64,000 nt of DNA, taken from positions 1 through 64,000 of the forward strand of contig PBSM01000041.1 in assembly GCA_002726245.1 (NCBI GenBank), given 5' to 3'. The notes beneath the pieces were generated by a model, which made no database searches, had not been told where the DNA came from, and was given only the letters and a program-made list of their open reading frames with translations. Numbering within the stretch: the first letter of the stretch is position 1; every line of letters starts with the position of its first letter. This DNA is from Planctomycetaceae bacterium (lineage in GTDB: Bacteria; Planctomycetota; Planctomycetia; Pirellulales; Pirellulaceae). Both the position numbers and the translations under genes were made by a program. Below are positions 1 through 64,000 of the stretch, piece after piece.

Positions 1-162
1 GAGCGGCAGATGAGAACGTACCAAGAGCAGTGATGTCATCCGTAGGCCGGAACAAGTCTTCGCAGTTCCGGCATGAGCCAATCGTTACGCCGATGCCGGA
101 ACTGCGCAAAGCCTTGTTCCGGCCTACTGGTAAGTTATCAACTGTCGCTCGCGTTAAGTGGA
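1..162. repeat. Left copy of ~160-bp inverted repeat flanking the ligase/LigD cassette
   Basis: The reverse complement of this stretch matches 3681-3842 almost base for base, with only a handful of differences. The copy is itself an imperfect palindrome: both arms carry GAGCGRCAGWTGAKAAC, GGCCGGAACAAG and CAGTTCCGGCAT, so it could fold into one long hairpin. It may start before the window. The structure is REPIN- or MITE-like; no transposase is adjacent. Confidence 0.85.
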
Positions 163-174
163 AGGCCCTCTCAC

Positions 175-1083
175 ATGGATCGTTCTTCGCCCGATTTCAT
201 CAAGCCGATGTTGGCCGAATCTGGCGAGGCCTTTGATTCCGACAAGCACTTGTTCGAGATTAAGTGGGATGGCATTCGCGCGATGGCGTACGTGGAGCAA
301 GGCGTGTACCGACTGATGAGCCGACGCGGTGTTGACGTCACCGAACGCTATCCCGAGTTCGAGCCATTGCGTTCGCTTCCGTCCGGCTGCGTGCTGGACG
401 GGGAAATCGTTGTGCTCGATGCCGACGGCAAACCAAGTTTTCGATCTGTCTTGAGTCGCGCGCAAGCTCGGACGAAGCTGCGATTCCGACACTTGTCACA
501 GGCCACAGCGGCTGATTTCATTGCTTTCGACTTGTTATATCTCGACTACAACGAGTTGATTCGCAAACCGTTGCGCGACCGGCGAGAATCGATGCTCGAA
601 CGCATTGCACCGAAGCTGGGCGAACACATGGCCGTGTCAGACGGAGTGATTGGTCCTGGACGCAGCTTCTTCGACGAGAGTCTTGCCCGCGACCTCGAGG
701 GTATCGTTGCGAAGCGTCTCAACAGCCGCTACTTTCCTGGCAAACGTAGCGATGCCTGGATCAAGGTTCGTAAGAGCAGCAGCGCCCTTTGTGCGATTCT
801 GGGGTTTGTCGATAAAGGTGATGATTTCGAAAGCCTGATCATCGCCACTGAAGATGATGGGGAGTTGCATTGTGTTGGGCGAGTGGGAACAGGATTCGAT
901 GCGGCTCTGCGAGAGCCGTTGAACGATCTGCTGCGGGATGGGCGGTGCGACGCGCCGCTTGTTCCGTGCGACGAGAAGGGGACGTGGGTCATGCCGGGTC
1001 TGTACTGTGTCGTCCGCTACCTGGAATGCACGAGAGACGGCATCTTCCGCGAACCGGTCTTTGAGAAACTGATCACTGATTGA
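175..1083 (+). CDS. ATP-dependent DNA ligase, stand-alone LigD/LigC-type
   Basis: This 302-residue protein should seal nicked DNA using ATP through a covalent lysyl-AMP intermediate. All nucleotidyltransferase motifs are visible: K30 in IKWDGIR (motif I), DGEIVVLD at 75-82 (III), AFDLLYLD at 117-124 (IIIa), EGIVAKR at 175-181 (IV) and WIKVR near 195-199 (V). An OB-fold-like region follows. The length fits a minimal ligase without an N-terminal DNA-binding domain. The ATG at 175 is preferred because GGAAGG lies just upstream and homology begins there; an in-frame extension to 73 would run into the repeat. It heads a three-gene unit with an unknown protein and LigD, which suggests end-joining repair. 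It probably supplies the ligase activity that the LigD in this operon seems to lack. Confidence 0.92.
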   Translation: MDRSSPDFIKPMLAESGEAFDSDKHLFEIKWDGIRAMAYVEQGVYRLMSRRGVDVTERYPEFEPLRSLPSGCVLDGEIVVLDADGKPSFRSVLSRAQARTKLRFRHLSQATAADFIAFDLLYLDYNELIRKPLRDRRESMLERIAPKLGEHMAVSDGVIGPGRSFFDESLARDLEGIVAKRLNSRYFPGKRSDAWIKVRKSSSALCAILGFVDKGDDFESLIIATEDDGELHCVGRVGTGFDAALREPLNDLLRDGRCDAPLVPCDEKGTWVMPGLYCVVRYLECTRDGIFREPVFEKLITD

Positions 1084-1094
1084 CGAGTAACAGC

Positions 1095-1481
1095 ATGAAC
1101 GCAATTCCAAAACGCGAAGGCGAGAACAAGGCCAGGAACAGCTCGAGCACCAACCTGTTGGTCGATGCGTTGGTTCAGAGCGCCGCGACGTTGGCCGACG
1201 ACGAACCGCGTCGCCTCAGACTCGATCAGCTACGCAGCTCGGCGACGGGCGACTTGAGGTTCACGTGGCAAACACATGACGGACGCGAGGCTGACTTTCG
1301 AATCTACTACGATCGAAGCCAGGATGGCGACATTTCGGGAACGGAGCTCGTGCAGCTTGATTTCCGCGAGCCGACCATTCCCGAACAAGCTCAATATGAG
1401 GCAGAGTTCGAGTCTGAGCTGGACAGCGGCGGAGATCTGTGGTCACGTGTAGCGAGTCGTATCAGGGAGAGAGTGGATTGA
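1095..1481 (+). CDS. Hypothetical protein in the ligase/LigD operon
   Basis: I do not recognise this 128-residue protein. It starts a few bases after the ligase stop; an alternative TTG start at 1080 would overlap that stop by TTGA, allowing translational coupling. The N-terminus is polar and probably disordered. The middle has alternating strand-like segments (FTWQTHDGREADFRIYY) and the C-terminus is acidic and helical (EAEFESELDSGG). There is no signal peptide or membrane segment, so it is likely cytoplasmic. Its place between two DNA-repair genes suggests, by context only, an accessory role in end joining. No Ku gene is present in the window, and this protein does not resemble Ku. Confidence 0.6.
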   Translation: MNAIPKREGENKARNSSSTNLLVDALVQSAATLADDEPRRLRLDQLRSSATGDLRFTWQTHDGREADFRIYYDRSQDGDISGTELVQLDFREPTIPEQAQYEAEFESELDSGGDLWSRVASRIRERVD

Positions 1482-1486
1482 GAGTA

Positions 1487-1634
1487 GGTCACGCTCGCCG
1501 AGCGTGACCTCGAAAACCACTGGTTTTCGTCGGCTGCAGCCACTTTCCTGTTATGCGGCCAGTCACTTCCGGCGTAGGTGACCTACCTGTTATGCCTCTA
1601 GTCACTTTCGGCGAAAGTGACCTACTTGTTATGA
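1487..1634. repeat. Tandem hairpin-repeat array upstream of ligD
   Basis: Three hairpins follow each other: GTCACGCTCGCCGAGCGTGAC, then two units built as AGTCACTTyCGGCGwArGTGACCTAC followed by (C/T)TGTTATG. The last repeat supplies the ATG used by ligD at 1631. No clear Shine-Dalgarno sequence precedes that ATG, and the final stem ends about a dozen bases before it, so the hairpins could affect ligD translation or simply be interspersed repeats. Confidence 0.7.
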
Positions 1635-3688
1635 GCAAAGACATTCGGGCGTACAACAAGAAGCGTGACTTCTCGCAAACGCTCGAACCTCGCTCGCGGA
1701 AGCGACATCGCAAAGCAACCGAGCCAGTCTTTGTCGTGCATCGTCACGAAGCTCGACGTCTGCACTACGACTTGCGACTTGAAGTCGATGGCGCGCTCAA
1801 GTCGTTCGCGGTGCCGAAGGGCTTCTCGTTTGATCCTAAAGACAAGCATCTCGCCGTGCGAACGGAGGATCACCCGCTTGAGTACGAAGACTTCGACGGA
1901 GTGATCCCGCAGGGTCAGTACGGTGCCGGGATGATGACGATCTGGGACCGTGGCCCCTACGAATTGTTAAACGGTCCGTGGGATGCTGCGATTGATGCCG
2001 GCAAGATCGAGTTGCGAATGCGAGGCAGCTTTCTGCGCGGCGAATGGCACATGGTCAAGTTGAAGAAAGAGAAGGACCAGTGGCTCCTGTTCAAATCGCG
2101 CGACGCCTACGCCCGCGAAAAGGGCGACGCGCCTGTGTCGTTGGGATTGCTAAACGCTCGGCGTCAGCCGATGCCACAGCGTTTGAGCCGGATGGAGATC
2201 GGCGACCGAAGCTCTCTGTTTGTCGATCCCGAATGGCTTTACGAGCCGATGCTTCCTGGGCTTCGTTTGTTCGCGGAGAAAAAAGGGAACGCCATCCGCT
2301 TTCGAGGTTCTCGTCAGCGGATCGGCTCCGTGGCAGATCGCGTTGTCGCGGCGCTGGGGGGAACGCGGGCGGAGAATGCGATCATGGATGGCATCTTCGT
2401 CTGTCCCGATGACGAGAACCGTCCGTGTCCCTTGACGCTCGACAGAGCACTGCTCGGTGAGGTATCGAAGCCGATCTTCTACTACGCGTTCGATCTTCTT
2501 TACTACGATGAGTGGGATTTGCGAGACGTTTCTCTCGCTGAGCGAAAGGCTGCCTTGTCGTCGATTCTTCCGAAGCACTCCCTGTTGGTCTATGTCGATC
2601 ACGAACGCAGTCGCGCAGCGGAGTTGTTCGAGACTGCGTCGGCCGTTGGGTTGCGTGGGCTCGTCGCCAAGTCGGCAGCAAGTCCCTATCGGCGTGGTGC
2701 GAGTGACGACTGGCTTTGGATTCCCGCGACACGCACTCCTCGCCGTCCGCGTGGACCACACAAGCGGAAACAGAAGTCCGCGCGGACGCATTCCATCGCG
2801 TTCACGAATCGCAGTAAAGTCTTGTGGCCGCAGGCTGGATACACTAAAGGCGACTTGATCGATTACTACGAGCAGATGGCGGACTGGCTATTGCCTTACT
2901 TGAAAGATCGGCCGCTCAGCTTGAATCGTTTCCCGAACGGAATCGACGGCGGTTCGTTCTTTCAGAAAGAGACTCCCGAGCACGCACCCGATTGGATCGA
3001 GACCGTACTAGTCGAGTCAAAGCATCGCGATGAAGTCGAGACGCGATTCGTCCTTTGTAACGATCGAAGTACGCTGCTTTATCTGGCCAACCAAGCTGCC
3101 ATCGAATTGCATCCTTGGTCGTCGCGCCGCGGGGCGCTCGAATCACCAGACTGGGCGATCTTGGACCTCGATCCGACCACAGGCGACTTCAGCCTTGTGG
3201 TTCGAGTCGCCAGAGCCGCCGAGGAACTTCTCGGCGAACTCGGACTTCGTCCTTATTTGAAGACTTCCGGTGCGAAGGGGCTGCACATTTATATTCCGTT
3301 AGTTGCGGGATACACCTATGAGCAAGTGCGGATGTTTTGCGAAGGAGTTGCGCGCTTGATTGCGATTCGCGAGCCGGCGCTTGCCACGATCGAACGCTCG
3401 AAGCCTCGCCGCGACGGCAAGGTTTACGTTGACTTCCTACAGAATCGTCGCGAGCAAACGGTCGTCGCGCCATATGCGGTGCGCCCTGTACCTCCCGCCA
3501 GCGTTTCGACGCCACTCGCCTGGAACGAACTCTCGGACGATCTGGAGCCTGCTGACTATACGATGACAAGTGCTCCCGCTCGGGTTGCCAATCTCGGCGA
3601 CTTGTTCGCGCCCACACTAGGCGACTCGCAAGACCTGCTGGCGGCCATCGACAAGCTACAGGCCCTGGTAGGCGAAACTCGAAGGTAA
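1631..3688 (+). CDS. ligD: LigD: 3'-phosphoesterase, degenerate ligase module and primase-type polymerase
   Basis: This 685-residue protein has the end-joining LigD modules in the order phosphoesterase, ligase-like, polymerase. The phosphoesterase (about 30-150) keeps its catalytic pattern: HEARRLHYDLRLE with H39, H45, D47, R49, plus EDHP with H81. The polymerase (about 390-685) keeps LDLDP (D512, D514), TSGAKGLHI and the third acidic site in VYVDFLQN. The middle region (about 200-370) aligns with a ligase domain, but motif I reads YEPMLPGLR, so the adenylated lysine is a methionine (207) and the aspartate a proline (209). Motif III is DGIFVCPD, motif IV RGLVAKS and motif V lacks lysine. The module therefore looks catalytically dead, and the separate ligase at 175-1083 probably compensates. 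The ATG at 1631 is chosen because homology starts there; the in-frame extension to 1553 lies in repeats. Confidence 0.93.
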   Translation: MSKDIRAYNKKRDFSQTLEPRSRKRHRKATEPVFVVHRHEARRLHYDLRLEVDGALKSFAVPKGFSFDPKDKHLAVRTEDHPLEYEDFDGVIPQGQYGAGMMTIWDRGPYELLNGPWDAAIDAGKIELRMRGSFLRGEWHMVKLKKEKDQWLLFKSRDAYAREKGDAPVSLGLLNARRQPMPQRLSRMEIGDRSSLFVDPEWLYEPMLPGLRLFAEKKGNAIRFRGSRQRIGSVADRVVAALGGTRAENAIMDGIFVCPDDENRPCPLTLDRALLGEVSKPIFYYAFDLLYYDEWDLRDVSLAERKAALSSILPKHSLLVYVDHERSRAAELFETASAVGLRGLVAKSAASPYRRGASDDWLWIPATRTPRRPRGPHKRKQKSARTHSIAFTNRSKVLWPQAGYTKGDLIDYYEQMADWLLPYLKDRPLSLNRFPNGIDGGSFFQKETPEHAPDWIETVLVESKHRDEVETRFVLCNDRSTLLYLANQAAIELHPWSSRRGALESPDWAILDLDPTTGDFSLVVRVARAAEELLGELGLRPYLKTSGAKGLHIYIPLVAGYTYEQVRMFCEGVARLIAIREPALATIERSKPRRDGKVYVDFLQNRREQTVVAPYAVRPVPPASVSTPLAWNELSDDLEPADYTMTSAPARVANLGDLFAPTLGDSQDLLAAIDKLQALVGETRR

Positions 3689-3842
3689 GGCGAGCGGCAG
3701 TTGATAACGTACCAGTAGGCCGGAACAAGGCTTTGTGCAGTTCCGGCATCGGCGTGACGATTGGCTCATGCCGGAACCGCGAAGACTTGTTCCGGCCTGC
3801 GGATGACATCACTGCTCTTGGTACGTTCTCATCTGCCGCTCG
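3681..3842. repeat. Right copy of ~160-bp inverted repeat flanking the ligase/LigD cassette
   Basis: This is the inverted partner of 1-162. It begins over the ligD stop codon and runs to 3842, leaving 36 bp to the stop of the convergent gene. It has the same internal palindromic layout with two CCGGAACAAG cores, so it may also act as a bidirectional terminator-like structure between ligD and the next gene. Confidence 0.85.
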
Positions 3843-3878
3843 CCTAAGAGAACCGCATGCCCACCCGAAGAGTTGTTG

Positions 3879-5114
3879 CTACTCCCGGACTTGCTCGAAG
3901 TAGTAGACACCCTTCTTATTCGATGAAACGACATCGAGGAGCTTGTCGCCGTTGACGTCGGCAACTTGAAACTGTGTTCCAGGGCCGCTGTCGTGATCGA
4001 ATTGATGGCGAGTCCAGTGGGGACGCCCGTCTTTGCGTTGCAGCTCGAACCAGAAGAAGACGGCTGGCTGGTCACCGCCTGGATCGTTGCCGCCGTGCGC
4101 CCACCAACGCTTGCCTGTCACAAAGTCCATCAAGCCGTCACCATTGATGTCGGCCAAGCAAATACCGTGCGTCTGCGAGAAGCTTTTGTCGATCTCGTGC
4201 GTCTTCCAGTTGTCTCCGGGAAACTGTTCATGCCACCAAATGCCAAAGGCGTGAGGACTGCTGCTAAGCACATCGTTGTCGCCATCGCCGTCAAAGTCGT
4301 AAACATACATCTGTGCGGCGCGGTTCTCGCCACCTTGTTCACCGAACGGTGCTGAATGGAACTTCCACTCCGCGTCAGATAGCGATTCGGGGGCTTCCCA
4401 CCAGCCGGCGGCCACGACGATGTCGTTACGTCCGTCTTTGTTGACATCTCCAACGCCGAGGCCATGTGAGTAACGCTTCGTTCCCGGGCCCGCCTTCGCT
4501 GAGATCGCGTGGCGATGCCATTCCTGATACGGATCCGCGTCGGGCTTGATGAATGCCATCTGGCGATCTGGGCCGTCGGATTGTTTTGGATCTGGTGAGA
4601 AGCCGGCGATCAGCTCTCGCTTCCCATCGCCATCCAAATCGAGAAAGTCGGGACTTTCGTTGTTCGTGACCGGCGTGCACAAGTGTTTTTTCCAATCGCC
4701 GTCCGCGCCTTTCGGATTCTCAAACCACCAAGTCGGCGTGCCGGGAAAATCGACACAGATCACATCGGTCCATCCATCTCGGTTGACGTCCTCCGCGAAA
4801 TTGCAAAATGCATTGCTATAACTCTTGGGGTTGTAATGCAGCGGCACGCCGAGTTCCGCGCCTCGCCCTGATGACGGCGGAGCCGTTACGATCGTGTGCA
4901 GTTTCCAGTCCGGGGCTTCATACCAGACGAAGCCTGCTGCGATGTCCATCTTCCCGTCTTTGTTGAAATCACCGACGGCGACACCTTCGCTTCGGAACTT
5001 GGCATCGAGCTGATGCTTCTGAAAGCGAATCTGTGGCTTGTCCGCGGCGTTGGCAACGATAGCTGACAAGGAGACGAACGCAACAACGGCAAACTGAAAG
5101 AGAGTATTCGACAC
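3879..5114 (-). CDS. Secreted FG-GAP/VCBS repeat protein
   Basis: This 411-residue protein carries an N-terminal signal peptide (hydrophobic stretch ending at about ANAA) and is otherwise a seven-bladed, integrin-like beta-propeller. Repeats of the form VGDFNKDGKMDIAAG, VGDVNKDGRNDIVVAAG, YDFDGDGDNDVLSSS, ADINGDGLMDFVTG and ADVNGDKLLDVVSS are calcium-binding FG-GAP loops. WWEAP and WWFENP segments lie between blades, as is common in planctomycete members. The start is a GTG at 5114 preceded by AAGGAAAG. The likely location is the periplasm or outside the cell. No enzyme motif is visible; the role is probably binding or structural. Confidence 0.88.
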   Translation of the reverse strand: MSNTLFQFAVVAFVSLSAIVANAADKPQIRFQKHQLDAKFRSEGVAVGDFNKDGKMDIAAGFVWYEAPDWKLHTIVTAPPSSGRGAELGVPLHYNPKSYSNAFCNFAEDVNRDGWTDVICVDFPGTPTWWFENPKGADGDWKKHLCTPVTNNESPDFLDLDGDGKRELIAGFSPDPKQSDGPDRQMAFIKPDADPYQEWHRHAISAKAGPGTKRYSHGLGVGDVNKDGRNDIVVAAGWWEAPESLSDAEWKFHSAPFGEQGGENRAAQMYVYDFDGDGDNDVLSSSPHAFGIWWHEQFPGDNWKTHEIDKSFSQTHGICLADINGDGLMDFVTGKRWWAHGGNDPGGDQPAVFFWFELQRKDGRPHWTRHQFDHDSGPGTQFQVADVNGDKLLDVVSSNKKGVYYFEQVRE

Positions 5115-5462
5115 GCTTACTTTCCTTTTCCAAATGAGGCAATGACGAAGCTCTCACATCATAATAGAACCGTCCGCCAGATGCGCCCTAGTCGGCCAGA
5201 CAGTCAGGCCTTTTGCTTTTTACAAGTAGGTTCGGCGAACCGACGGATCGCTTTGTGGAACCAGAAGATTCTCGCAATTCAAGTCCCGCCCGACTACGAA
5301 AACGGCCTCGCCGCAGTGGGATTCTCATTACTCTCGACCGAACTCGTCCGGCTGGAAGTTACTGTCGTTCACGCAAAGGAATGAGATCGCAACGTCCGCA
5401 GAGAGGATTTCAGAAAACGGCATTTCCGGACAGACACTCGCCTAGTAGTATTCTCCGGCGAA
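5115..5462. other. Intergenic region without a recognisable gene
   Basis: The 348 bases hold the promoter and Shine-Dalgarno region of the FG-GAP gene at its left side and the 3' flank of the broken HEAT/TPR gene at its right. I saw no supported coding frame, RNA or strong hairpin here. Confidence 0.5.
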
Positions 5463-8400
5463 CTAGGGATTCGGCAGCGGATCGTTGCGGAAGCGGTTGA
5501 GTCGTTTCTGCAATGACCCGGTTGGACGGAGTTCGACCGCACGCTCCGAGAGCTTAACGGCCTGGTCGCGATCACCGAGATGAAAGTGTACTTCGGCGAG
5601 CGTATCGAGGTAAGAGCCGGTGGCAGGTTCAAGTTCAACCGCTTTCTTGGCATGCTCCAAGGCTAGGTCAAGTTGCCGATGACAACGCGCCGCAGCCCAA
5701 GCCAGATTGTTGTGGAAGGACGCGGAATTCGGGTACTTTTCCACAACGGCTCGGTAATGCTCGACAACCTTCTTGACGACGGCGTCGCCGAGTTCGCGCT
5801 GACCGCCGGCATCCAGTAGCGGCACAAGTTCTTCGACGATCGCGGTGTCGTTCGGCATGGCGTTCAATGCCAAGTCGAACTCGCGCCGCGCGGTGGTCCA
5901 GTCCTCTGCTCTGATCGCGGCTACCGCACGGAACTTGTGAATGAGTCGCGGCATGTTGAGGTAGCTCCTGTCTCCCAAGAACGGGAACGCGATGTGTAGA
6001 GCGTCGAACGAGTATTGCTGCCACTGGTCGGCTGTTCGGCTAGGGTCCCTGGCGAGAAGGTGATCCCCCAACCGCCGCGCGGCGTCGTTCAATTCCCAAG
6101 CCTCAAGGGGAGCAGTCTTGAGCAACAGTTCCCACTGCTCAGCCGCTTCGTTCCGCAGCCCGCGCGATTGGAGTATGACCGACATTGCATGGCGGGTCTT
6201 GCTGTCGAGCGGCAGGCGGTTCGCCTTGTGTTGGAGTTGCCCTCCTCGCTCTTCTTGGCCGATGCGCTTCAATGCATCGCCGGACAAGTACAACGCCCCC
6301 AGTTGGTCGTTGTCGATCAACACGCCGACCGATGTGCTGCGGCTGGTCAGGTAGGAGAGAAGCCGATTCCGCGCGTTTGCGTCTCCTTCGGACGGAATCA
6401 GTTCAGAAATCGTGCCGAGCTTGTCATTCTTGGCGAAGTAGCCGAGCACCTCAGTCGAAGAGAGGACCTGGCCGACCAGCGAGGCCCGTACATTGGCGTC
6501 GCGCTCGGCGACGGCCATCCCGAACACCTTGTCGAATTGATCGGCGGCGATGAGTGCCTTGACCGTCACTTGGTTGTAAAGGATCCGCTGCAGCATTTGG
6601 CGCCGTGCGTTGTCGTCACCTTGCTTAACAACGAGATCCAGCAGCACGACGAATTGCTTCTGTGCGGTCAGATGTTCGATCACCTTGGGAACGACGATCA
6701 ATTCGTCGAGGAAAGCCCCTTCCTTCTGCTTGGCGATCGCCAGCAGTTCGTCGAAGCGTCCCTTCTCCAAGATCAACGTAATGGCGTGTTGGTTCTGGAA
6801 CATCCGCGTCAGGAACTGTTGGCGAGCCGCTTCGTGCTCGGTCTTTGCGTAGTCGAATAGCTCGTCGCGCTCGACGACTTGGTCCAGCACTCCGCCGCCG
6901 TTGATAAAATCGCCGAACATCATCGCGCGGCGCAGATGATCGTCGTCCGCTTCGATCAGCTTGCGGAAAGCGGCGTAATGGCCCGCCTCCATCAACGGCG
7001 ACATCGCCGCGCGGTTGCGAAAGACACCTTGCAGGCAAAGCTGGCGGGTCGGCAGATGTGGTTCGCCTTGCACAAGCTTCAGCAGCAAGTTGAGCTTGCC
7101 TTGGCTCGCCAAATGTTGAGCGACCGCGCTCCCCGTAACCAGGCCGCCGAGGATTCGGCCACGCTACCGATCCGGCAGCTCCTTCGCCAGCGTGAGCATC
7201 GCGTCGAAATGACCTTGGCCAATCAACACGCCGACCGTCTGCTGATTGCCGAGCAGAAAACCAAGCAATTCTTCGCGAACCGGAGCGGCAGCCTCGTGCC
7301 GGACCAGTTGCATCGCCCAGTTTGCTTCTTCCTTGTTCGAGAACAAACTATAAGCACGCGGCGAACGCAACAGCATGGCCACGGTCTTGCTCTGCCAAGC
7401 CTTGTCATCTTCGTCGCGGACCAACCGCCAAATGAGGAGCACACTGTCGGCGTCGGAGAGATAGTACGGGATGTTGTTGCCAGCGAGAAACGCACCCACG
7501 AGCTCGCGCCGGCCATGGGGTTCCTTCTCTTGTTTGGCGAGCTTCACGAGGAGCTCCGCCAACGCTCGTCCTCGGAAGTTGCTGCGACCTGCGGATGAGG
7601 CGACCGCCATACCCAGAAGTTGCCCGCGAGTAGCAGGATCTTTCTCCCGCGAGACAAGTTCTATCAGCCGATCGACGCAGCTTTCCTTGAGTAGCGCCTG
7701 GGCGATGACGGTTGATCGCAACACGCCCTGCAGTACGACACGCCGGGCATCTTCGGCCACGTGTTCGGTGGCAAACTTCATGATCTCGCCGACTTTGCCT
7801 TGCTCGACGAGCTTCTGAGCGGCGGCTGGATTCAATACATCCTGGACAGCAACTGGCCGCGCAACCTCTTGTTCGGCTCCGCCTTCAAAGCCGTTAGCAG
7901 CATCGCAAGTTGTCTTTGCTCGATGACCGATCCGATCGCCGGGCTGGCAGATAGAGTGTTCAACATCTGCGCACGAGCTGCGTCCTGCTTTTCGTTCTCG
8001 ATCAGCGCGATAATCTTCTTCAGTTGCTTCTTCTCGGTGTGGTACTGCAGCACCTTGGGAGAAAACATCAACTGGATCGTGACAGTCCTTCGCCAATCGT
8101 CGTTTTGGTCGGCAGCGACGGCTTCCATCAAGGCATCGATGCGGCTCTGTTCGACAAACTCGCCAATGGCCTTGGGGTGCTGGACGAGTTGGCTGAGCGA
8201 GCCGCGTCGGACTTCCGGTTGCTTCTCCAGCCGAATCAGTCGTTCGGTGGTTGCGTACTGCTCCTTGTCGAGCAACTGCTGGAAGGCGGCTTGTCGTTGC
8301 TGTGGCTGGCCATCGCGAAAGTCGCGGACTAGGCCGGCGATTCCGGGATCAACACCCGGCAGAATGCCATAGTCAAAGTCGCGGAGGATTTTTCGGGCGC

Positions 8401-8629
8401 GAAGCCGGGTCTCGCCGTCGGGGCTCTTCAAAGCCGCTCGCAATTGAGGCTCGGCGGCAAGTCCCTGCTTCCACAGAAGCTGCGAGGCTTTTTTGCGCGT
8501 GGCGAAGTCGCTGCTGGAAAGCTGCTTAATCGCGGCTTGAATCTTCAGCCCGGCGTCCGCCTCGACTCGCTCCTCCGCTTGAGAGATAAAAACTACCGAC
8601 AGTGCGATCGATACCAGACAGGAGGACAT
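5463..8629 (-). pseudogene. Secreted HEAT-like/TPR repeat protein, interrupted by one frameshift and one in-frame TAG
   Basis: Three open stretches (8629-7832, about 7870-7164 and 7163-5463) join into one protein of about 1,050 residues. It starts at ATG 8629, with GAGGGAG upstream and a signal peptide ending near SQAEE. The body is a long array of helical repeats of about 40 residues in the style LIELVSREKDPATRGQLLGM, followed by C-terminal TPRs (ALEHAKKAVELEPATGSYLD). The first two stretches are in different frames and join near 7840-7870. The second and third are in the same frame, separated only by TAG at 7164-7166; the repeat pattern continues directly after it (RGRILGGLVTGS). No catalytic motif is visible. 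The protein would be a periplasmic scaffold. Either the gene is decaying or the sequence has errors. Confidence 0.75.
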
Positions 8630-9096
8630 GGCAACACTCCCTCGCCCCCGAGCGGGGTCGGTACAACGCGAAGAAATCAGCTCCTTTACGAGTGTATCAA
8701 TCCCCCGATCGGTTGTCACATCACGATGGCGACGGTTTCGATCTCGTGCCGAACTGACTGGACAGTGCCACGTCGCGGCGCTATAGCGTAGGCAAGTTCA
8801 CGTCAAGCATCTCGTTTGACCCCAAACCGTAGGCTGCGATTCTCTCGTTTCAGCAGACGCTGTCGAACCAAACGAAGCAATTTTTCTTTGCCGAGGCGTA
8901 CCGTCACGCCGTATCTCGCGGCTGTTCGTCAGGTTATTGCGAGCTCAAATCGGTTTGACAGAAAGTAGGCGCCTCTGTATCCTCCCCGCTCGACATGGCT
9001 GAGGGGCGAACTTTCGGCCAGCGGGCTGATCAGGACGATTGGCCATCCCGCCGCAGATTCCCTACCTTCTCCAGCGCAACACATGGAGGTGCGAGG
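8630..9096. other. Divergent intergenic region
   Basis: This stretch separates the leftward HEAT/TPR gene from the rightward receiver gene and should contain promoters for both. It holds the Shine-Dalgarno GGAGGT just before the TTG at 9097. No gene, RNA or clear repeat was recognised. Confidence 0.4.
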
Positions 9097-9480
9097 TTGA
9101 CTCAACTGTCACCGGAGACTCCGCGCTCAAGGAGCGTCTTGATCGTTGATCCTTCTGACGAAAGTCGTGAAGTTTTGCGCACCGTGCTCGAGCGGCGCGG
9201 AGTTAGTATTCTCGAAGCTCGCCGAGGCGCGGAGGGCTTGAAAATCCTTCAAAACCAGCATCCCGACGTCACCGTCGTTGATCTTGAAGCGGATCAGGAC
9301 GGTTCCGGCTCTCTTGTGATCGCTTACCACAACGCATCGGCAAGCGAAGAGACTTCGCTCGTCATGCTGGGGCGAGTGAGTGCGGCACCAACGTCGCGGG
9401 ATGGCAGCCAAGTGATCTCAAAACCCTACCACTATGGGCCGTTGATCCGTACAATCGAGCAATTGCTGGAACGTCACTGA
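9097..9480 (+). CDS. Single-domain response-regulator receiver protein
   Basis: This protein of about 127 residues is a stand-alone CheY-like receiver. The hydrophobic first strand with its acidic end (SVLIVDPSDESREVLRTVL) is present, the phosphorylatable aspartate lies in VTVVDLEAD, and the conserved lysine in VISKPYHYGPL. The acidic pair after strand 1 is reduced (DPSD rather than DD), so phosphorylation chemistry may be altered. The TTG at 9097 is preferred because GGAGGT precedes it by a few bases; an in-frame reading to 8995 has no family-like sequence. It lies 70 bp upstream of an FHA-GAF histidine kinase, and the two likely form a signalling pair. Confidence 0.8.
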   Translation: MTQLSPETPRSRSVLIVDPSDESREVLRTVLERRGVSILEARRGAEGLKILQNQHPDVTVVDLEADQDGSGSLVIAYHNASASEETSLVMLGRVSAAPTSRDGSQVISKPYHYGPLIRTIEQLLERH

Positions 9481-9550
9481 CGGTATCGCATTCAGCCGTG
9501 GATGCGTGGCTGTCGCTTCGGCGTAGCACTTGGCAGTTTGGACGCGTCGC

Positions 9551-11257
9551 ATGGCTTCTCTGTTTGTGATTCAAGGACGCGACCAAGGCAGGCGGTTCGA
9601 CCTTGAGCAAGAAACCGTCTCGATCGGACGCGACAACGATAACGTCGTCCAATTGCATGACTGCGAAGTCTCCAGAAATCATGCGGAGGTTCGCCGCGCC
9701 GGCGACGGGTACGTCCTTGTCGATCTAAAAAGTTCCAACGGCTGCTTCGTTAATACAACACAGATCGAAGAACAGCCGCTGAGCAGTGGCGACCGTGTGC
9801 AGATCGGCCGGACGTTGATGATCTTCACCGGCGGTGAGGAGGCGTCCTCAATCGGTTTCGCCAGTGAAGTCGATATCGTTGGCCAGGTCTCCAGCGTTGC
9901 TGGCTCGCGGATTGTCAAAGCGATCAGTCACGAAGAGGGCAGCCAGTTGCTGTCACAAGTCGATGCGTCGGAAAGCCCGTGGCTGGCACGTGCGCGCAGC
10001 AATCTGCAGATCATGTACCGCACGGCGCTGGCTGTCAGCCATACGCTTGATATCGATCAGCTCTTGCATCGCATCATGGATCTGATCTTCGAGTGGGTCG
10101 AAGCAGATCGTGGCTGTATCATGTTGGTGGATCGGCAGACAGAAGCATTGTTGCCGAAAGTGAGTTGCAATCGTCGGCAGCGACCTGGGCAAGAGAAAGA
10201 GCGATTGGAGATCAGCCGGACGATCTTGGACTACGTGCTGGACCAGCGCGAAGGTGTCCGAACGAGCGACGCCAAGGAAGATCAACGCTGGGACGCCGCG
10301 GCCAGTATCGTCAAGATGGGAGTCCGAGAAGCAATCTGCGTTCCCATGCAAGGTCGATACGGTATCGTTGGCGTGATCTATATCGATACCTATACGACCC
10401 CCGGCCGCATCATCCAGCGGCACACCGACAAGTTCTCGGACGAGCATTTAAAGCTGATGATCGCGATCGCGCATCAGGCGGCCTTGGCGGTCGAGGACAC
10501 TTCGTATTACTCTGCCATGGTGCAAGCTGAGCGACTGGCGGCGATGGGACAGACGATCGCGACGTTGTCTCATCACGTCAAGAACATCCTGCAGGGGATT
10601 CGCGGCGGCAGTTATTTGATCGAGGAAGGTTTGAAGGGTGAAGACAACGATATCGTGCGAAAAGGTTGGGCGATCGTTGATAAGAACCAAGAGAAGATAT
10701 CCAATCTCGTGATGGACATGCTGACTTTCAGCAAAGACCGCAATCCCGATTTAATGCCATCGGATCTGAACGAGCTGGTGGCGGATGTCGTCGAGTTGAT
10801 GTCCGTACGGGCGAAGGACGCCAAGGTCGCTCTTGAGCTTGAACCAGTCACTTCGATGCCCGAATTCATGTTAGATCCCGAACTGCTCCATCGAGCCATC
10901 TTGAATGTGGTGACCAACGCGATCGACGCCTGCGAGCATTCCGGATCGGGCAAGGTCATTGTTTCGACCAGCCTGAGCGACGACACCGAGTCGCTACAGA
11001 TCATCGTGGCCGATAATGGTGGTGGAATCGACGAAGAGGATGTCAAGAGAATCTTCTCTGTTTTCGAGTCTCGCAAAGGAGCTCGGGGAACCGGCTTGGG
11101 GTTGCCGGTGAGTCAGAAGATCTTCCGCGAACATGGAGGCGACATCCTCGTGGAGAGCACGCTCGGTGAAGGCAGTCGTTTCATCCTCACACTCCCGGCA
11201 GTCGCTCCCTCCGCCAAGCCGCCATCTGATACGCTGGCAGGCATGAAGTTCGAGTAG
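9551..11257 (+). CDS. FHA-GAF sensor histidine kinase
   Basis: This 568-residue cytoplasmic sensor kinase begins with an FHA domain (1-95: GRDNDNVVQ, SRNHAEVR, SSNGCFVN), which binds phosphothreonine peptides. A GAF domain follows (about 150-335: GCIMLVDRQTEALLPKVS to AIAHQAALAVED). The dimerisation/phosphoacceptor region has ATLSHHVKNILQG, a planctomycete-style H-box with histidine where E or D usually follows. The ATPase domain has N box (ILNVVTNAIDAC), G1 (VADNGGGID) and G2 (GTGLGLPVSQ). There are no membrane segments. The start is ATG 9551, at the FHA boundary. The FHA domain suggests crosstalk with Ser/Thr kinases. The upstream receiver protein is the likely partner. Confidence 0.92.
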   Translation: MASLFVIQGRDQGRRFDLEQETVSIGRDNDNVVQLHDCEVSRNHAEVRRAGDGYVLVDLKSSNGCFVNTTQIEEQPLSSGDRVQIGRTLMIFTGGEEASSIGFASEVDIVGQVSSVAGSRIVKAISHEEGSQLLSQVDASESPWLARARSNLQIMYRTALAVSHTLDIDQLLHRIMDLIFEWVEADRGCIMLVDRQTEALLPKVSCNRRQRPGQEKERLEISRTILDYVLDQREGVRTSDAKEDQRWDAAASIVKMGVREAICVPMQGRYGIVGVIYIDTYTTPGRIIQRHTDKFSDEHLKLMIAIAHQAALAVEDTSYYSAMVQAERLAAMGQTIATLSHHVKNILQGIRGGSYLIEEGLKGEDNDIVRKGWAIVDKNQEKISNLVMDMLTFSKDRNPDLMPSDLNELVADVVELMSVRAKDAKVALELEPVTSMPEFMLDPELLHRAILNVVTNAIDACEHSGSGKVIVSTSLSDDTESLQIIVADNGGGIDEEDVKRIFSVFESRKGARGTGLGLPVSQKIFREHGGDILVESTLGEGSRFILTLPAVAPSAKPPSDTLAGMKFE

Positions 11258-11261
11258 CTTG

Positions 11262-11325
11262 GACAGCGACAACGTTTTCCTTGCCGAGATGTTTTTCGAG
11301 CCGCTTATCCGAGTCCCAAATCAGA
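11262..11325 (-). pseudogene. Remnant of a ROC-type GTPase gene
   Basis: Positions 11280-11305 match 33311-33336 over 26 identical bases. Read on the minus strand, both encode RLEKHLGK, part of the ROC GTPase module of the large gene at 30819-34731. Flanking residues are related but diverged (DSDK here, RDRNQ there). No further domain sequence could be traced, so this is a small relic of a second copy. Confidence 0.55.
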
Positions 11326-11381
11326 GGCTTGGCGAGGTGTGCAACAGTGAAACCGTACCCTACTTGAGGCGACGCTCGGTT

Positions 11382-11849
11382 TCACTCGACGGTCTCAAGC
11401 TCGTTGTTGTAATGCTCGATCGTCTCGGCGGGGCTCAAATTGAAGAACGCCCTGCCCTCTGCCTCCCAATTCGGACCGTCGAGCCGGAAGACCACGGTTG
11501 CGGCTTTTAGGTTATCGATGGCTTCGACGTCTTCCATCCCGCCGCCCTCAATCGCCTCGAAGCGGATCGTGACACCCACGAGTGCCCGGAAGCGGCCAGT
11601 TCGCCGGTCACGGGCAAATGCAACGGGATCCTCGAAGTCACAATCGACCCAACGCAGACCGTGAGGTTTGCCGCTGCCAGAGGCTTGCGTCACGAAATCG
11701 GCTTCCAACCACTCGCGTCGGCGGCGGAACGTCGCTTGCGATTGGGCCAAGCTCTGACGCTGATGCCGACTGAGGAACCACGCAGCGAATCCGATTGCGC
11801 AGCACAAAACTGCAAGGGCTATGACTCCAATCCACCACCATGCAAGCAT
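11382..11849 (-). CDS. Hypothetical single-pass membrane protein
   Basis: I do not recognise the family of this 155-residue protein. Residues 5-28 form one strong transmembrane helix, followed by an arginine-rich stretch that should face the cytoplasm (SRHQRQSLAQSQATFRRRR). The remaining ~115 residues form a soluble, strand-rich domain with motifs such as RTGRFRALVGVTIRFEAIEGGGM and GPNWEAEGRAFFNLSPAETIEHY. The layout resembles small planctomycete membrane proteins whose soluble part lies in the cytoplasm. The start at ATG 11849 places the helix at the N-terminus. It is convergent with the histidine kinase gene across a remnant-containing gap. Confidence 0.7.
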   Translation of the reverse strand: MLAWWWIGVIALAVLCCAIGFAAWFLSRHQRQSLAQSQATFRRRREWLEADFVTQASGSGKPHGLRWVDCDFEDPVAFARDRRTGRFRALVGVTIRFEAIEGGGMEDVEAIDNLKAATVVFRLDGPNWEAEGRAFFNLSPAETIEHYNNELETVE

Positions 11850-12496
11850 GAGTTTCCACTCCGAGGGGCTGGCCGAGGCGCGGCTGCCTGGCGTGCTCCT
11901 GCCTTACCAACGCTGCATTGTATCCCCCTAAGTCCTCAACCGGCAAGCAATTTGACACTCCTCGTTCGTCCCGGCAGGGCGTAAGTGTGGTTTGATGTGG
12001 TTTTTGTTTTGTTTGTAGTGTGTTGGCTCGGTGGGTGTGCATTTGCCTTGGAGTGCTCTGGGCACCAGCGGTGCAGGGCTAACAGCACGAAGCGGACGAT
12101 CGAACGGCGCCGGCGCCGTCGGGACCAGCGAGGAGTGTCCTTATTTACGCCGACGCCCATCGCCCCGTTCTGCCTCTTATCGTTTCTCAGGACTATCGCG
12201 TAAGCGAGACAACACTGCAAGGTCCACACTTGATTGCCGGATCTTTGTTTCCCGAGATGAAACAAGACACTATAGATGCTATTACTTTTGGTTCTCCGGG
12301 TACGTTGCCAAGTTGCATGAGCGGGAGATCGAGGTGCCCTAATCGACAGCACATTGCCCACGGATCGCGCACCGAGAGCTTTCTCGGGCAAGCTGTACCA
12401 CCTGCTCCGAGCTGTTGAAAGTTGTATGCTGCCTTCTAAGTGGCAATAATGTACACTCTCGTCCCGGCCGATGATGTACCGAGTGAACATGCCGTC
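11850..12496. other. Gene-poor region with one gene remnant
   Basis: No intact gene is supported in these ~650 bases. Open frames exist on both strands, but they overlap each other and lack family-like sequence. The only identifiable item is the remnant at 12235-12342. The right end should hold the promoter of the TPR/UnbV gene. Confidence 0.45.
12235..12342 (+). pseudogene. 3' remnant of the small membrane-protein family seen at 42348-42695
   Basis: The frame ending at TAA 12342 encodes YYFWFSGYVAKLHE. This aligns with YYFWFFGYVAKLPY at the C-terminus of the protein encoded at 42348-42695, with similar spacing to the stop codon. The N-terminal part with its membrane helix is missing, so this is a truncated paralogue. 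Confidence 0.6.
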
Positions 12497-15433
12497 ATGC
12501 CTACTGAACGACCAACGCTCTCTCGTTCGCAGTTCGTGATCGGGCTGGCACTCGCCGCGGCGTTCGCGTGCTTGGCCTATAGCGGTTGGCAGCGAGTTTA
12601 TACACGCCGCGTTCTGGCGGAGATGCGCCAAGCGGTTACGAGCGGTAACTACGTTCGGGCGCATTTGTCCGCGACAGAACTGCTAGAACATCAGCCTGAT
12701 TCAATAGAGGCATTACGGATAGCAGCTCGGTCTGCGTGGGAAATGAGACGACATGACGAGGCCGAGTGGTACTTCACCAGATTGACGCAGGCTGCTGTTC
12801 CGATGAAGGCTGCTGACCATCTGGCGATGGGCGAAATCGCTTTTCTCGGGAATCATCCGGCCTCAGCCGAGCGGCACTTTCGCGACGCCTTGGAGCTCGA
12901 CCCAGAGCTACATACTGCACGCTGCGACCTGGTGTACTTGCTGTCCATCCAGTGCCGCAGTTATGAGGCCTTGGCCGAACGTCATCAGCTGCTACGCGGA
13001 GGGTTTTGGAGAACCGAGGATCTGATGTGCATGGCCAAGCCGTTAGACTTGATGCAATCGCCCGCGTTGGATGCCTTTCTTGAGCAGAACTCCGACAATG
13101 CATATCTGTTGTATGCAAAAGCGCGCCATGCCAGACTCGAAGCCAATTACGATGAGGCCGCCCGCTGGCTTGCTAACGCTATCGCGGCCGAACCGAACCT
13201 CGTCGAAGCGCATGCCGAACGAGGACACTTACTGCTGGATCAAGAGGCGACGGATGCAGCTCTGAGCGATTGGCACGCGGAGCTACCAGCCGAGGCGGAC
13301 CGTTCCGTTGACATCTGGGTCGTGCGCGGAATGTGGGCTGCCCGCCAGAGAAAACCAGAGGGTGCTGCGCGTTGCTTCGCCGAGACGCTCTTGCGCGACC
13401 CCAATCATCTCACTGCGACTCATCAGCTTGCGCTTGCGCTCGCGGAGTTGGAAGAAGAGGATCTGGCAATTCAGTTCTCCGCCCGTGTTAAGCTGTTAGG
13501 TCAGTTGAGCTGGTTGATTGAGGACTTCTACGAGAAACCCGAACTGCATGGTTCCTGGAGCCAAGCTGCTGAGTTGATTAGTTTGCTGGGCCGTACCCGA
13601 GAGGCGGCTGCCTGGTATCGAAATATCAGTCATGTAGATCCTGGCAATGCCATGGCCACCAAGAGGGCGGACGAGCTTGATGCGCAACTCACTCCTGTCA
13701 CGCCGGTCGTCCTCAAAGAGGCAAATACCGTTCTGAAGCTAAACCTTGAGCGTTTTTCCATGCCGGAGTTTGAAAGCCGGCAATCTGCCGTAGTGGCTGG
13801 CTCTTCTACTCAGACGCGCGTCATTCGGTTTACCGATGTTGCCGACAGTTCGGGGCTGAAATTCGCCTTCATCGGTGCCGACCGACCAGTTTCACGCGAT
13901 CGCAGGACATCGGAGTTGTTTGGGAGCGGCGTCGCGGTCATTGACTATGACCTGGATCGATGGCCCGACGTGTATTGTCTACAAGGTGAGCCTGCGGAAG
14001 AGGACTCGTCGCATACGCAATTCCGCGACCGTCTGTTTCGTAACGCAGGTGACGGACGTTTTATGGATGTCACGGCCGCAACGGGACTTGGCGACACGAA
14101 CTTTAGTCAGGGCGCCGCCATTGGTGACTTCAACAGCGACGGTTTCGCCGATCTTCTCGTCGCCAACATTGGCCAAAATCGTCTCTATCGGAACAACGGC
14201 GATGGAACATTCTCGGATGTCAGCTCGCGTGCCGCGATCGCCGGTAACCAATGGACATCGAGTATCGCGATGGCGGATTTAAATGGTGACTCGCTGCCAG
14301 ACATCTACGAAGTCAACTACTTGAGTGAAGAAGTCTTTCAAGCTCGCTGTGTGGACCCCAACGGCAAGAAGGGCGCTTGTTCGCCGCGACACTTTCCCGC
14401 CGAACCGGATCGTTTCTTTCTGAACCGGGGTGACGGCCGCTTCTCAGATGAAACAGAGCAAGCCGGAATCGCTGCACCAGACGGCAAGGGACTGGGAATT
14501 GTGGTGGCCGACTTCGGTGGAGACGGCGTATTGAGCGTGCTTGTGGCCAACGATATGACTGCCAATCATCTCTATGTGAACGAAGCTCACCGGGGCGAGT
14601 TGCCTCGCTTCGTCGAGCGGGCAACTCTCGCCGGACTGGCGTTCGACGGCAATGGATATTCACAGGCTTGCATGGGCATCGCCATCGACGACGTCGATAC
14701 CGACGGTCGGTTGGATGTATTTTTTACAAACTATCTTAACGAGCCGAACACGCTCTACCGTGGGCACGAAGCCGAGAACTTTGCAGATGCGACTCGCTCG
14801 GCTGGATTGCATGAACCGAGCCTGCTCCCCCTGGGCTTCGGAACGGAGTTCTTGGATGCCGACCTGGACGGGGATTGCGACCTCGTCGTTGCTAACGGAC
14901 ACGTGGTCGATGACGGCCCAGGCGGTACGGATTTTCAGATGCGACCGCAGTTCTTCGAGAACACAAACGGGCGCTTCACCGAATGTAGTAGCTCCGATCT
15001 TGGCCCTTATTTTGATCGGGAGTTGCTCGGCCGCTCTCTGGCTTGCCTGGATTTTGATCGCGACGGTCGGCCCGATTTTCTGGTTTCTCATTTAGACGCG
15101 CCTGTCGCGCTATTACATAACGAAGCCGAGAGCCCGGGCCACTTCCTGGCGATCCACTTGAGGGGGGTTGCTGGAAGTCGTGATGCGATTGGTGCCACGG
15201 TTACCGTATTCACTGCGGGCAGCCATCGCTACGTTCGTCAACTGACGGCTGGCGATGGGTATATGTGTTCCAACGAACGACAATTGGTCTTCGGACTTGG
15301 CGATGCTGCGGTCGCTACAAAGGTCATGGTTCAGTGGCCATCTGGTACCGTGCAGGAATCTACAGATGTGCTCGCCGATCGCCATTGGACAATCGTCGAA
15401 GGCCGTGAAGAATTCTTTGAGGTCTCCCACTAA
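12497..15433 (+). CDS. Membrane-anchored TPR/FG-GAP/ASPIC-UnbV (CRTAC1-like) protein
   Basis: This protein of about 978 residues has an N-terminal membrane anchor (FVIGLALAAAFACLAYSGW). A helical TPR region follows (to about 420; for example ARWLANAIAAEPNLVEAHAE). Then come FG-GAP calcium loops (YDLDRWPDVYCL, GDFNSDGFADLLVAN, ADLNGDSLPDIYEVN, DDVDTDGRLDVFFTN, ADLDGDCDLVVANG, DFDRDGRPDFLVS) and a C-terminal ASPIC/UnbV domain (RQLTAGDGYMCSNERQLVFG, VMVQWPSGTVQ). The order is typical of abundant planctomycete secreted CRTAC1-like proteins of unknown function. The ATG at 12497 places the anchor right at the N-terminus; ATG 12449 or GTG 12440 are possible. A paralogue starts 73 bp downstream and is probably co-transcribed. 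Confidence 0.9.
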   Translation: MPTERPTLSRSQFVIGLALAAAFACLAYSGWQRVYTRRVLAEMRQAVTSGNYVRAHLSATELLEHQPDSIEALRIAARSAWEMRRHDEAEWYFTRLTQAAVPMKAADHLAMGEIAFLGNHPASAERHFRDALELDPELHTARCDLVYLLSIQCRSYEALAERHQLLRGGFWRTEDLMCMAKPLDLMQSPALDAFLEQNSDNAYLLYAKARHARLEANYDEAARWLANAIAAEPNLVEAHAERGHLLLDQEATDAALSDWHAELPAEADRSVDIWVVRGMWAARQRKPEGAARCFAETLLRDPNHLTATHQLALALAELEEEDLAIQFSARVKLLGQLSWLIEDFYEKPELHGSWSQAAELISLLGRTREAAAWYRNISHVDPGNAMATKRADELDAQLTPVTPVVLKEANTVLKLNLERFSMPEFESRQSAVVAGSSTQTRVIRFTDVADSSGLKFAFIGADRPVSRDRRTSELFGSGVAVIDYDLDRWPDVYCLQGEPAEEDSSHTQFRDRLFRNAGDGRFMDVTAATGLGDTNFSQGAAIGDFNSDGFADLLVANIGQNRLYRNNGDGTFSDVSSRAAIAGNQWTSSIAMADLNGDSLPDIYEVNYLSEEVFQARCVDPNGKKGACSPRHFPAEPDRFFLNRGDGRFSDETEQAGIAAPDGKGLGIVVADFGGDGVLSVLVANDMTANHLYVNEAHRGELPRFVERATLAGLAFDGNGYSQACMGIAIDDVDTDGRLDVFFTNYLNEPNTLYRGHEAENFADATRSAGLHEPSLLPLGFGTEFLDADLDGDCDLVVANGHVVDDGPGGTDFQMRPQFFENTNGRFTECSSSDLGPYFDRELLGRSLACLDFDRDGRPDFLVSHLDAPVALLHNEAESPGHFLAIHLRGVAGSRDAIGATVTVFTAGSHRYVRQLTAGDGYMCSNERQLVFGLGDAAVATKVMVQWPSGTVQESTDVLADRHWTIVEGREEFFEVSH

Positions 15434-15506
15434 CGGAACGCTTTCGTATTAACATGGCAGTAATTACTGTCCTCCGCACCGTGCGATCGCCAAGTAAGTA
15501 AACATC

Positions 15507-17696
15507 ATGACCAACGCGCTGCGCATCGTGAGACGGTCTGCGGGTTTAGCTATTTGCCTAGTCGTGCTTGTAGGCTGTGCGAGGAGCAAACCAACCGAGC
15601 AAGCCGTCCCGGACAGCCATGAGCGGATGCTGGAAGTCCTACGTCAGACTCGCGTTGATGCGTCTATCCAAGATCCGTTTTTGGGAACCGAGCAGCTGAA
15701 TGTGAAGCGGCAATCGCTGCGTGTTACGAACAGCTTGCCACCCGCCGATCAGTTCGAGTTGCTATTGAGCGTCGGTGAGCTGGAATTGCAACAGGGCGAC
15801 AGCGAAGCTGCCATCGAGCGTCTCCTGGAGGCCGCCGAACTCGCCAAGCAGTTAACGCCCGAAGACGTTCAGCACACAGCGCTGCGTCTGGCCGTTGCGT
15901 ACTTACGTCTTGGTGAAACGAAAAACTGTGTTCAATGCCGCACGGGAGAAAGCTGCATCCTGCCGATTCGTGGGGGAGGGATTCATCAAGAGCGGGCGGG
16001 CTCAGAAAAGGCGATCGAGTACTGCAAGCGGGTGCTGCAGGTGAAGCCGGACGACGCCACGGCGCGCTGGCTGTTGAACATTGCCTGCATGACTCTAGGA
16101 ACCTATCCGCAGGATGTCCCCGAGAGGTTTCGAATTGCACCTGAGAAGTTCGCCGATGACACTGACTTTCCACATTTTGAGAACGTTGCGCTCGCCTCGG
16201 GACTGGATGCCATGTCGTTGCTTGGCGGAGCGGTGGCAGACGATTTCGACAATGACGGGTTGATTGACGTACTCGTGTCCGGCTGGCACACAAAGGACCA
16301 ATTGCGGTTTTTTGGAAATCGAGGTGACGGGACATTTGATGACTACACGGAGATAGCCGGCCTTCTGGGCATCACCGGTGGTGGCAATCTGATCCAGGCA
16401 GATTATGACAACGATGGCGATCTCGATGTCCTGGTTCTGCGCGGCGGTTGGAGAAGTGCCGGGGGGAGGTTTCCCAACTCCCTCTTACAGAACGATGGGG
16501 AAGGACGTTTCCGTGACGTCACCTTTGACGTTGGTTTGGGTGACGAGCATTTTCCTACACAGACGGCCGCTTGGGACGACTTTGATTTGGACGGTGATCT
16601 GGACCTTTACGTAGGCAACGAACGCTTTCCGGCCCAGTTGTTTGTCAACGATGGAAACGGCCGATTTACTAACCAAGCCAGTCAGGCAAGAGTGGACAAC
16701 GCACGCTGGGCAAAAGGAGTTGTGTGGGGAGACTTTGATGGTGATCGGTATCCAGACCTCTACGTTTCGAACTATCGTGATGAGAACCGGCTCTATCGCA
16801 ACAACACCGATGGTACATTCTCCGATGTGGCGCAACAGCTAGGCATGGAGGAGCCGCTGCCTAGCTTTCCGACTTGGTTTTGGGACTTCAACAATGACGG
16901 CGCGCTCGACCTTTACGTCTCTAGTTACCAGTTCGACGTCGCGCACGTCTCCGCCGAGTACTTCGACCAGCCGGTAGATGCCGACCATGATCGTCTATAC
17001 CAGGGTGACGGCAAGGGTGGTTTTCGGGATGTCTCGGCGGAAGCTGAACTCCGGCGAGTCACGCAGCCGATGGGGGCCAACTTCGGTGATCTGGACAATG
17101 ATGGTTTCTTGGACTTCTATCTGGGGACTGGTTATCCAGAGTACGAGGCTTTGATGCCGAACCTGATGTACCACAATCTGGGCGGCGAGCGGTTTGCCGA
17201 CGTCACGATGGCAGGCGGATTCGGCCATCTGCAGAAAGGCCACGGAGTTGCGTTCGCCGACTTTGATAATGACGGTGATCAGGACGTTTTCGTCGAACTA
17301 GGTGGGGCGTATCCGGGCGATGCGTTTGGGAACGCGTTATTCCAGAATCCGGGATTCGGCAAGCATTGGATCCGTATCAAGCTGATCGGCCAGACGTCCA
17401 ATCGTTGTGCTATCGGCGCACGCATCCGATTAGCTTTGGACGACGCCGGAACACCGCGCTCCATCTTCCGCTGGGTTAACAGCGGCGGCAGCTTTGGTGC
17501 CAATCCGTTAACACAGCAGTTTGGACTGGGCGATGCAACGACGATCGACGAGCTTGAAGTTTTTTGGCCCAAGACTGGCAAGGCTCAAATGTTCCGCGAC
17601 GTCAGTGTAGACCAGTTTATTGAAATTCGCGAAGATTCCGCGAGGTATCGCACTAGGAGTCTGAAACAGTTTGCTTTCCAAAGCAGCTCCGAATAG
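15507..17696 (+). CDS. Lipoprotein TPR/FG-GAP/ASPIC-UnbV (CRTAC1-like) protein
   Basis: This 729-residue paralogue of the preceding gene starts with a lipoprotein signal peptide (lipobox LVGC, cysteine near 24). It has a short TPR segment with the signature NCVQCRTGESCILPIRGGG, which recurs in this family next to the repeats and may be a redox or metal site. FG-GAP loops follow (DDFDNDGLIDVLVSG, ADYDNDGDLDVLVLRG, DDFDLDGDLDLYVGN, GDLDNDGFLDFYLGTG, ADFDNDGDQDVFVELG). The C-terminal UnbV domain ends with ELEVFWPKTGKAQMFRDV. It should be lipid-anchored and face the periplasm or the cell surface. The same strand and short spacing suggest an operon with 12497-15433. Confidence 0.9.
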   Translation: MTNALRIVRRSAGLAICLVVLVGCARSKPTEQAVPDSHERMLEVLRQTRVDASIQDPFLGTEQLNVKRQSLRVTNSLPPADQFELLLSVGELELQQGDSEAAIERLLEAAELAKQLTPEDVQHTALRLAVAYLRLGETKNCVQCRTGESCILPIRGGGIHQERAGSEKAIEYCKRVLQVKPDDATARWLLNIACMTLGTYPQDVPERFRIAPEKFADDTDFPHFENVALASGLDAMSLLGGAVADDFDNDGLIDVLVSGWHTKDQLRFFGNRGDGTFDDYTEIAGLLGITGGGNLIQADYDNDGDLDVLVLRGGWRSAGGRFPNSLLQNDGEGRFRDVTFDVGLGDEHFPTQTAAWDDFDLDGDLDLYVGNERFPAQLFVNDGNGRFTNQASQARVDNARWAKGVVWGDFDGDRYPDLYVSNYRDENRLYRNNTDGTFSDVAQQLGMEEPLPSFPTWFWDFNNDGALDLYVSSYQFDVAHVSAEYFDQPVDADHDRLYQGDGKGGFRDVSAEAELRRVTQPMGANFGDLDNDGFLDFYLGTGYPEYEALMPNLMYHNLGGERFADVTMAGGFGHLQKGHGVAFADFDNDGDQDVFVELGGAYPGDAFGNALFQNPGFGKHWIRIKLIGQTSNRCAIGARIRLALDDAGTPRSIFRWVNSGGSFGANPLTQQFGLGDATTIDELEVFWPKTGKAQMFRDVSVDQFIEIREDSARYRTRSLKQFAFQSSSE

Positions 17697-17777
17697 TCTG
17701 CCTTTTCTTCAAGTCAGCGACGAGCGGTCTGCCGCATCTTCCGCTGTGTCTTGAATAGCCGCGCGATCGATCCGCGC

Positions 17778-18077
17778 CTAGTGGAAGAACCAAGAACCGA
17801 TCGCGAATCCGCAAACGAACGCCGAGATGACAGCAACCGCTGTCCAGCCCCTCTGGCAAGCCTTCGTCGTCACGAACAAGACCGCTTCCGGATCGGATTC
17901 GATCCGGGCTGCCAGTTCGTTGCCGTATCTGTTGATCGATAATCTCCATGAGTGCACCTGCAACCAGTCTGGGCGAGGAAGCAAAACGAGCTGGGGGAAT
18001 GCAGGTCGGACATGCCATCGGAGCGGCAGTTTCGCGAAAGAATCGAGACGCAAGTCCCCGCTGCGTTCGAAATTCAT
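17778..18077 (-). CDS. Hypothetical tail-anchored membrane protein, coupled to the Ada-like gene
   Basis: This 99-residue protein of unknown family begins with an ATGA overlap on the stop codon of the Ada-like gene (18074-18077), a layout typical of translational coupling. The C-terminal part has a soluble stretch (INRYGNELAARIESDPEAVLF) followed by one transmembrane helix (TAVAVISAFVCGFAIGSWFF) that ends at the stop, so it may be tail-anchored. The N-terminal ~45 residues look less gene-like, so the true start might lie further in. Its function cannot be inferred beyond linkage with alkylation repair. Confidence 0.5.
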   Translation of the reverse strand: MNFERSGDLRLDSFAKLPLRWHVRPAFPQLVLLPRPDWLQVHSWRLSINRYGNELAARIESDPEAVLFVTTKACQRGWTAVAVISAFVCGFAIGSWFFH

Positions 18078-18914
18078 CCCGCATCACAGCGAGCTGATTC
18101 CCAAGCGAGCATCGCCTTCTTCCTGGCGGTCCCCCAACGATAACGGTGTGCAACGCCAGTGCTTTGGATTACCCGGTGGCAAGGAATGAGATAGCCGATC
18201 CAGTTCTGGCCGACCGCGTTGCCAACGGCTCGACTCGCTTGTTCGTGCCCCAGGCGACGGGCGAGATCGCCGTACGTCGTCACCGTGCCGGAGGGAATTC
18301 GGAGGAGCGCTTGCCAGACTTGAATCTGATAGTTCGTACTGCGGACGAGTAAGCGAAGCTCTTGCGAACTGTTATCCGCAGAAGGCCCGAAGAGTTGTTT
18401 CGCCACAGTCGCCGTTGCTTCGGAGTTAATTCCGACTTGTGCGCGATCCCATCTCTGTCTGAAGGCAGCCACCAGGTCGTCGCGATCGTCGTTGACGAAT
18501 TCTAAGCCGCAGATACCTCGCTCCGTGATGGCGACGAGCGCTTCGCCAAAACGGTGTGTCGTGAAAGCCGTACGCAATCTGAAGCTGATGGCCGTATGAT
18601 TTGTATTCGCCCGGTGTTACTGCAGCGAGGACGACAAACAGATCGTGAAGGCGGCTTGGACTTGAAAGGCCTGCATCGAAAGTTGCATCGAGAACACTCG
18701 CCGATTTGCGCAGTCGTGTTTTAGCGTAGTCGATCGTCAGACACTGCAGGAACTTCTTGGGACTGATGCCCGCCCAACGCTGAAAGAGACGCTGCAAATG
18801 GAATTCGCTGAGCCCTACATGCTCGGCCAAATCGCTGAGTTCTGGTTGTTGGCGGAAGTGTTCTTCCAGATACCGGATTGCGTTTTCGATCCTTTCGTAG
18901 TCTCGCGATGGCAT
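18074..18914 (-). pseudogene. Ada-like AraC regulator fused to methylguanine-DNA methyltransferase, frameshifted
   Basis: The two halves are in different frames. The first (ATG 18914 with AGGAGG upstream, running to about 18550) is an AraC-type double helix-turn-helix DNA-binding domain (LSDLAEHVGLSEFHLQRLFQRW, ISPKKFLQ). The second (about 18550-18074) is an O6-alkylguanine-DNA methyltransferase with the alkyl-acceptor motif PCHRV, the DNA-binding segment SRAVGNAVGQNW and the linker QVWQALLRIPSGTVTTYGDLA. The normal family junction, IAYGFHDTPF followed by GEALVAITERG, is restored by removing one base from the four-base run at 18548-18551. The N-terminal Ada zinc domain is absent. The product would sense and repair methylation damage. 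A real mutation and a sequencing error both remain possible. Confidence 0.85.
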
Positions 18915-18989
18915 TCGAGTGTCCTCCTGGTTGATGAAGGATAGAGTCACGAACGCCAACGAACCACCCGCTTCTTGCTATCACACGAT

Positions 18990-19373
18990 TTAGCCGTCTG
19001 CCGAAATGATCGCGTCCGCCTCGATCTCGATGAGCAATCCGTCGCTCACCAAGCTGCTTACTTTAACCATCGTGCAGGCTGGATTGATGCCAGCGAAGAA
19101 ATGTTAGTGGGCGCGACCGATCTCTTCCCAGTCATCAATGTTGGTGACGAAGATCCGCGTGCGCACGACATCGGCTAGCGACACACCACACTCCGACAAC
19201 GCCTTCTTGATCTTCTGCAGAATGAAGAGCGTTTGGCTGAACGGATCGCCGGGAGATTGCACTTCGCCGGACTCGTTCGTACCGGAAACGAAAACGTGCT
19301 CGTTGACGCGCACCGCACGCGAGTAAGCGACGACAGGCTCCCACGGAGAACCGGATGAGATATTCTTTCGCAT
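18990..19373 (-). pseudogene. RidA-family (YjgF/UK114) gene with an in-frame stop
   Basis: The frame from ATG 19373 (GGTGGAG upstream) encodes a 127-residue RidA protein, the usual length. RidA proteins hydrolyse reactive enamine and imine intermediates, and the active-site region appears in VVRTRIFVTNIDDWEEIGRAH. A TAA at 19104-19106 then interrupts it. The same frame continues with HFFAGINPACTMVKVSSLV, exactly the expected next segment including the conserved NPACTMV, and ends with EIEADAII, where the catalytic-region glutamate lies. A GAA-to-TAA change (or similar) would explain the stop. The truncated product would lack the C-terminal strands needed for the trimer. Confidence 0.85.
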
Positions 19374-19539
19374 AATGTCTCCACCAGCCTGGCGATCTCC
19401 GACTTCTCCGCACGAATTAGCAGAGGAGTTCACGCTTCAGAACGGCACGTGCTTCGTTCATCAAGCATACAAACGGCAGCCGGATTACCCACGAACGGGA
19501 TGGTTGTGAACGCATCGACTTGATAAATCGGGACAGGCA

Positions 19540-20079
19540 TCATGCGTCCAGGCCGTCTTGCGGCGAGCCTTGTTCGGGTGTTTGGGGAATGAAATCGAAC
19601 TTGTAGCTGTGGCGAAGTAGTCTTCGAGTCATATGCACAATCTCTTGTGTATGTCCGCGGAAGTGGGCGACGGTCTCGAAGATGGCTTGCGTGCCTGGAA
19701 CGTCGAAGCCTTGGATACGTCGGCGACGAACCAGTTCTGCCGAGTCGAGCGACTTCAGCGTCCGTTTCGCAGACTCGATCGTTTCCTCCAAGCCGGCGAT
19801 CAACGCGTCGCGCGGTACAGGTCCGCGCTCCGTAAATTCTCGTGGGCGATCGCGGGTGTCCGGCGCTCTACCAAAACCGGAGATGATCCACTGCGTGAGA
19901 TTGCCACGAAGATGCAGAAGCAGATTCGCAATACTGTTGGAATCGTCATCGGGACGATTCCATAGTTGTTCGTCATCAAGCTGTGCAAGGCAGTGCTTGA
20001 TCTTGAGCCACGCGCTCCAAAGCTCAGCGAAGGCTTCGGTTGTCACGGATGTTGAAAGATCACTTGCTGAGTTGTTCAT
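19540..20079 (-). CDS. DinB-like four-helix protein (DUF1572/DinB_2)
   Basis: This protein of about 179 residues has the DinB/YfiT four-helix layout. The first metal-site histidine lies in NLLLHLRGNLTQWI and the other two in HFRGHTQEIVHMTR, which matches the triad of thiol-dependent transferases and related putative metalloenzymes. The segment WSAWLKIKHCLAQLDDEQLWNRPDDDSNSIANLLLH is typical of the group. The start is placed at ATG 20079 because the upstream extension to 20220 is arginine- and proline-rich and not family-like. There is no signal peptide. The substrate is unknown. The gene is intact although its neighbours on both sides are broken. Confidence 0.8.
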   Translation of the reverse strand: MNNSASDLSTSVTTEAFAELWSAWLKIKHCLAQLDDEQLWNRPDDDSNSIANLLLHLRGNLTQWIISGFGRAPDTRDRPREFTERGPVPRDALIAGLEETIESAKRTLKSLDSAELVRRRRIQGFDVPGTQAIFETVAHFRGHTQEIVHMTRRLLRHSYKFDFIPQTPEQGSPQDGLDA

Positions 20080-20278
20080 CGGCTGTTCCGTCGGACTTCG
20101 CCTTGCTGCTGGGACACGCTGCGTGACGGATGGTTCGCCCTCGGCGCGAGTTGGCGATAAATGGTCTCCGGCGACGAATTCCTTCAAGCAGAGTTGTGAC
20201 GGCTTCCAGGTACTTTGCAATGTTCACGCATCGTTCCGAACACGGGTTGACTGGATATACTGGAAGCAATGAGGGGTT

Positions 20279-21651
20279 ATGTCTAGCACGCCACGATATT
20301 GCCGCGGTTGCGAGCAGCGTTTCTCTGTCGAACGCGAAGCCACACACTGTCCGCAGTGTGCGAGACTCTCGTTGGCTGGATCAACAGCCCCACGGTGAAA
20401 CTGAAGGAAGTTAGCTTCGATCCCGCAACGCGAGAAGACTTGGAACGGCCGGAGGAACTCGTTGGCCGGCAACTTGCGAACTATCGCATCGAAGCGTTCC
20501 TGGGCCAGGGCGGATGTCTCGCGTCTATCTCGCAAGACACTTGACACTCGAGCGGCCCTGCGCGATTAAAGTGCTTCGGCCTTCAACACTTGAACGCGAC
20601 TCGCAAGCGATCGAATCGTTCTTGCGGAAGCGCGATCGGCAGCGGCTTTGACGCATCCCAACGTCGTGACGCTTTACACCATTGGACAGGACGACGGCCG
20701 GCACTTCCTGGAAATGGAATACGTTGACGGCCGGTCGCTTGGCTGTCTCTTGCAAGAGCAAGGCTGTTTGGAGCCGTTGGAAGCGCCCAGTTCATGTTGC
20801 AAGTCAGCTCTGCGCTAGCGGCGGCTCACGACATGGGCATGATCCATCGAGATATCAAACCGGCGAACGTGATGGTAACAAGCTCGCGAATGGCTAAGCT
20901 CGCGGACTTCGGGCTCGCCCAACGCGTTTCCTCCAAAGGCGCGGCGGCCGGCGGATTCTTGTGCAGAACACCGCATTACATGGCACCAGAACTATTCACC
21001 GGCCACGCTGCAACCACTCGCAGTGACATCTACGCGATGGGTGTTATCTTCTTCTCGCTGCTTGCAGGAAGACTGCCTGTCGAAACGCAATCGATGAATG
21101 AGTTGATTTGTTATCATGCCAAGACCGATGTTCTCGATTCAACCACCGTCGGCGAGTGTGACGCGCGTGTTGCAGAGAGCGCTGGCGCGTGACATGAACG
21201 CCCGTTACGAACATGCTGCGAGTTGCGGGCAGTGCTGGGTGGCTTGCGAAGCCTTGAATCGTTACTCGACGAGGCTTTCGCCGATAGCTCCATCCAACCC
21301 CATTACGCCGATGGGCGTTGCAGTATTCCGGTGCAATTGCCGAACGGACGAGCTCAGACCGTTCGCATTGAGATCGATGGGGATGCAGAAACAGGCGAAG
21401 AAATCGTGCGTGTCTTCAGCGTCTGCGGACCAGCATCCGATTGCTATTATGAGCGGGCTTTGCATCTGAACGCGGCCATCAGTCACGGTGCCATCGGGAT
21501 CGAAACGGTAGACGGTGGCCCACACTTCGTCATGGTCAACGCCTACCCACGCGCCACTTGCGACTCCCACGAGATCCGCACCTCCGTCGTTGAGATCGCC
21601 AAGCATTCCGATCAAGTCGAACATCTGCTGACTGGCGAAGATCGTTTCTAA
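20279..21651 (+). pseudogene. Zinc-ribbon serine/threonine protein kinase with YbjN-like tail, multiple frameshifts
   Basis: ATG 20279 (GAGGGG just upstream) starts a zinc ribbon (YCRGCEQRF, HCPQCARL). A Hanks-type kinase follows in pieces: glycine loop (FLGQGG), CAIKVLRP, IHRDIKPANVMV, ADFGLA and MAPELF. The tail (VRIEIDGDAETGEEIVRVFS to HLLTGEDRF) resembles the YbjN/type III chaperone-like fold. Frame changes are needed near 20390, 20513, 20628, 20790, 21130 and 21225. At 20390, 20513 and 20628 restoring one base in a short run (for example CCCC to CCCCC) recovers the family sequence. The original protein would have about 455 residues and no membrane helix. It is either a decayed kinase or a badly sequenced stretch. 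Confidence 0.8.
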
Positions 21652-21655
21652 TCGC

Positions 21656-22164
21656 CTACGGCGGACCTAAGTGAGAGTATTGAGCTGCGTCCCTTTTTAC
21701 GCTCTTTGGACGTTTTGGCTGCGGCGTCTGATCGACGATAAGAGTCGGTGGAACTGGAATTCGGTCGCCGTCCACCCAAGCGTACAGCTAGTCGGTTGTT
21801 GGGCAACAGACAGTACCGAAGAAATGATAGAAGCCGCAGTGAATCGGCGCGTCCGGAATGCGACGCGAGTAGTCGATGCGTTTGACAGGCTCCAAACCGT
21901 TTTTATGGGTTGGCTTTCCATTGGTGTCGAAAAACGTCATTCCAATGTGCCACTTGCCGAACTGGCCGTTGTATAGCCTTGTTGTTGCAGCGTCCCCGCC
22001 AGCGTCAACCGCGACGCCTCGACGGCGAGATCCAGTGCCGCGAATGCCTTGGCGGTATGCTGTGATACTATTACCGCGACGCTGCTTGAGTCGGTCCAAT
22101 CGGCCAGTAGCATCACCCGCATACACAGCGTTCTGACCTTCTGCGCACCAGTCGTGATGTGCAA
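21656..22164 (-). pseudogene. Fragment of an arylsulfatase gene
   Basis: The minus strand encodes recognisable sulfatase pieces: RLTLAGTLQQQGYTTA in one frame, then FGKWHIGMTFFDTNGKP, IDYSRRIPDAPIHCGF and HFFGTVCCPTTD in another. A TAG at 21788-21790 stands where the family has tryptophan (PTTD-W-LYAW), after which LYAWVDGDRIPVPPT continues. The catalytic cysteine region (CTPSR) is unrecognisable and both ends are missing. It is a dead remnant, convergent with the kinase remnant. Confidence 0.75.
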
Positions 22165-22396
22165 CTCAAACCACGATCACGCAGCACGGAACTTCATGAA
22201 GTGACACGTTCCCGCCGCCATTCTTCGTAAGCACGGAGTCTAACTCCAGATTGCCAAAGAACGTTTCCGGCGGATGAGTCTCATGACTCGACGGGATCCT
22301 CGATCGCATTTTACCAGTTTCTGCGGTCGCGGAAAACGACTATCTTACAAACCCTCCCGCGTCCCACAATGCACGATCGATCACAGAGTGGAACTC

Positions 22397-25300
22397 ATGA
22401 CTCGTACTTGGTTACTCGGCCGAGACCTCGGCCAGCGGGTGTTCTTGCGTTCGACGTTGTTGGGAAACGGGCTCGTTCACCGAACTTGTCGGTTCGGCGT
22501 GATGCTGGTGGTAGCTGTGTGCCTGAACGCGATCACTCCGTCGTCGGGACGGGCGGAAGAGATCAAGTCGGCTACGGACTGGCCACGACCCGAGGAGAGC
22601 GCGGCGAGTGTAAGACTGCCGCTGGGTTTTCGACTCGATCTGGTGGCCGCCGAGCCGCTGGTTCGCGATCCGTCGGCGATCGCGTTCGACGAACGCGGGC
22701 GGTTGTTCGTGTGCGAAATCCACGGCTACAACCTGGATGGATATCTCGACATTATCGAACTGAACAAGACCGGCAAGCTGGACCGGGAAGTCCGACGCGT
22801 GCGGCATGCCACGCCGGCCTCGCAGGAGGCGGCGCGGAAAGAAACTTACGGCACGGTGAAGCTGCTGCGTGACACCGACGGCGATGGCCGCATGGACGTG
22901 ACGGATGTCTGGGCCGATCGGTTGCCGCCGTGTTACGGGATGGTTGCGGCGCGTGGTGGAGTCATCGTGGTCTGCGCGCCGGACATCGTCTTTCTGGCTG
23001 ACCGCGACGGAGACGGAACGGCCGAAGTCCGCGAGACTCTGTTCACCGGCTTTGCCCGGGAGTTGATCGAACGCGGCATCAGCAATCCGCGCTGGGGTCC
23101 GGACAATTGGATCTACGTCGCCGCCGGAGGAGGCGGTGGCGAGATCAGCGGCCCCGAGCTTGCCCAGCCAGTTACGATCGGCCACACCGATTTCCGCTTC
23201 AAGCCGGATGCGAGTGCGATCGAGCCGGTCACAGGCCGGGAGTCGATGTTCGGCCTGGCGCTAACCGACTTCGGCGACCGCTTTCACACGATCATCTCAT
23301 ACGTCGTTCCACTGCCGCATCGTTACCTGGCGCGGAATCCATATGTCGAATCGCCGGCCGGCGACGTATCGATCGTACCGTCACGTCAGCTGTTTCCGAT
23401 CAGCCAACCCGATCCGTGGCGGAAAGCCCGCGGTCAGGATCCGGCGTGGGTCAAGTTCTACGGCGTAGCGGAAACACAGCCGAACGGTCAGTTCACGGCG
23501 TCGAGCGGACAGTTGATCTACCGCGCCGATGCCCTGCCCGAAGCCTATCGCGGGAATTACTTCGTGTGCGATCCCGCGAATAATCTCGTTCACCGTAGCC
23601 TGCTGGAACGTCGCGGGGCCGAATATCTCGCGCGGCGGGCTCCGGAAAACGAAACATGCGAGTTTCTGGCATCGACCGATCAGTGGTTCCGGCCGATGAA
23701 CTTGAGCATCGGGCCGGACGGCGCGGTTTACATCGTCGATATGTACCGCGAGATCATCGAAGACTTTTCCGCGATCCCGCGATTCCTCCAGCAGCAGTAT
23801 GCGGAGAGCCTGGTCGCGGGTCAGGATCATGGTCGCGTCTGGCGATTGTCCTGGCAGGACGAGCGATCTGCATCCGTCACTTCGACCGCCCCACGGCTGG
23901 ACGCGTCCAACATCGACCAACTCCAACTCGTAAAACTCCTCGACCATCCGAATCACTGGTGGCGTGAGACGGCGCAGCGGCTGCTTGTGGAAGGCAATGA
24001 CCCAGCGGCCCATAATGCGCTGGCGAAGCAGGTTCGTGGCGGCAGCACGCCGCAAGGCCGCATGCACGCGCTGTACGCTCTGGACGGCCTCAGGCAGCTC
24101 GAACTCGCGGACGTGACGCAGGCTCTGAGTGACGACAGCGACGGAGTTCGCGTCCACGCGCTGCAACTCGCCGATCACTGGCTGGACGAACATGCCGCAC
24201 TGCTCGACCGCGTGGTCGCGATGATCGACGACGCCGACCCGCGAGTGCGCTTGCAGGTGGCGCTGACTTTGGGCGAAAGCCGACAGACGCGTGCGGTCGA
24301 TGCTCTCGCGCGGCTGGCCGCCGCACACGGTGACGAGCGTTGGATGTCCGCGGCCCTTGTCAGTTCCATCGCTCCGACCGCCGACAAATTTCTGGCTCGG
24401 CTGCTGGCCGCCGAGCCGCCAACCGCCGCTGCGCTGGCCCTTGTCGGCCCGGTGGCCGAAACGATCGGTGCTCGGCGCGATGAAGCGAGCATTAGGAACA
24501 CACTACAGCAAACAGCCGGTCTCGCCGGACCGAACACCGCGAGTAGGCAGCGTGCCGTGCTCGAAGGACTGGTGCGAGGTCTCCGCGGAGGCAAACCTGA
24601 AGCGCTGCGGAGCAAAGAGGTCGCTCGCGGCTTGGAACGCCTGCTGGCCAGTTCGTCGCCCGATGTATCGCAACTGGCGGTACGCATCGCCGGATTGTTG
24701 CAGCTCAGCGATTCGCCAGCCATGCAGGCGGCCTGGACGACGGCCTTGAAGACGGCGTCGGATACGCAGCGGCCGCTGCAAGGCCGGCTGGATGCGGTCT
24801 CGTTGCTGAAGGTCGCTCCGTGGTCGCAGGTGCAGGCTCTGCGCGGGTTGCTCAATGCCCGTCAGCCGACAGAATTGCAGCTTGCCGTAGTCCAATCGCT
24901 GGGCCACTCGGATCATCCAGCCGTGGCCGAAGTGCTGGTTGCGAACTGGACCGGTCTGGTCTCCAAGGTGCAGGAGTCGGTCGTTGATGCGTTCTTCGCC
25001 CGGCAGGATCGCTTGCCCGGACTGTTGGATGCGGTCGAACGAGAGGTCGTGCCCGCCGTGACACTGAGCGCCCTGCGGCGCGAGCAACTCATCGAGCACA
25101 GCAACCCGGCGATTCGCCAGCGGGCGAGACTGCTTCTGGCCAGCCGAATCAAGGACGACCGAGCGGCCGTGCTTCAGCGTTACGCATCGGCAGTGACTCT
25201 GGCGCGCGATCCGCGCCGCGGCCGTGTATGAGAAGACGTGTGCCAAATGTCATCGCCTGGGGAACAAGGGACACGAGGTCGGGCCAGATCTGCTCGCCGC

Positions 25301-26285
25301 ACGCACGCGACCGGACTAGACGCTGCTGATCGACGTACTCGATCCGTCGAGCGCTTTGGCGCACGGTTTCACCGTCTATGCCATCTTGACGAGCAATGGC
25401 CGAGTTCACACCGGGCTGCTCGCGAGTGATTCGGCGACCAGCGTCACGTTGCGCAGCGCCGCCGAGCCGACGGCCGCTCCCGGCACCGCCGCCGTTGTGG
25501 AAACCACGATCCTGCGCAAAGACATCGACGAGATGCGGGCGCTGTCAAAGTCGCTGATGCCGAATGGCATGGAGAAGGAATTGAAGCCGCAGGACCTTGC
25601 CGACCTAATCGGCTATCTGCGACAGTCGCTGGGGCCGGTCGTCGCGCCGGGCTTGGTGTTGTTCGACGACGAGCCGTCGTTCCTTGCCGTGCTGACCGAG
25701 GGACGAGCGACGGCGAGCCTCACGCGGGACGACAAGCATTCCGGCGAGGCGGCGCTCCTGCTGACCGCCGGCCAGCGTCATTCGCCGCGCATTCCGAGCT
25801 GGCAATACCGCGTCGTCGAGAATCCCGTCGCCTTCGACAAAGCCGGCGAGAAGGTCACCGAGAAGCAGGCCAATCCGGCATCCGCACCTGCACGGAGTTT
25901 CCGCTACTTGCGATTCGTGTGGAAGTCGGCGGGGGCAACGGGGGTGATGTTCGAGCTGGCGGCCGACGGAAACTGGCCACCGGCCGACAAACCGCTACGC
26001 CGTTATTTCAGCGGCCAGAATTCCAGCGGCTGGGCAGCCACCGAAGTCTCATCCGTCGTCCCGACGGAGTGGACCGTCGTGATCGTCGATCTCTGGAAAG
26101 ACTTCGGCGAATTCACCCTGACCGGAATCGCGCCGAACGCATTGGGAGGCCCGGCCCTGTTCGACAGAATCGAACTATTTCCGTCGCTCCAGAATCGACC
26201 GGCAGTTCAATCGGTCTCGAACGGAAAGGATGTCTCGATTGAGAAGGTTGAAGTCCATGTGAAGTACCGACCGGCAGAAAACTGA
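22397..26285 (+). pseudogene. PVC-type haem-binding CxxCH protein with HEAT repeats, interrupted
   Basis: The main open part (22397-25231) encodes a signal peptide, a membrane-bound dehydrogenase-type beta-propeller (GFRLDLVAAEPLVRDPSAIAFDERG, GRLFVCEIHGYN, DTDGDGRMDVTDVWAD, RGNYFVCDPANNLVH, VYIVDMYREIIEDFS) and HEAT repeats. The expected frame then shifts near 25225 and continues as AVYEKTCAKCHRLGNKG, a cytochrome c CxxCH site. A TAG at 25318-25320 stands where tryptophan is expected (RPD-W-TLLIDVLDPS). After it, 25321-26285 stays open, finishing the haem domain (HGFTVYAILTSNGRVHTG, DLADLIGYLR) and adding an uncharacterised beta-rich domain. Intact homologues are periplasmic redox proteins. 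Base composition appears more GC-rich than in flanking genes. Confidence 0.85.
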
Positions 26286-26325
26286 GCGGCACGGCGCTAA
26301 ATCACGTTTCACGATTCGTGGACAA

Positions 26326-26405
26326 GTGAGGGGTACGGTGCTAGGCCCAGAGTCGCCCCGAGCGCCAAGTACCGGCGGCTAGCGGGCTAGCGCCGTACCG
26401 CTCAC
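26326..26405. repeat. Imperfect inverted repeat
   Basis: Arms 26326-26344 and 26387-26405 pair over 19 bases with two mismatches (GTGAGsGGTACGGyGCTAG). A partial third copy, GAGCGGCACGGCGCTAA, lies at 26284-26300 right after the haem-protein stop. This is probably an interspersed hairpin repeat between convergent genes. Confidence 0.65.
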
Positions 26406-26466
26406 GTGCTGACACGTATGGCGATTTGGTTCGCCTGTCCGCACGCGACATGTAAAGGCTAGAGCT

Positions 26467-26485
26467 GTCTCTCGGCGAGAGAGAC
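26467..26485 (-). terminator. Hairpin directly downstream of the oxidoreductase gene
   Basis: GTCTCTCGGCGAGAGAGAC forms a short GC-rich stem immediately after the stop of the gene at 26486-27808. There is no U-run, so it may be a repeat of the kind seen at 1487-1634 (CGGCGAGAG followed by GACCTAC) rather than a true terminator. Confidence 0.4.
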
Positions 26486-27808
26486 CTACGGTGAAGGGTA
26501 CTTCCAATCGCCACGATACTCACGTTTGAGTAGCGCATTGGCCTCGTCGTCGTCAACGCATCGCTCGCGATGACCGTCCCACTCGACGCTCCGCCCTAAC
26601 TTATACGACAACATGCCCAGCAGGCTCATGTTCGTCGAGAGATGCCCCGACTCGACGTCGCAGACTGGCTTTGTGCCTTTCTCGATCGAGTTCGTGAAGT
26701 CGTTCCAGAGCAGCGTAATACTATGTCCGTCGGGTTGCTGCAGGTCCGCATCCTGATGGACCGGACTGCCCTTGCCATCGGCGGGATAGAAGGTCCATCC
26801 GTCACGCCAGCCCATGTGGAACGTACCTTTCGTTCCGTAGAAGTAACAGCCTATACCATGTTTCTCGGAATTGCTGCCAGCAAAGCGACGGTGCTCCCAG
26901 GTCGCGGCAAAGGATTCGAATTCGTAGACAGCGACCTGCGAATCGGGCGCATCGGTCGTCTGCCCTTTGTCGGTCAGAATGGCCTTGCCCCGAATCGGGC
27001 GGCCGCCGGTCGAATAGATCTTTCGTGGATACTTCTCGTCGGTCCACCATAGTACCTGGTCAAGCCAGTGGACTCCCCAATCGCCCAGCGTTCCGTTAGC
27101 GAAATCGAGGAAGTTGCGAAAGCCGCCAGGATGGATCTTGCGGTTGAAGGGACGTAGCGGAGCAGGTCCGCAATACATGTCCCAATCCATCCCCTCCGGA
27201 GGTTCACTGTTTGGCGTCGGAGCTTCTTTGCCACCGCGACTGTGAACGAACATGCGAACCATCCCGATATCACCCGCTCCACCATCCTTCAGAAACTTCA
27301 TGCCGGAAGCGTAGTGTGGACCAATCCGACGATGTAACCCAACCTGCACGACCCGATCAGCAGCGCGAGCCGCATTCACCATGGCTCGGCTCTCCTGGAT
27401 CGTATGGCCGGTTGGCTTCTCGAGAAAGACGTGCACGCCTTGTTCGATTGCCTTGATCGTGTTGAGCGCGTGCCAATGGTCAGGAGTGGCAACAATCGCG
27501 ATGTCGATCTTCTCCTTCTCGAGCAGTTCACGAAAGTCGGTGTAGGTGTTGGGCTTCGTGTTGCTCAGGTTCGAGACGTCCTCGGCAGCCAGTTCCAACA
27601 TGTCCTGATCGACGTCGCACAAGGCGACTGGCTTGCAATTCCCCGTCGCCATCGCATCGCGCAAGATGTTCATGCCCCACCAGCCTGATCCGATCAAGGC
27701 GGTTCGATACTGCTTCGTTTTGGAGGCAGCATGAATAAACGGAGCCCCGCTCAACACGACCCCAGTTGCTGCGGTCGCATTTAGAAACTGACGTCGATTC
27801 AGAATCAT
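26486..27808 (-). CDS. Tat-exported Gfo/Idh/MocA family oxidoreductase
   Basis: This 440-residue protein begins with a Tat-like signal (NRRQFLNATAATGVVLSG). The NAD(P)-binding Rossmann fold follows (ALIGSGWWGMNILRDAM), then the family motifs DIAIVATPDHWHALNTIKAIEQGVHVFLEKPTGHT. The EKP lysine and the downstream histidine region (GGFRNFLDFANGTLGDWGVHWLDQVLWWT) are typical of planctomycete members acting on sugars. The ATG at 27808 has AGAGGAAG upstream; a longer reading to 27925 would overlap the preceding gene. It is the last gene of a three-gene operon with a PQQ-type propeller and a sialate O-acetylesterase, so a role in extracellular sugar modification is likely. The exact substrate cannot be told. 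Confidence 0.92.
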   Translation of the reverse strand: MILNRRQFLNATAATGVVLSGAPFIHAASKTKQYRTALIGSGWWGMNILRDAMATGNCKPVALCDVDQDMLELAAEDVSNLSNTKPNTYTDFRELLEKEKIDIAIVATPDHWHALNTIKAIEQGVHVFLEKPTGHTIQESRAMVNAARAADRVVQVGLHRRIGPHYASGMKFLKDGGAGDIGMVRMFVHSRGGKEAPTPNSEPPEGMDWDMYCGPAPLRPFNRKIHPGGFRNFLDFANGTLGDWGVHWLDQVLWWTDEKYPRKIYSTGGRPIRGKAILTDKGQTTDAPDSQVAVYEFESFAATWEHRRFAGSNSEKHGIGCYFYGTKGTFHMGWRDGWTFYPADGKGSPVHQDADLQQPDGHSITLLWNDFTNSIEKGTKPVCDVESGHLSTNMSLLGMLSYKLGRSVEWDGHRERCVDDDEANALLKREYRGDWKYPSP

Positions 27809-27825
27809 CGTTCTTCCTCTCAAAG

Positions 27826-27852
27826 TAGCCATCACGCAGAGCGTGATGGCTA
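27826..27852. repeat. Perfect 12-bp hairpin between two operon genes
   Basis: TAGCCATCACGC and GCGTGATGGCTA pair perfectly around a 3-base loop in the 55-bp gap between the propeller gene and the oxidoreductase gene. It could lower read-through or stabilise the upstream mRNA, or may be an interspersed repeat. Confidence 0.75.
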
Positions 27853-27863
27853 TGTTTCGTGCC

Positions 27864-29075
27864 TCAACGCCGCAAGTCGCTGCAGGTGAGATCACCGTCT
27901 GCGTCACGGCAATATACAAGCCCATTCGCCAGCACCGGCACGGTCCAGCATTTTCCGTCCAAGACCTTCGCGCGGGCTAGTTCCTCATAACGAGTGTGGC
28001 TGGCTTTCGCGATCACCAGCTCACCTTGCTCGCTCAGTATAATCAGCCGTGAGTCCGCTGCCATCAACGCTCCCGAGCCGAAGCCGCCGTGAGCCCAACG
28101 TACTTCGCCGCTCGCTAGTTCAACGCACTTCAACGCCCGTTCGCCCGTGTCGTTGCCATCGATACCGAAAAGATGACCGTCCATCAGCACGCTGGAACTG
28201 AATTGGTTCTGAAACTCCTTGCTCTTCCATACGATCTCTGGTTCACCAGCGGTTAATCTCAGCAACGCCGATCCGCGGTTGTAACCTGACGAAATGAAGA
28301 CCTTGTCACCATCAACGATTGGATCGGCGGCATTGCATCCAAAACGAGTTAGCCAGCGGACACGCCATTGCTCCGTGCCGTTATCGAGATCTACAAGTTG
28401 GACGTATTTGCTCGAAGCCACGATCGCACACCAGCGACTGCCGCATTGAAGAAGTCGCGGTGTTGCGTATCCCGCATCTGCATTGGCTGATGCCCACACG
28501 ACCTCGCCCGTATCTTTGTTGAGCAAAACTCCTGCTTCACCGACACCAAGCAATAGCGAGTCGCCATGCACGACGGGCGACCCGGCGAATCCCCAGCCTG
28601 GCACGCGGATCTCCATTTCCTTTGCGACGTTCTTCGACCATTGAATGGCACCCGTCACGGCGTCGAGGCAAAACGTATCGCCTTGCCGGCCTAGCAGGTA
28701 GATCCGCTCGCCATCGATCGTGGGGGTTGCCGTCGGCCCTCCCTCGAAGAAGCGATCGTCGAGCGGGCTGTCGTATGTGTGAGTCCAGTGTTCGCGCCCG
28801 GTCGTCGTATCCAGGCAATAGACCGTGTCGCGGTTGTTCTCGTTTCCGACGGTGTAGAGTCGGTTGTCGGCCACGACGACTGACGAGAAACCAATTCCGA
28901 CCGATACTTTCCAAAGGGAAGGCGGGCCGTCGTTTGGCCAATCGTGCGTCCATGTGGTCTCGGCAGAGCTGCCGTCGCGTTGCGGACCTCGCCACTGTGG
29001 CCAGTCATCGGCTCCGCTCGTCCGACTCATCAGGGCCAGCGCCAACAAAGTGATTGGTAGCGAGTTGAAGGTCAT
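27864..29075 (-). CDS. Secreted PQQ-like beta-propeller protein
   Basis: This 403-residue protein has a signal peptide (ITLLALALMSRTSGA) followed by DDWPQWRGPQRDG, the hallmark start of planctomycete outer-membrane-type PQQ-like WD propellers. Repeats with the tryptophan-docking pattern follow (CLDTTTGREHWTHTY, CLDAVTGAIQWSKNV, LLNKDTGEVVWASAN, LVDLDNGTEQWRVRW, CVELASGEVRWAHGG). Catalytic residues of true PQQ dehydrogenases are not evident, so it may be a structural or binding propeller. The ATG at 29075 lies 8 bp after the stop of the sialate esterase gene, so the two are co-transcribed. The likely location is the periplasm or cell surface. Confidence 0.9.
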   Translation of the reverse strand: MTFNSLPITLLALALMSRTSGADDWPQWRGPQRDGSSAETTWTHDWPNDGPPSLWKVSVGIGFSSVVVADNRLYTVGNENNRDTVYCLDTTTGREHWTHTYDSPLDDRFFEGGPTATPTIDGERIYLLGRQGDTFCLDAVTGAIQWSKNVAKEMEIRVPGWGFAGSPVVHGDSLLLGVGEAGVLLNKDTGEVVWASANADAGYATPRLLQCGSRWCAIVASSKYVQLVDLDNGTEQWRVRWLTRFGCNAADPIVDGDKVFISSGYNRGSALLRLTAGEPEIVWKSKEFQNQFSSSVLMDGHLFGIDGNDTGERALKCVELASGEVRWAHGGFGSGALMAADSRLIILSEQGELVIAKASHTRYEELARAKVLDGKCWTVPVLANGLVYCRDADGDLTCSDLRR

Positions 29076-29083
29076 CGTCGCTA

Positions 29084-30670
29084 CTACTCTTTCGTCACAT
29101 CCCAAAAGTCTGTTCGGAAGGGGGCGGCTGGTAGGCCCGCCGCATTGACGAGATTACCATGCGGATTGCTTGCCCAATTGTACCGAGCAGCTACCGGCGT
29201 CCCGACGTGCTTACTGGAGAGTATCACCATCCCGGTCGCGGTATCGATCCGAGCGTTCGCCTTGTGAAACACGCGGTTTTCGTCGGCGACGGCGAATCCT
29301 CGTAGCGATTGATCGTCGGCCGACTTCAAACCATCTGCGTGCAGGAAGTTCACCATCATCCGCCCTGGGCGTAGTTTGCCATCGACCACGGTGCCCGTCC
29401 GATATTGAAAGAAGCTCATCAGTGGGCCGGAGTAGAGAATATCCTGCTCGTACGTCGTGCCGAGAGCCCACAGCGCAAGCCGCAGGCCAACGGACTGCTT
29501 GTCTCGCGGATGGATATCCTTCGCTTCCCCGACGTCCGTCGTAATCGCGATTCCGGTGTTCTTCATCCTGAGCGACTTCAGCTCTCCTTCGCGGACCATC
29601 ACCCAGCCGGTCGTTTCGACAGGCTTCTCTTGGGGAGCTTGGAAGTTCGGAAGCTGGACCGTGATGAAGGGGAAGTCATCCTGTTCCCAGCGTGCTCGCC
29701 AATCGCTGATCAGCGTCTTGAGCTGCTTTGCATAGAGAACACCATCGGCAACAGACTTTGAATTGCGTTCACCTTGGTACCAGATCGCGCCGCGAATCGA
29801 ATATGGGATTAGTGGGTTGATCATACCGTTGAAGAGATTGCCTGGACGATTCGGATTGACTCGCGGATCGCCAGCTTGGCGTGGCTTGCGCGGAACCGGC
29901 TTCCCAGCCTTCTTCGCGGCAGCAGCTCGTGCCTCCCACTTGGCGAGAGCGACTTTGTAGGTTCGGTCTGCTTCCGCGGGATCGAACTGCTCGATCGTCG
30001 CGTTGTAAGCCTCCAGCTTCGGCACGATCACATCCACCGCTTCCTGAGCTGCAACGCTTGTCCACGCGGCAACGTCGGTGCCACCCCACGAACTGTTGAT
30101 CAAGCCGATCGGTACATCCAGTTCTTCGTGTAGCTTCCGTCCGAAGAAGTAAGCGGTTGCCGAGAAGCCGCCGACCGTTTCGCTGTTGCACACGGACCAC
30201 GCGCCGGCGCAATCCTTTTGCACGTCTGGAGTCGCATGCGCCGCGGTCTTGAAATGGCGAATCAATGCGAGGTTCGCGTTAGCCTTCTCCTTTTCGAAGT
30301 TCTTCGCTCGTGAAACATTCATGGCCATGTTCGATTGACCCGAGCAAAGCCAGACTTCTCCGACGAGCACGTCGGAGACTGTTATCTTGTTCGCCCCGAC
30401 AGCTGACAGCGTGTGAGGACCACCCGCTTCGAGAGCATCCAGCAGCACGATCCACTTACCTTGATCATTTGCCGTCGTCATCTTTGTTTGCTCGCCCAGC
30501 GACACCGCGACGCCTTCCTTCGGCTCCGCCCAACCCCAGACAGGAACCGCGGCGTCGCGTTGCAGAACCATATGATCGCCAAAGACACCGGCGAGCTTGA
30601 CCTCGGCGGTCGCAGTCGCCGAACAAATTGAAGACAAGAGGAGAACGTATGACACGGCGCGTATGGACAT
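29084..30670 (-). CDS. Sialate O-acetylesterase (SGNH-hydrolase family)
   Basis: This 528-residue secreted protein should remove acetyl groups from sialic acids or other acetylated sugars. After a signal peptide (to about ATA-EVKL) the family opening LAGVFGDHMVLQRD appears. The nucleophile motif is CSGQSNMAM (S113), followed by GLINSSWGGTDVAAW and WYQGERNS, where most members have WYQGESN. The Asp-His pair is likely in KDIHPRDKQSVGLRLA. The start is ATG 30670 and there is no better upstream candidate. It is the first gene of the operon that continues with the propeller and the oxidoreductase. Confidence 0.93.
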   Translation of the reverse strand: MSIRAVSYVLLLSSICSATATAEVKLAGVFGDHMVLQRDAAVPVWGWAEPKEGVAVSLGEQTKMTTANDQGKWIVLLDALEAGGPHTLSAVGANKITVSDVLVGEVWLCSGQSNMAMNVSRAKNFEKEKANANLALIRHFKTAAHATPDVQKDCAGAWSVCNSETVGGFSATAYFFGRKLHEELDVPIGLINSSWGGTDVAAWTSVAAQEAVDVIVPKLEAYNATIEQFDPAEADRTYKVALAKWEARAAAAKKAGKPVPRKPRQAGDPRVNPNRPGNLFNGMINPLIPYSIRGAIWYQGERNSKSVADGVLYAKQLKTLISDWRARWEQDDFPFITVQLPNFQAPQEKPVETTGWVMVREGELKSLRMKNTGIAITTDVGEAKDIHPRDKQSVGLRLALWALGTTYEQDILYSGPLMSFFQYRTGTVVDGKLRPGRMMVNFLHADGLKSADDQSLRGFAVADENRVFHKANARIDTATGMVILSSKHVGTPVAARYNWASNPHGNLVNAAGLPAAPFRTDFWDVTKE

Positions 30671-30818
30671 CTTAAACTCCGGCAGATAATGGGTTGCAAA
30701 GCGTGCATTCTAACTACGCGCGCCGATGAAAGTCACCATGCAAGTGCATCCAAGGGCCGACTTTCGGTGTTCCGTTCCGAACGACTGCTCGTAGATGGCC
30801 TGCGGTTAATACCTGAAC

Positions 30819-33800
30819 CTACCCGCCCAGTTCTTTAATCGCTTGCTCCACTTCTTCGATCTGCTTCTTCAGCGAAAACTTCTGAGCAGGATCGGCCGTG
30901 ATTGCTGCCTCAACCCTAAAGTGCTCCAACTTCTCCCGCAACACTTCAAGCGAGGATTGACCATCCTCAGCCTGTTGGTCCTTGGTAGCCCGAGGCGCGG
31001 TCGGTGTGCCAACCGTAGTGGCGTGGTCAGCTCGATATCGAAGTACGGCAGACGTCCACCATTCGCGCTGGGCCACCCGTAGAAACCTTGCCAAGCCTGC
31101 TCGGCCTTCTTCTGTTCGCGAGTATGGACACGAACGGATGTATGCTGTTTAGTCTTTGGGTCGATGGTAACTTCGAGCATGTTGTAGAGCCGGGGTGTCG
31201 ATTCCGGACGCCCTTCCGCTTCCGATCCGAAACAGCCCGCACCAAGAATCTTCGCGTCGATTCCAGGCTGGCGATATCCAAACAGACCGGTTCTCGATTC
31301 ATGAACGTCGCCATGCAGACAGAGTTGCATTCCCGCCTTCTGCAGTTGCGTCATGAAGCTGAGGTCTTGCATCAGCTCTGGGCCAGCAACGGCATGGTGC
31401 CAGACTCCGATTCGAAGTAGCCCTTGGCTCCTCTTAAGAGCCCCGCGTTCGATCGCCCGCTTTCGCTCATCATCCGCTCGCGCGATTACACCCGCGATGG
31501 CGTCCGGATGAATGCAGCCTTCTTGTGCCCGTTCTGGTCGATCTCCCAGGCTGAGTTCAGCGTAAGGAACTGCATGCCCGTATCGTCAAACAGATAAGAA
31601 ACGCCCTGGTCTGCGTAGGCGAGCGGGTAGAGTTCCTGCCGAAGAGGGTGATAGAAGCTGTTTGAGAAGGACTCGAATCGCCTAGGAAAGTTGTCCGGAT
31701 GGCGCACCGTCGTCGGTTTGCCGTCGAGCCCCTCCAGTTTTTGATAGGCATCATCGCGATCCTGCACGTCGTGATTGCCTGGCACGAGAATGCACCGCTG
31801 CGTCGAAAGACCGAGTTCTCCAACGAGAGACTCGACGAACTGCCGCGCTTTCTCGAAGCCAGTGTCCGTCCCTTTGTCGGTCATGTCACCCGAGATGACG
31901 AGGTACTCGACAGTATCGATCGCCGGGTACTCTTCGTCCGCATGCCGGAGGTCCTGAAGGAGCAACTGAAGCTTTGTTGTCGGATTAGTCTTGCTCGTGA
32001 AGTGCAAATCGCTGAGATGAAGGATGCGAATAGGTTCCTCTGACTTTGCCATTCGAATGTCTCCCGCAACGGCTTTCTTTGCACTTGTGATATCTTCCGC
32101 TAACTTCTCATCGATAGTCTTTCGCAACGCTACCACCTTCGAGTCGGTTTCGGGATTTCGTTCACGGATACGATCGACGCCCTCGCCGATTGGCGTCGTT
32201 GCGCGACAACGTGGGCAGATCACGTCGATCTCGCCGCGCGTGATATTCACCTGACATCCTCTTCCTCAATCAGCTTTCCGCACTGACACTTGATCGCCTG
32301 GTGTTCCCGAATCTCCACTCCATTCATCCGCAGATCCTCTTCGACGAAGCGACTAAACAAGTCGCGGCGATCCCGGCCGTTTCTTCAGCGAAAAACAGAT
32401 CGACATGGGCGAATCCACCCGTTCGTTTGATCTGGCGGAGGCCGCAGTATCCTTCACCCGGACGGGCGAACTCAACTCTACCTGCCGTTAGTCGCCCTTC
32501 GCCGAATTCCTCGCTGACCATCAGTTTGGAAACCAGCGAGGCGTAGATGTTGTCGATCGCTCCGGTAAAGTCGTAGTACAACGAGACGCTGTGCGGCAGC
32601 TTTTCGTCATCCGTGCCGCCAGCCGGAAACAGCGTGGGGAACACCAACAGCCCGCCGTGGCGGAAACAAATCCCGTGCTGAATCATCAGCTCGACGATGC
32701 ACTCCAGCACCATCCGTTCTTTCGCCTGACTGAGCCGCTCCTTTTTCGTCATGCCGGGCAGCGGGATCGTCTTCATCGAACCCAACAGTGGTTCTTCCAG
32801 CACCGGCACGCCGCGCGGGTTGTTGCGTGCGGCGATGATCAGCGACCCGGCGTAACGTTCGTTCACCGGCAACTACAGCACGAGCGCCTCGTCGCCGCCG
32901 GTCAGTTTCGTGCGCACAATGGTGCCCTGCGTCGCGAGCTGATCGGAGACCGCATTGACGGCTGCTTCCTCGTACAGCTTCGCCGCCGATTTCTTGATGG
33001 CCTTCTTGAAGGCGTCCAACGTGAGCACGATCTGCTTCTTCTTGCGGCGAGCCTCGACGTCGTCGCGAATATGCTGGAACAACTCCGGCCGGCTGGTCTT
33101 CGCCATCTGGTCCCGGTCGAGTGCGTCAGAAATCAGCTTGCGCAGCTTTTTCGTGTTGCGACCGGCTCTGGCACTCAGATCAAGGAATCCCGCAAACCCG
33201 CAATCTTCGCACAGCTCATCGATGCTGGTTTTGGCGATGAGCTTCTTCTTACGAGTCTCATCGACCTTGGCCCCGACCTGCAATTTGACGGCACTTGAAT
33301 TATTTTCGGCCTTGCCGAGATGTTTTTCGAGCCGCTGATTCCGGTCCCGCGCCTTGTCCATCGCGGCCCGCCCGCGAGTCGGATCGATCAGCATCAGCGC
33401 CAGCGTCGTATTGTGCAGAAACATCTGATGCACGAGCTGATACTCATCCTGCCCGCCAAAGTCCCACAACACCACATCCCGCCGCTGCACTTCCGGCGGC
33501 TTGGCCGCGGGATGCAGCTCTTCGGCTTCCATCGGCCAGAACCGCATCCCGTGCGTGGTGCCGTGCTCGTGATCTTCGGGATAGCGATCTTCCGCGAGCC
33601 GCATGGCAAGACAGGATTTGCCAACGTTGCTTTCGCCGACGATGACTATCTTTGCTGATGTGTATCGAACGAGCTCCTCAATCGGACGAAGGCTAATCAA
33701 CGAATCAACATCAACGTTCCACATGCGAAGCACGCTACTGTTGTCGCCAAGTGTGACAAGCTGCGGCTCAACGGGATTGAACGATAGACCCGCGCCACCG

Positions 33801-34731
33801 TTCGCTTCGACGTCACACTTCTCGCGCAATACTGTCAGTGTCTCCCAATCCGCATGTCGCCACACGCGAACCGATTCGTCACCCGATTTCGAAGCAAACA
33901 ATCGACCATCCGATGAGAACGACACCGCTGTAATGCGGCTGCCATGGCCCTCAAGAACATCCGTTGTCCGTTCGGATTCAGTGTCCCAAATGCGTACTCT
34001 ATTGTCGTCGCCAGCTCACGCTACCTTGCGACTGTCAGGTGACCAAGCAAGACACGTTACTTCATCGACCCTGAATCCAGCATTTGCGCTCGCTCAAGGA
34101 CGTCCGAATCGCCGCTCCCCGTCAAATGCCATAGACGAACCGTAAGTGTGCCACCGGATGCGAGAAGACGACCATCCGGTGACCACAACAGCGTGTTCAG
34201 CCCTGCGACATGGCCACCAAACCGTCGAAATTCGTTCTCTTCCTCGACGTTCCAGAGGCTGATTCGGTTGTCGTTGCGACCGCTTGCAAGAACGCCACGT
34301 TTTGACCAAGCGAGCTTGTGAGAATTGGTCTCGCTTCCAGGTAACGTAGAAACAGATTTCCCCCAACGCTACCCAGATCCGCACAGGACCGTCGGCCGTC
34401 CCAACTGCGAGTTGTTTTCCATCGGGCGACCACGCGACGCTGTTGACGCTCCCTTCGCATTCGTTAAGCGCTCCGAGACATTTTCCGTCGTTGGCGTCCC
34501 AGATGCGGATGGTCTTGTCGGAGGAAGGCGAAGCGATGAATCGTCCGCAGGGCGATCAGCGATGCGTCCGATGGTTCCTTGATGTCCCCGACAAATGCAC
34601 CGCAGACTCATCCCCGGCACCACTGCCTTGCCGACTTCTATGAAGTCGCCTGCGGGCTCCCCGCGCTGTGTTGCCTCAGAAGAGCGCACCTCATCCGCCG
34701 GATCCAGCTCCGTGGCTTGCTTCTTTGCCAT
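30819..34731 (-). pseudogene. WD40-ROC-COR-zinc ribbon-metallophosphoesterase gene, several frameshifts and stops
   Basis: Pieces in all three minus-strand frames join into one protein of about 1,300 residues from ATG 34731. At least four WD40 repeats come first (SVNSVAWSPDGKQLAVGTADG, ISLWNVEEE, GHGSRITAVSFSSDGRLFA). A ROC GTPase follows (P-loop GESNVGKSC, G3 DFGGQDEY), then a COR domain (NERYAGSLIIAARNNPRG) and a zinc ribbon (KCQCG, ICPRC). A calcineurin-like phosphoesterase (LHLSDLHF, SGDMTDKG, VPGNHDV, GVWHHAVAG, CLHGDVHE) and a charged coiled coil (DPAQKFSLKKQIEEVEQAI) end it. Frame changes lie near 34557, 34360, 34060, 32370, 32250, 31520 and 31020. In-frame stops are TGA 34016-34018 and TAG 32873-32875. 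Longest open pieces: 33925-32873, 32872-32324, 32250-31486, 31372-30869. This is a signalling-NTPase layout with an enzymatic effector. Confidence 0.85.
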
Positions 34732-34770
34732 TGTCAGCCCTCGTAACGATTTGAGTTGGCAACTCAATTT

Positions 34771-35015
34771 ACGCCGAAGGCGTTTCACATCGTAGCCCAG
34801 GGTAAGGCGATGCGAGTCTTGCGAGCGTCGCCGCCACCCTGGGTAACCGAAGAAACAACCACCTGAACCCTGAAGAGGTTCCACAATGGACGCCGAGTAG
34901 TACAAGCCCTTCAGGGCTGAGGATAGGAATGGGGTCGTTAACCCAGGGTGGCGCTTTGCCGCTGCGCCGCTGCGCTTACCCTGGGCTGCGATGTTTAACG
35001 CCTTCGGTGTAGTCC
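34771..35015. repeat. Inverted pair of ~78-bp repeats
   Basis: 34771-34848 and 34938-35015 are diverged inverted copies. Both contain CGCCGAAGGCGTT or its complement next to AGCCCAGGGTAA and CCACCCTGGGTTA. Each copy is also a hairpin (CCCAGGGT with ACCCTGGG). They lie immediately upstream of the WD40-ROC gene. The family resembles the interspersed repeats common in planctomycete genomes. Confidence 0.7.
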
Positions 35016-35019
35016 CTCC

Positions 35020-35142
35020 TTGGCGTCCCGGTGCGGATAGTCTTATCCGTGGAAAGCGAAGCGATGAATCGTCTGCAGGGCAACCAGCGATGCGTTTGAT
35101 AGTTCCTTGAGACCCTCGACAAATGGCGCGCAGCCGATGACG
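35020..35142 (-). repeat. Degenerate direct duplicate of the WD40-ROC gene 5' region
   Basis: This stretch aligns in the same orientation with 34491-34613, the first WD40 repeat of the large gene. It shares GCGAAGCGATGAATCGTC, CAGCGATGCGT and GTTCCTTGA blocks plus the flanking TTGGCGTCCC. Translated, it gives a corrupted WD40 repeat. It is a relic of a partial tandem duplication split from the gene by the 34771-35015 repeats. Confidence 0.75.
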
Positions 35143-35152
35143 GAAAGCGAAC

Positions 35153-36862
35153 CTAGCCGCCCTTCTTCTGCATCTTTCCCCAGGTATTCCGAAGCGAGAC
35201 CGCCCGATTAAAGATTACCTTCTCGCTCGAAGAGGTTGCATCCAGACAGAAGTAGCCAGTGCGCTCGAACTGGTAAGGCGTGTTGGTTGCGGCATCCGCG
35301 AGATTGCGTTCGAGCTTGCAGTCGGTGAGCACTTCGAGTGAGTTCGGCTTTAGGTTGTCCCGCCAGTCCCGGCCTTCTTCGACGTCGTTCGGATCCTCTT
35401 TGGCGAACAGATGATCGTACAGCCGCACCTCTGCCGTGACCGCTTGCTCGGAGGAAACCCAGTGAATTGTCCCCTTCACTTTACGGCCGTCCGGTGCGTT
35501 TCCGCCTTTGGTTTCGGGGTCGTAAGTACAACGCAACTCGATCACGTTCCCGTCGTCATCCTTGACGACATCGGTGCACGTGACGAAGTACGCATATCGC
35601 AGACGCACTTCGCGGCCGACAGACAAGCGGAAGAACTTCTTGGGAGCGTCTTCCATGAAGTCAGTCTGTTCAATGTAGAGCTCACGCGAGAAAGGCACCT
35701 TGCGTTTGCCGGCTGATTCATCCCCGGGATTGTTGATCGCATCAAGCTCTTCGACTTGGTCTTCGGGATAGTTCTCGATGACCACCTTCAGTGGCTTCAG
35801 CACGGCCATGACTCGCAGTGCACGCTTGTTGAGATCTTCGCGCAAACTGTTTTCCAGCTCGACGATCTGCGTGACGCCGTCGAATTTCGTTACACCAACC
35901 GCCCTGCAAAACTCTCGTATTGCTTCCGGCGTGTAGCCTCGCCGGCGCAGGCCGCAGATCGTTGGCATGCGAGGGTCGTCCCAGCCACTAACGCGGCCTT
36001 CCTTCACCAAGTCGAGCAGTTTGCGCTTGCTCGTGACCATGTAAGTCACGTTTAATCGCGAGAATTCAATCTGTTGTGGATGATAGATGCCGAGGTTTTC
36101 GAGGAACCAATCGTAAAGCGGGCGATGGTTCTCGAATTCGAGCGTGCATATCGAGTGCGTCACCTTCTCGATCGAATCGGATTCGCCATGCGTGTAGTCG
36201 TACATGGGATAGATGCACCACTCATCACCGGTGCGATGGTGGTGGGCATGCAGAATTCGATAGATTACCGGATCGCGTAGATTGACGTTCGCGCTCGCCA
36301 TGTCAATCTTCGCGCGCAGCGTCTTCTCTCCATTAGCGAACTCGCCCGCTCGCATGCGTTCAAGGAGATCAGAATTCTCCTCGACCGGGCGATTGCGGAA
36401 GGGGCTCTCTTTGCCCGGCTCGGTCAGCGTGCCACGGAATTCGCGAATCTCGTCGCCGGTGAGATCGCAGACGTAGGCCTTGCCCGCCTGGATGAGTTGT
36501 ACCGCCCAATCGTAAAGCTGTTCAAAATAATCCGAGGCGTAGAACTCGCGGTCTTCCCAGTCGAAGCCCAGCCAGCGGATATCGTCTTTGATCGCATCGA
36601 CGTATTCCTGCTCTTCTTTCGTCGGATTGGTATCGTCGAAGCGCAGGTTGCATTTGCCTCCGAACTGCTCGGCCAAACCGAAGTTCAGACAAATGCTCTT
36701 GGCGTGGCCAATGTGGAGATAGCCGTTCGGTTCGGGAGGAAAACGGGTATGAACGCGGCCTTCCCACTTACCCGTCTTCAGATCTTCCTCGATGATCTGC
36801 TCGATAAAGTTCAGTGATCGCTTCTCTTCTGGTGACTCAGTGTCTGTGGGGGCTGTGTTCAT
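35153..36862 (-). CDS. glnS: Glutaminyl-tRNA synthetase
   Basis: This 569-residue class I synthetase attaches glutamine to tRNA-Gln. The ATP site motif HIGH is at 50-53 ([16 protein letters not shown]) and the KMSKS loop appears as MVTSKRKLL. GlnRS-specific segments include [38 protein letters not shown] and [12 protein letters not shown], plus the C-terminal anticodon-binding beta-barrels ([17 protein letters not shown]). The length fits bacterial GlnRS. The ATG at 36862 is chosen because the preceding in-frame residues are not family-like. It is divergent from the SMP-30 gene across 175 bp. Its presence implies direct Gln-tRNA charging instead of relying only on the amidotransferase route. 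Confidence 0.97.
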
Positions 36863-37037
36863 AGATTCGTCAGGTCTTGTTGTTGTGCTTGCGATTCCAA
36901 GTGCCGTTGACGGGAGATTGTATCGCGGGGCGTAGAAAAAGGAACATCCATTCGAGCAGCCGTTTGACACCGCCTCGCGGGGAACGACAATTCAAGACTA
37001 CCAGCGTCATCCGAAAACACGACGAAGAGGAAGCACC

Positions 37038-38078
37038 ATGTCACTCGCTCGACAACCCTGCCGCCGCCGGTTCCTCCAACAGACCGCGATCGCGAGCTCC
37101 GGGTTCGTGGTTGGTTCCCAGTTCACGTTGGATGCTCACGCTAAACCAACGGATTACGCCGGATTGAAGACCGATCGGTACTTGGGGCCCGTCGAAATGC
37201 TGGCTCAGGTGGAAGACACGAAAGTCTTCACCGAAGGCCCCGCGGCGGATGGTGACGGAAATCTGTTATTTACCAACGTTCCGGTCAGCAAGATTCTGAA
37301 GTGGGATCCACGAACGAAGAAGCTGTCGGTTCATCGCGACAACACGAACGAAACGAACGGTCTTTACTTCGCACCCGACGGCAGCCTGCTCGCCTGCGAA
37401 GGTGGATCGCGACGCGTGACAAGAACCGACGCGAAGACCGGGAAGATCGAGGTGCTCGCCGAGGGCTACAAGGGTAAGCCGTTCGCCAAGCCAAACGATC
37501 TGTGCATGGACGGCAAAGGCCGGATCTATTTCACGTCGCGCTCGGGAGTCGAAGATCCCGAAGGCGAGAATGTCAAAGCGGTCTACCGTATTGATCCTGA
37601 TGGGACCGTCGATCAGATCTTGGCTTGGCCGGAAGTCCACATGCCCAACGGGATCGTAACGTCGCCAGATAACAAGAGGTTCTACGTGATCGAAGCCCAC
37701 CCGAACGCAGATCTTCATCGTGACATACGCGTCTACGATCTTAATAGCGATGGCAGCGTGTCGAACGGTCGGGTGCTGATCGACTTCTATCCCGGCCGCA
37801 GCGGTGACGGCATGTGTATCGATGCCGAAGGCAATCTCTATGTCGCGGCTGGCTTGCATAAGACGCGAAAGACCAGCGAGACACTCGACACCAAGCCCGG
37901 AATTCACGTCATCTCACCTGATGGCAAGCTGCTCGCCTATCGCGAGACTCCCGAAGACACGATCACCAACTGCACGTTCGGTGGCGAAGACTTGAAGTCG
38001 CTATACATTGCGTGTGGCACGTTACTGCTTCGCATCCGAACAGAGATCCCAGGCAAAGCGACTTATCAGCCACGATGA
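37038..38078 (+). CDS. Tat-exported SMP-30/gluconolactonase-like protein
   Basis: This 346-residue protein starts with a twin-arginine-type signal (CRRRFLQQTAIASSGFVVGS). A six-bladed SMP-30/gluconolaconase/LRE propeller follows: FTEGPAADGDGNLLFTNV carries the first metal-site glutamate, KPNDLCMDGKGRIYFTS the asparagine, and PNGIVTSPDNKRFYVIEA and GRSGDGMCIDAEGNLYVAA the remaining ligands, ending with CTFGGEDLKSLYIACG. These enzymes hydrolyse sugar lactones. AGAGGAAG precedes ATG 37038. It is probably periplasmic and used in sugar-acid breakdown. Confidence 0.92.
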   Translation: MSLARQPCRRRFLQQTAIASSGFVVGSQFTLDAHAKPTDYAGLKTDRYLGPVEMLAQVEDTKVFTEGPAADGDGNLLFTNVPVSKILKWDPRTKKLSVHRDNTNETNGLYFAPDGSLLACEGGSRRVTRTDAKTGKIEVLAEGYKGKPFAKPNDLCMDGKGRIYFTSRSGVEDPEGENVKAVYRIDPDGTVDQILAWPEVHMPNGIVTSPDNKRFYVIEAHPNADLHRDIRVYDLNSDGSVSNGRVLIDFYPGRSGDGMCIDAEGNLYVAAGLHKTRKTSETLDTKPGIHVISPDGKLLAYRETPEDTITNCTFGGEDLKSLYIACGTLLLRIRTEIPGKATYQPR

Positions 38079-38154
38079 CTTAGCGAGGGTAGGCGCACGG
38101 CCGTAAATCCGACCACGATTTTCAAGAACGACGCGACGGCAGCGAAGTACTGCC

Positions 38155-39327
38155 ATGTACTTTTGTCCGCAATGTCAGTCTCAGTAGTTAATTCGAACTG
38201 CCAACAAACACGGGGCATTTCTTGAGTGTCCAACCTGTCGTGGCCGGGCAGTTTCGCTGGCGATTATTCGCCGGTTCGTCGATCGGACCTCGGTCAAGCA
38301 ACTTTGGGGAGCGGTGTCCCGCGGCGAAGCATCTCCCGGAGTTGCATGCCCCATTTGCAGTCAGCCGACGGCGGAGGTCGCGATCCCTGCGGATGCCCCT
38401 TCTTTGCGTCTGGACGTATGCAAACGCTGCCAGTTCCTGTGGTTTGATCCGCACGAGTTCGGATGTTTAGTCAAACGATCTCCAACCGCAGACGAAAGGC
38501 TTCTGCCGATGGCGGTGCGCGAATGGAAGGCGTTGAGCGATCAACGCGTCCTGGAGATGAAGGCCGAGAATCCGTTCAGCGATGAGAGCCCTGATGAGGC
38601 ATGGCAGTGGCTGCCGGCAATGCTCGGCTTGCCGGTCGAGCACGATGTCGATCCACTGCAATCTCGTCCCTGGGCGACTTGGATCGTGGGGGCGTTGTTG
38701 GTGATGGTCGCACTGCTGACATTCGGCGACTTGCGACACTACATAAGTGCCTTTGGATTTGTTCCCGCGGAAGCGTTTCGTCTCGGCGGGTTGACGCTGT
38801 TGACGAGTTTCTTTCTGCACGCTGGAGTTCTTCATCTAGTGGGTAACGGCTGCTTCTTGCTGATCTTCGGCGACAACGTCGAAGACCATCTAGGGTCTGT
38901 CAGATTCGTCCGGCTTCTGGTTGCAGCAACGATCGCCGGTCATGTCCTACACGCCGCGTTCGATCCTCGGTCGGGGATTCCCTGTGTCGGAGCGAGTGGC
39001 GGGATCTCAGGCGTCATTGCTTTCTATGCATTACAGTTTCCACATGCTCGCCTCGGGATGATGTGGCGATACTATTGGCGAATCGGCTGGCAACGCTTTC
39101 CAGCCTGGGCCGGCCTTTTGGTGTGGCTGTTGTTTCAAAGCGCAGTGGCGTACGGCCAAGTACTCGGCGCGAGCTCAGTCTCCGCACTCGCACACCTTGG
39201 TGGAGCGGCGACGGGACTCGCAGCTTGGGCTCTTTGGCGAAAGTTCGAGCGTGCTGACTTGAACGACGGCGAATCAGCTTCCACCGACGAGATTTCCTCG
39301 ATGTTCACTCGGATTCGCCAGTCATAG
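38155..39327 (+). pseudogene. Zinc-ribbon rhomboid protease gene with TAG at codon 11
   Basis: The frame beginning at ATG 38155 encodes MYFCPQCQSQ, then TAG (38185-38187), then LIRTANKHGAFLECPTCRGRAVSLA, which completes a zinc ribbon. A second ribbon follows (CPICSQP, CKRCQFLWFDPHEF), then a rhomboid intramembrane serine protease with about six to seven helices: HAGVLHLVGNGCFLLIFGDNVED, catalytic serine in CVGASGGISG and catalytic histidine in LAHLGGAATG. The part after the stop is fully open to 39327. A shortened product could start at GTG 38314, keeping the second ribbon and the protease core. The N-terminal stop may be a recent mutation or a base-call error. Confidence 0.8.
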
Positions 39328-39345
39328 CAAGACAGCTAGGTGGCA

Positions 39346-40433
39346 TTAGTAGAGCGGCCGCGCTGCATGCACTCGAACGAGACGGTAGCCGCGCTGGCGA
39401 AGCAGAAATAACGCAAGCATTAGTGTCACTGCGTAGCCACACGCAATCGGTAGCACAAGGAATGAGAGAGGATTGCTCGGCATGAGACATAGGACGACCG
39501 CTGCGGCTCCCAAGCTAACGATCAACGCATGTCCGACCTTTCTTCGTACGTCGCGAACCGCTACGCATCCCCAAAGTAGCGCGACCGTGATCACGCCCAG
39601 CCAAGCGTTCCGGGTGTTCCGTATCGAAGCTCCAAGACGGTAGGAAGAGACCAAGATAAGCTTCTGCCGAATCCCAAGAAACACGCGGCACAGAATGTCA
39701 GCAACAACAGTTGTCGTATGCTGAACTGCTGCCGCGTCGAAGCAAGGCCGCTCTCGAACTCGCTAATCGAGTCTGGCATGACGATCTGCTGCTTGCCGTC
39801 AGCCGTCTGCCCGATCGTCCAGCGTCCGAGGGTACGCTCGTAGGCCACCGTTAACGTTCGCTGCCAATCAAACGAGAAACCGTACTGCCGCAGATATGCC
39901 ATGATTTCGGCGTGGTTGAGTGCGTGTCCGTTCTTCGCATCCAAGGCGACGATCCACTCATCGAGATCGCGTCCCGCTCCCTGTTCGATCTCCAGGCCTG
40001 TTACGCCATCGGTGATGTTGACGAGTTGAAATCCGAACATCCGCAGCGTCGCGAGCATTCCCGCGATGACCGTCATTACCAAAGTCAGTCGTACGATGTG
40101 AGCGGAATCGACCTCGGCCAGATCGACTTGATATTGCAGCGAGACCAACAGCAGACTGCCGAAGAGGAACAGAACAATCTGCAGGGGCAGTATCGTCCTT
40201 GGCAGGCTCATCACGATGAAAGCCGCTCCCCCTACGTACAGCCAAAGAGCTTCCGAGGACGCCCCTTGAGAAAAGGCAACAACCAGACCGAGAGCTAGCG
40301 AGCCAAACAAGAAGGCAGGCAGTCGCAGGAAAATGTGTGTACGTCCGAAGGCCAGCCAGATCGCAGGCATGGCACTAAGCAAGAAAAAGGGGCAATAGAC
40401 AACTGCACAGACCAGGGTGAAGAGCAGAATCAT
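39346..40433 (-). pseudogene. Multi-pass membrane protein of unknown function, frameshifted
   Basis: Two open stretches appear to be one gene. The first (40433-39591) has four to five N-terminal transmembrane helices (MILLFTLVCAVVYCPFFLLS, PAFLFGSLALGLVVAF, LQIVLFLFGSLLLVSL, LTLVMTVIAGMLATL), a soluble domain (FDWQRTLTVAYERTLGRWTIG) and the start of a new helix (FSIRQLLLLTFCAACFLGF). The second (about 39684-39346) continues with three helices (AWLGVITVALLWGCVAV, HALIVSLGAAAVVLCLM, YAVTLMLALFLL). The switch lies between about 39600 and 39685. The FSIRQLLLLT segment recurs in planctomycete membrane proteins of unknown role. Two overlapping genes cannot be fully excluded. Confidence 0.6.
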
Positions 40434-40457
40434 GTCCAGGCTTCCGCGTCGAGCGGG

Positions 40458-41854
40458 CTACAGCAGTTCTTGAATCGGCTCACCAAATGGGAGGATCGGC
40501 ATCGGACGCCCGCTGTGGTCGGGGAACGAATGGTCGGGGTTGATGCCGAGATGTCGATAGACGGTCGCCCAAAGATCGTTCGGTGTCAGCACGCGGTCAA
40601 TCGGATGCTCGCCCTTCCAGTTCGTTGCGCCGACGACCTGTCCGGTTTGCATTCCACCACCGGTCACGAGCATCGACATCGCTTGCGGCCAGTGATCTCG
40701 TCCTGGTTGATTGACTTTCGTTTGCGTTCCGGGTTGTACCGTGATCCGCGGCGTGCGGCCGAATTCGCCGGTGGCAATCACCATGCATTTCTTGTTGAGT
40801 CCGCGGTTATACACATCCTCAACGAGAGCCGTCACCGCTTGGTCGTAGATGGGAGCTCGAGCCTTCAGGTCTTCAAAGATGTGACAGTTGACGGCATGCG
40901 AATCCCAGTTGTACACGCCTGCCTTCAGCCGCTCGACGCCGGACTGGTACGGGTTTTCCATCACCATCGTCACGAACGTGCAACCAGCCTCGACCAGACG
41001 CCGCGCTAGCAGAGCGCGCTGTCCCACGCATGCTTTCCGTACCGCTCACGGAGCGATTCCGATTCCTGGGACAGATCGAAGGCATTTCGCTCCTTGTCGC
41101 TCTTCAGCAGATCAACGGCTCGCCCTTGGAACTTATCGACCGCATCCATCACACCGCTGGCATCGATGCCCTGCTTCAGCTTGTCGAAACCGCGGAGTAG
41201 TTCCGCGCGGTTGCCAAGCCGATCCGACAGCTCAGGTGCCAGAGCGATATTCTGGACTTTGAACTTCTCGTCGCTCGGGTCGCCGGGAACGATAAGCGGA
41301 TGTGATTCGTTGCCGAGATAGGCACTGCCAAAGCTGTAGACATCGATTCCGTGACGGCCGTTGGCCGCTCCTGTCACGTAGTTCGGCAGGCCGATGTTGC
41401 GGTGCTCCTTCATCTTGGCAACGATCGAGCCGACGGCTGGAGCATCGTTGACGAAGCCTGTTGGAGTCTTCGGCTTTCGCCCGGTGAGAAAGCGTTTGTG
41501 GCCACCGCCATGATCGGCGAAACCGTGAGCGACCGAGCGGATCAGCGTGAACTTGTCGGCAATCTTCGCGTGTCGTGGCAAAAGCTCTCAGACATCGATC
41601 CCCGAGACATTCGAGTTGATTGGCCGGAAGATCCCGCTATAGTCGGCCGGCTTCATGTCGTAGGTCTCCATGTGCGGCGGACCGCCAGGAAGCCAGATGA
41701 AGATCACCGAGGTGTCTGGTTCGAGCGTTGGAGCACCGATTGCCTCGCGTGCCCGCATAAGATCGGCTAGTCCCATCCCGCCGAATCCGAGGGCTCCAGC
41801 TTGCAGGAAACTGCGACGTGTCGTTGGTCCGGGACAGCGAGGTGAGTCGGTCAA
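40458..41854 (-). pseudogene. DUF1501 (sulfatase-like) protein gene, one stop and one frameshift
   Basis: TTG 41854 (AGGAG eight bases upstream) starts a Tat signal (TTRRSFLQAGALGFGG). DUF1501 follows: VIFIWLPGGPPHMETYDMKP, FTLIRSVAHGFADHGGGHKRFLTG, GLPNYVTG, YNWDSHAVNCH and ATGEFGRTPRITVQPG. A TGA at 41588-41590 interrupts SGIDV-ELLPRH, where homologues usually carry cysteine. A base loss in the run at 41023-41025 breaks YGKHAWG-QRALLARRLVEAG. The C-terminal part (41027-40458) stays open to ILPFGEPIQELL. The family has an alkaline phosphatase/sulfatase-like fold and is very common in planctomycetes, usually paired with a DUF1549/DUF1553 protein that is not seen here. Confidence 0.85.
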
Positions 41855-42024
41855 GGTGCGTACTCCTAGCGAAACAGCGCGAGTGATCCTCGAATGATCA
41901 TCGGCAAGCGCGAATCTGTCTAATGAGATGGGTCTCGAGAGCGTTGGTACTTCTCGCCACGCGACGACTTACATTCTCGCCGCCGAGTCAGCCGTCTGTC
42001 AACGTAAACCCGTCTCTGTTAGTG

Positions 42025-42110
42025 GTACAGTTTGCCGTAAGTCGGGCACTCCTGCCCGACAAAAGACGGCCAAGAGTGGCCGTCCTACTTTCCAGTTTCG
42101 CAAACTGTAC
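42025..42110. repeat. Compound palindromic element
   Basis: Outer arms GTACAGTTTGC (42025-42035) and GCAAACTGTAC (42100-42110) enclose two hairpins, GTCGGGCACTCCTGCCCGAC at 42041-42060 and GACGGCCAAGAGTGGCCGTC at 42065-42084. It sits in the ~317-bp gap between the DUF1501 gene and the small NPYESP gene, where no gene was recognised. Confidence 0.8.
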
Positions 42111-42171
42111 GACTCGTCTCTGGAGTGGCATCGCTGGGCTTCGAATCGGGGAGTCGATAAGAGATACACCC

Positions 42172-42348
42172 ATGCACCACGAGAACCCGTACGAGAGTCC
42201 AAGGATGGGGACGGCGCCGAATTCGGAGTCATTGCCCAACGCGGCTTACGAACCTTACAGTTTCCTGCAAACTTGCTTGATCATCGCAGCGGCAGCCATT
42301 GTCGTGGTTGCCGCGATCTCAGGGCTCTTCTTTGGTCTGATGTTGTAA
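42172..42348 (+). CDS. Small membrane protein with NPYESP motif
   Basis: This 58-residue protein begins MHHENPYESPR, an N-terminal motif that recurs in many small planctomycete membrane proteins. A polar stretch of about 20 residues and a single transmembrane helix (CLIIAAAAIVVVAAISGLFFGLML) reaching the C-terminus follow. The stop codon overlaps the start of the next gene (TAATG at 42346-42350), which indicates translational coupling. Function is unknown. Confidence 0.65.
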   Translation: MHHENPYESPRMGTAPNSESLPNAAYEPYSFLQTCLIIAAAAIVVVAAISGLFFGLML

Positions 42349-42695
42349 TGCGCCCCATGAAATGCCAGCACTGCAAGGCGAAGCGGTGGCGACCAAGGTT
42401 CTCGGTCAGGACGTTGGTGATCCTGGTGACGTTGGTGTGCGCCTACGCGGCGTGCTGGGGGCCAACGGACAGCCGAGGATGGCTAGATGTCGATAGGGTC
42501 GTAAAGAAGTCTCTTGGCCTCGATGTGTCCTATCTCGATTCGTGGACGTTTGACCCGCCTCCACCGCCAGAGTACATGAAGACGATTGCGCCGCTCGTGG
42601 TTGAGTGCAGAATGGATTCTGAGACGTACTATTACTACTTCTGGTTCTTCGGCTACGTGGCCAAGCTGCCGTATGAGACCTCTCCTCAATCTTAG
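42348..42695 (+). CDS. Small membrane protein, coupled partner of the NPYESP gene
   Basis: This 115-residue protein of unknown family starts at ATG 42348 in a TAATG overlap with the preceding gene. The N-terminus is basic with a CxxC pair (MKCQHCKAKRWRPRFS) followed by one transmembrane helix (VRTLVILVTLVCAYAACWG). The RFSVRTL segment is typical of planctomycete single-pass proteins. The rest is soluble, with a proline run and an aromatic C-terminus (TYYYYFWFFGYVAKLPY). A truncated paralogue of this end lies at 12235-12342, so the family is repeated in this genome. Confidence 0.65.
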   Translation: MRPMKCQHCKAKRWRPRFSVRTLVILVTLVCAYAACWGPTDSRGWLDVDRVVKKSLGLDVSYLDSWTFDPPPPPEYMKTIAPLVVECRMDSETYYYYFWFFGYVAKLPYETSPQS

Positions 42696-42801
42696 GACAC
42701 TAGCCCCCACGACGCGCGTCCGCGCGAGAGCCTCGACGAGACGAGAGCCCTTGTGCTAAACTCTGCGGTTTGCCCGAGCGAGAGCTGGGCTTGAGTAAGT
42801 T

Positions 42802-42864
42802 CCGCGAGCCGAGCGGTACCTGAACTGCTGCCAAATCATCCGCCAAGTCCCGCTCGGCTCGCGG
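42802..42864. repeat. 15-bp perfect inverted repeat upstream of tpiA
   Basis: CCGCGAGCCGAGCGG (42802-42816) pairs with CCGCTCGGCTCGCGG (42850-42864) around a 33-base loop, ending ten bases before the tpiA start. It could act as a terminator for the upstream pair, affect tpiA translation, or simply be an interspersed GC-rich hairpin repeat. Confidence 0.8.
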
Positions 42865-42873
42865 GATCTACTG

Positions 42874-43638
42874 ATGGAGCCACCCGTGAGACGCCCGTTC
42901 ATCGCTGGAAACTGGAAGATGAATCTCTCTAGAGACGAGTCGGTGGCTTTGGCCGAGGGCATCGTTGAGCAACTCGGCGAAGCCAGTTGTGATGTGGCGG
43001 TCGCTCCGCCAAGCCTCTATTTAGACGCGGTCAGCCAAGCTATTTCTGGCTCCTCGGTCGGACTCAGTGCCCAGAACATGTATCACGAAGGAAATGGTGC
43101 CTATACCGGGGAAATCAGCGCAACTATGCTCCTGGACGTGGGTTGCAAGTACGTGATCTTAGGCCATAGCGAGCGGCGGCACATCCTTGGCGAGTGTGAC
43201 AAAGCAGTGAATCAAAAGACGCTTGCGGCGCTCGCTGCCGGCCTGATTCCGATCATTTGCGTTGGCGAGACGCTTGAGGAGCGAGAAGCTGGGAAGACTC
43301 AGTCCGTTGTACAACAGCAATGCGAGGATTCGTTGGCTGGGCTGACGAATGAGCAAATGGCTGGTGTCGTTATCGCTTATGAGCCTGTTTGGGCGATTGG
43401 CACCGGCAAAGTCGCTACGCCAGACCAGGCCGAGGAGGTCCATGCCGATCTTCGCAGATTGCTCGAAAGTCGTTACAATTCGGAAGTTGCGTCGGCTGTT
43501 CGGATTCAATACGGCGGCAGCGTGAAGCCAGATAACGCTGGCGAGCTGCTTTCTCAACCGAACATTGATGGTGCCCTCGTTGGGGGTGCTGCTCTGAAGG
43601 TCGATAGCTTTTTAGGAATTATCGCAGCGGCCAAGTAA
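42874..43638 (+). CDS. tpiA: Triosephosphate isomerase
   Basis: This 254-residue glycolytic enzyme interconverts dihydroxyacetone phosphate and glyceraldehyde 3-phosphate. The active-site residues are in place: N13 and K15 in AGNWKMN, H98 in ILGHSERR and the catalytic base E170 in IAYEPVWAIGTG. The phosphate-gripping loop and QYGGSVKPDNA near the C-terminus are also present. The length is typical. It heads a tight same-strand cluster that continues with secG, yicC, gmk, rpoZ, coaC and coaB. Confidence 0.98.
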   Translation: MEPPVRRPFIAGNWKMNLSRDESVALAEGIVEQLGEASCDVAVAPPSLYLDAVSQAISGSSVGLSAQNMYHEGNGAYTGEISATMLLDVGCKYVILGHSERRHILGECDKAVNQKTLAALAAGLIPIICVGETLEEREAGKTQSVVQQQCEDSLAGLTNEQMAGVVIAYEPVWAIGTGKVATPDQAEEVHADLRRLLESRYNSEVASAVRIQYGGSVKPDNAGELLSQPNIDGALVGGAALKVDSFLGIIAAAK

Positions 43639-43698
43639 GACACGGTATCTCAGTTCGAGGGATCGACAGCCGCATCGAATCAACAAGGATCGTGAATC

Positions 43699-44292
43699 AT
43701 GCAAACTCTGTTCATGCTCGCGATGTTCGCGACATCCGTCTTTCTCATTTTGCTGGTGCTCGTACAACGAGGCCGCGGCGGCGGTTTGACGGGAGCACTC
43801 GGCGGGATGGGCGGACAAAGTGCGTTCGGCTCCAAGGCGGGCGATCTGTTCACACGGATCACGGTCATCGTCGCTGGCGTTTGGATCCTGCTTTGTGTGG
43901 GAGCCATCAAGCTTCTGAACAATACAGACACTGTGCTCGGTACAGGCGACGAAGCGGCATTCGACGCCGCTTCATCTTCGGCCACCTTGAATAGCGGATC
44001 GGAATCGGACGACTCTGCCGCGTCCGGTGCCGGTGGTGCTGGAGACTTAACAGGCGGTTCAGGTGCGGCTGTGGAAGGTTCTGGTTTGTCTTCGGGCTCA
44101 GAAGGTGCGGAGAGTACCGAATCGAGCGAAACGCCTGGTGCTTCAGAAGACTCGCCTGACAAGCCGGCTGAAGGCGAGGCATCGTCGAGTGCCGACGAGC
44201 CAGCCAAGACGTCAGAGGCTCCAGCCGAAACCACCGACGGCAATTCGGATCCACCGGCGACGAGTGAGTCTTCCGAAGAGAAGAGCGAGTAG
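43699..44292 (+). CDS. secG: Preprotein translocase subunit SecG with long acidic tail
   Basis: The first ~80 residues are a standard SecG: helix 1 ([22 protein letters not shown]), the conserved loop [29 protein letters not shown] and helix 2 ([19 protein letters not shown]). It assists SecYE in protein export at the inner membrane. Unlike the usual ~75-110 residues, this protein has 197: the last ~110 are a low-complexity tail of Ser, Glu, Ala, Asp, Gly and Pro with strong negative charge, probably disordered. It lies 60 bp after tpiA on the same strand. Confidence 0.95.
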
Positions 44293-44341
44293 TCGATTCG
44301 GCTCCGAAAGCCTTCCGATCGGAGTGTGAAAGGACCCGACC

Positions 44342-45226
44342 TTGTTGTTGAGCATGACCGGCCAGGGCTCGGGGCATGCGACCCAAGACGGAATCTCGGT
44401 CGCTGCTGAAGTCCGTACCGTCAATAGCCGTTATTTCAAGCTGGCGCTGCGCGCGTCGGACGGGTACAGCTCCATCGAGCCTCGCGTCGATGAAGTCGTC
44501 CGACGGTTCGTTCGTCGCGGGACCGTCCAACTTGACATCCGGATAGATCGCGAACCGTGCGCCGAGGATTTCCGCTTGAACGAGACAGCTTTGGCGAGCT
44601 ATCAAGAGCAACTGACTTCTGTTGCCGAGCGACTCAATCTCGATTCACATGTCTCCTTAGAAGCGTTACTTGCCTTGCCCGGCGTCGTTGACGAACGCGT
44701 TACGCGAACAGTGGATACCGATGCTGACTGGCCGGTGATCAAGGCCGCCCTGACGCAGGCACTTGAAGCGCTGAGCAAGATGCGAGGCGGCGAAGGCGAG
44801 GCGATGGCGGCTGACATGGCCGAGAATTGCACGGTGATCGCAGGCGAGTTGGAGAGTGTCGCCGAGCGTGCGCCGCTAGTCGTCGAGGGCTATCGCACGC
44901 GTTTGACCGAGCGTTTGAACAAACTGCTAGGCGAGTACGACATCCGGACGGAGCCGTCGGATGTGATTCGAGAAGTTGGCTTGTTCGGAGAACGCAGCGA
45001 CATTTCCGAGGAAATCGTTCGGCTTCGAAGCCACTTGGAGCAGTTCGACGCCGTCATGAAGCTGGACGAGAGCAGTGGCCGGAAGCTCGAGTTCCTGACG
45101 CAAGAGATGTTTCGCGAGACGAATACAATCGGCTCGAAAGCCAACGATGCCGAGATCGCTCGGCATGTGATCGAGATCAAAGCGGCGATCGAGAAAATCC
45201 GAGAGATGATTCAGAACGTCGAGTGA
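44342..45226 (+). CDS. yicC: YicC family protein
   Basis: This 294-residue protein has the YicC layout: N-terminal LLSMTGQGSGHATQDGISVAAEVRTVNSRYFKL and C-terminal EEIVRLRSHLEQFDAVMKLDESSGRKLEFLTQEMFRETNTIGSKANDAEI. The latter is the conserved DUF1732 region with the acidic residues linked to endoribonuclease activity in characterised members. The TTG at 44342 is preferred since AAAGGA lies upstream and family members usually have residues before SMTG; ATG 44354 is an alternative. The stop overlaps the gmk start (TGATG), the common yicC-gmk pairing. Confidence 0.95.
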   Translation: MLLSMTGQGSGHATQDGISVAAEVRTVNSRYFKLALRASDGYSSIEPRVDEVVRRFVRRGTVQLDIRIDREPCAEDFRLNETALASYQEQLTSVAERLNLDSHVSLEALLALPGVVDERVTRTVDTDADWPVIKAALTQALEALSKMRGGEGEAMAADMAENCTVIAGELESVAERAPLVVEGYRTRLTERLNKLLGEYDIRTEPSDVIREVGLFGERSDISEEIVRLRSHLEQFDAVMKLDESSGRKLEFLTQEMFRETNTIGSKANDAEIARHVIEIKAAIEKIREMIQNVE

Positions 45227-45801
45227 TGGATACACCAGCCGCAGGCAAGTTGGTCATCATTTCTGGACCGTCGGGAGCCGGTAAATCAACGGTTCTCGAA
45301 CGAGCGCTCAAGGAATGCCAGCTCCCTTTGGAGTTGAGTGTCTCGGCGACAACGAGACAGCCACGGCCTGGTGAGGCGGATGGAGTTAGCTACTATTTCA
45401 TCGCGAAAGATGAGTTTATCGAGCGAAAGGAGGCCGGCGAATTTCTCGAATGGAAAGAGGTTTTCGGGCGTGGGGACTACTACGGCACGCTGCGGAAGGC
45501 CGTTACGGCTGGCCTAAACGCAGGAAAATGGGTAGTTTTAGAGATTGATGTCGAGGGTGCGATGATGGTTCTGGAGTCGCATCCCAACGCCATCACGATC
45601 TTCATCCATCCCGGAAGCCCTGAAGAACTGGAGCGACGTCTCCGAGATCGGGGCACGGAAGCCGAAGAAACGATCCAACGCCGGCTGGAAGTTGCGCGCA
45701 GCGAAATGAAGGTCGGTTCAAAATACAATCATCAAGTCGTCAACGACACAATCGATCGAGCAGTTCAAGAGATCTGCGACATCCTGTCCCGCGGAGAGTG
45801 A
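45226..45801 (+). CDS. gmk: Guanylate kinase
   Basis: This 191-residue enzyme phosphorylates GMP to GDP. It has the P-loop GPSGAGKST at 14-22, the GMP-binding segment SVSATTRQPRPGEADGVSYYF, the lid residues near FLEWKEVFGRGDYYGT, and LEIDVEGA and FIHPGSPEELERRLRDRG. The ATG at 45226 overlaps the yicC stop by one base and gives the normal N-terminus; a longer reading on the same frame to 44827 is a shadow of yicC. Confidence 0.98.
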   Translation: MDTPAAGKLVIISGPSGAGKSTVLERALKECQLPLELSVSATTRQPRPGEADGVSYYFIAKDEFIERKEAGEFLEWKEVFGRGDYYGTLRKAVTAGLNAGKWVVLEIDVEGAMMVLESHPNAITIFIHPGSPEELERRLRDRGTEAEETIQRRLEVARSEMKVGSKYNHQVVNDTIDRAVQEICDILSRGE

Positions 45802-45802
45802 G

Positions 45803-46066
45803 ATGCTAGAAGACCTGAAAGAAGAAGAAATCGTCAACAAAGTCGGTGGCCGCTTTAAGCTATCAACCTTGATCCAAAAGCGGCTCGTCCAGCTCAACGC
45901 CGGCAGCCGTCCGCTGGTCGTGTCAAAGTCCGAAAACAAAATGGAAGTCGTGCTCCAGGAGATTCTGGAAGACAAGATCTTTCTCGATGGATCGCACGAG
46001 GTGAAGGTCACCGGTGAACTGCAGGAAGGTGCTGCCGGTCCGAACATTAACCCATTGAGCGTATGA
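45803..46066 (+). CDS. rpoZ: DNA-directed RNA polymerase omega subunit
   Basis: This 87-residue protein follows gmk after one base. It has the omega pattern: VNKVGGRFKLSTLIQKRLVQLNAGSRPLV matches the conserved helices that contact the beta-prime C-terminus. The usual (A/P)xxEI region reads VVLQEILEDKI. Its place between gmk and coaC is the classical location of rpoZ. It overlaps the coaC start by ATGA. Confidence 0.92.
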   Translation: MLEDLKEEEIVNKVGGRFKLSTLIQKRLVQLNAGSRPLVVSKSENKMEVVLQEILEDKIFLDGSHEVKVTGELQEGAAGPNINPLSV

Positions 46067-46608
46067 ACGGTCGGGAGATTCTTATTGGCGTGACGGGTGG
46101 CATTGCGGCCTACAAGACGGCGGCGCTCGTCAGCAAACTCGTGCAGGCGGGAGCCAACGTCTCGGTCGCGATGACTCCCGCGTCGCAGCAGTTCATCGGC
46201 AAGGCCACCTTCGCCGCGTTGACCGGACGACGCGTCGCGACCGAAGTCTTCGACGACAGCTCGCACCCGCTTGGCGCGCACATCAGCCTCGCAGAGCGAG
46301 CGGATCTGTTCTGCATCGCGCCCGCGACGGCGAACTTCATGGCCAAAGCGGCTCATGGATCGGCCGACGACCTTCTTTCGACACTCTATCTGGCGTTTCC
46401 TGGCACAACTATCATCGCGCCGTCAATGAACTGTGATATGTGGGAGAAGCCAACGGTTCAACGCAACTTGCAGCAGCTTCGTGATGACGGCGTCAAGATC
46501 GTTGACACGGAGGAAGGATGGCTGAGTTGTCGCAAAAAGGGCTTAGGAAGAATGGCGGATCCCGAGACGATTTTGCAAGCAATTCGTCACGAGTTGAGAG
46601 ACCAATGA
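46063..46608 (+). CDS. coaC: Phosphopantothenoylcysteine decarboxylase (CoaC-type flavoprotein)
   Basis: This 181-residue FMN protein decarboxylates 4'-phosphopantothenoylcysteine in coenzyme A synthesis. It has ILIGVTGGIAAYK at the N-terminus, catalytic H73 in GAHISLAERAD, the substrate-binding PSMNCDMW (120-127) and the active-site cysteine C156 in GWLSCRKKGLGRM. In most bacteria it is fused to CoaB; here the two are separate genes. It starts with an ATGA overlap on rpoZ. Its stop lies inside a heptamer repeat that continues to the coaB start. Confidence 0.95.
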   Translation: MNGREILIGVTGGIAAYKTAALVSKLVQAGANVSVAMTPASQQFIGKATFAALTGRRVATEVFDDSSHPLGAHISLAERADLFCIAPATANFMAKAAHGSADDLLSTLYLAFPGTTIIAPSMNCDMWEKPTVQRNLQQLRDDGVKIVDTEEGWLSCRKKGLGRMADPETILQAIRHELRDQ

Positions 46609-46635
46609 CCAATGACCAATGACCAATGACCAATG
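46601..46635. repeat. Five tandem copies of the heptamer ACCAATG at the coaC-coaB junction
   Basis: ACCAATG is repeated exactly five times. The coaC stop TGA spans the end of the first copy and the coaB ATG is the end of the fifth. Each copy creates an ATG and, with the next, a TGA. Copy-number slippage would change the spacing and phase between the two genes. Confidence 0.9.
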
Positions 46636-47259
46636 GCTCGCATTCTCATTACTTCAGGACCGACTCGGCAGTATCTCGATCCGATCCGTTACCTGACGAA
46701 TGCGTCGAGCGGCCGGATGGGACAAGCGCTCGCCAACGCGGCACTCGATCTGGGGCATGACGTCGTGATCCTCAGCGGTCCGGTCACCGTTGACTATCCA
46801 AGTGGCGCGGAGGTGATCCCGACCGTCTCGACCGAGGAGCTACTCGAAGCAGGGCAGCGTGTCTTTTCTGAATGCGACGGGCTAATCGCAGCAGCAGCCC
46901 CATGCGATTATCGACCGCAGCGAGTTGAGTCGCAGAAAATCTCCAAGACCGGCGAGCCGCTGGTTCTGCATCTCGTTGAAACACCAGACGTCGTTGCCAC
47001 GCTCGGCCAAGACAAGCGGCCGGAGCAGTGGATGGTGGGCTTCGCCTTGGAGACAGAAGACCAACGATTTCGTGCTCTGGCAAAGCTCGAACGCAAGAGC
47101 TGCGATCTGATGGTGCTGAATGGTCCCGAGGCGATGGACGCGGTGGACAACTCGGTCGAGGTCATCGATCCGAACGGAAGCGTTGTACAAGCTTTGAACG
47201 GCAGCAAGCTCGAGGTCTCGCGAGGGATCCTTCGGATCATCCAGACGCGCCTGATCTAA
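46633..47259 (+). CDS. coaB: Phosphopantothenate-cysteine ligase (CoaB-type)
   Basis: This 208-residue protein matches the CoaB half of CoaBC, which joins cysteine to 4'-phosphopantothenate using a nucleotide. It starts ILITSGPTRQYLDPIRYLTNASSGRMGQALA, the signature for the substrate and nucleotide site, and has AAAPCDYRP, KISKTGEPLVLHLVETPDVVATLG, WMVGFALETED and LVLNGPEAMD-like segments. The ATG at 46633 is the only start that avoids the stops inside the heptamer array. It is last in the housekeeping cluster. Confidence 0.93.
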   Translation: MARILITSGPTRQYLDPIRYLTNASSGRMGQALANAALDLGHDVVILSGPVTVDYPSGAEVIPTVSTEELLEAGQRVFSECDGLIAAAAPCDYRPQRVESQKISKTGEPLVLHLVETPDVVATLGQDKRPEQWMVGFALETEDQRFRALAKLERKSCDLMVLNGPEAMDAVDNSVEVIDPNGSVVQALNGSKLEVSRGILRIIQTRLI

Positions 47260-47326
47260 TTGCCAGCCCGCAAACGCACCGGTATAGTCAGCGTACGGTT
47301 TTGAGTTCTAACTGGGCTGCCTGTCG

Positions 47327-47953
47327 ATGCTTCGTCTTCTCATCACTGCATTCGAGCCGTATGACTGCTGGAAAGAGAACGCCAGTTGGCTCGCGCTGGT
47401 CGAGTTTACGAAGACGATGTCATCGAGAGCCGACATCACGACGCGCCTTTATCCTGTCGATTTCGCGGAGGTCAAAACGCGTCTCGAGCGTGATCTCCGA
47501 GATGAGTATGACGTTGCGATTCACCTCGGGCAGTCTCCCGGTGCAAGCTGCATTGAATTGGAAGCAATTGGCCTGAACGTCGGCGGGAGATCTGATCAGT
47601 TGGCAGAGCAATATGAGCCTCTGATCGAAGACGGCCCTGTGGCCTATCGCAGCACACTTCCGTTGGCGGAATGGTCGCAGGCGCTGCGCTCACAAGGCAT
47701 ACCGACCAATGTCTCGTATCACGCCGGCGCTTACCTCTGCAATGCAACGCTTTTTCTTACGCATTACTTTGCCGAGAAACTCGGCCTGAATACGCAAGCT
47801 GCATTCGTTCACCTGCCGCTCAACTACTCTCAAACGGTTGAGCACAACAAGCGGATGCCGGCAATGCCTTCGGCCATGTCAGCTCGCGCCGTGCAATTGA
47901 TCGTGGAGGAGCTTGTTAAGCGTGCGCCGGCTCACGAGCAAGAGCTTGCTTGA
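47327..47953 (+). CDS. pcp: Pyroglutamyl-peptidase I (C15 family)
   Basis: This 208-residue cytoplasmic cysteine peptidase removes N-terminal pyroglutamate. The likely triad residues are visible: E79 in SCIELEAIGLN, C137 in SYHAGAYLCNATLF and H161 in AAFVHLPL. The N-terminus LLITAFEPYDCWKENASW corresponds to the FEPFGGxxxNPS signature but is less conserved, so specificity may differ. Its 3' end overlaps the convergent PH-like gene by 38 bases. Confidence 0.88.
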   Translation: MLRLLITAFEPYDCWKENASWLALVEFTKTMSSRADITTRLYPVDFAEVKTRLERDLRDEYDVAIHLGQSPGASCIELEAIGLNVGGRSDQLAEQYEPLIEDGPVAYRSTLPLAEWSQALRSQGIPTNVSYHAGAYLCNATLFLTHYFAEKLGLNTQAAFVHLPLNYSQTVEHNKRMPAMPSAMSARAVQLIVEELVKRAPAHEQELA

Positions 47954-48479
47954 CGCCAACGTAGGACATGTGCGATTTCGTACAAGTCGATCGGAACGAC
48001 TCCGGTCTCGAGACCGCTTCCAGCCGAAATGTCTCAACGCCGCCACGCTTAAAGACCAGATCCCCCGCATCGTACCACGCGTGGCCGGGCTTTCGCTCGA
48101 TGTCGATCTGGTCGAATCGGTCCAAGTCAACTGATTTAACTTCGAAGTTGAACCGGAAACGGGGCAACGCTGAACCACCCGAGAAACCGAACTCGTTACG
48201 AAGCTGCATCACCCGACGATTCGTCAACCGGTAAAGGCCTCCGTGAAGCGAAGAACCGAACGCCGAAGGTGCCAAGCGGAAGAAATAGAGAGCCAGCGCC
48301 AGCGGAATTCCTAACAACGCGAAAATGTTGCCGAGGCGAAAGATGTAGATTCCAGTTTGATTGCTGAAGGCTTGACCTAGTAGGCGACCCAGCGTGAATT
48401 TCGCGATCGAGGGCCACACCTCCATCACGGTGACTTCTTCGATTTCGGCGGGTGCCACACCAGCAATCGCTTGTTTCAT
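47916..48479 (-). CDS. Membrane protein with bacterial PH-like domain
   Basis: This 187-residue protein has one or two transmembrane segments (NIFALLGIPLALALYFF) followed by a bacterial pleckstrin-homology-type domain marked by LYRLTNRRVMQLR, VDLDRFDQIDIERKPGHAW and AGDLVFKRGGVETFRLEAVSRPE. Such domains occur in membrane proteins of unknown function (YdbT-like). ATG 48479 is chosen; a TTG- or ATG-initiated extension to 48503 adds only eight residues. It faces an M50 protease gene across a 155-bp divergent gap. Confidence 0.75.
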   Translation of the reverse strand: MKQAIAGVAPAEIEEVTVMEVWPSIAKFTLGRLLGQAFSNQTGIYIFRLGNIFALLGIPLALALYFFRLAPSAFGSSLHGGLYRLTNRRVMQLRNEFGFSGGSALPRFRFNFEVKSVDLDRFDQIDIERKPGHAWYDAGDLVFKRGGVETFRLEAVSRPESFRSTCTKSHMSYVGVKQALAREPAHA

Positions 48480-48634
48480 CGCTCGCGTCCTGTCACCGTG
48501 CAAACTCTGGAAAGCCCTTCGCTTAAAGAGGAAAAAGGTACCAGAGTTAGCCGAAATCCGCTAGTGGTCGCGGCTGTCTGGGTGTGGGTGTCCATCCGCA
48601 TGGTGGCATTCGTTGTTGATGTGCTATTCTGTAG

Positions 48635-49759
48635 ATGATGGATGAAGAAAAGAGGCACCTCGAAGACCTTCCGCGCCGCGCCGAGAACGGCATGGATGGG
48701 CGTGATCCCGTGGCTCGGAGTGCGGATGGAGATGGTCTCTTCATCAATCCGGGGGGAGGACCAGTGCCACAGACCCGCTCAGAACCGGAGCAGGTCTATG
48801 AGGCTCGGCTCGCTCAGACGAACGCCTCCGCCTGGAACCAAGTTGGGACTGGGCGGTTTCGAAGGCGGCGAAGAGCTTTACCGCTCATGTTGTTCCTGTT
48901 GACGTGCGTCTCGACTTTCTTTGTTGGTGCGACCTTGTGGGCACCACTCTACTACTTGGAAATCGCGGTGCGGAGCGAAAGTCTGATGCCTGTCCGCCAG
49001 ACGATTGCCGGCCACTGGCAACCCGGCCTCATCTACATGGGCTGCCTGTTAGCGATCCTGCTGACGCACGAGATGGGACACTTCCTAGCCACCGTCCGCT
49101 ACCGGATTCCCGCAAGTTATCCGTACTTTCTCCCGTTGCCGATCAACCCACTAGGCACGATGGGCGCCGTGATCGGCATGGATGGCTTGCGGGCGAATCG
49201 GCGGCAGTTGTTCGACATCGGGATTGCAGGGCCGCTCGCGGGGCTACTCGTGGCGATTCCTATCATGTGGATCGGAATCCAACAACTCGACTTTACACAA
49301 CCGGCATCTGGACCTTTCCAAATGGATGTTCCATTGGTCGTCCGGTGGTGGCTCGACGCAAACCAACCGCGAGGCTATACGCCAGGCCAAGTAATCGCGC
49401 AAAGCCAACTCAACGCGTACTTCATGGCCGGTTGGGTGGGATTGTTCGTTACCGGGCTGAACATGATACCCGTCAGTCAACTTGACGGTGGCCATGTGAC
49501 CTACACCATGTTCGGCAAGCCCGCGCATTGGATCGCGCGCATTTTCATGCTTGTCTGGGTGTTAACCATGGTCTTCGAACTTACCTCAAGACTTCTATGG
49601 CTGATGCCATTGCTGATCCTCTTGATGGGCACGGATCATCCGAAGACCAGCGACGATAGCATCGAACTGGGCTGGGGGCGAAAGACCCTCGGTCTACTTT
49701 CGCTCTCGATCCCGTTTCTATGTTTCGCACCGAAGTTTATCCTGCTGCCCGGATCTTGA
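48635..49759 (+). CDS. Site-2 protease family zinc metalloprotease (M50)
   Basis: This 374-residue intramembrane metalloprotease has the zinc motif HEMGH at 145-149 in a helix (GCLLAILLTHEMGHFLATVRY) and the second ligand motif NMIPVSQLDGGHV. It has about seven membrane helices. The segment YFLPLPINPLGTMGAVIGMDGLRANRRQLFDIGIAGPLAGLLVA is typical of the YUP/EGY-like branch found in plants, cyanobacteria and planctomycetes. An ~80-residue polar N-terminus precedes the first helix and ends in a positive cluster (RFRRRRR). Substrates are unknown; the family usually cleaves membrane-bound regulators. Confidence 0.92.
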   Translation: MMDEEKRHLEDLPRRAENGMDGRDPVARSADGDGLFINPGGGPVPQTRSEPEQVYEARLAQTNASAWNQVGTGRFRRRRRALPLMLFLLTCVSTFFVGATLWAPLYYLEIAVRSESLMPVRQTIAGHWQPGLIYMGCLLAILLTHEMGHFLATVRYRIPASYPYFLPLPINPLGTMGAVIGMDGLRANRRQLFDIGIAGPLAGLLVAIPIMWIGIQQLDFTQPASGPFQMDVPLVVRWWLDANQPRGYTPGQVIAQSQLNAYFMAGWVGLFVTGLNMIPVSQLDGGHVTYTMFGKPAHWIARIFMLVWVLTMVFELTSRLLWLMPLLILLMGTDHPKTSDDSIELGWGRKTLGLLSLSIPFLCFAPKFILLPGS

Positions 49760-49772
49760 TGGCAGAGCTCAG

Positions 49773-50687
49773 TCACTTTGGTACGAGTTCGACTTCTCGC
49801 TTGAGCCCAACGTAACGGCACACCAGGCCGACAAGGATCAGCCCGCCACCTACCATCGTCCACCACTGGGGCGATTGATAGCTGACCTCGTGCCGCCACG
49901 CAAGATAGACCCAGACTGGCACCAAGAGTGGTTCGAGCAACACGAGCCCTGACGCTTCGTGGCCGCTAATGCCTTGCAAACCGCGGGCGAACAACCAGTA
50001 GGGCAAACCAAGCTGCAGGATTCCAAAGGCCGACAGTACCAAGTACTGCTCGCCCGTTGGCCAGATGTCGCGATAGACGACATAAGGCAGCAGCAGCACG
50101 GAAGCTGCGAAGTGGTTAATCGCGACCAGCCACGCAGCGTCTTCGTGACGCAGCCACCTCAGGGAGAGGACGACTCCCGCGTAGCTGACGCCGCCGAGCA
50201 AGCCGTAAAGCATTCCCGCGGCGGACTCTCCTTGCAATTCAAACGAGAGAATCAAGCCGACTCCTAGGATCGCGAACCCTATGAGGAACCAATCGCGAGG
50301 ATGAACCCGTTCACGTAAACACATCACGCCTACGAGGAAGACCCATGCGGGAGCCGTGTTCTGCAGCCAGATGGCATTCGCCGCCGTCGTCTTCGTGACT
50401 GCCGTCAAGAAAGTGACGTTCATGGCCGCAAAGACGAGTACTGCCGGCACAAGTTTGATCGTCCAGCGAGGACGCCGAACCAACGGAAAGAGTACAATCG
50501 ATGCGAACAGCGTCCGCCAAAAGGCCAGCAGAGGGCCGCGAACTGGCCAACCAGCGATTTCGGCCGGCCAGGAATCGAAGTAGGGTGCCTTGCCAAATAG
50601 CCCGCTCATACTCCACAGCAACGCGGCCACGACGATCAGCATTCTCGCTTTCGTCTTGCTCGACATGCTGCCTGGCTTGTTCGACAT
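49773..50687 (-). CDS. DMT-superfamily (EamA) transporter
   Basis: This 304-residue protein has ten predicted transmembrane helices in two EamA repeats, for example ARMLIVVAALLWSMSGLFGK and LLAFWRTLFASIVLFPLV in the first half, and AGMLYGLLGGVSYAGVVLSL, GILQLGLPYWLFARGLQGI and SGLVLLEPLLVPVWVYL in the second. Members export amino acids or other small metabolites; the substrate here is unknown. The start could be 50687 or 50666. It is convergent with the M50 gene and divergent from the oxidoreductase gene. Confidence 0.92.
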   Translation of the reverse strand: MSNKPGSMSSKTKARMLIVVAALLWSMSGLFGKAPYFDSWPAEIAGWPVRGPLLAFWRTLFASIVLFPLVRRPRWTIKLVPAVLVFAAMNVTFLTAVTKTTAANAIWLQNTAPAWVFLVGVMCLRERVHPRDWFLIGFAILGVGLILSFELQGESAAGMLYGLLGGVSYAGVVLSLRWLRHEDAAWLVAINHFAASVLLLPYVVYRDIWPTGEQYLVLSAFGILQLGLPYWLFARGLQGISGHEASGLVLLEPLLVPVWVYLAWRHEVSYQSPQWWTMVGGGLILVGLVCRYVGLKREVELVPK

Positions 50688-50725
50688 TTGAGCTAGTGTG
50701 CGTGAGCCGAAACGCGGCGTCTAGC

Positions 50726-50775
50726 GTGGGACAGGCTTCCAGCCTGTCAGTTCGCAGGCTAGAAGCCTACGCCAC
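50726..50775. repeat. Hairpin repeat between divergent genes
   Basis: GACAGGCTTCCAGCCTGTC (50730-50748) is a tight hairpin, and the outer parts GTGGGACAGGCTTC and GAAGCCTACGCCAC also pair imperfectly. A related sequence, GGCATAGGCTTTCAGCCTGTGAG, lies at 57545-57567, so this is an interspersed family. Confidence 0.7.
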
Positions 50776-50824
50776 GTTCACGTGCCCGTGTCGATGTCCC
50801 GGCGATTCGCTACAATCCCGCATC

Positions 50825-52456
50825 ATGACTACGCAACAAAAGAAGTACGACTGCATCGTTATTGGTGGTGGGCACAACGGCTTGGTAACTGCGGCTTACC
50901 TCGCGAAAGCCGGCAAGTCGGTTTGTGTGCTGGAACGCAGGCATGTCCTCGGAGGATGTGCGACGACCGAGGAACTCTGGCCGGGATACAAGGTCTCGAC
51001 GGCGGCTTACGTCATCAGTTTGTTCTTGCCTGAGATCATCCGGGAATTGCGGCTAAAACATTACGGCTTGAAGATTCTGCCCCGAAATCCGTCGTCGTTC
51101 ACTCCGCTGCTCGATGGCCGCTCGTTGTTGATGGGCCCGGACGAAACGCGCAATCGCCAAGAGATCGCCAAGTTCAGCGAGAACGACGCGGAGGCCTATC
51201 CACAGTACAACCAACTTCTCGAACGCGTGGCCCAGGTTCTGGAACCGGTGCTGGCGAAGGCGTCGCCCGATCCGTTGCCGCTCCCCAAGGATCGCCGGAA
51301 GATTGGAGTCGGCAAACGGCTGCGAGACGCAGGCAAGTTGTGGGAGATGTATCAAGCCTTGTCTGGGCTTGGCCATGACATTCCTGACGCCATCGAGTTG
51401 CTGACGGGAGCCGCTCGTCCGATCCTAGAACGGTGGTTTGAAGCCGAAGTCCTGCGGGCAACGCTCGCCACCGATGCGATCATCGGTGCCTTCGCGCCTC
51501 CATCGGCTCCAGGTACTGCATACGTGTTACTTCATCACGTGATGGGAGAAGCCGGTGGGGCACGAGGCGTTTGGGGATACGTGCAAGGTGGAATGGGCGG
51601 CTTGGCCGATGCGCTCGAGAAGGCGTGTTCCGATCTACACGTGGACATCCGCCGCGAAGCGTCTGTCTCGCGGATTATCACCGAGCAAGGAAAGGCCCGC
51701 GCGGTGCTGCTCGAAGACAACACGTTGCTGGAAGCAACGGTTGTCGCGTCGAGCGTCGATGCTCATCTCACGTTCGAGCGTTTCGTTGACGCCGCCGAAT
51801 TGCCCGAGGACTTTTGGTCGGCCGTTGGCAAGATCGATTACTCATCAGCCTCCGCTAAGATCAATCTGGCTCTGTCCGAGCCGCCGCAATTCACGGCTTG
51901 CCAGAGCGATGGAGTTGGTCCGCAACACCACGGCACGATGCACATCGGTCCGACCATGGACTACCTCGAGCGAGCTTACGATTGTGCGAAGTATGGTTAT
52001 CCAAGCGAAGAGCCGATTTTGGAGATCACGATGCCGACCAGTGTCGATACGACAATCGCTCCCAAAGGCAAACACATCCTGTCGATGTTCGTGCAGTATG
52101 CTCCCTATCAACTCGCCGACGGCAAGCACTGGGATGACATCAAGGAAGGCTTTGCGGATCGATGTATCGACTTGTTGGCCCGCTACGCACCGAACGTGCC
52201 CAGCGCGATTGAGCATCGCCAAGTGTTGAGTCCTTTAGATCTGGAACGCACGTTTTGCCTGACCGGCGGCAACATCATGCAGGGCGCCATGCACTTCCAC
52301 CAGCTCTACTGCTTCCGCCCAGTCGCCGGCTGGTCCGATCACCGTTCACCGATCCGAGGCCTCTATCTCTGCGGCGCCGCCAGCCACCCCGGCGGCGGCG
52401 TCATGGGCGCCTGCGGCAAGAACGCCGCCGAAGAGATTCTGCGCGACTATCGATAG
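50825..52456 (+). CDS. Phytoene desaturase-like FAD-dependent oxidoreductase (PYROXD2-like)
   Basis: This 543-residue flavoprotein has the N-terminal dinucleotide-binding motif YDCIVIGGGHNGLVTAAYLAKAGKSVCVLE, GGCATTEE and a C-terminal FAD-contact motif (GLYLCGAASHPGGGVMGACGKNAAEEIL). The family covers carotenoid desaturases and the related human PYROXD2 group; the sequence GGCATTEELWPGYKVSTAAYVISLF is closer to the latter. No other carotenoid gene is nearby, so the substrate cannot be assigned. The ATG at 50825 is at the Rossmann motif; the longer reading to 50501 overlaps the transporter gene. Confidence 0.92.
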   Translation: MTTQQKKYDCIVIGGGHNGLVTAAYLAKAGKSVCVLERRHVLGGCATTEELWPGYKVSTAAYVISLFLPEIIRELRLKHYGLKILPRNPSSFTPLLDGRSLLMGPDETRNRQEIAKFSENDAEAYPQYNQLLERVAQVLEPVLAKASPDPLPLPKDRRKIGVGKRLRDAGKLWEMYQALSGLGHDIPDAIELLTGAARPILERWFEAEVLRATLATDAIIGAFAPPSAPGTAYVLLHHVMGEAGGARGVWGYVQGGMGGLADALEKACSDLHVDIRREASVSRIITEQGKARAVLLEDNTLLEATVVASSVDAHLTFERFVDAAELPEDFWSAVGKIDYSSASAKINLALSEPPQFTACQSDGVGPQHHGTMHIGPTMDYLERAYDCAKYGYPSEEPILEITMPTSVDTTIAPKGKHILSMFVQYAPYQLADGKHWDDIKEGFADRCIDLLARYAPNVPSAIEHRQVLSPLDLERTFCLTGGNIMQGAMHFHQLYCFRPVAGWSDHRSPIRGLYLCGAASHPGGGVMGACGKNAAEEILRDYR

Positions 52457-52816
52457 GCAGACTCGGTATCACGACGGGGAACCGTTGTTCGGCATTCGGC
52501 AAGCCGGCGTCGGTCGCGATCCACGCCTGTCAACAGGGTGCGATTACTCCTCGGTCGGTTAGTCCTCGGTCACTTAGGTTGGACGTTCATGACGCGATCG
52601 CCTGTGTTTGTGTGTGTCCCTTGGTGGACACGTTTACGAACCCAGTAAGCCAGAATTCCGCTGAGTCCTGAGGAGGACCTTGCTAGAATCGAACGACGTT
52701 TCTCAGTGTTAGGTGTTACGGCAGAATGCCGCGAGAACTTCATACTGCAATTCGGCGAATCCGGCGAGCGGCCGGAACACCGAAGGCATCACATCAATCC
52801 TTGCATTCCGATCGGG
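52457..52816. other. Intergenic region between convergent genes
   Basis: These ~360 bases separate the oxidoreductase gene from a leftward small gene. A short repeat, TCCTCGGTC or TCCTCGGTCGGTTAG, occurs around 52550-52575. I saw no supported gene or RNA. Confidence 0.4.
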
Positions 52817-53335
52817 TCACTCCACGTTGTCGCTGGGCGAGATGGGTACGGCGGAGGCTGCGGCAGCTTTGAAGTAACCCGCGTTGTCGGCGACCTTGCG
52901 AATGTCCAGATCAGATGGCGCGGCGTCGGCGTTAGCGCTACACTGCTCAACGAGATCAAGTGCCCCTTTAAGACGCTGCTGCATCTGGGGCAACTGCGCC
53001 TTGAATTTCGACCCCTTCAGTTCGGCCTCGGCACGTTCCTGAAAGCAAGTCAGTTCGCCGGCTGTGCCAAAAGGAACGCTGCCTTGCTCGCGCAGCCCAG
53101 TGGCAGCAGACTCTAAGCAAGCTGCGACTTGCGATAGCCATTGCGCGGCCGCAAGGTTTTGTATCATCTCGGGGCCCATAGCTTCTTGGACGGCATCGAC
53201 GATGCCGCCGAGTAAGGATTTCAATGAGTCCACACCCTTGCCGATTGCATCGCCAACATCTCCGTCGAATGAGAAGTTGATTTCAGGTTGGTTCTTCTCG
53301 TTCGTTTCGCCGTCCGGCGTTTGAGCGTCGCTCAT
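52817..53335 (-). CDS. Hypothetical acidic helical protein
   Basis: I do not recognise this 172-residue protein. It has no signal peptide or membrane helix. The N-terminus is polar and acidic. A helical region follows (GDAIGKGVDSLKSLLGGIVDAVQEAMG), then a longer helical segment with two cysteines (VAACLESAATGL, LTCFQERAEAELKG) and the pattern LPQMQQRLKGALDLVEQC. A strong GGAGGAGGAAG site precedes ATG 53335, supporting a real gene. It follows the broken trypsin-like gene by 41 bp on the same strand. Confidence 0.65.
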   Translation of the reverse strand: MSDAQTPDGETNEKNQPEINFSFDGDVGDAIGKGVDSLKSLLGGIVDAVQEAMGPEMIQNLAAAQWLSQVAACLESAATGLREQGSVPFGTAGELTCFQERAEAELKGSKFKAQLPQMQQRLKGALDLVEQCSANADAAPSDLDIRKVADNAGYFKAAAASAVPISPSDNVE

Positions 53336-53376
53336 TCTATGTCTTCCTCCTCCAACACCATTGAGAAACGGTGCTG

Positions 53377-54710
53377 TTACTCTGCGATTACTGAGGCAAT
53401 CCAGTCGAAGTACGTATCGATGCGGGTGTTGTAAGCAAAATCGCCGACGTACGTGTCGTTAAGCGTACCGTCTGAAGCGATGCTCGCCAGGTAGTACACT
53501 CCGTCCTCGTGGATGAACTGCGGGCTGCCCGAATCTCCGCGGACGGTGGTCGCTTCATTGTCTCCATCGAATTCCCAAGCGATCAACGTCGAGGTGACAC
53601 CATCGATAGGCGTCGTGCCAACTCTTTTCGTTCCAAACTGGTGGTTGTCTCCCTCGCGTGGTCCGAAGCCGACCAATGTCAATTCGCTGCCAACCGTCGG
53701 AGTGTCTGTCAACAGTCGGCTGGGCGTTACGTCCTCCACGACACGGTCGAGTTGCAAGATGGCGATGTCATTGGCATCGTCCGTACCTAGCAAAGCGCCG
53801 GTATAGTCCTCGTGTACATCAACCTGCGTTACGCGGTAGGTTGCCCCGCCAATCGTTGCAGGTCAGAGACATCGCGATCTGCAACCAAGTGGGCTGCGGT
53901 CAGCACGTGTTGCGATGTGATCAGCGTACCGCCACCGCGACCGGAGAACTCGTCACCCACGATCCCGACGGACTCGAAGCCAGTTGTCGTTCGGCTATTG
54001 CCACTCACCGGAGTTGAATTGAGCCACGCGAGCAGCAGATCCGCGGTCAGTTCTTCCTGGCTGAACGGAACGGTTGTCGATGTTGGCTCACTGTATCGAG
54101 CGAAGTATTTGTCGGATGAAGCCAATGCCTCGATCACCGAATCCGTTCCTTCGGCTCGGAAGTCGCGGGCGTGGTCCACCAGCTCGAAGACATCCGGTTC
54201 TCGCCGCAACAACGAATCGAACAGCCCATCGACCGTGCGAACAGCAGCGTCTTCCGTGATGCCAACGGAGTGCGCAACGTCCGCGGGAGCTGCTCCTGCC
54301 AGGATGTCGTCCAATGCAGCGGTGTGTTATTCTTCTGTCGGTGATTGTCCGACGAGATCCTCGTACCAAGCATCGATCGCACCTTCGAGTGTTCCATCGG
54401 TCTGCGATTGTGCAAATTCGTCCGAGCCAAGCAGTTCAGCACGAACGAGATCGAGGTCGGGAACGACCGACTCGCCAGTGATCGAAAGGTCGTCGAACTG
54501 AACGTTGCCGAAGCCGCCAAAGAAGATGTGCGAGTTGGACTCATCGAATAAGCTGTCTGATCCGTCCAACGTTGCGAAGGTGTGGTCTGCGACGAACTCA
54601 CCGTCCGCATAATCTTGATCGATTGCGAAGGTGGCGGTTTGAGCCACAGCGTCCCATGTCAACTGCAAACGATGCTTTCCCGTTCCGCCTGCGTCAGTAC
54701 TGATCACGGA
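53377..54710 (-). pseudogene. LamG-DUF4214-trypsin-like secreted protease, interrupted and 5'-truncated
   Basis: On the minus strand a LamG-like fragment (HRLQLTWDAVAQTATFAID, NVQFDDLSITGESVV) is followed by a DUF4214-type region (AWYEDLVGQSPTEE). TAA at 54327-54329 interrupts it; the same frame resumes with HTAALDDILAGAAPADVA and runs into a chymotrypsin-fold protease. The triad is visible: histidine in LTAAHLVAD, aspartate in DDANDIAILQLD and serine in RGDSGSPQF. A frame change near 53860 separates the histidine and aspartate parts. Open pieces are 54314-53829 and 53793-53377. The signal peptide and true start are missing, because unrelated sequence begins near 54710. Confidence 0.75.
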
Positions 54711-55040
54711 CGGGACGAAGCCAATATCCGACAGCTCAAGAACATCGAGAAGGCACTTGTGACTTGTTTTGGTGATCTCCTGGGCACGATGAAATCCACA
54801 CGTGAAGGAGCGACATCGATGCTCGACAACACGATAGTGCTCTTCGGCAGTAACCTGGGTAATGCCAACGCGCACGACCCCCGCGATCTTCCGATCCTGT
54901 TGGCTGGCGGCGGATACCAGCACGGTCGTTACGTCGCTTACGACAAGAATAACAACACGCCGCTGTGCAACCTGCTCGTCAGCATGCTGAATAGAATGAA
55001 CATTCAAACGGACTCATTCGCTACAACACTGGCGAGCTGA
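54706..55040 (+). pseudogene. C-terminal fragment of a DUF1552 gene
   Basis: The plus strand encodes the end of a DUF1552 protein: LKNIEKALVTCFGDLLGTMKSTREG, MLDNTIVLFGSNLGNANAHDPRDLPILLAGGGYQHGRY and PLCNLLVSMLNRMNIQTDSFATTL. The N-terminal three-quarters, including the Tat signal, are absent. Its start abuts the truncated 5' end of the opposite-strand LamG fragment, so both genes were cut at the same junction. Confidence 0.75.
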
Positions 55041-55158
55041 CGTGGTAATTATCGTGTAGCGTCCCCATGACACGCCCCTCCAACACCCTAGTTCAGAGTT
55101 AATAATCCAACTCGGGAACTGAGTGAATTGAAACGAAGAACCCTTTACTACGTTGCCG

Positions 55159-56217
55159 TCAGAATGCTCGTGCCGGGTAGCCTTGCGCGCTACTCGCGAT
55201 CCGCCACACGCCTCGCCGATCCGGCGCCGTGCCGTCACATGCTTCGTAGAACATGCGAAAGCTCGCTCGATTCCCAGTGCCCAACTGACTCCAAATCACG
55301 CACATCTCGGAACACTTCGCCGCGTCCCATGCCTTGGGACCCGGTGAGACGACTGGATCAGATGCCTTCTGCCAATGCAGACCGTCCTGTGAGGCAGCCG
55401 TCAGAATGTTAGCTCGCGTTGGTTCGCTGTAACCCGCGTAGTACATCCGATAGCTGCCGTTCTTCAGACAAAGGATCTCCGGCGCAAACGCCGTGTAGCG
55501 ATCGAAAGGCTGGTCCGGAGCGACGCGGACTCCGGGCTCCTGCTCGAAAGTAACGCCATCGTCGGACACGGCGCTGATGATTCCTCTGCCTCGCTCGCTG
55601 CAATACAGTCGGCATCGTCCGTCGTCGAGGAAGATAATGCGAGGTGACGAAAGGCTGCGTTCACTCAGTTCGAATCGCGATCCTGCCTCGGCGGTCCAAA
55701 GTAAGCCGTCGTTGGAAACGGCGCTGCGGATCGAGTTCTGTTGAGATTGCGGTCCTTCGCAGCATTCATAGTACATGCGAAGCCGGCCACCGCCGTCGGC
55801 CGATGGTACGACCTCCGATGAGACAACGCGAAAGTCGCCGGCACCTCCTTCCTGCGGCAAGAGCCGCGCCCCGGGCTCGGGGGGCCATGTCATGCCGTCC
55901 GAAGACGTGGCACTAAGGATTCGCGATGTCGCGTTGTCGTAGTCGTTCGCGCCCGCTGGGAATCCGGCACGCGGCAGGATCTGGGTGTAGTACATTCGGT
56001 AGCCGCCGCTTGGCAGAGCCACAACGCGAGGGCAAACCGCGCCGCACACTCCCGTACGTTCTGCTTCCGCCGGCCACTGCGCGTCCGGCGCAGGATCAAT
56101 GTCACTGTCGGGCGGAGCGTCAATCGCGATCGAATCGCTTATCCATGAAGTGCCTGGGTCACAAGGGACGGTATGCACCAACGGCGATGGAGAGTCAGAT
56201 TGAGTCAAATCGATCAT
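55159..56217 (-). CDS. Glycosidase-like five-bladed beta-propeller protein (GH43/GH32-like)
   Basis: This 352-residue protein has repeated blades of the form GGYRMYYTQ, GRLRMYYECCEG, GRCRLYCSERG, GSYRMYYAGYS and FRMFYEACDG, alternating with SSDGMTW, SNDGLLWTAEAG, SDDGVTFEQEPG and SQDGLHWQKASD. This is the pattern of glycoside hydrolase family 43/32/130-like propellers. The acidic catalytic set cannot be assigned with certainty. No signal peptide is visible, so the location is unclear. ATG 56217 lies two bases after the stop of the sialidase gene, with GGGAG upstream, so the two are an operon. Part of it (55772-55849) is duplicated in inverted form in the sialidase gene. Confidence 0.8.
   Translation of the reverse strand: MIDLTQSDSPSPLVHTVPCDPGTSWISDSIAIDAPPDSDIDPAPDAQWPAEAERTGVCGAVCPRVVALPSGGYRMYYTQILPRAGFPAGANDYDNATSRILSATSSDGMTWPPEPGARLLPQEGGAGDFRVVSSEVVPSADGGGRLRMYYECCEGPQSQQNSIRSAVSNDGLLWTAEAGSRFELSERSLSSPRIIFLDDGRCRLYCSERGRGIISAVSDDGVTFEQEPGVRVAPDQPFDRYTAFAPEILCLKNGSYRMYYAGYSEPTRANILTAASQDGLHWQKASDPVVSPGPKAWDAAKCSEMCVIWSQLGTGNRASFRMFYEACDGTAPDRRGVWRIASSAQGYPARAF
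55772..55849. repeat. 78-bp segment duplicated in inverted orientation at 57406-57483
   Basis: This segment and the reverse complement of 57406-57483 differ at only three of 78 positions; the first 44 bases are identical. Here it codes, on the minus strand, for native propeller sequence (DFRVVSSEVVPSADGGGRLR), so this copy looks like the source. Confidence 0.9.
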
Positions 56218-56219
56218 GA

Positions 56220-57503
56220 CTACTCCCGCTCCTTCCGCAGTCGGAACGAGTCCAAGACGATCGACTGGTCGCTCTTCCCAAACGCATCGTCACCGCCGAC
56301 GTGTCCAAAGACGAAGATGCGACCGTCGGCGGCCTGGATCGCGCGCGGATAGTAGGCCGTTCCCGGCACTGCAAACTTGTTCCATGTCTTGCCAGCATCC
56401 GCCGTCCAGTGGATGCCGCTTGTGGCGACGTGCAGAATCGGTCCCTCGCGCGTGGCCAACACGTCTGGGTGACCGCTGTGTGGAAAGGGCGCGGGGCCGA
56501 CATCACCGGGGCTCCACGTGTCGCCCACCTTCTTTAGCACTCCCTGCCAACGCACTTCCCGGCCACCGGCCACCGGATGGACACGACGGAAGACACACAG
56601 CAGATCGCCGTTGGGCAGTTCCGCCGCGTCAAACTCCTCGCCTCCCCAGTTCTGGCGATGCTCCGTGGGCACGACGGCGATCGGTCCGGTCCACGTCTTG
56701 CCATTATCACTGGAGACCATCAGCAATGGCTCGAACAGACCGTTGTACTCGGCTCGCGTGCGGCTGTTCGCGGGAACCTGGGCGACGCCACCGATAGCGA
56801 TCAACCGACCATCGCTCAACACGCGAAGTCGCTTGGGCCAGGCCGAGTATTTCGCTGGATCCAACAGCACCTCCGGCTTGCCCCACGTCTTCGAGCCGTC
56901 GGTCGATCGCTCCAGGTAACCCGTCTTCGGCAACTCGGGATTGTAGGGAAGGTAGTATCCCCAGACTCCACGGATGATGGTTCCGTTGGGCAATGCCGTT
57001 TGGGCTTCACCAGTGATGCCGTTCATGCACGACTTAAACGGGTCGGCACTCACCTGCTCCCACGTCTTGCCCGCGTCGGTCGAACGGAGATGAACGTTGC
57101 GTAGGTCGAGTCCCGTCATGTCATACCCCGGGCGACCTGGCGGCGGCCACGACAATTGATGCTGCACTTCTTTAGGTGCGCGAGGGCGTCCATCCACGGA
57201 ACCAGTTGCTTGAGTGAAGCTGACCATCAAACTGCCGTCGGGCATTGTCCAGGCTCCCGCCCAACTCGTGAAACCAGGTGTTTGCGGCGAGTGATAGATG
57301 GTCCGCCGCGCGTGCTCGACGGCGGAGAACTGGTCTTCGGCCTGCACGCCGATGGCGGAGCAGAACGCGACGGCGATGACCGCTAAAACCGCAGAGATGC
57401 TCGGTAGGAGGTGCAGGCGACTTTCGCGTTGTTTCATCCGAGGTCGTACCATCGGCCGACGGCGGTGGCCGGCTTCGCATGTAAAAGATCGAGTCGTATT
57501 CAT
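56220..57503 (-). CDS. Secreted sialidase-like exo-glycosidase
   Basis: This protein of up to 427 residues is a six-bladed sialidase-fold propeller. Asp boxes are clear: RSTDAGKTWE, RSTDGSKTWG, VSSDNGKTWT and WTADAGKTWN. An RIP-like arginine motif is not obvious, so the substrate is uncertain. The signal peptide is LLPSISAVLAVIAVAFCSAIGVQA. The start may be ATG 57503 or ATG 57437; the latter gives a normal signal peptide beginning MKQRESRLH. The N-terminal coding segment (57406-57483) is an inverted copy of part of the neighbouring gene. It is followed two bases later by the GH43-like gene. Confidence 0.88.
   Translation of the reverse strand: MNTTRSFTCEAGHRRRPMVRPRMKQRESRLHLLPSISAVLAVIAVAFCSAIGVQAEDQFSAVEHARRTIYHSPQTPGFTSWAGAWTMPDGSLMVSFTQATGSVDGRPRAPKEVQHQLSWPPPGRPGYDMTGLDLRNVHLRSTDAGKTWEQVSADPFKSCMNGITGEAQTALPNGTIIRGVWGYYLPYNPELPKTGYLERSTDGSKTWGKPEVLLDPAKYSAWPKRLRVLSDGRLIAIGGVAQVPANSRTRAEYNGLFEPLLMVSSDNGKTWTGPIAVVPTEHRQNWGGEEFDAAELPNGDLLCVFRRVHPVAGGREVRWQGVLKKVGDTWSPGDVGPAPFPHSGHPDVLATREGPILHVATSGIHWTADAGKTWNKFAVPGTAYYPRAIQAADGRIFVFGHVGGDDAFGKSDQSIVLDSFRLRKERE
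57406..57483. repeat. Inverted copy of 55772-55849 forming the sialidase N-terminus
   Basis: See 55772-55849. Here the antisense of the propeller-gene segment is read as the first codons of the sialidase gene, including the n-region of its signal peptide and the candidate start ATG at 57437. Confidence 0.9.
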
Positions 57504-57605
57504 GAGTCTTCTGGTTCCTTCGTAAGTTAGGACCGTTCCTAAGTGGCATAGGCTTTCAGCCTGTGAGTTGCTTAACGACAGCCAGTGCTTACGTTACTTC
57601 GTTGG

Positions 57606-57774
57606 ACAGCGCCACTTGGGCTCAAAGCTAGCGTGGTGAAGTCCGTAGCAGTTCGTCGTTTAACCCGTGGTCGAAGGCTAGGCAGCACGGCAAACTATCC
57701 TAGCCTTCGGCCACGGGTTAAGCGACTCATCCTAAACAACTCACGTGTGCTATCACGCCGCAAAGTGGCGCTGT
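57606..57774. repeat. Nested inverted-repeat element
   Basis: Inner arms 57660-57682 and 57699-57721 pair over 23 bases with one mismatch (TTAACCCGTGGyCGAAGGC core). Outer arms ACAGCGCCACTT (57606-57617) and AAGTGGCGCTGT (57763-57774) pair perfectly. AGGTGGCGCTGT recurs at about 60741-60752. It occupies most of the 430-bp gap between two leftward genes; no gene was seen in that gap. Confidence 0.85.
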
Positions 57775-57933
57775 TCAATTAGGAACGAAGCAAAAACCAA
57801 ACCGGAATCCTGTTTAGAAATCGCGAGGCGATGATTTCCGAGTCTTGTCCCGAAGGGACAAACTCTCTGACCAAGATGCTGGATCAATCTCGACTTCACT
57901 CCTTATTGAGTGATGCGAGCGCCCGTCGCAAAG

Positions 57934-60564
57934 CTAGGAATGATTCCAAGCTGCAGCGACATCTTCCGAGAGAGCGGTGAGATCGAAAGAATCGAACAAC
58001 TCCTCAAGTTCTTCGGAGGCATCGCTGGTTATTGCCCAGTTGGCCTTCTCTTCAGGGATGCCTAGTTCGGCAAAGGCACGAACCACGTCCTGAGCGCCTG
58101 CGAGGGGTTGAGAGGGAGGTTCCGACTCGGGACGAGCCTGCTCGGCAGTCGCATTGTGAGACGCAAGAGGCACGAATGACATGCTCGGCGCACGCGTCGC
58201 GAGGATCGCTTCCGAACCGGTGTTTTCGGCGAGGTGCTCGCCCGTAGCTTCCGACTCCGGTTCGCCACCGCTGCTAATGAAGTTGATCACAATCAACGCA
58301 TCAATTGGTGCGACGAATCCATCGCCGTTCACATCAACGAACGGTGGAGGCACGTCCGCACTCGTCAGGGTGTGGGAACCTTCCGTATTCAGGATATTGA
58401 TGATTTGCAAAGCGTCGATTGGCGATACGAAGGTGTCGTTGTTGACGTCGTGAACGTTAGCGGGATTCTGCCAGGTATTACTTGAGGCAATGAAGCCGAA
58501 GTCTATTTGGACGGCCTCGCCAGCGGCCACGTCAACCGTCTGGATTGAGCCGTTGGTCGCCTGCGATCCGTTTGGCACAAGCATTTCGACGCGGTAGGTG
58601 CCCGGCGGCAAATAGGGGATCGAATACGCGCCATTCGCGTCGGTCATGGCCGTCGCTTCCGGACCGAACCGCAAGTTGTCGAACAACGGCGAAGTGTCGG
58701 CATAGCCCCGTGCGATCGCGTACGCGATCTCTGGCGTCGCACGACTGACAGTCATCGTTTCCGATTCGCCTTCGGCCAAGGCCGCCGTGGTGTAACGATC
58801 GAGAAGATTATCGTTGGCATCATAAACGTCCAGACGTCCGTACTCGGAAGCCGCATTGCTTTGCGCGTCGATGCTGATAGTGGTGACCGGCGAAGCGAAG
58901 TCGATCCGCAGTTGCCGTGAGTTGGATGTCCACTCATTTGAGTAGATCCCGCAACTCGAGTTTCCTTGCTGGAACGTGCAAGCACTGAAGACGTTGTTGC
59001 CGTTGACCGAACGGACAAACACCTCCGCATCTGCGACCGCTCCGCCAATAGCTGTCAGCGTGGCACCAGCCACAACGTTGCTAACGGCTGTGTTTTGCGA
59101 ATGGTCATCGGGATTCAAATGCGATGCCAGGGTGATCGGCTGACTGCCTGCGTCCACAAGTCGCACCATGCGACCGGCAAGACCCGACTCGCCCGTTTCA
59201 AACCCTCCGTCTTGATCGGCATCGGAGAAAGCGAAGCCGTTCAGGCCCGGCATCAGAGTCGTTGCCGTACGTACCAGCGTTCCTTGAAAGACGGGTGACG
59301 TTACACCTGTGACATCATCGATCGTTCGGAATTCGATCGTGTTGGCGGAGGCAGGGACGCCGATCGAAAGGTCGATCGACGCCCTGTAGGCATCGTACAC
59401 CGCACCCGTCTGCCACGCGCCGCCATCGATGCGATACTCAGCTCGGCTGACGTTATTAATTGTAATGTCGCTCTGCATGCTTTCGGTCGCCGAAGCGCTG
59501 ATCCGCGGATTCAAATTCGGTAGCGTCTGGACCGACGACTCGCCACGGAAGCGGTAAAGGCCTGTCGCCGGGTCATACTCGCCCGTGCCCGACAGTGTGT
59601 GCGGGACGTCCAGCACGTCGAAGACACCGTCCCCATCCGAGTCTCGCCAGCCGAGCATCTCCAGAGAGGACTGCGCACTTGTCTGTTGCTGAAACGCGTC
59701 ACACAACAGCCCGCCGCCTTCACCGCAGGCCCCGCGATCCATGATACTGGGCGCGCGATTCTGCTGGCCCGACGTGAACACTGGATTGTTAAAGGCATTC
59801 TCGTTCTGCGTGTTGTAATAGCCGCGGGTGGCCGTGTAACTGCTGCCGCTATTCTGATACTCGTCCAGTGCCCAGAAGATATGCCCGGTTTCGTGAGTGA
59901 TCGTGCTGGCCGGGCGGCTGGCGAGGGTTACCAGAAACAGACCGCCAGGGAAGGCGAACGCTCGATCGAGCCCGCCTGGCGCGAAGCGATGATCGGAATC
60001 GTTCTCGTCGTTGATGACAAAGATCGTAAAGCCCCAATTGGCATTGTTCGCTTCGCGTGCCTGATTGTTGAAGTCGCGGACGTCGGTCGTGAAGAAACCG
60101 GTCGTCGTCTCCAGTTGAGGCCGAAGAAAGTCATAGATCCAGAACTGATAGTCCGTGGACGGACGCGTGATCGGCTCGTAAGGCGTCGGGACGGGGTTGT
60201 CGGCGTACGTGAAGTCGATGTTGAAGTTGAGATGATGCTTGTCGGTGATGCCAGCCAGCGTATCGACCCACCAATCCAAGCCCTCCGTTACCTTTGCCTT
60301 GACTGCATTCTTGCTCGAGTCGGTCCACGTCTCGGAATTGTCATTCAGAAAGCTGAGGTCGTTGGGGTCGTCACTCGACTCCATGAGCACGACGGTCACC
60401 TGCACATCACCGAGAAGAAACTCAGCGGTATCCTGAGGCAGCGCTCCGAAAGGTGTCGCCGTCATCGGCAACCGAGGCTCCAGTGGCTCAACGAAGGGCC
60501 GGCAACGCGCGTGCGAACCGCGTCGTTTGCGACATGTGCTTTCGGCTCGCTTCTTCTTAGCCAT
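57934..60564 (-). CDS. Surface metallopeptidase with SdrD_B-like and dockerin domains
   Basis: This 876-residue protein starts with a basic stretch and FVEPLEPRLPM, the LEPRL-type export motif of large planctomycete surface proteins. A zincin-type peptidase domain follows with HETGH at 224-228 in TITHETGHIFWALDEY. The middle carries a Cna-B/SdrD-like segment (GLNGFAFSDADQDGGFETGESGLAGRMVRLVD, ANGAYSIPYLPPGTYRVEM) and a segment with several cysteines. Near the C-terminus a planctomycete-type dockerin pair binds calcium (HDVNNDTFVSPIDALQIINIL, VDVNGDGFVAPIDALIVINFI). A Pro/Glu-rich linker and an acidic helix end the protein. It is likely secreted and attached through the dockerin; its substrate is unknown. 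Confidence 0.88.
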   Translation of the reverse strand: MAKKKRAESTCRKRRGSHARCRPFVEPLEPRLPMTATPFGALPQDTAEFLLGDVQVTVVLMESSDDPNDLSFLNDNSETWTDSSKNAVKAKVTEGLDWWVDTLAGITDKHHLNFNIDFTYADNPVPTPYEPITRPSTDYQFWIYDFLRPQLETTTGFFTTDVRDFNNQAREANNANWGFTIFVINDENDSDHRFAPGGLDRAFAFPGGLFLVTLASRPASTITHETGHIFWALDEYQNSGSSYTATRGYYNTQNENAFNNPVFTSGQQNRAPSIMDRGACGEGGGLLCDAFQQQTSAQSSLEMLGWRDSDGDGVFDVLDVPHTLSGTGEYDPATGLYRFRGESSVQTLPNLNPRISASATESMQSDITINNVSRAEYRIDGGAWQTGAVYDAYRASIDLSIGVPASANTIEFRTIDDVTGVTSPVFQGTLVRTATTLMPGLNGFAFSDADQDGGFETGESGLAGRMVRLVDAGSQPITLASHLNPDDHSQNTAVSNVVAGATLTAIGGAVADAEVFVRSVNGNNVFSACTFQQGNSSCGIYSNEWTSNSRQLRIDFASPVTTISIDAQSNAASEYGRLDVYDANDNLLDRYTTAALAEGESETMTVSRATPEIAYAIARGYADTSPLFDNLRFGPEATAMTDANGAYSIPYLPPGTYRVEMLVPNGSQATNGSIQTVDVAAGEAVQIDFGFIASSNTWQNPANVHDVNNDTFVSPIDALQIINILNTEGSHTLTSADVPPPFVDVNGDGFVAPIDALIVINFISSGGEPESEATGEHLAENTGSEAILATRAPSMSFVPLASHNATAEQARPESEPPSQPLAGAQDVVRAFAELGIPEEKANWAITSDASEELEELFDSFDLTALSEDVAAAWNHS

Positions 60565-60790
60565 CGAATGGGCCTGTTGTTCCGGAACGGTTGATAGGAG
60601 AACCGCTACACAGCGAGAAACTGCCTATCTCGATGATAGTCCCGAAGTCCAAATCCCTCAACGATTTGGCGCTCGCCGCGAAGCCGTGCATCTGCATCGC
60701 CGTCGGCTGCACCGATTCCAGCGGTTATGGCAAGCTCAAGGTGGCGCTGTCCAACTACCCAAGATTCCCGTTTAGTTGTCACTTCGTCCC

Positions 60791-63700
60791 TTAGCTCAGC
60801 AGCATGCCGCAATAGCCGACGACGCGACTCTTGTCGCCGCTGGTGTCGGCACTAGTTGAATAGGCGACGCGCGTCGCTTTCTTCAAGCCGTTCGCCTCTT
60901 TGACGGCTTCCATGATCATGACGGCAGGCAGCACACCGCACATGCTGATCTGATTCTCGATGCAAGTTGAGAGAAGTTTCTCAGCGTCGAGCGTCTCCAT
61001 CGCGTCCATCGCCATTTCGTCAAGTCGTCGATTCTCTTCGTCGGTCGCATAGTGGTTCATGTCGCTGGAGATCACGAGCAACACTTCGTCGTCTCGTTCG
61101 CTCAGCACTTTCGCCAACCCCGCAGCAAACTCACGGCAGCGCTCGAGGCTTCCGCCGCCAATCGTGATGCCAACGACTTTGGCTTCAGGATTCAGCTTCG
61201 CAATGAACGGCAGTTCGACTTCGATCCCGTGCTCACCTTGATGCGCCGCGGCGTCCATCTGCAAGCCGGGGATGGCATCACACAACTGTTGGCCCAATTC
61301 TCGATCCGATTTCACCTCGCCGCCGGGAATCGCCCAGGCGTCATGCGGCGCAACGGCCCACTCCACACCCAGGCGTGTATGCTTTGGGCCGATGATGATC
61401 ATCGTGTCTGGGATCTTGATCTTGGAGAAAACTTCACCGGCGATCTTGCCCGAGTACTGTAGGCCGGCATGAGGAACCATGATCGCCGGAACTGTCTTCT
61501 TCCGTTTCTTCTCGTCGAGAAAGCCATCGATCATCTTCGCGAGTTCCTCGGCGTCCGCCGGATAGAAGCGACCAGCAACGGCTGCCGGGCGAGTATCGCC
61601 GCCGACGACGGGCTTCGGAGCATTGCTAACGGTGATTGCTGGATCAGTCGATTGCGCCGCAAAGCTGAAGATGTTCGCGGCGTCCGTGTTGAAGACGTTA
61701 GCTGCTTCTTGCGCTACGGCCAACAATTCCTCCGCGGACTTCTCAGGGTCATATACCCAAGCAGACTTATTGCCTTTCATGACCATCAGCGCACGCTTCT
61801 TGGGATCGATTCCCCGCAAATCGGGTTCAGCAACTGTCCCGTGCATCGCCGGATCGTGGAGAATGGACAGCGCGATAGTCACGTTCGGTGACGACAAACG
61901 AATCTGCCCCGACTTGAAGGCGTTCGCCGCCGCTTCGCACAGCTTGTAGGCGGTCGATTGCAATGGAGTGCCTGGTCGCAGCGACAGGTTGAAGAAGTTA
62001 ATCGCTTGGTCCGTTCCAGCCGCTTTGACGGTTAACGCGACGCCATTCGCCGTGCCGTCGGAAACGCCCGGGATGTAATAGCTGGGCGTTGCGCCTTGGA
62101 CAATTGCTCCGATGTTCGCTCCACAGTGAGCCATTACCGATTTCAACTCTTGTTCGTTGAGGATCGGGGTTGCTTCCTTGAGGTCTTCCAAAGAATCCGG
62201 ATCGAATTCACCAGGGATTGCCACGTCTTCAAACTTTTGAATCTGGGCCGCGTCTTCCTTCCAAGCCGCTGGTGGGAGACCGGCTTTGCGGCAGACCTGC
62301 TGCAAGAATTCTTCCGCATTGTAACCTTGTTCCGTCGCGACGGTCGGCAGAAGCAGACCTGCGTTCTGTCCGCACGAGATCTGTAAGCCGTGCCTTCCAA
62401 CTTCCACGGCACCGATGCGATCTTCGCCGTTCTCTGTGATTTCCTGGAAGCCGAAGAGGAGTTGTACGTTGACTTCTAGATGAGGCAACTCCGTCGTTGA
62501 TATCGTAGGCAGTCGAGCATCTTCTTTCGCTGTTCGCGTCGCTGACTGGCTGAGAGCGGTCCCGAGTGGCATCGATCGACCGAGTGCTCCACAGCAGGCT
62601 CGCAAACGCCCTTGCCGCTTCAGTGTGACGAAGGCTCCCATGACTGTCTTGTCTGCAGAGCCGGCCAGCGTTGGATCGGAGATACGGCTTTGTCGGCCCT
62701 GAATCGCCGAAGCCATGATCTCGCAGGCAGCCTTGTGGATCAACGTTTTCTGCTCATCGGTCAGCTTGGGTCGTTGAGCTTCGAGACGGGCGGAAGCGCC
62801 CTCGGGTGGAGATGCGGTCGACATCGATTTCGGCTCCTGTTCTCGTTCGGGTTCGACGGGAGTCTGAATGATTGGCAAGGGACTAGCGAACTTCGACATC
62901 TGGACGGGCAAACGCCGGCGGCCCCAACTGCCGGGTGTCTCCTCAAACACTCCCGCAATCTGCGCGCCGCAGTGACCGCACTTGTCATGGTCCAGATGAT
63001 ATTCGCCCAGTTCGTACCAATTTCGTTGTATGAGCAGCCCGTCGCACGAAGGGCAGTAAGTGCTTTGATGAACGACGTCGTTGACATTGCCGACGTAGAC
63101 AAAACGCAACCCTTGTTGCAAAGCGACCTCACGAGCCTTAATCAGCGTCTCGGGAGGCGTATTTCCACGGTCCTTCATCCGGAAATCAGGGTGAAACGCC
63201 GTAAAGTGGACCGGCACCGTGCCACCGACTCGTTCCAAGATCCAATCGCTCATCTCGCGGATCTCGTCCATCCCATCGTTCGCATCCGGGATGACCAGGT
63301 TCGTCAGCTCGAACCAAACGTTCGTCTCGTTCTTCAGCCACTCGATCGTGTCGAGGACCGGCTGCAGATGCGAATACGTAATCTTGTGATAGAACTCCTC
63401 GCTGAACGACTTCAGATCGATGTTCGCCGCATCCATGTACTCATAGAACGGAGCGCGAGCCGCCGGCGAAATGTAAGCGGCCGTGACCGCCACATTTTTG
63501 ATTCCGGCCTCGCGACATGCCTTCGCGGTGTCAATCGCGTACTCAGCCCAGATAACGGGATCGTTGTAGGTGTATGCGACACTACGGCACTCGAAGTGTG
63601 TCACCGCTTCCGTGATTGCTTCGGGGCCGGCAAGTTCACTTAGTCGTTCGACCTCACGGGACTTCGAGATATCCCAGTTCTGGCAGAACTTGCAACCGAG

Positions 63701-64000
63701 ATTGCAGCCAGCGGTGCCGAACGAAAGAACGCTCGTGCCCGGCAGGAAGTGATTGAGCGGCTTCTTCTCAATAGGATCGATGCAGAAGCCAGTGCTGCGA
63801 CCGTACGTCGTCAGCATCATGTCGCCATCGACGTTCTGACGCACGAAGCAGAAGCCGCGGTCTCCCGGCTTCATGTTGCATGCCCGAGGGCAAAGATCGC
63901 AGATGATCCGTCCATCCCCTTCGGGTGCGTCATGCCACCAGCCGCCAGGGTACAAGCCGTCCGAGCGTAGTCCGGTTTGCGATGGTAAGTCGATGCTTCG
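60791..64000 (-). CDS. AmmeMemoRadiSam fusion: radical SAM, AMMECR1 and MEMO domains (5' end outside window)
   Basis: The frame is open from 60791 to the window edge, so the start lies beyond 64000; a TTG at 63955 is only an internal candidate. Counted from 63955, an N-terminal cysteine cluster (CDLCPRACNMKPGDRGFC) precedes the radical SAM 4Fe-4S motif C84-x3-C88-x2-C91 (GCNLGCKFCQNW). The SAM domain ends in a zinc-ribbon-like segment (YCPSCDG, CGHCG). A linker leads to AMMECR1 (about 400-590: GAFVTLKRQGRLRACCGALG), a further region of about 180 residues partly resembling AMMECR1, and a MEMO domain (about 785-1054: VPHAGLQYSGKIAG, GPKHTRLG, EHGIEVELPFI, SSDMNHYA, CGVLPAVM). In many genomes these are separate genes of one system of unknown function. 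Confidence 0.93.
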   Translation of the reverse strand, partial: RSIDLPSQTGLRSDGLYPGGWWHDAPEGDGRIICDLCPRACNMKPGDRGFCFVRQNVDGDMMLTTYGRSTGFCIDPIEKKPLNHFLPGTSVLSFGTAGCNLGCKFCQNWDISKSREVERLSELAGPEAITEAVTHFECRSVAYTYNDPVIWAEYAIDTAKACREAGIKNVAVTAAYISPAARAPFYEYMDAANIDLKSFSEEFYHKITYSHLQPVLDTIEWLKNETNVWFELTNLVIPDANDGMDEIREMSDWILERVGGTVPVHFTAFHPDFRMKDRGNTPPETLIKAREVALQQGLRFVYVGNVNDVVHQSTYCPSCDGLLIQRNWYELGEYHLDHDKCGHCGAQIAGVFEETPGSWGRRRLPVQMSKFASPLPIIQTPVEPEREQEPKSMSTASPPEGASARLEAQRPKLTDEQKTLIHKAACEIMASAIQGRQSRISDPTLAGSADKTVMGAFVTLKRQGRLRACCGALGRSMPLGTALSQSATRTAKEDARLPTISTTELPHLEVNVQLLFGFQEITENGEDRIGAVEVGRHGLQISCGQNAGLLLPTVATEQGYNAEEFLQQVCRKAGLPPAAWKEDAAQIQKFEDVAIPGEFDPDSLEDLKEATPILNEQELKSVMAHCGANIGAIVQGATPSYYIPGVSDGTANGVALTVKAAGTDQAINFFNLSLRPGTPLQSTAYKLCEAAANAFKSGQIRLSSPNVTIALSILHDPAMHGTVAEPDLRGIDPKKRALMVMKGNKSAWVYDPEKSAEELLAVAQEAANVFNTDAANIFSFAAQSTDPAITVSNAPKPVVGGDTRPAAVAGRFYPADAEELAKMIDGFLDEKKRKKTVPAIMVPHAGLQYSGKIAGEVFSKIKIPDTMIIIGPKHTRLGVEWAVAPHDAWAIPGGEVKSDRELGQQLCDAIPGLQMDAAAHQGEHGIEVELPFIAKLNPEAKVVGITIGGGSLERCREFAAGLAKVLSERDDEVLLVISSDMNHYATDEENRRLDEMAMDAMETLDAEKLLSTCIENQISMCGVLPAVMIMEAVKEANGLKKATRVAYSTSADTSGDKSRVVGYCGMLLS

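Follow-up and report, generated by a model that had tools for sequence, protein, structure and literature searches.

Bacterial NHEJ is known to rely on two proteins, one of which both processes and seals. The locus considered here, at the start of contig PBSM01000041.1 of a Planctomycetaceae bacterium (the window, i.e. the whole stretch of 64,000 nucleotides that was analysed), encodes a LigD whose ligase-like module appears to have lost its nucleophile, together with a stand-alone ligase. This raises the question of which protein would seal the break and why the defective module has been kept. The features to which the following discussion refers are given below with their positions in the window.

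175..1083, + strand: stand-alone ATP-dependent ligase, 302 aa, NTase and OB domains, motif I EIKWDGIR (K30), motif VI ending before RxDK
1095..1481, + strand: small ORF, 128 aa, between the ligase and LigD, no family match
1631..3688, + strand: LigD with a pseudo-ligase, 685 aa, in the order PE, dead NTase (no OB), POL
1631..2125, + strand: 3'-phosphoesterase (PE) module; H39, H45, D47, R49, H81 and Y85 kept
2165..2731, + strand: NTase domain of the pseudo-ligase, residues 179-367, predicted catalytically dead, no OB after it
2240..2266, + strand: former motif I, YEPMLPGLR, residues 204-212, methionine in place of the lysine nucleophile
2384..2401, + strand: former motif III, MDGIFV (E to I)
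2654..2671, + strand: former motif IV, RGLVAK (E to R)
2711..2725, + strand: former motif V, WLWIP, both lysines gone (W and P in their places)
2732..2788, + strand: short disordered linker, residues 368-386, pLDDT mostly <50, replacing the OB domain of about 100 aa
2789..3619, + strand: primase-polymerase (POL) module, residues 387-663; D512, D514, D601 and H552 kept

The ligase-like module of LigD

The ligase-like region of the window LigD is matched by the Pfam family DNA_ligase_A_M (residues 205-362, 42.5 bits), and on TIGR02779, which describes the active ligase domain, the protein scores 91.5 bits, below the cut-off of 227.75. An initial annotation made from the DNA letters had read the motif I lysine as replaced by methionine and the aspartate by proline, and this was confirmed in a motif alignment of the dead LigDs with 12 stand-alone ligases and 12 canonical LigDs, in which M207/208 (nt 2249-2251) takes the place of the lysine in the FEIKWDGIR of the active ligase. 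The lysine is lost in all 13 full-length dead LigDs, its replacement varying by species (M, R, E, G, S or D), and the motif Ia arginine falls in an alignment gap in the window protein. The reported degradation of motifs III to V also held, both for the window copy (MDGIFV, RGLVAK, WLWIP) and for the same catalytic positions of all 13, where the glutamates of motifs III and IV and the first of the two motif V lysines have disappeared without exception; at the site of the second, one copy alone has a basic residue (R). Positions of structural importance, namely the motif I glycine and arginine, the motif III D-G and the motif IIIa F-D, are kept in 13 of 13, and the same applies to the tyrosine that follows motif IV and to the tryptophan of motif V. 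Since the same losses recur in 13 full-length copies with open frames, sequencing error, chance and a private pseudogene were ruled out.

Beyond what the initial annotation had described, the whole OB domain has been lost. DNA_ligase_A_C is absent from the window LigD with both Pfam and NCBIfam profiles, and in all 13 copies the NTase is followed by a short variable linker and then POL, at the place where live LigDs have about 100 OB residues. Another lysine in the AMP pocket, named beforehand as the observation that would speak against a dead module, did not appear: the alignment holds no new lysine specific to the dead clade, and its only Lys-rich columns (217, 306 and 347) are Lys/Arg in live ligases too. 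In MtLigD, the lysine-to-methionine exchange that the window shows naturally has been engineered as K481M to prevent formation of the LIG-AMP intermediate, and neither the E613A nor the K637A enzyme sealed nicks;(PMC8656161) these published mutants at matching positions agree with the predicted loss of catalysis in the window LigD. Judged from its residues, the former ligase module is predicted to be incapable of adenylylation and of coordinating the catalytic metal.

The flanking modules are recognized by Pfam as LigD_N (residues 37-143) and LigD_Prim-Pol (residues 405-659), and the window LigD scores 193 bits on TIGR02777 for PE (cut-off 144) and 264.5 bits on TIGR02778 for POL (cut-off 214.7). 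The metal and phosphate site of PE (H39, H45, D47, R49, H81, Y85), for which the reference residues in P. aeruginosa LigD are His42/His48/Asp50/Arg52/His84/Tyr88,(PMC8656161) is intact in 13 of the 13 dead-ligase LigDs, and so is the acidic triad of POL (D512, D514, D601).

Origin and conservation of the dead clade

The 13 full-length dead LigDs comprise 12 from Planctomycetota, the window included, and one from Krumholzibacteriota, where it was present in 1 of 80 genomes. A genome-wide scan had returned three full-length relatives with the same architecture, and a search of 392 planctomycetes returned 11 full-length copies (the window and one of the three scan relatives among them) and one truncated copy; the 13 were obtained by adding the copies of loci L034 and L035 to these 11. 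The phylum search around L034 gave the same planctomycetes, which identifies L034 as planctomycete. The genomes with a dead LigD are mostly MAGs, and the planctomycete carriers fall in ten families. Plasmid matches were all below 60% identity, and the listed ones, about 2.4-2.6 kb long, have the length of OB-containing LigDs.

In the tree, the dead NTases form one clade (support 100/99) and the stand-alone ligases another (100/100), and the death of the ligase in LigD has one origin. No near copies came from the family search, the closest pair of relatives sharing 65% protein identity, a distance too great for dN/dS, and conservation was thus judged by identity and by distance ratios. The mean pairwise identity of the NTase is 0.47 in the dead and 0.51 in the live proteins, with a ratio of NTase to PE+POL distance of 1.67 versus 1.36; the linker behind the dead NTase is 16% identical. 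Two arginines, R246 and R264, never vary within the dead clade, unlike in live ligase domains. The alignment and structure prediction that the initial annotation had suggested for the middle region agree in that the catalytic residues are lost and the NTase fold is kept: the AlphaFold model of the dead NTase has a pLDDT of about 90 and superposes on the NTase of the MtLigD ligase (6nhz) with a Z of 21.4 over 183 aligned residues at 2.3 Å. The dead NTase has been retained as a folded, conserved domain and does not represent the decay of a single gene.

Other searched members of the window's own family contained no full-length dead LigD, so that the window lineage may have received its ligase and LigD genes horizontally. 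The 128-aa ORF at 1095-1481 is absent from the loci of the relatives. As separate features of the locus, the ligase-LigD segment is flanked by a dispersed repeat of 156 bp that has 79 matches across the window's genome, its copies at 1-156 and 3686-3841 being inverted (96%), and a 39-bp tandem direct repeat with GTCAC-type palindromes occupies 1483-1626, just upstream of LigD.

The stand-alone ligase and its neighbourhood

The stand-alone ligase of the window matches DNA_ligase_A_M with 121.7 bits and DNA_ligase_A_C (PF04679) with 54.9 bits, and on TIGR02779 it scores 208.9 bits, slightly below the cut-off of 227.75. The statement of the initial annotation that its every motif is intact stood for motifs I, Ia, III, IIIa, IV and V, which together with the OB domain are present in all 12 aligned stand-alone ligases, and failed for motif VI, whose C-terminal RxDK occurs in none of the 14 stand-alone ligases examined; of the 12 canonical LigD ligase domains, ten carry RxDK and two RxDL. 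Although RxDK is absent from 14 of 14, the stand-alone clade retains the OB domain and an LRAPVF-like stretch. Other ATP ligases were reported to be unable to carry out step 1 without motif VI,(PMC4609770) so that the partner ligase's own predicted activity is not assured, and the clade either manages without RxDK or needs help from its partner. Phage stand-alone ligases are 30-35% identical to the window ligase, and in the two that were examined the motif VI arginine is kept and RxDK is absent, which means that a shortened motif VI also exists outside the clade of the window ligase.

The survey of planctomycetes that the initial annotation had called for yielded an exact correspondence, the stand-alone ligase type (270 bits or more, the next best match being 151) and the dead LigD (one copy truncated) occurring in the identical 12 of 392 genomes, with a probability of 4e-23 when calculated as if genomes were independent. 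No second LigD match at threshold was present in these 12. A dead LigD without the stand-alone ligase was sought among the relatives and none was encountered, the ligase being found in 14 of 14 dead-LigD genomes once L034 and L035 are included. In the window's genome, PF01068 matches the window ligase and LigD only, and a further ATP-dependent ligase is absent in 10 of 13 relatives.

In the resolved loci of the relatives, the gene order is Ku, ligase, TPR protein, and LigD lies next to these three; in the canonical LigD loci examined there are Ku and often a TPR protein, and no stand-alone ligase of the partner type. The TPR protein beside the ligase contains a MerR domain; at its N-terminus there is also, in at least 10 of the 14 dead-LigD genomes, a BRCT domain, which scores 18.7 bits in Pfam, just below its cut-off, and whose predicted fold best matches the BRCT of RFC1 and bacterial LigA. 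The gene for this BRCT-MerR-TPR protein lies at 2188-3336 of L034, with related genes in L073, L076, L077, L078, L081 and L089, and canonical LigD loci encode a shorter related protein, MerR-like with TPR and without a clear BRCT. In two genomes (G412 and G216) a contig terminates at LigD, and the ligase is found on a different contig together with its BRCT-MerR-TPR neighbour. Two further planctomycete loci have a different appearance: in L089 (G321, 7368-9126) LigD and Ku are both N-terminally incomplete, as in a deletion or misassembly of the intervening stretch, and in L091 (G127, 7955-10608) PE, LIG and POL each have a gene of their own, the three lying in a row.

In the window's genome, the TPR protein is on contig C317 and Ku is at the end of contig C42, the last 77 bases of which are the first 77 of the window contig. 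Adjacency of Ku and the ligase is therefore likely rather than proven, since this shared end is a dispersed repeat that also terminates contig C17. The Ku gene (L031 1465-2418, in genome G000 on C42) contains an in-frame TAA at codon 195, beyond which the frame is open and Ku-like, and hence the copy of the system in this particular genome may be impaired.

A proposed division of labour in NHEJ and comparison with known systems

The separation of catalysis from scaffold suggested in the initial annotation is strongly supported by the single origin, the conserved dead domain, the exact co-occurrence in 12 of 392 genomes and the conserved neighbourhood; the specific role that it proposed for the pseudo-ligase, a DNA- or partner-binding platform, is a putative one. 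We consider it probable that the locus encodes a split bacterial NHEJ, in which ends would be processed on LigD and sealed in trans by the partner ligase, the better-supported part of this reading, and the pseudo-ligase may be kept as a docking surface. In the proposed sequence of events, Ku would bind the break and LigD would be recruited, with the ends trimmed or filled by PE and POL, following which sealing would be performed by the stand-alone ATP-dependent ligase, whose gene adjoins that of Ku. The Ku core of M. tuberculosis directly binds the LigD ligase domain,(PMC9638933) which makes it most plausible that the retained pseudo-NTase keeps the Ku contact or holds the partner ligase. Its most likely function would accordingly be to anchor LigD to Ku, to the partner ligase or to both, and to hold PE and POL apart, and clamping of the nick is less likely than such docking because the OB domain is lost. 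A more elaborate, four-part version can be put forward tentatively, comprising Ku, the processing enzyme with its pseudo-ligase scaffold as the assembly hub, the motif-VI-truncated ligase, which may be partner-dependent, and the BRCT-MerR-TPR protein as an adaptor; if true, it would parallel the eukaryotic split into Ku, processing enzymes, ligase and scaffold.

The absence of the OB domain, the different replacement of the lysine in each species (M, R, E, G, S, D) and the roughly 1.2 times faster change of the dead domain than of the live one, relative to PE+POL, are also what relaxed selection would produce if, after a second ligase was acquired, the module were decaying and now did no more than separate PE from POL. 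This account nevertheless appears unlikely, given one origin spanning ten planctomycete families and another phylum, an identity of 0.47 near the live 0.51, the invariant structural residues, the clade-specific invariants and the confident fold; a mere spacer would not keep these, and the true linker is only 16% identical. Less probable still is another nucleotide role for the pseudo-NTase, as a non-covalent ATP/AMP sensor or a participant in AMP transfer, as the residues that bind metal and phosphate (the glutamates of motifs III and IV and both lysines of motif V) are gone, with neither an OB domain nor a new conserved lysine present, even though the motif I arginine, the motif III D-G and the motif IIIa phenylalanine are kept in 13 of 13, that arginine and phenylalanine touch the nucleotide in other ligases,(PMC6698739) and MtLigD K481M still binds ATP in the crystal.(PMC8656161) That the stand-alone ligase acts outside NHEJ, e.g. 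in LigC-like excision repair, and lies here by chance would be in line with the work of mycobacterial LigC and Prim-PolC in base excision repair(PMC5663958) and with the ORF of no known family that separates it from LigD in the window; we regard this as very improbable, since the same type is found in exactly the 12 dead-LigD genomes and, where the locus is resolved, adjoins the genes for Ku and the TPR protein.

The preferred reading, namely split NHEJ with sealing in trans, can be compared with several known systems. With the canonical three-domain LigD and Ku (PE-LIG-POL, e.g. in Pseudomonas aeruginosa), the dead LigD shares the domain order, the intact PE and POL sites, the Ku-linked locus and the place of the NTase; it differs in having lost the nucleophile, the catalytic glutamates and lysines and the OB domain, so that sealing must come from another protein. 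The dead-ligase LigD with its partner ligase is a new form of bacterial NHEJ, in which sealing appears to have moved to another protein and a dead, folded module has been kept, fixed over a clade in many planctomycete families and one other phylum. The open literature searched contained no published LigD with a pseudo-ligase, an inactivated ligase domain or BRCT/MerR partners. As a natural separation-of-function mutant, this LigD makes non-catalytic roles of the ligase domain, such as Ku docking and end alignment, directly testable. For mycobacterial LigC and Prim-PolC, which function in base excision repair, neither a pseudo-ligase nor a constant association with Ku is known to us; they do likewise provide a stand-alone LigD-like ligase that works with a separate polymerase.(PMC5663958)

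The nonconventional NHEJ of Streptomyces and Archaeoglobus, with PE, POL and LIG on separate genes,(PMC1378119, PMC7719229) likewise has a separate ligase near Ku; here, in contrast, a dead ligase module stays inside LigD and is conserved over the clade, and surveys that count LIG by HMM-based domain presence (e.g. PMC7719229) could score dead LigDs as conventional NHEJ. DNA ligase IV has been described as a structural factor, both from catalytic mutants of yeast Dnl4(PMC3694833) and from Lig4 synapsis,(PMC10858965) and the yeast NHEJ ligase has a catalysis-independent role while another ligase seals,(PMC3694833) so that there too a non-sealing ligase may organise the break. In that system, however, the non-sealing state is an engineered mutation or an extra role of an active enzyme, whereas in the dead-ligase LigD it is a naturally fixed pseudo-ligase, the resemblance being one of analogy and not of homology.

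What the first reader, a model, noticed from the sequence alone, without database searches (positions are those of the whole stretch)
30819..34731. WD40-ROC-COR-zinc ribbon-metallophosphoesterase: candidate undescribed signalling or defence effector
Joining the frames gives one polypeptide in which a GTP-regulated ROC-COR switch with WD40 sensor repeats carries a calcineurin-like phosphoesterase at the position where conflict-type NTPases carry effectors, after a CxC/CxxC zinc ribbon and before a charged coiled coil of the kind seen at termini of such proteins. The phosphoesterase motifs (LHLSDLHF, GNHD, HGDVHE) are intact. A nuclease or nucleotide-cleaving effector released on sensing is a plausible model. 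The gene is decaying here, consistent with a costly accessory system.
Basis: partly seen in the sequence, partly recalled or inferred. Interest (0 to 1): 0.8.

Follow-up and report, generated by a model that had tools for sequence, protein, structure and literature searches.

The report
Broken bacterial WD40-Roco immune-like receptor
The window holds the broken remains of a large bacterial switch protein (a distant cousin of the human Parkinson protein LRRK2); intact relatives keep the same sensor and switch but carry exchangeable enzyme ends of kinds seen in bacterial antivirus defence, so they may be untested immune receptors.

Summary
Window 34731-30819 (-) is one WD40-ROC-COR-zinc-ribbon-metallophosphoesterase (MPE) gene in pieces: six frame changes by homology, probably a seventh, and an in-frame TAG. 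Intact single-frame homologues exist, one in a one-contig genome, so ROC-COR and MPE are fused.

The ROC-COR-zinc-ribbon core is a platform. I read 32 other proteins; 31 show their C-terminus, and all 31 carry an effector-type domain: TIR 12, DUF4365 10, MPE 6 (one with CHAT), cyclase 3 (two with TIR). The propeller is less conserved than the core in 11 of 11 chosen pairs. One relative lies on a plasmid near VMAP, MoxR and NACHT genes.

Most likely: a GTP-gated immune receptor with an MPE effector. This is inferred; most neighbourhoods inspected show no defence genes. LRR-ROC-COR proteins with swapped effectors were predicted as conflict systems in 2021, so this is a new variant of a known kind.

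The parts
34560..34731 (-). Start of the gene (ATG at 34731, MAKKQATELD...) and first part of the propeller, frame -2
   Evidence: frames; homology to L003/L004 N-termini
34370..34555 (-). WD40 piece, frame -1
   Evidence: Pfam WD40 9.9e-15; 62% to L004 over 61 aa
34060..34368 (-). WD40 piece, frame -2
   Evidence: Pfam WD40 2.9e-10
32876..34015 (-). Last WD40 blades, ROC GTPase (GESNVGKS, WDFGGQ) and start of COR; frame -1; ends at an in-frame TAG 32873-32875
   Evidence: Pfam Roc 1.3e-17, WD40 4.1e-9; ROC-containing piece 32876-33676 76% to L003 over 262 aa
32327..32872 (-). COR region, same frame, after the stop
   Evidence: No Pfam hit; 83% to L003 over 165 aa; COR homology of the family by hhalign
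32250..32384 (-). End of COR and first zinc knuckle (CQCG), frame -3
   Evidence: tblastn to L003 789-825, 62%; open stretch
31489..32265 (-). Second zinc knuckle (CPRC), linker helix and first two thirds of the MPE (LHLSDLHF, SGD, GNHD), frame -2
   Evidence: Pfam Metallophos 9e-11; 50% to L003 over 240 aa
31028..31513 (-). End of the MPE (HHAV, HGDVHE), frame -1
   Evidence: tblastn to L003 1085-1243, 43%; no Pfam hit alone
30819..31059 (-). Charged helical tail and stop codon, frame -3; not seen in L003 or L004; the start is approximate and membership of the gene is inferred from position
   Evidence: EAD9 0.0037, below cut-off; L003 and L004 lack it; no other copy of a 45-residue stretch in the genome at E<=1
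35021..35125 (-). Second, partial copy of the gene's 5' region, a remnant
   Evidence: 91 of 107 columns identical to about 34492-34597; tblastn hits of L004 at 35033-35133

Best explanation
The gene is a decayed member of a family of bacterial Roco-type receptors. In intact members an N-terminal WD40 propeller would sense an invader-derived or damage ligand. The ROC GTPase with its diverged COR domain would be the switch, and a conserved zinc ribbon would couple it to a C-terminal effector: here a two-metal phosphoesterase, in relatives TIR, DUF4365, nucleotide cyclase, or MPE plus CHAT. Sensing would change the nucleotide or dimer state and release the effector, which for the MPE would cleave a nucleotide signal or another phosphodiester substrate to stop infection. 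Shown here: architecture, fusion, COR homology, different effectors on one core, lower conservation of the propeller, breakage in this genome. Inferred: immune role, ligand, GTP gating, substrate. As assembled, this copy cannot make the full protein.
For: Fusions in one frame: L003, L004, L136, L138, L037. One core (A2, 4 rows, 549 columns, cysteines invariant; A5, 10 rows) with different Pfam ends: L003/L004 MPE, L038 TIR 5.5e-23 and L037 MPE, CHAT, cyclase, TIR and DUF4365, 17 further C-termini, 4 more; 31 of 31 visible C-termini. Paralogues with different ends in one genome, e.g. G1457: L127 and L130 DUF4365, L137 MPE. Tree of 30 cores: MPE clade 100/100 (6 rows), DUF4365 in two starred places, 5 changes for 4 labels. 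Sensor identity below core identity in 11 of 11 chosen pairs. Island: VMAP-C 3.2e-33, VMAP-M1 3.9e-20, NACHT 1.1e-20 and 1.6e-12 near L037, MoxR annotated. Adaptor-like sharing: in G1245 the only other place at E<=1e-3 for the divergent neighbour gene is the linker of the family protein (1.7e-4). L003 MPE model aligns with SMPDL3A (5ebb Z 18.1) and Rv0805 (2hyp Z 18.5); DS-8, an MPE-NACHT protein, lost anti-phage defence on mutation of either domain (PMC13092281, passages).
Against: No function was tested. Around the window gene, L003, L004, L136, L137 and L138 I recognised no defence genes (by eye). HMM hits to DS9/DS8 are not diagnostic: two 294-298 aa MPEs of likely housekeeping type score 3.3e-18 and 8.6e-18 to DS9, like the family, and other large MPE proteins score far higher (L014 1e-52, L016 2.8e-33 to DS9; L010 5.1e-161 to DS8); for DS8 the family has 46-72 bits against 27-38 in the two small controls. 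The family is rare: 15 of 397 genomes in the class sample, 5 of 291 in the cyanobacterial order (lower bounds, as only 3 to 5 candidates per genome were scored). Motif V is GDVH in the MPE clade, so activity cannot be assumed. L087 has lost its P-loop. Effector type mostly follows the tree, so exchange is not rapid. None in phage records at E<=1e-5 or among viral-contig candidates.
Confidence: 0.6

Rival explanations
1. A GTP-regulated signalling hub of complex-living bacteria that is not immune: the swapped ends (cyclase, MPE, TIR) make or remove nucleotide messengers for development or stress.
For: Cyclase and phosphodiesterase ends suit second-messenger control; the neighbourhoods of five of six MPE members show no recognised defence genes; named hosts are a Pirellulaceae MAG and cyanobacteria, lineages with complex life styles (recalled).
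Against: DUF4365 in 10 and TIR in 12 members, CHAT in one; conflict genes near L037; sparse distribution; propellers less conserved than the core.
Confidence: 0.25
2. The MPE of this clade is a degenerate or re-specialised domain acting as binder or sensor, not an enzyme, since motif V has Asp for the first His.
For: GDVH in 4 of 4 MPE-clade proteins that reach the motif (L003, L004, L136, L138), in the window piece and in fragment L009, against GHxH in L037, L043, L092 and 13 of 14 control MPEs; the exception among controls, L020, has GDVH too.
Against: Motifs I to III are kept; Asp can also bind metal (recalled chemistry); the change is conserved, not random.
Confidence: 0.15
3. Assembly error, not decay: the gene is intact in the organism.
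For: Draft assembly of 356 contigs, 89% complete; ROC-COR identity to L003 is still 76-83%, and runs of five equal bases lie near two of the eight break sites printed.
Against: Six or seven frame changes and a stop in 3.9 kb while long neighbours are intact; no run over five at the sites printed; partial duplicate beside it.
Confidence: 0.12

Closest known systems
Prokaryotic AP-GTPase (ROC)-COR conflict proteins, Kaur et al. 2021 eLife, PMC8195603 (section 15 read; passages)
   Same: ROC-COR switch, N-terminal repeat sensor, variable C-terminal effectors (TIR and others), several paralogues per genome
   Different: They have N-terminal LRRs; here a WD40 propeller, a COR too diverged for Pfam and a conserved zinc ribbon. 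Section 15 says at least 24 C-terminal domains and names GT4, TIR, DRHyd, caspase, trypsin, FGS and EADs; MPE, DUF4365 and cyclase are not among those named, but the figure and source data were not seen
Bacterial Roco proteins such as C. tepidum Roco (PMC6337361, passages)
   Same: ROC-COR tandem
   Different: The 2019 review puts all prokaryotic Roco proteins then identified in the LRR-ROC-COR group; WD40 here
DS-8 and DS-9 anti-phage metallophosphatase systems, PMC13092281 (passages)
   Same: MPE effector next to a nucleotide switch (NACHT in DS-8)
   Different: In the DS-8 HMM the MPE is N-terminal and the switch is a NACHT ATPase; here the MPE is C-terminal on a Ras-like GTPase; HMM similarity is only at superfamily level
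GAP1-N1 GTPase-centric and VMAP ternary systems, PMC7159879 (section 15 and passages)
   Same: Calcineurin-type phosphoesterase as a predicted effector in GTPase-centred systems; zinc ribbons on their DO-GTPases
   Different: Multi-gene systems with DO-GTPases; here one polypeptide with ROC-COR

Membership tests
Roco (ROC-COR) proteins | ROC GTPase domain | tested here: met
   Pfam Roc 1.3e-17 in the window, over the curated cut-off; Ras scores nearly as well in intact members, and the 60 best solved-structure matches of the core are Ras-superfamily GTPases
Roco (ROC-COR) proteins | COR domain directly after ROC | tested here: met
   By profile-profile only: prob 96.0, E 4.1e-9, 263 columns against 18 canonical Roco rows, of which two were checked by Pfam (L053 COR-A 7.7e-39, COR-B 4.8e-33; L091 likewise). 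Pfam COR not found in two intact members at E<=1
Roco (ROC-COR) proteins | GTP-dependent dimer-monomer cycle | not testable with these tools
   Needs purified protein; L003 ROC-COR-MPE model too poor (pLDDT 51.5)
AP-GTPase conflict proteins (Kaur 2021) | N-terminal leucine-rich repeats | tested here: not met
   WD40 repeats instead; so filed as a variant, not as a member
AP-GTPase conflict proteins (Kaur 2021) | Variable effector domain C-terminal to COR | tested here: met
   31 of 31 visible C-termini
Calcineurin-like phosphoesterases | Metallophos fold with motifs I, II, III and V | tested here: inconclusive
   Pfam met; model (pLDDT 72.6) aligns to Rv0805 Z 18.5 and SMPDL3A Z 18.1; motif V is GDVH, not GHxH, in this clade
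DS-8 / DS-9 anti-phage systems | Full-length match over the curated NCBIfam cut-off | tested here: not met
   L003 and L004 whole proteins: DS9 69.2 and 73.0 of 420 bits, DS8 57.3 and 44.3 of 790 bits; small control MPEs score like this for DS9
EAD9 | Match over the gathering score | tested here: not met
   17.4 bits against 25

The most novel reading that the evidence does not exclude
WD40-ROC-COR-zinc-ribbon proteins form a separate class of bacterial innate immune receptors, GTP-driven counterparts of NLRs and relatives of LRRK2 and DAPK1, with exchangeable effectors; the MPE clade has a re-tooled metal site (GDVH) that cleaves a nucleotide signal not yet known.
Probability: 0.35. Interest if true: 0.78.

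Novelty: new variant of a known kind. Interest (0 to 1): 0.57.

Why it matters
[quoted passage not shown] A platform that keeps its GTPase switch while carrying TIR, DUF4365, cyclase or phosphoesterase ends gives a directly testable answer: such proteins would be immune receptors. That would link the LRRK2/DAPK1 family to bacterial antiviral immunity, and it offers single-gene test proteins, one in a one-contig genome (L138).

Tried and rejected
HMM hits to DS9/DS8 as proof of defence: rejected after two small control MPEs scored alike for DS9. EAD9 tail as an adaptor: below cut-off, and no second copy of a 45-residue stretch in the genome at E<=1. AlphaFold of L003 ROC-COR-MPE: pLDDT 51.5, not used. 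Phage records: no match at E<=1e-5. Viral contigs with the core: none of 265 pattern matches is a relative; with the MPE alignment: 2 of 87, both distant MPEs, L143 and L144. Solved structures by sequence: the core matches 821 sequences at E<=0.01, the 60 shown all Ras-superfamily GTPases; the L003 MPE none at E<=0.01. PADLOC: partial matches to PDC-S60 (47.0 and 42.4 bits) and 'Effector' (45.9 and 32.5 bits) over the MPE and a propeller match to HEAT-ARM_XIII (28.9 bits), without controls, not followed. VIA-align rows from rank 3 (Z 18.5) to about rank 22 (Z 17.5) are tied, so no closest relative is claimed among them; rank 1 (9a6c_B, Z 22.6) is chain B of an entry titled an integrative YydD-YydB model. 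Literature on a WD40-Roco family in bacteria: none named in the capped listings; supplementary data were not readable, so absence from print is not claimed.

Rows dropped: L140, L141 and L142 were left out of the tree (C-terminus cut off, or partial core). L088 (G932) and L097/L098 (G1177), partial cores, are not among the 32. L008, L040 and L041 are the same contig as L004, and L039 and L047 the same as L003; they are not counted again. The tree used the plain LG+G4 model (mixture off), and the tool warned that the long branches L087 and L107 meet. In one search ORFs begin at the first ATG/GTG/TTG or at the contig end, so N-termini are approximate. The 11 pairs were chosen by me; several sensors there are cut by contig ends (L131, L103, L089), and those of L085 and L127 include a TIR domain. 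The 14 control MPEs are those I picked from the loci. The 18 Roco reference rows are those of 29 loci whose frame came out right. In searches only 3 to 5 first-look candidates per genome were scored, so their counts are lower bounds.
Full report
What is there. On the minus strand, 34731 to 30819, the window holds one long gene in pieces. Unjoined pieces give WD40, Roc and Metallophos by Pfam. By homology the frame changes six times, probably a seventh before the tail, and a TAG stops frame -1 at 32873-32875. Neighbouring long ORFs are intact; in the break contexts printed no single-base run exceeds five; and part of the gene's 5' end is present a second time just upstream. In the 89%-complete genome the Roc family gives one other, sub-threshold match (2.6e-4) and the MPE piece one other weak match (4.1e-6), so no intact copy was seen. 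Decay is therefore likely, though reads were not available. L004's contig is G196 of the window's own family, so the genome is by inference a planctomycete.

Is it a Roco protein. ROC is clear. COR is missed by Pfam in two intact members, so I compared the post-ROC region of ten family members with that of 18 canonical bacterial Roco rows: probability 96.0, E 4.1e-9 over 263 columns, against at most 0.7 for one reversed and eight shuffled controls. Two of the reference rows were checked and have both COR halves by Pfam. After COR follows a zinc-ribbon-like element: the first cysteine of the first knuckle and the second CxxC are invariant in ten members, while the rest of the first knuckle varies in L083 and L086.

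Exchangeable ends. A Nostoc plasmid homologue is WD40-ROC-COR-ZnR-MPE-CHAT, and a Calothrix plasmid homologue has TIR instead of MPE. Profile searches with the core at E<=1e-15 (A2) matched 6 of 392 genomes of the own phylum, and 25 of 386 of L003's phylum, where only G241 and G266 match the whole core and the rest little beyond the GTPase. At E<=1e-35 (A5) they matched 5 of 291 (order of G266), 5 of 62 (order of G1001) and 15 of 397 (own class). These samples overlap, include partial matches and the window itself, and are lower bounds. From these and I read 32 proteins besides the window. One (L140) is cut before its C-terminus. The other 31 all carry a Pfam-assigned end: TIR/SEFIR 12, DUF4365 10, MPE 6 (L003, L004, L037, L136, L137, L138), cyclase 3, two of these with TIR. 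Four also have a TIR domain before the propeller (L085, L127, L129, L140). DUF4365 is named as a nuclease domain of short-Argonaute defence systems (PMC10810196, start of abstract in the listing); that class III cyclases also serve in phage defence (Pycsar) is recalled.

Evolution. In a tree of 30 cores (plain LG+G4) the window's ROC piece falls with L003 (100/99) inside an MPE clade of six rows (100/100); L037 lies outside it with weak support, and one origin of the MPE type is not ruled out. Labels need 5 changes where 3 is the least possible (shuffled mean 15.3), and DUF4365 sits in two well-supported places. The ends thus differ between subfamilies but are stable within them. A MAG named Acaryochloris nested among planctomycetes suggests transfer or mis-binning. 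In 11 of 11 chosen pairs the propeller is less alike than the core (e.g. 34 and 60%, 52 and 85%; smallest gap 59 and 61%). The C-terminus lies between the two in 9 pairs, below the sensor in one (L083/L103) and above the core in one (L085/L127). Fast sensors on a slow switch fit an immune receptor, though WD40 repeats may also diverge for other reasons.

The effector. A model of the L003 MPE (pLDDT 72.6, pTM 0.78) aligns with chain B of a YydD-YydB integrative model (Z 22.6, 281 aligned, rmsd 4.0), Rv0805 (2hyp, Z 18.5, 218, 3.2) and SMPDL3A (5ebb, Z 18.1, 260, 4.0). SMPDL3A is also the structure with which DS-8 was compared. Motif V is GDVH in L003, L004, L136, L138, the window and the L009 fragment, whereas L037, L043, L092 and 13 of 14 control MPEs have GHxH. 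From recalled knowledge that His is a metal ligand, so the site may be altered.

Context. The Nostoc member lies on a conjugative plasmid; a NACHT gene follows it directly and another lies upstream with four genes between, beyond which are MoxR and VMAP genes. L091, a canonical Roco protein of Haliscomenobacter, ends in EAD11 and has two genes between it and brxC. In G1245 the divergent neighbour of L138 shares a 38-residue stretch (50%) with the family protein's linker, the only other place at E<=1e-3 in 9 Mb, as the effector-associated-domain principle predicts (PMC7159879, passages). Against this, around the window gene, L003, L004, L136, L137 and L138 I recognised no defence genes (judged by eye from ORFs).

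What was known. Kaur et al. 2021 describe AP-GTPase-COR proteins with N-terminal LRRs and at least 24 different C-terminal domains as predicted counter-invader systems (section 15). Kaur et al. 2020 call the calcineurin-type phosphoesterase the most common variable effector in one GTPase-centred subsystem (passages). DS-8 and DS-9 lost anti-phage defence when metallophosphatase residues were mutated (PMC13092281, passages). The present family is thus a WD40, zinc-ribbon, diverged-COR variant of a predicted kind, with an MPE clade.

Verdict. Observation confirmed; immune-receptor reading probable (0.6), not shown; the gene in this genome is very likely a remnant.

Noticed in passing
L091:4687-7812 (Haliscomenobacter hydrossis plasmid NC_015512.1): A canonical ROC-COR protein carries a C-terminal EAD11 (1e-6, 29 bits, over the cut-off of 26), with two genes between it and BREX brxC.
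   Followed up: partly
L138:6140-6523 (-) (G1245): Small divergent gene sharing a motif with the linker between zinc ribbon and MPE of the neighbouring family protein; candidate partner.
   Followed up: partly
L010:1-1920 (-) (G167): DS-8-like MPE reading frame in a genome of the window's family (DS8 HMM 5.1e-161, 537.6 bits over positions 1-617; the locus is cut and the score is below the curated cut-off of 790).
   Followed up: no
L014:1399-3015 (G113): MPE (DS9 HMM 1e-52) fused to a GroEL-like segment (about 1e-15) in one reading frame.
   Followed up: no
L087:8215-11178 (G1001): Family member whose P-loop is lost (GDTESLQSLL), with a TIR end; upstream lie genes that look by eye like kinase-TPR proteins, downstream a gene with three AAA stretches.
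   Followed up: no
L043:1444-3255 (-) (G241): HEAT-like repeats (by eye) fused to an MPE related to the family's, in the genome that also holds L003 and L089.
   Followed up: no
L143:3500-5005 (IMGVR_UViG_3300037692_000500): MPE (Metallophos 2.3e-13) after what looks by eye like a response-regulator-type N-terminus, on a viral contig.
   Followed up: no
A2 and the ten-member core alignment: The GTPase G4 motif looks like (G/A)A(K/R)xD or similar instead of NKxD in most members (alignments; canonical form recalled, not counted).
   Followed up: no
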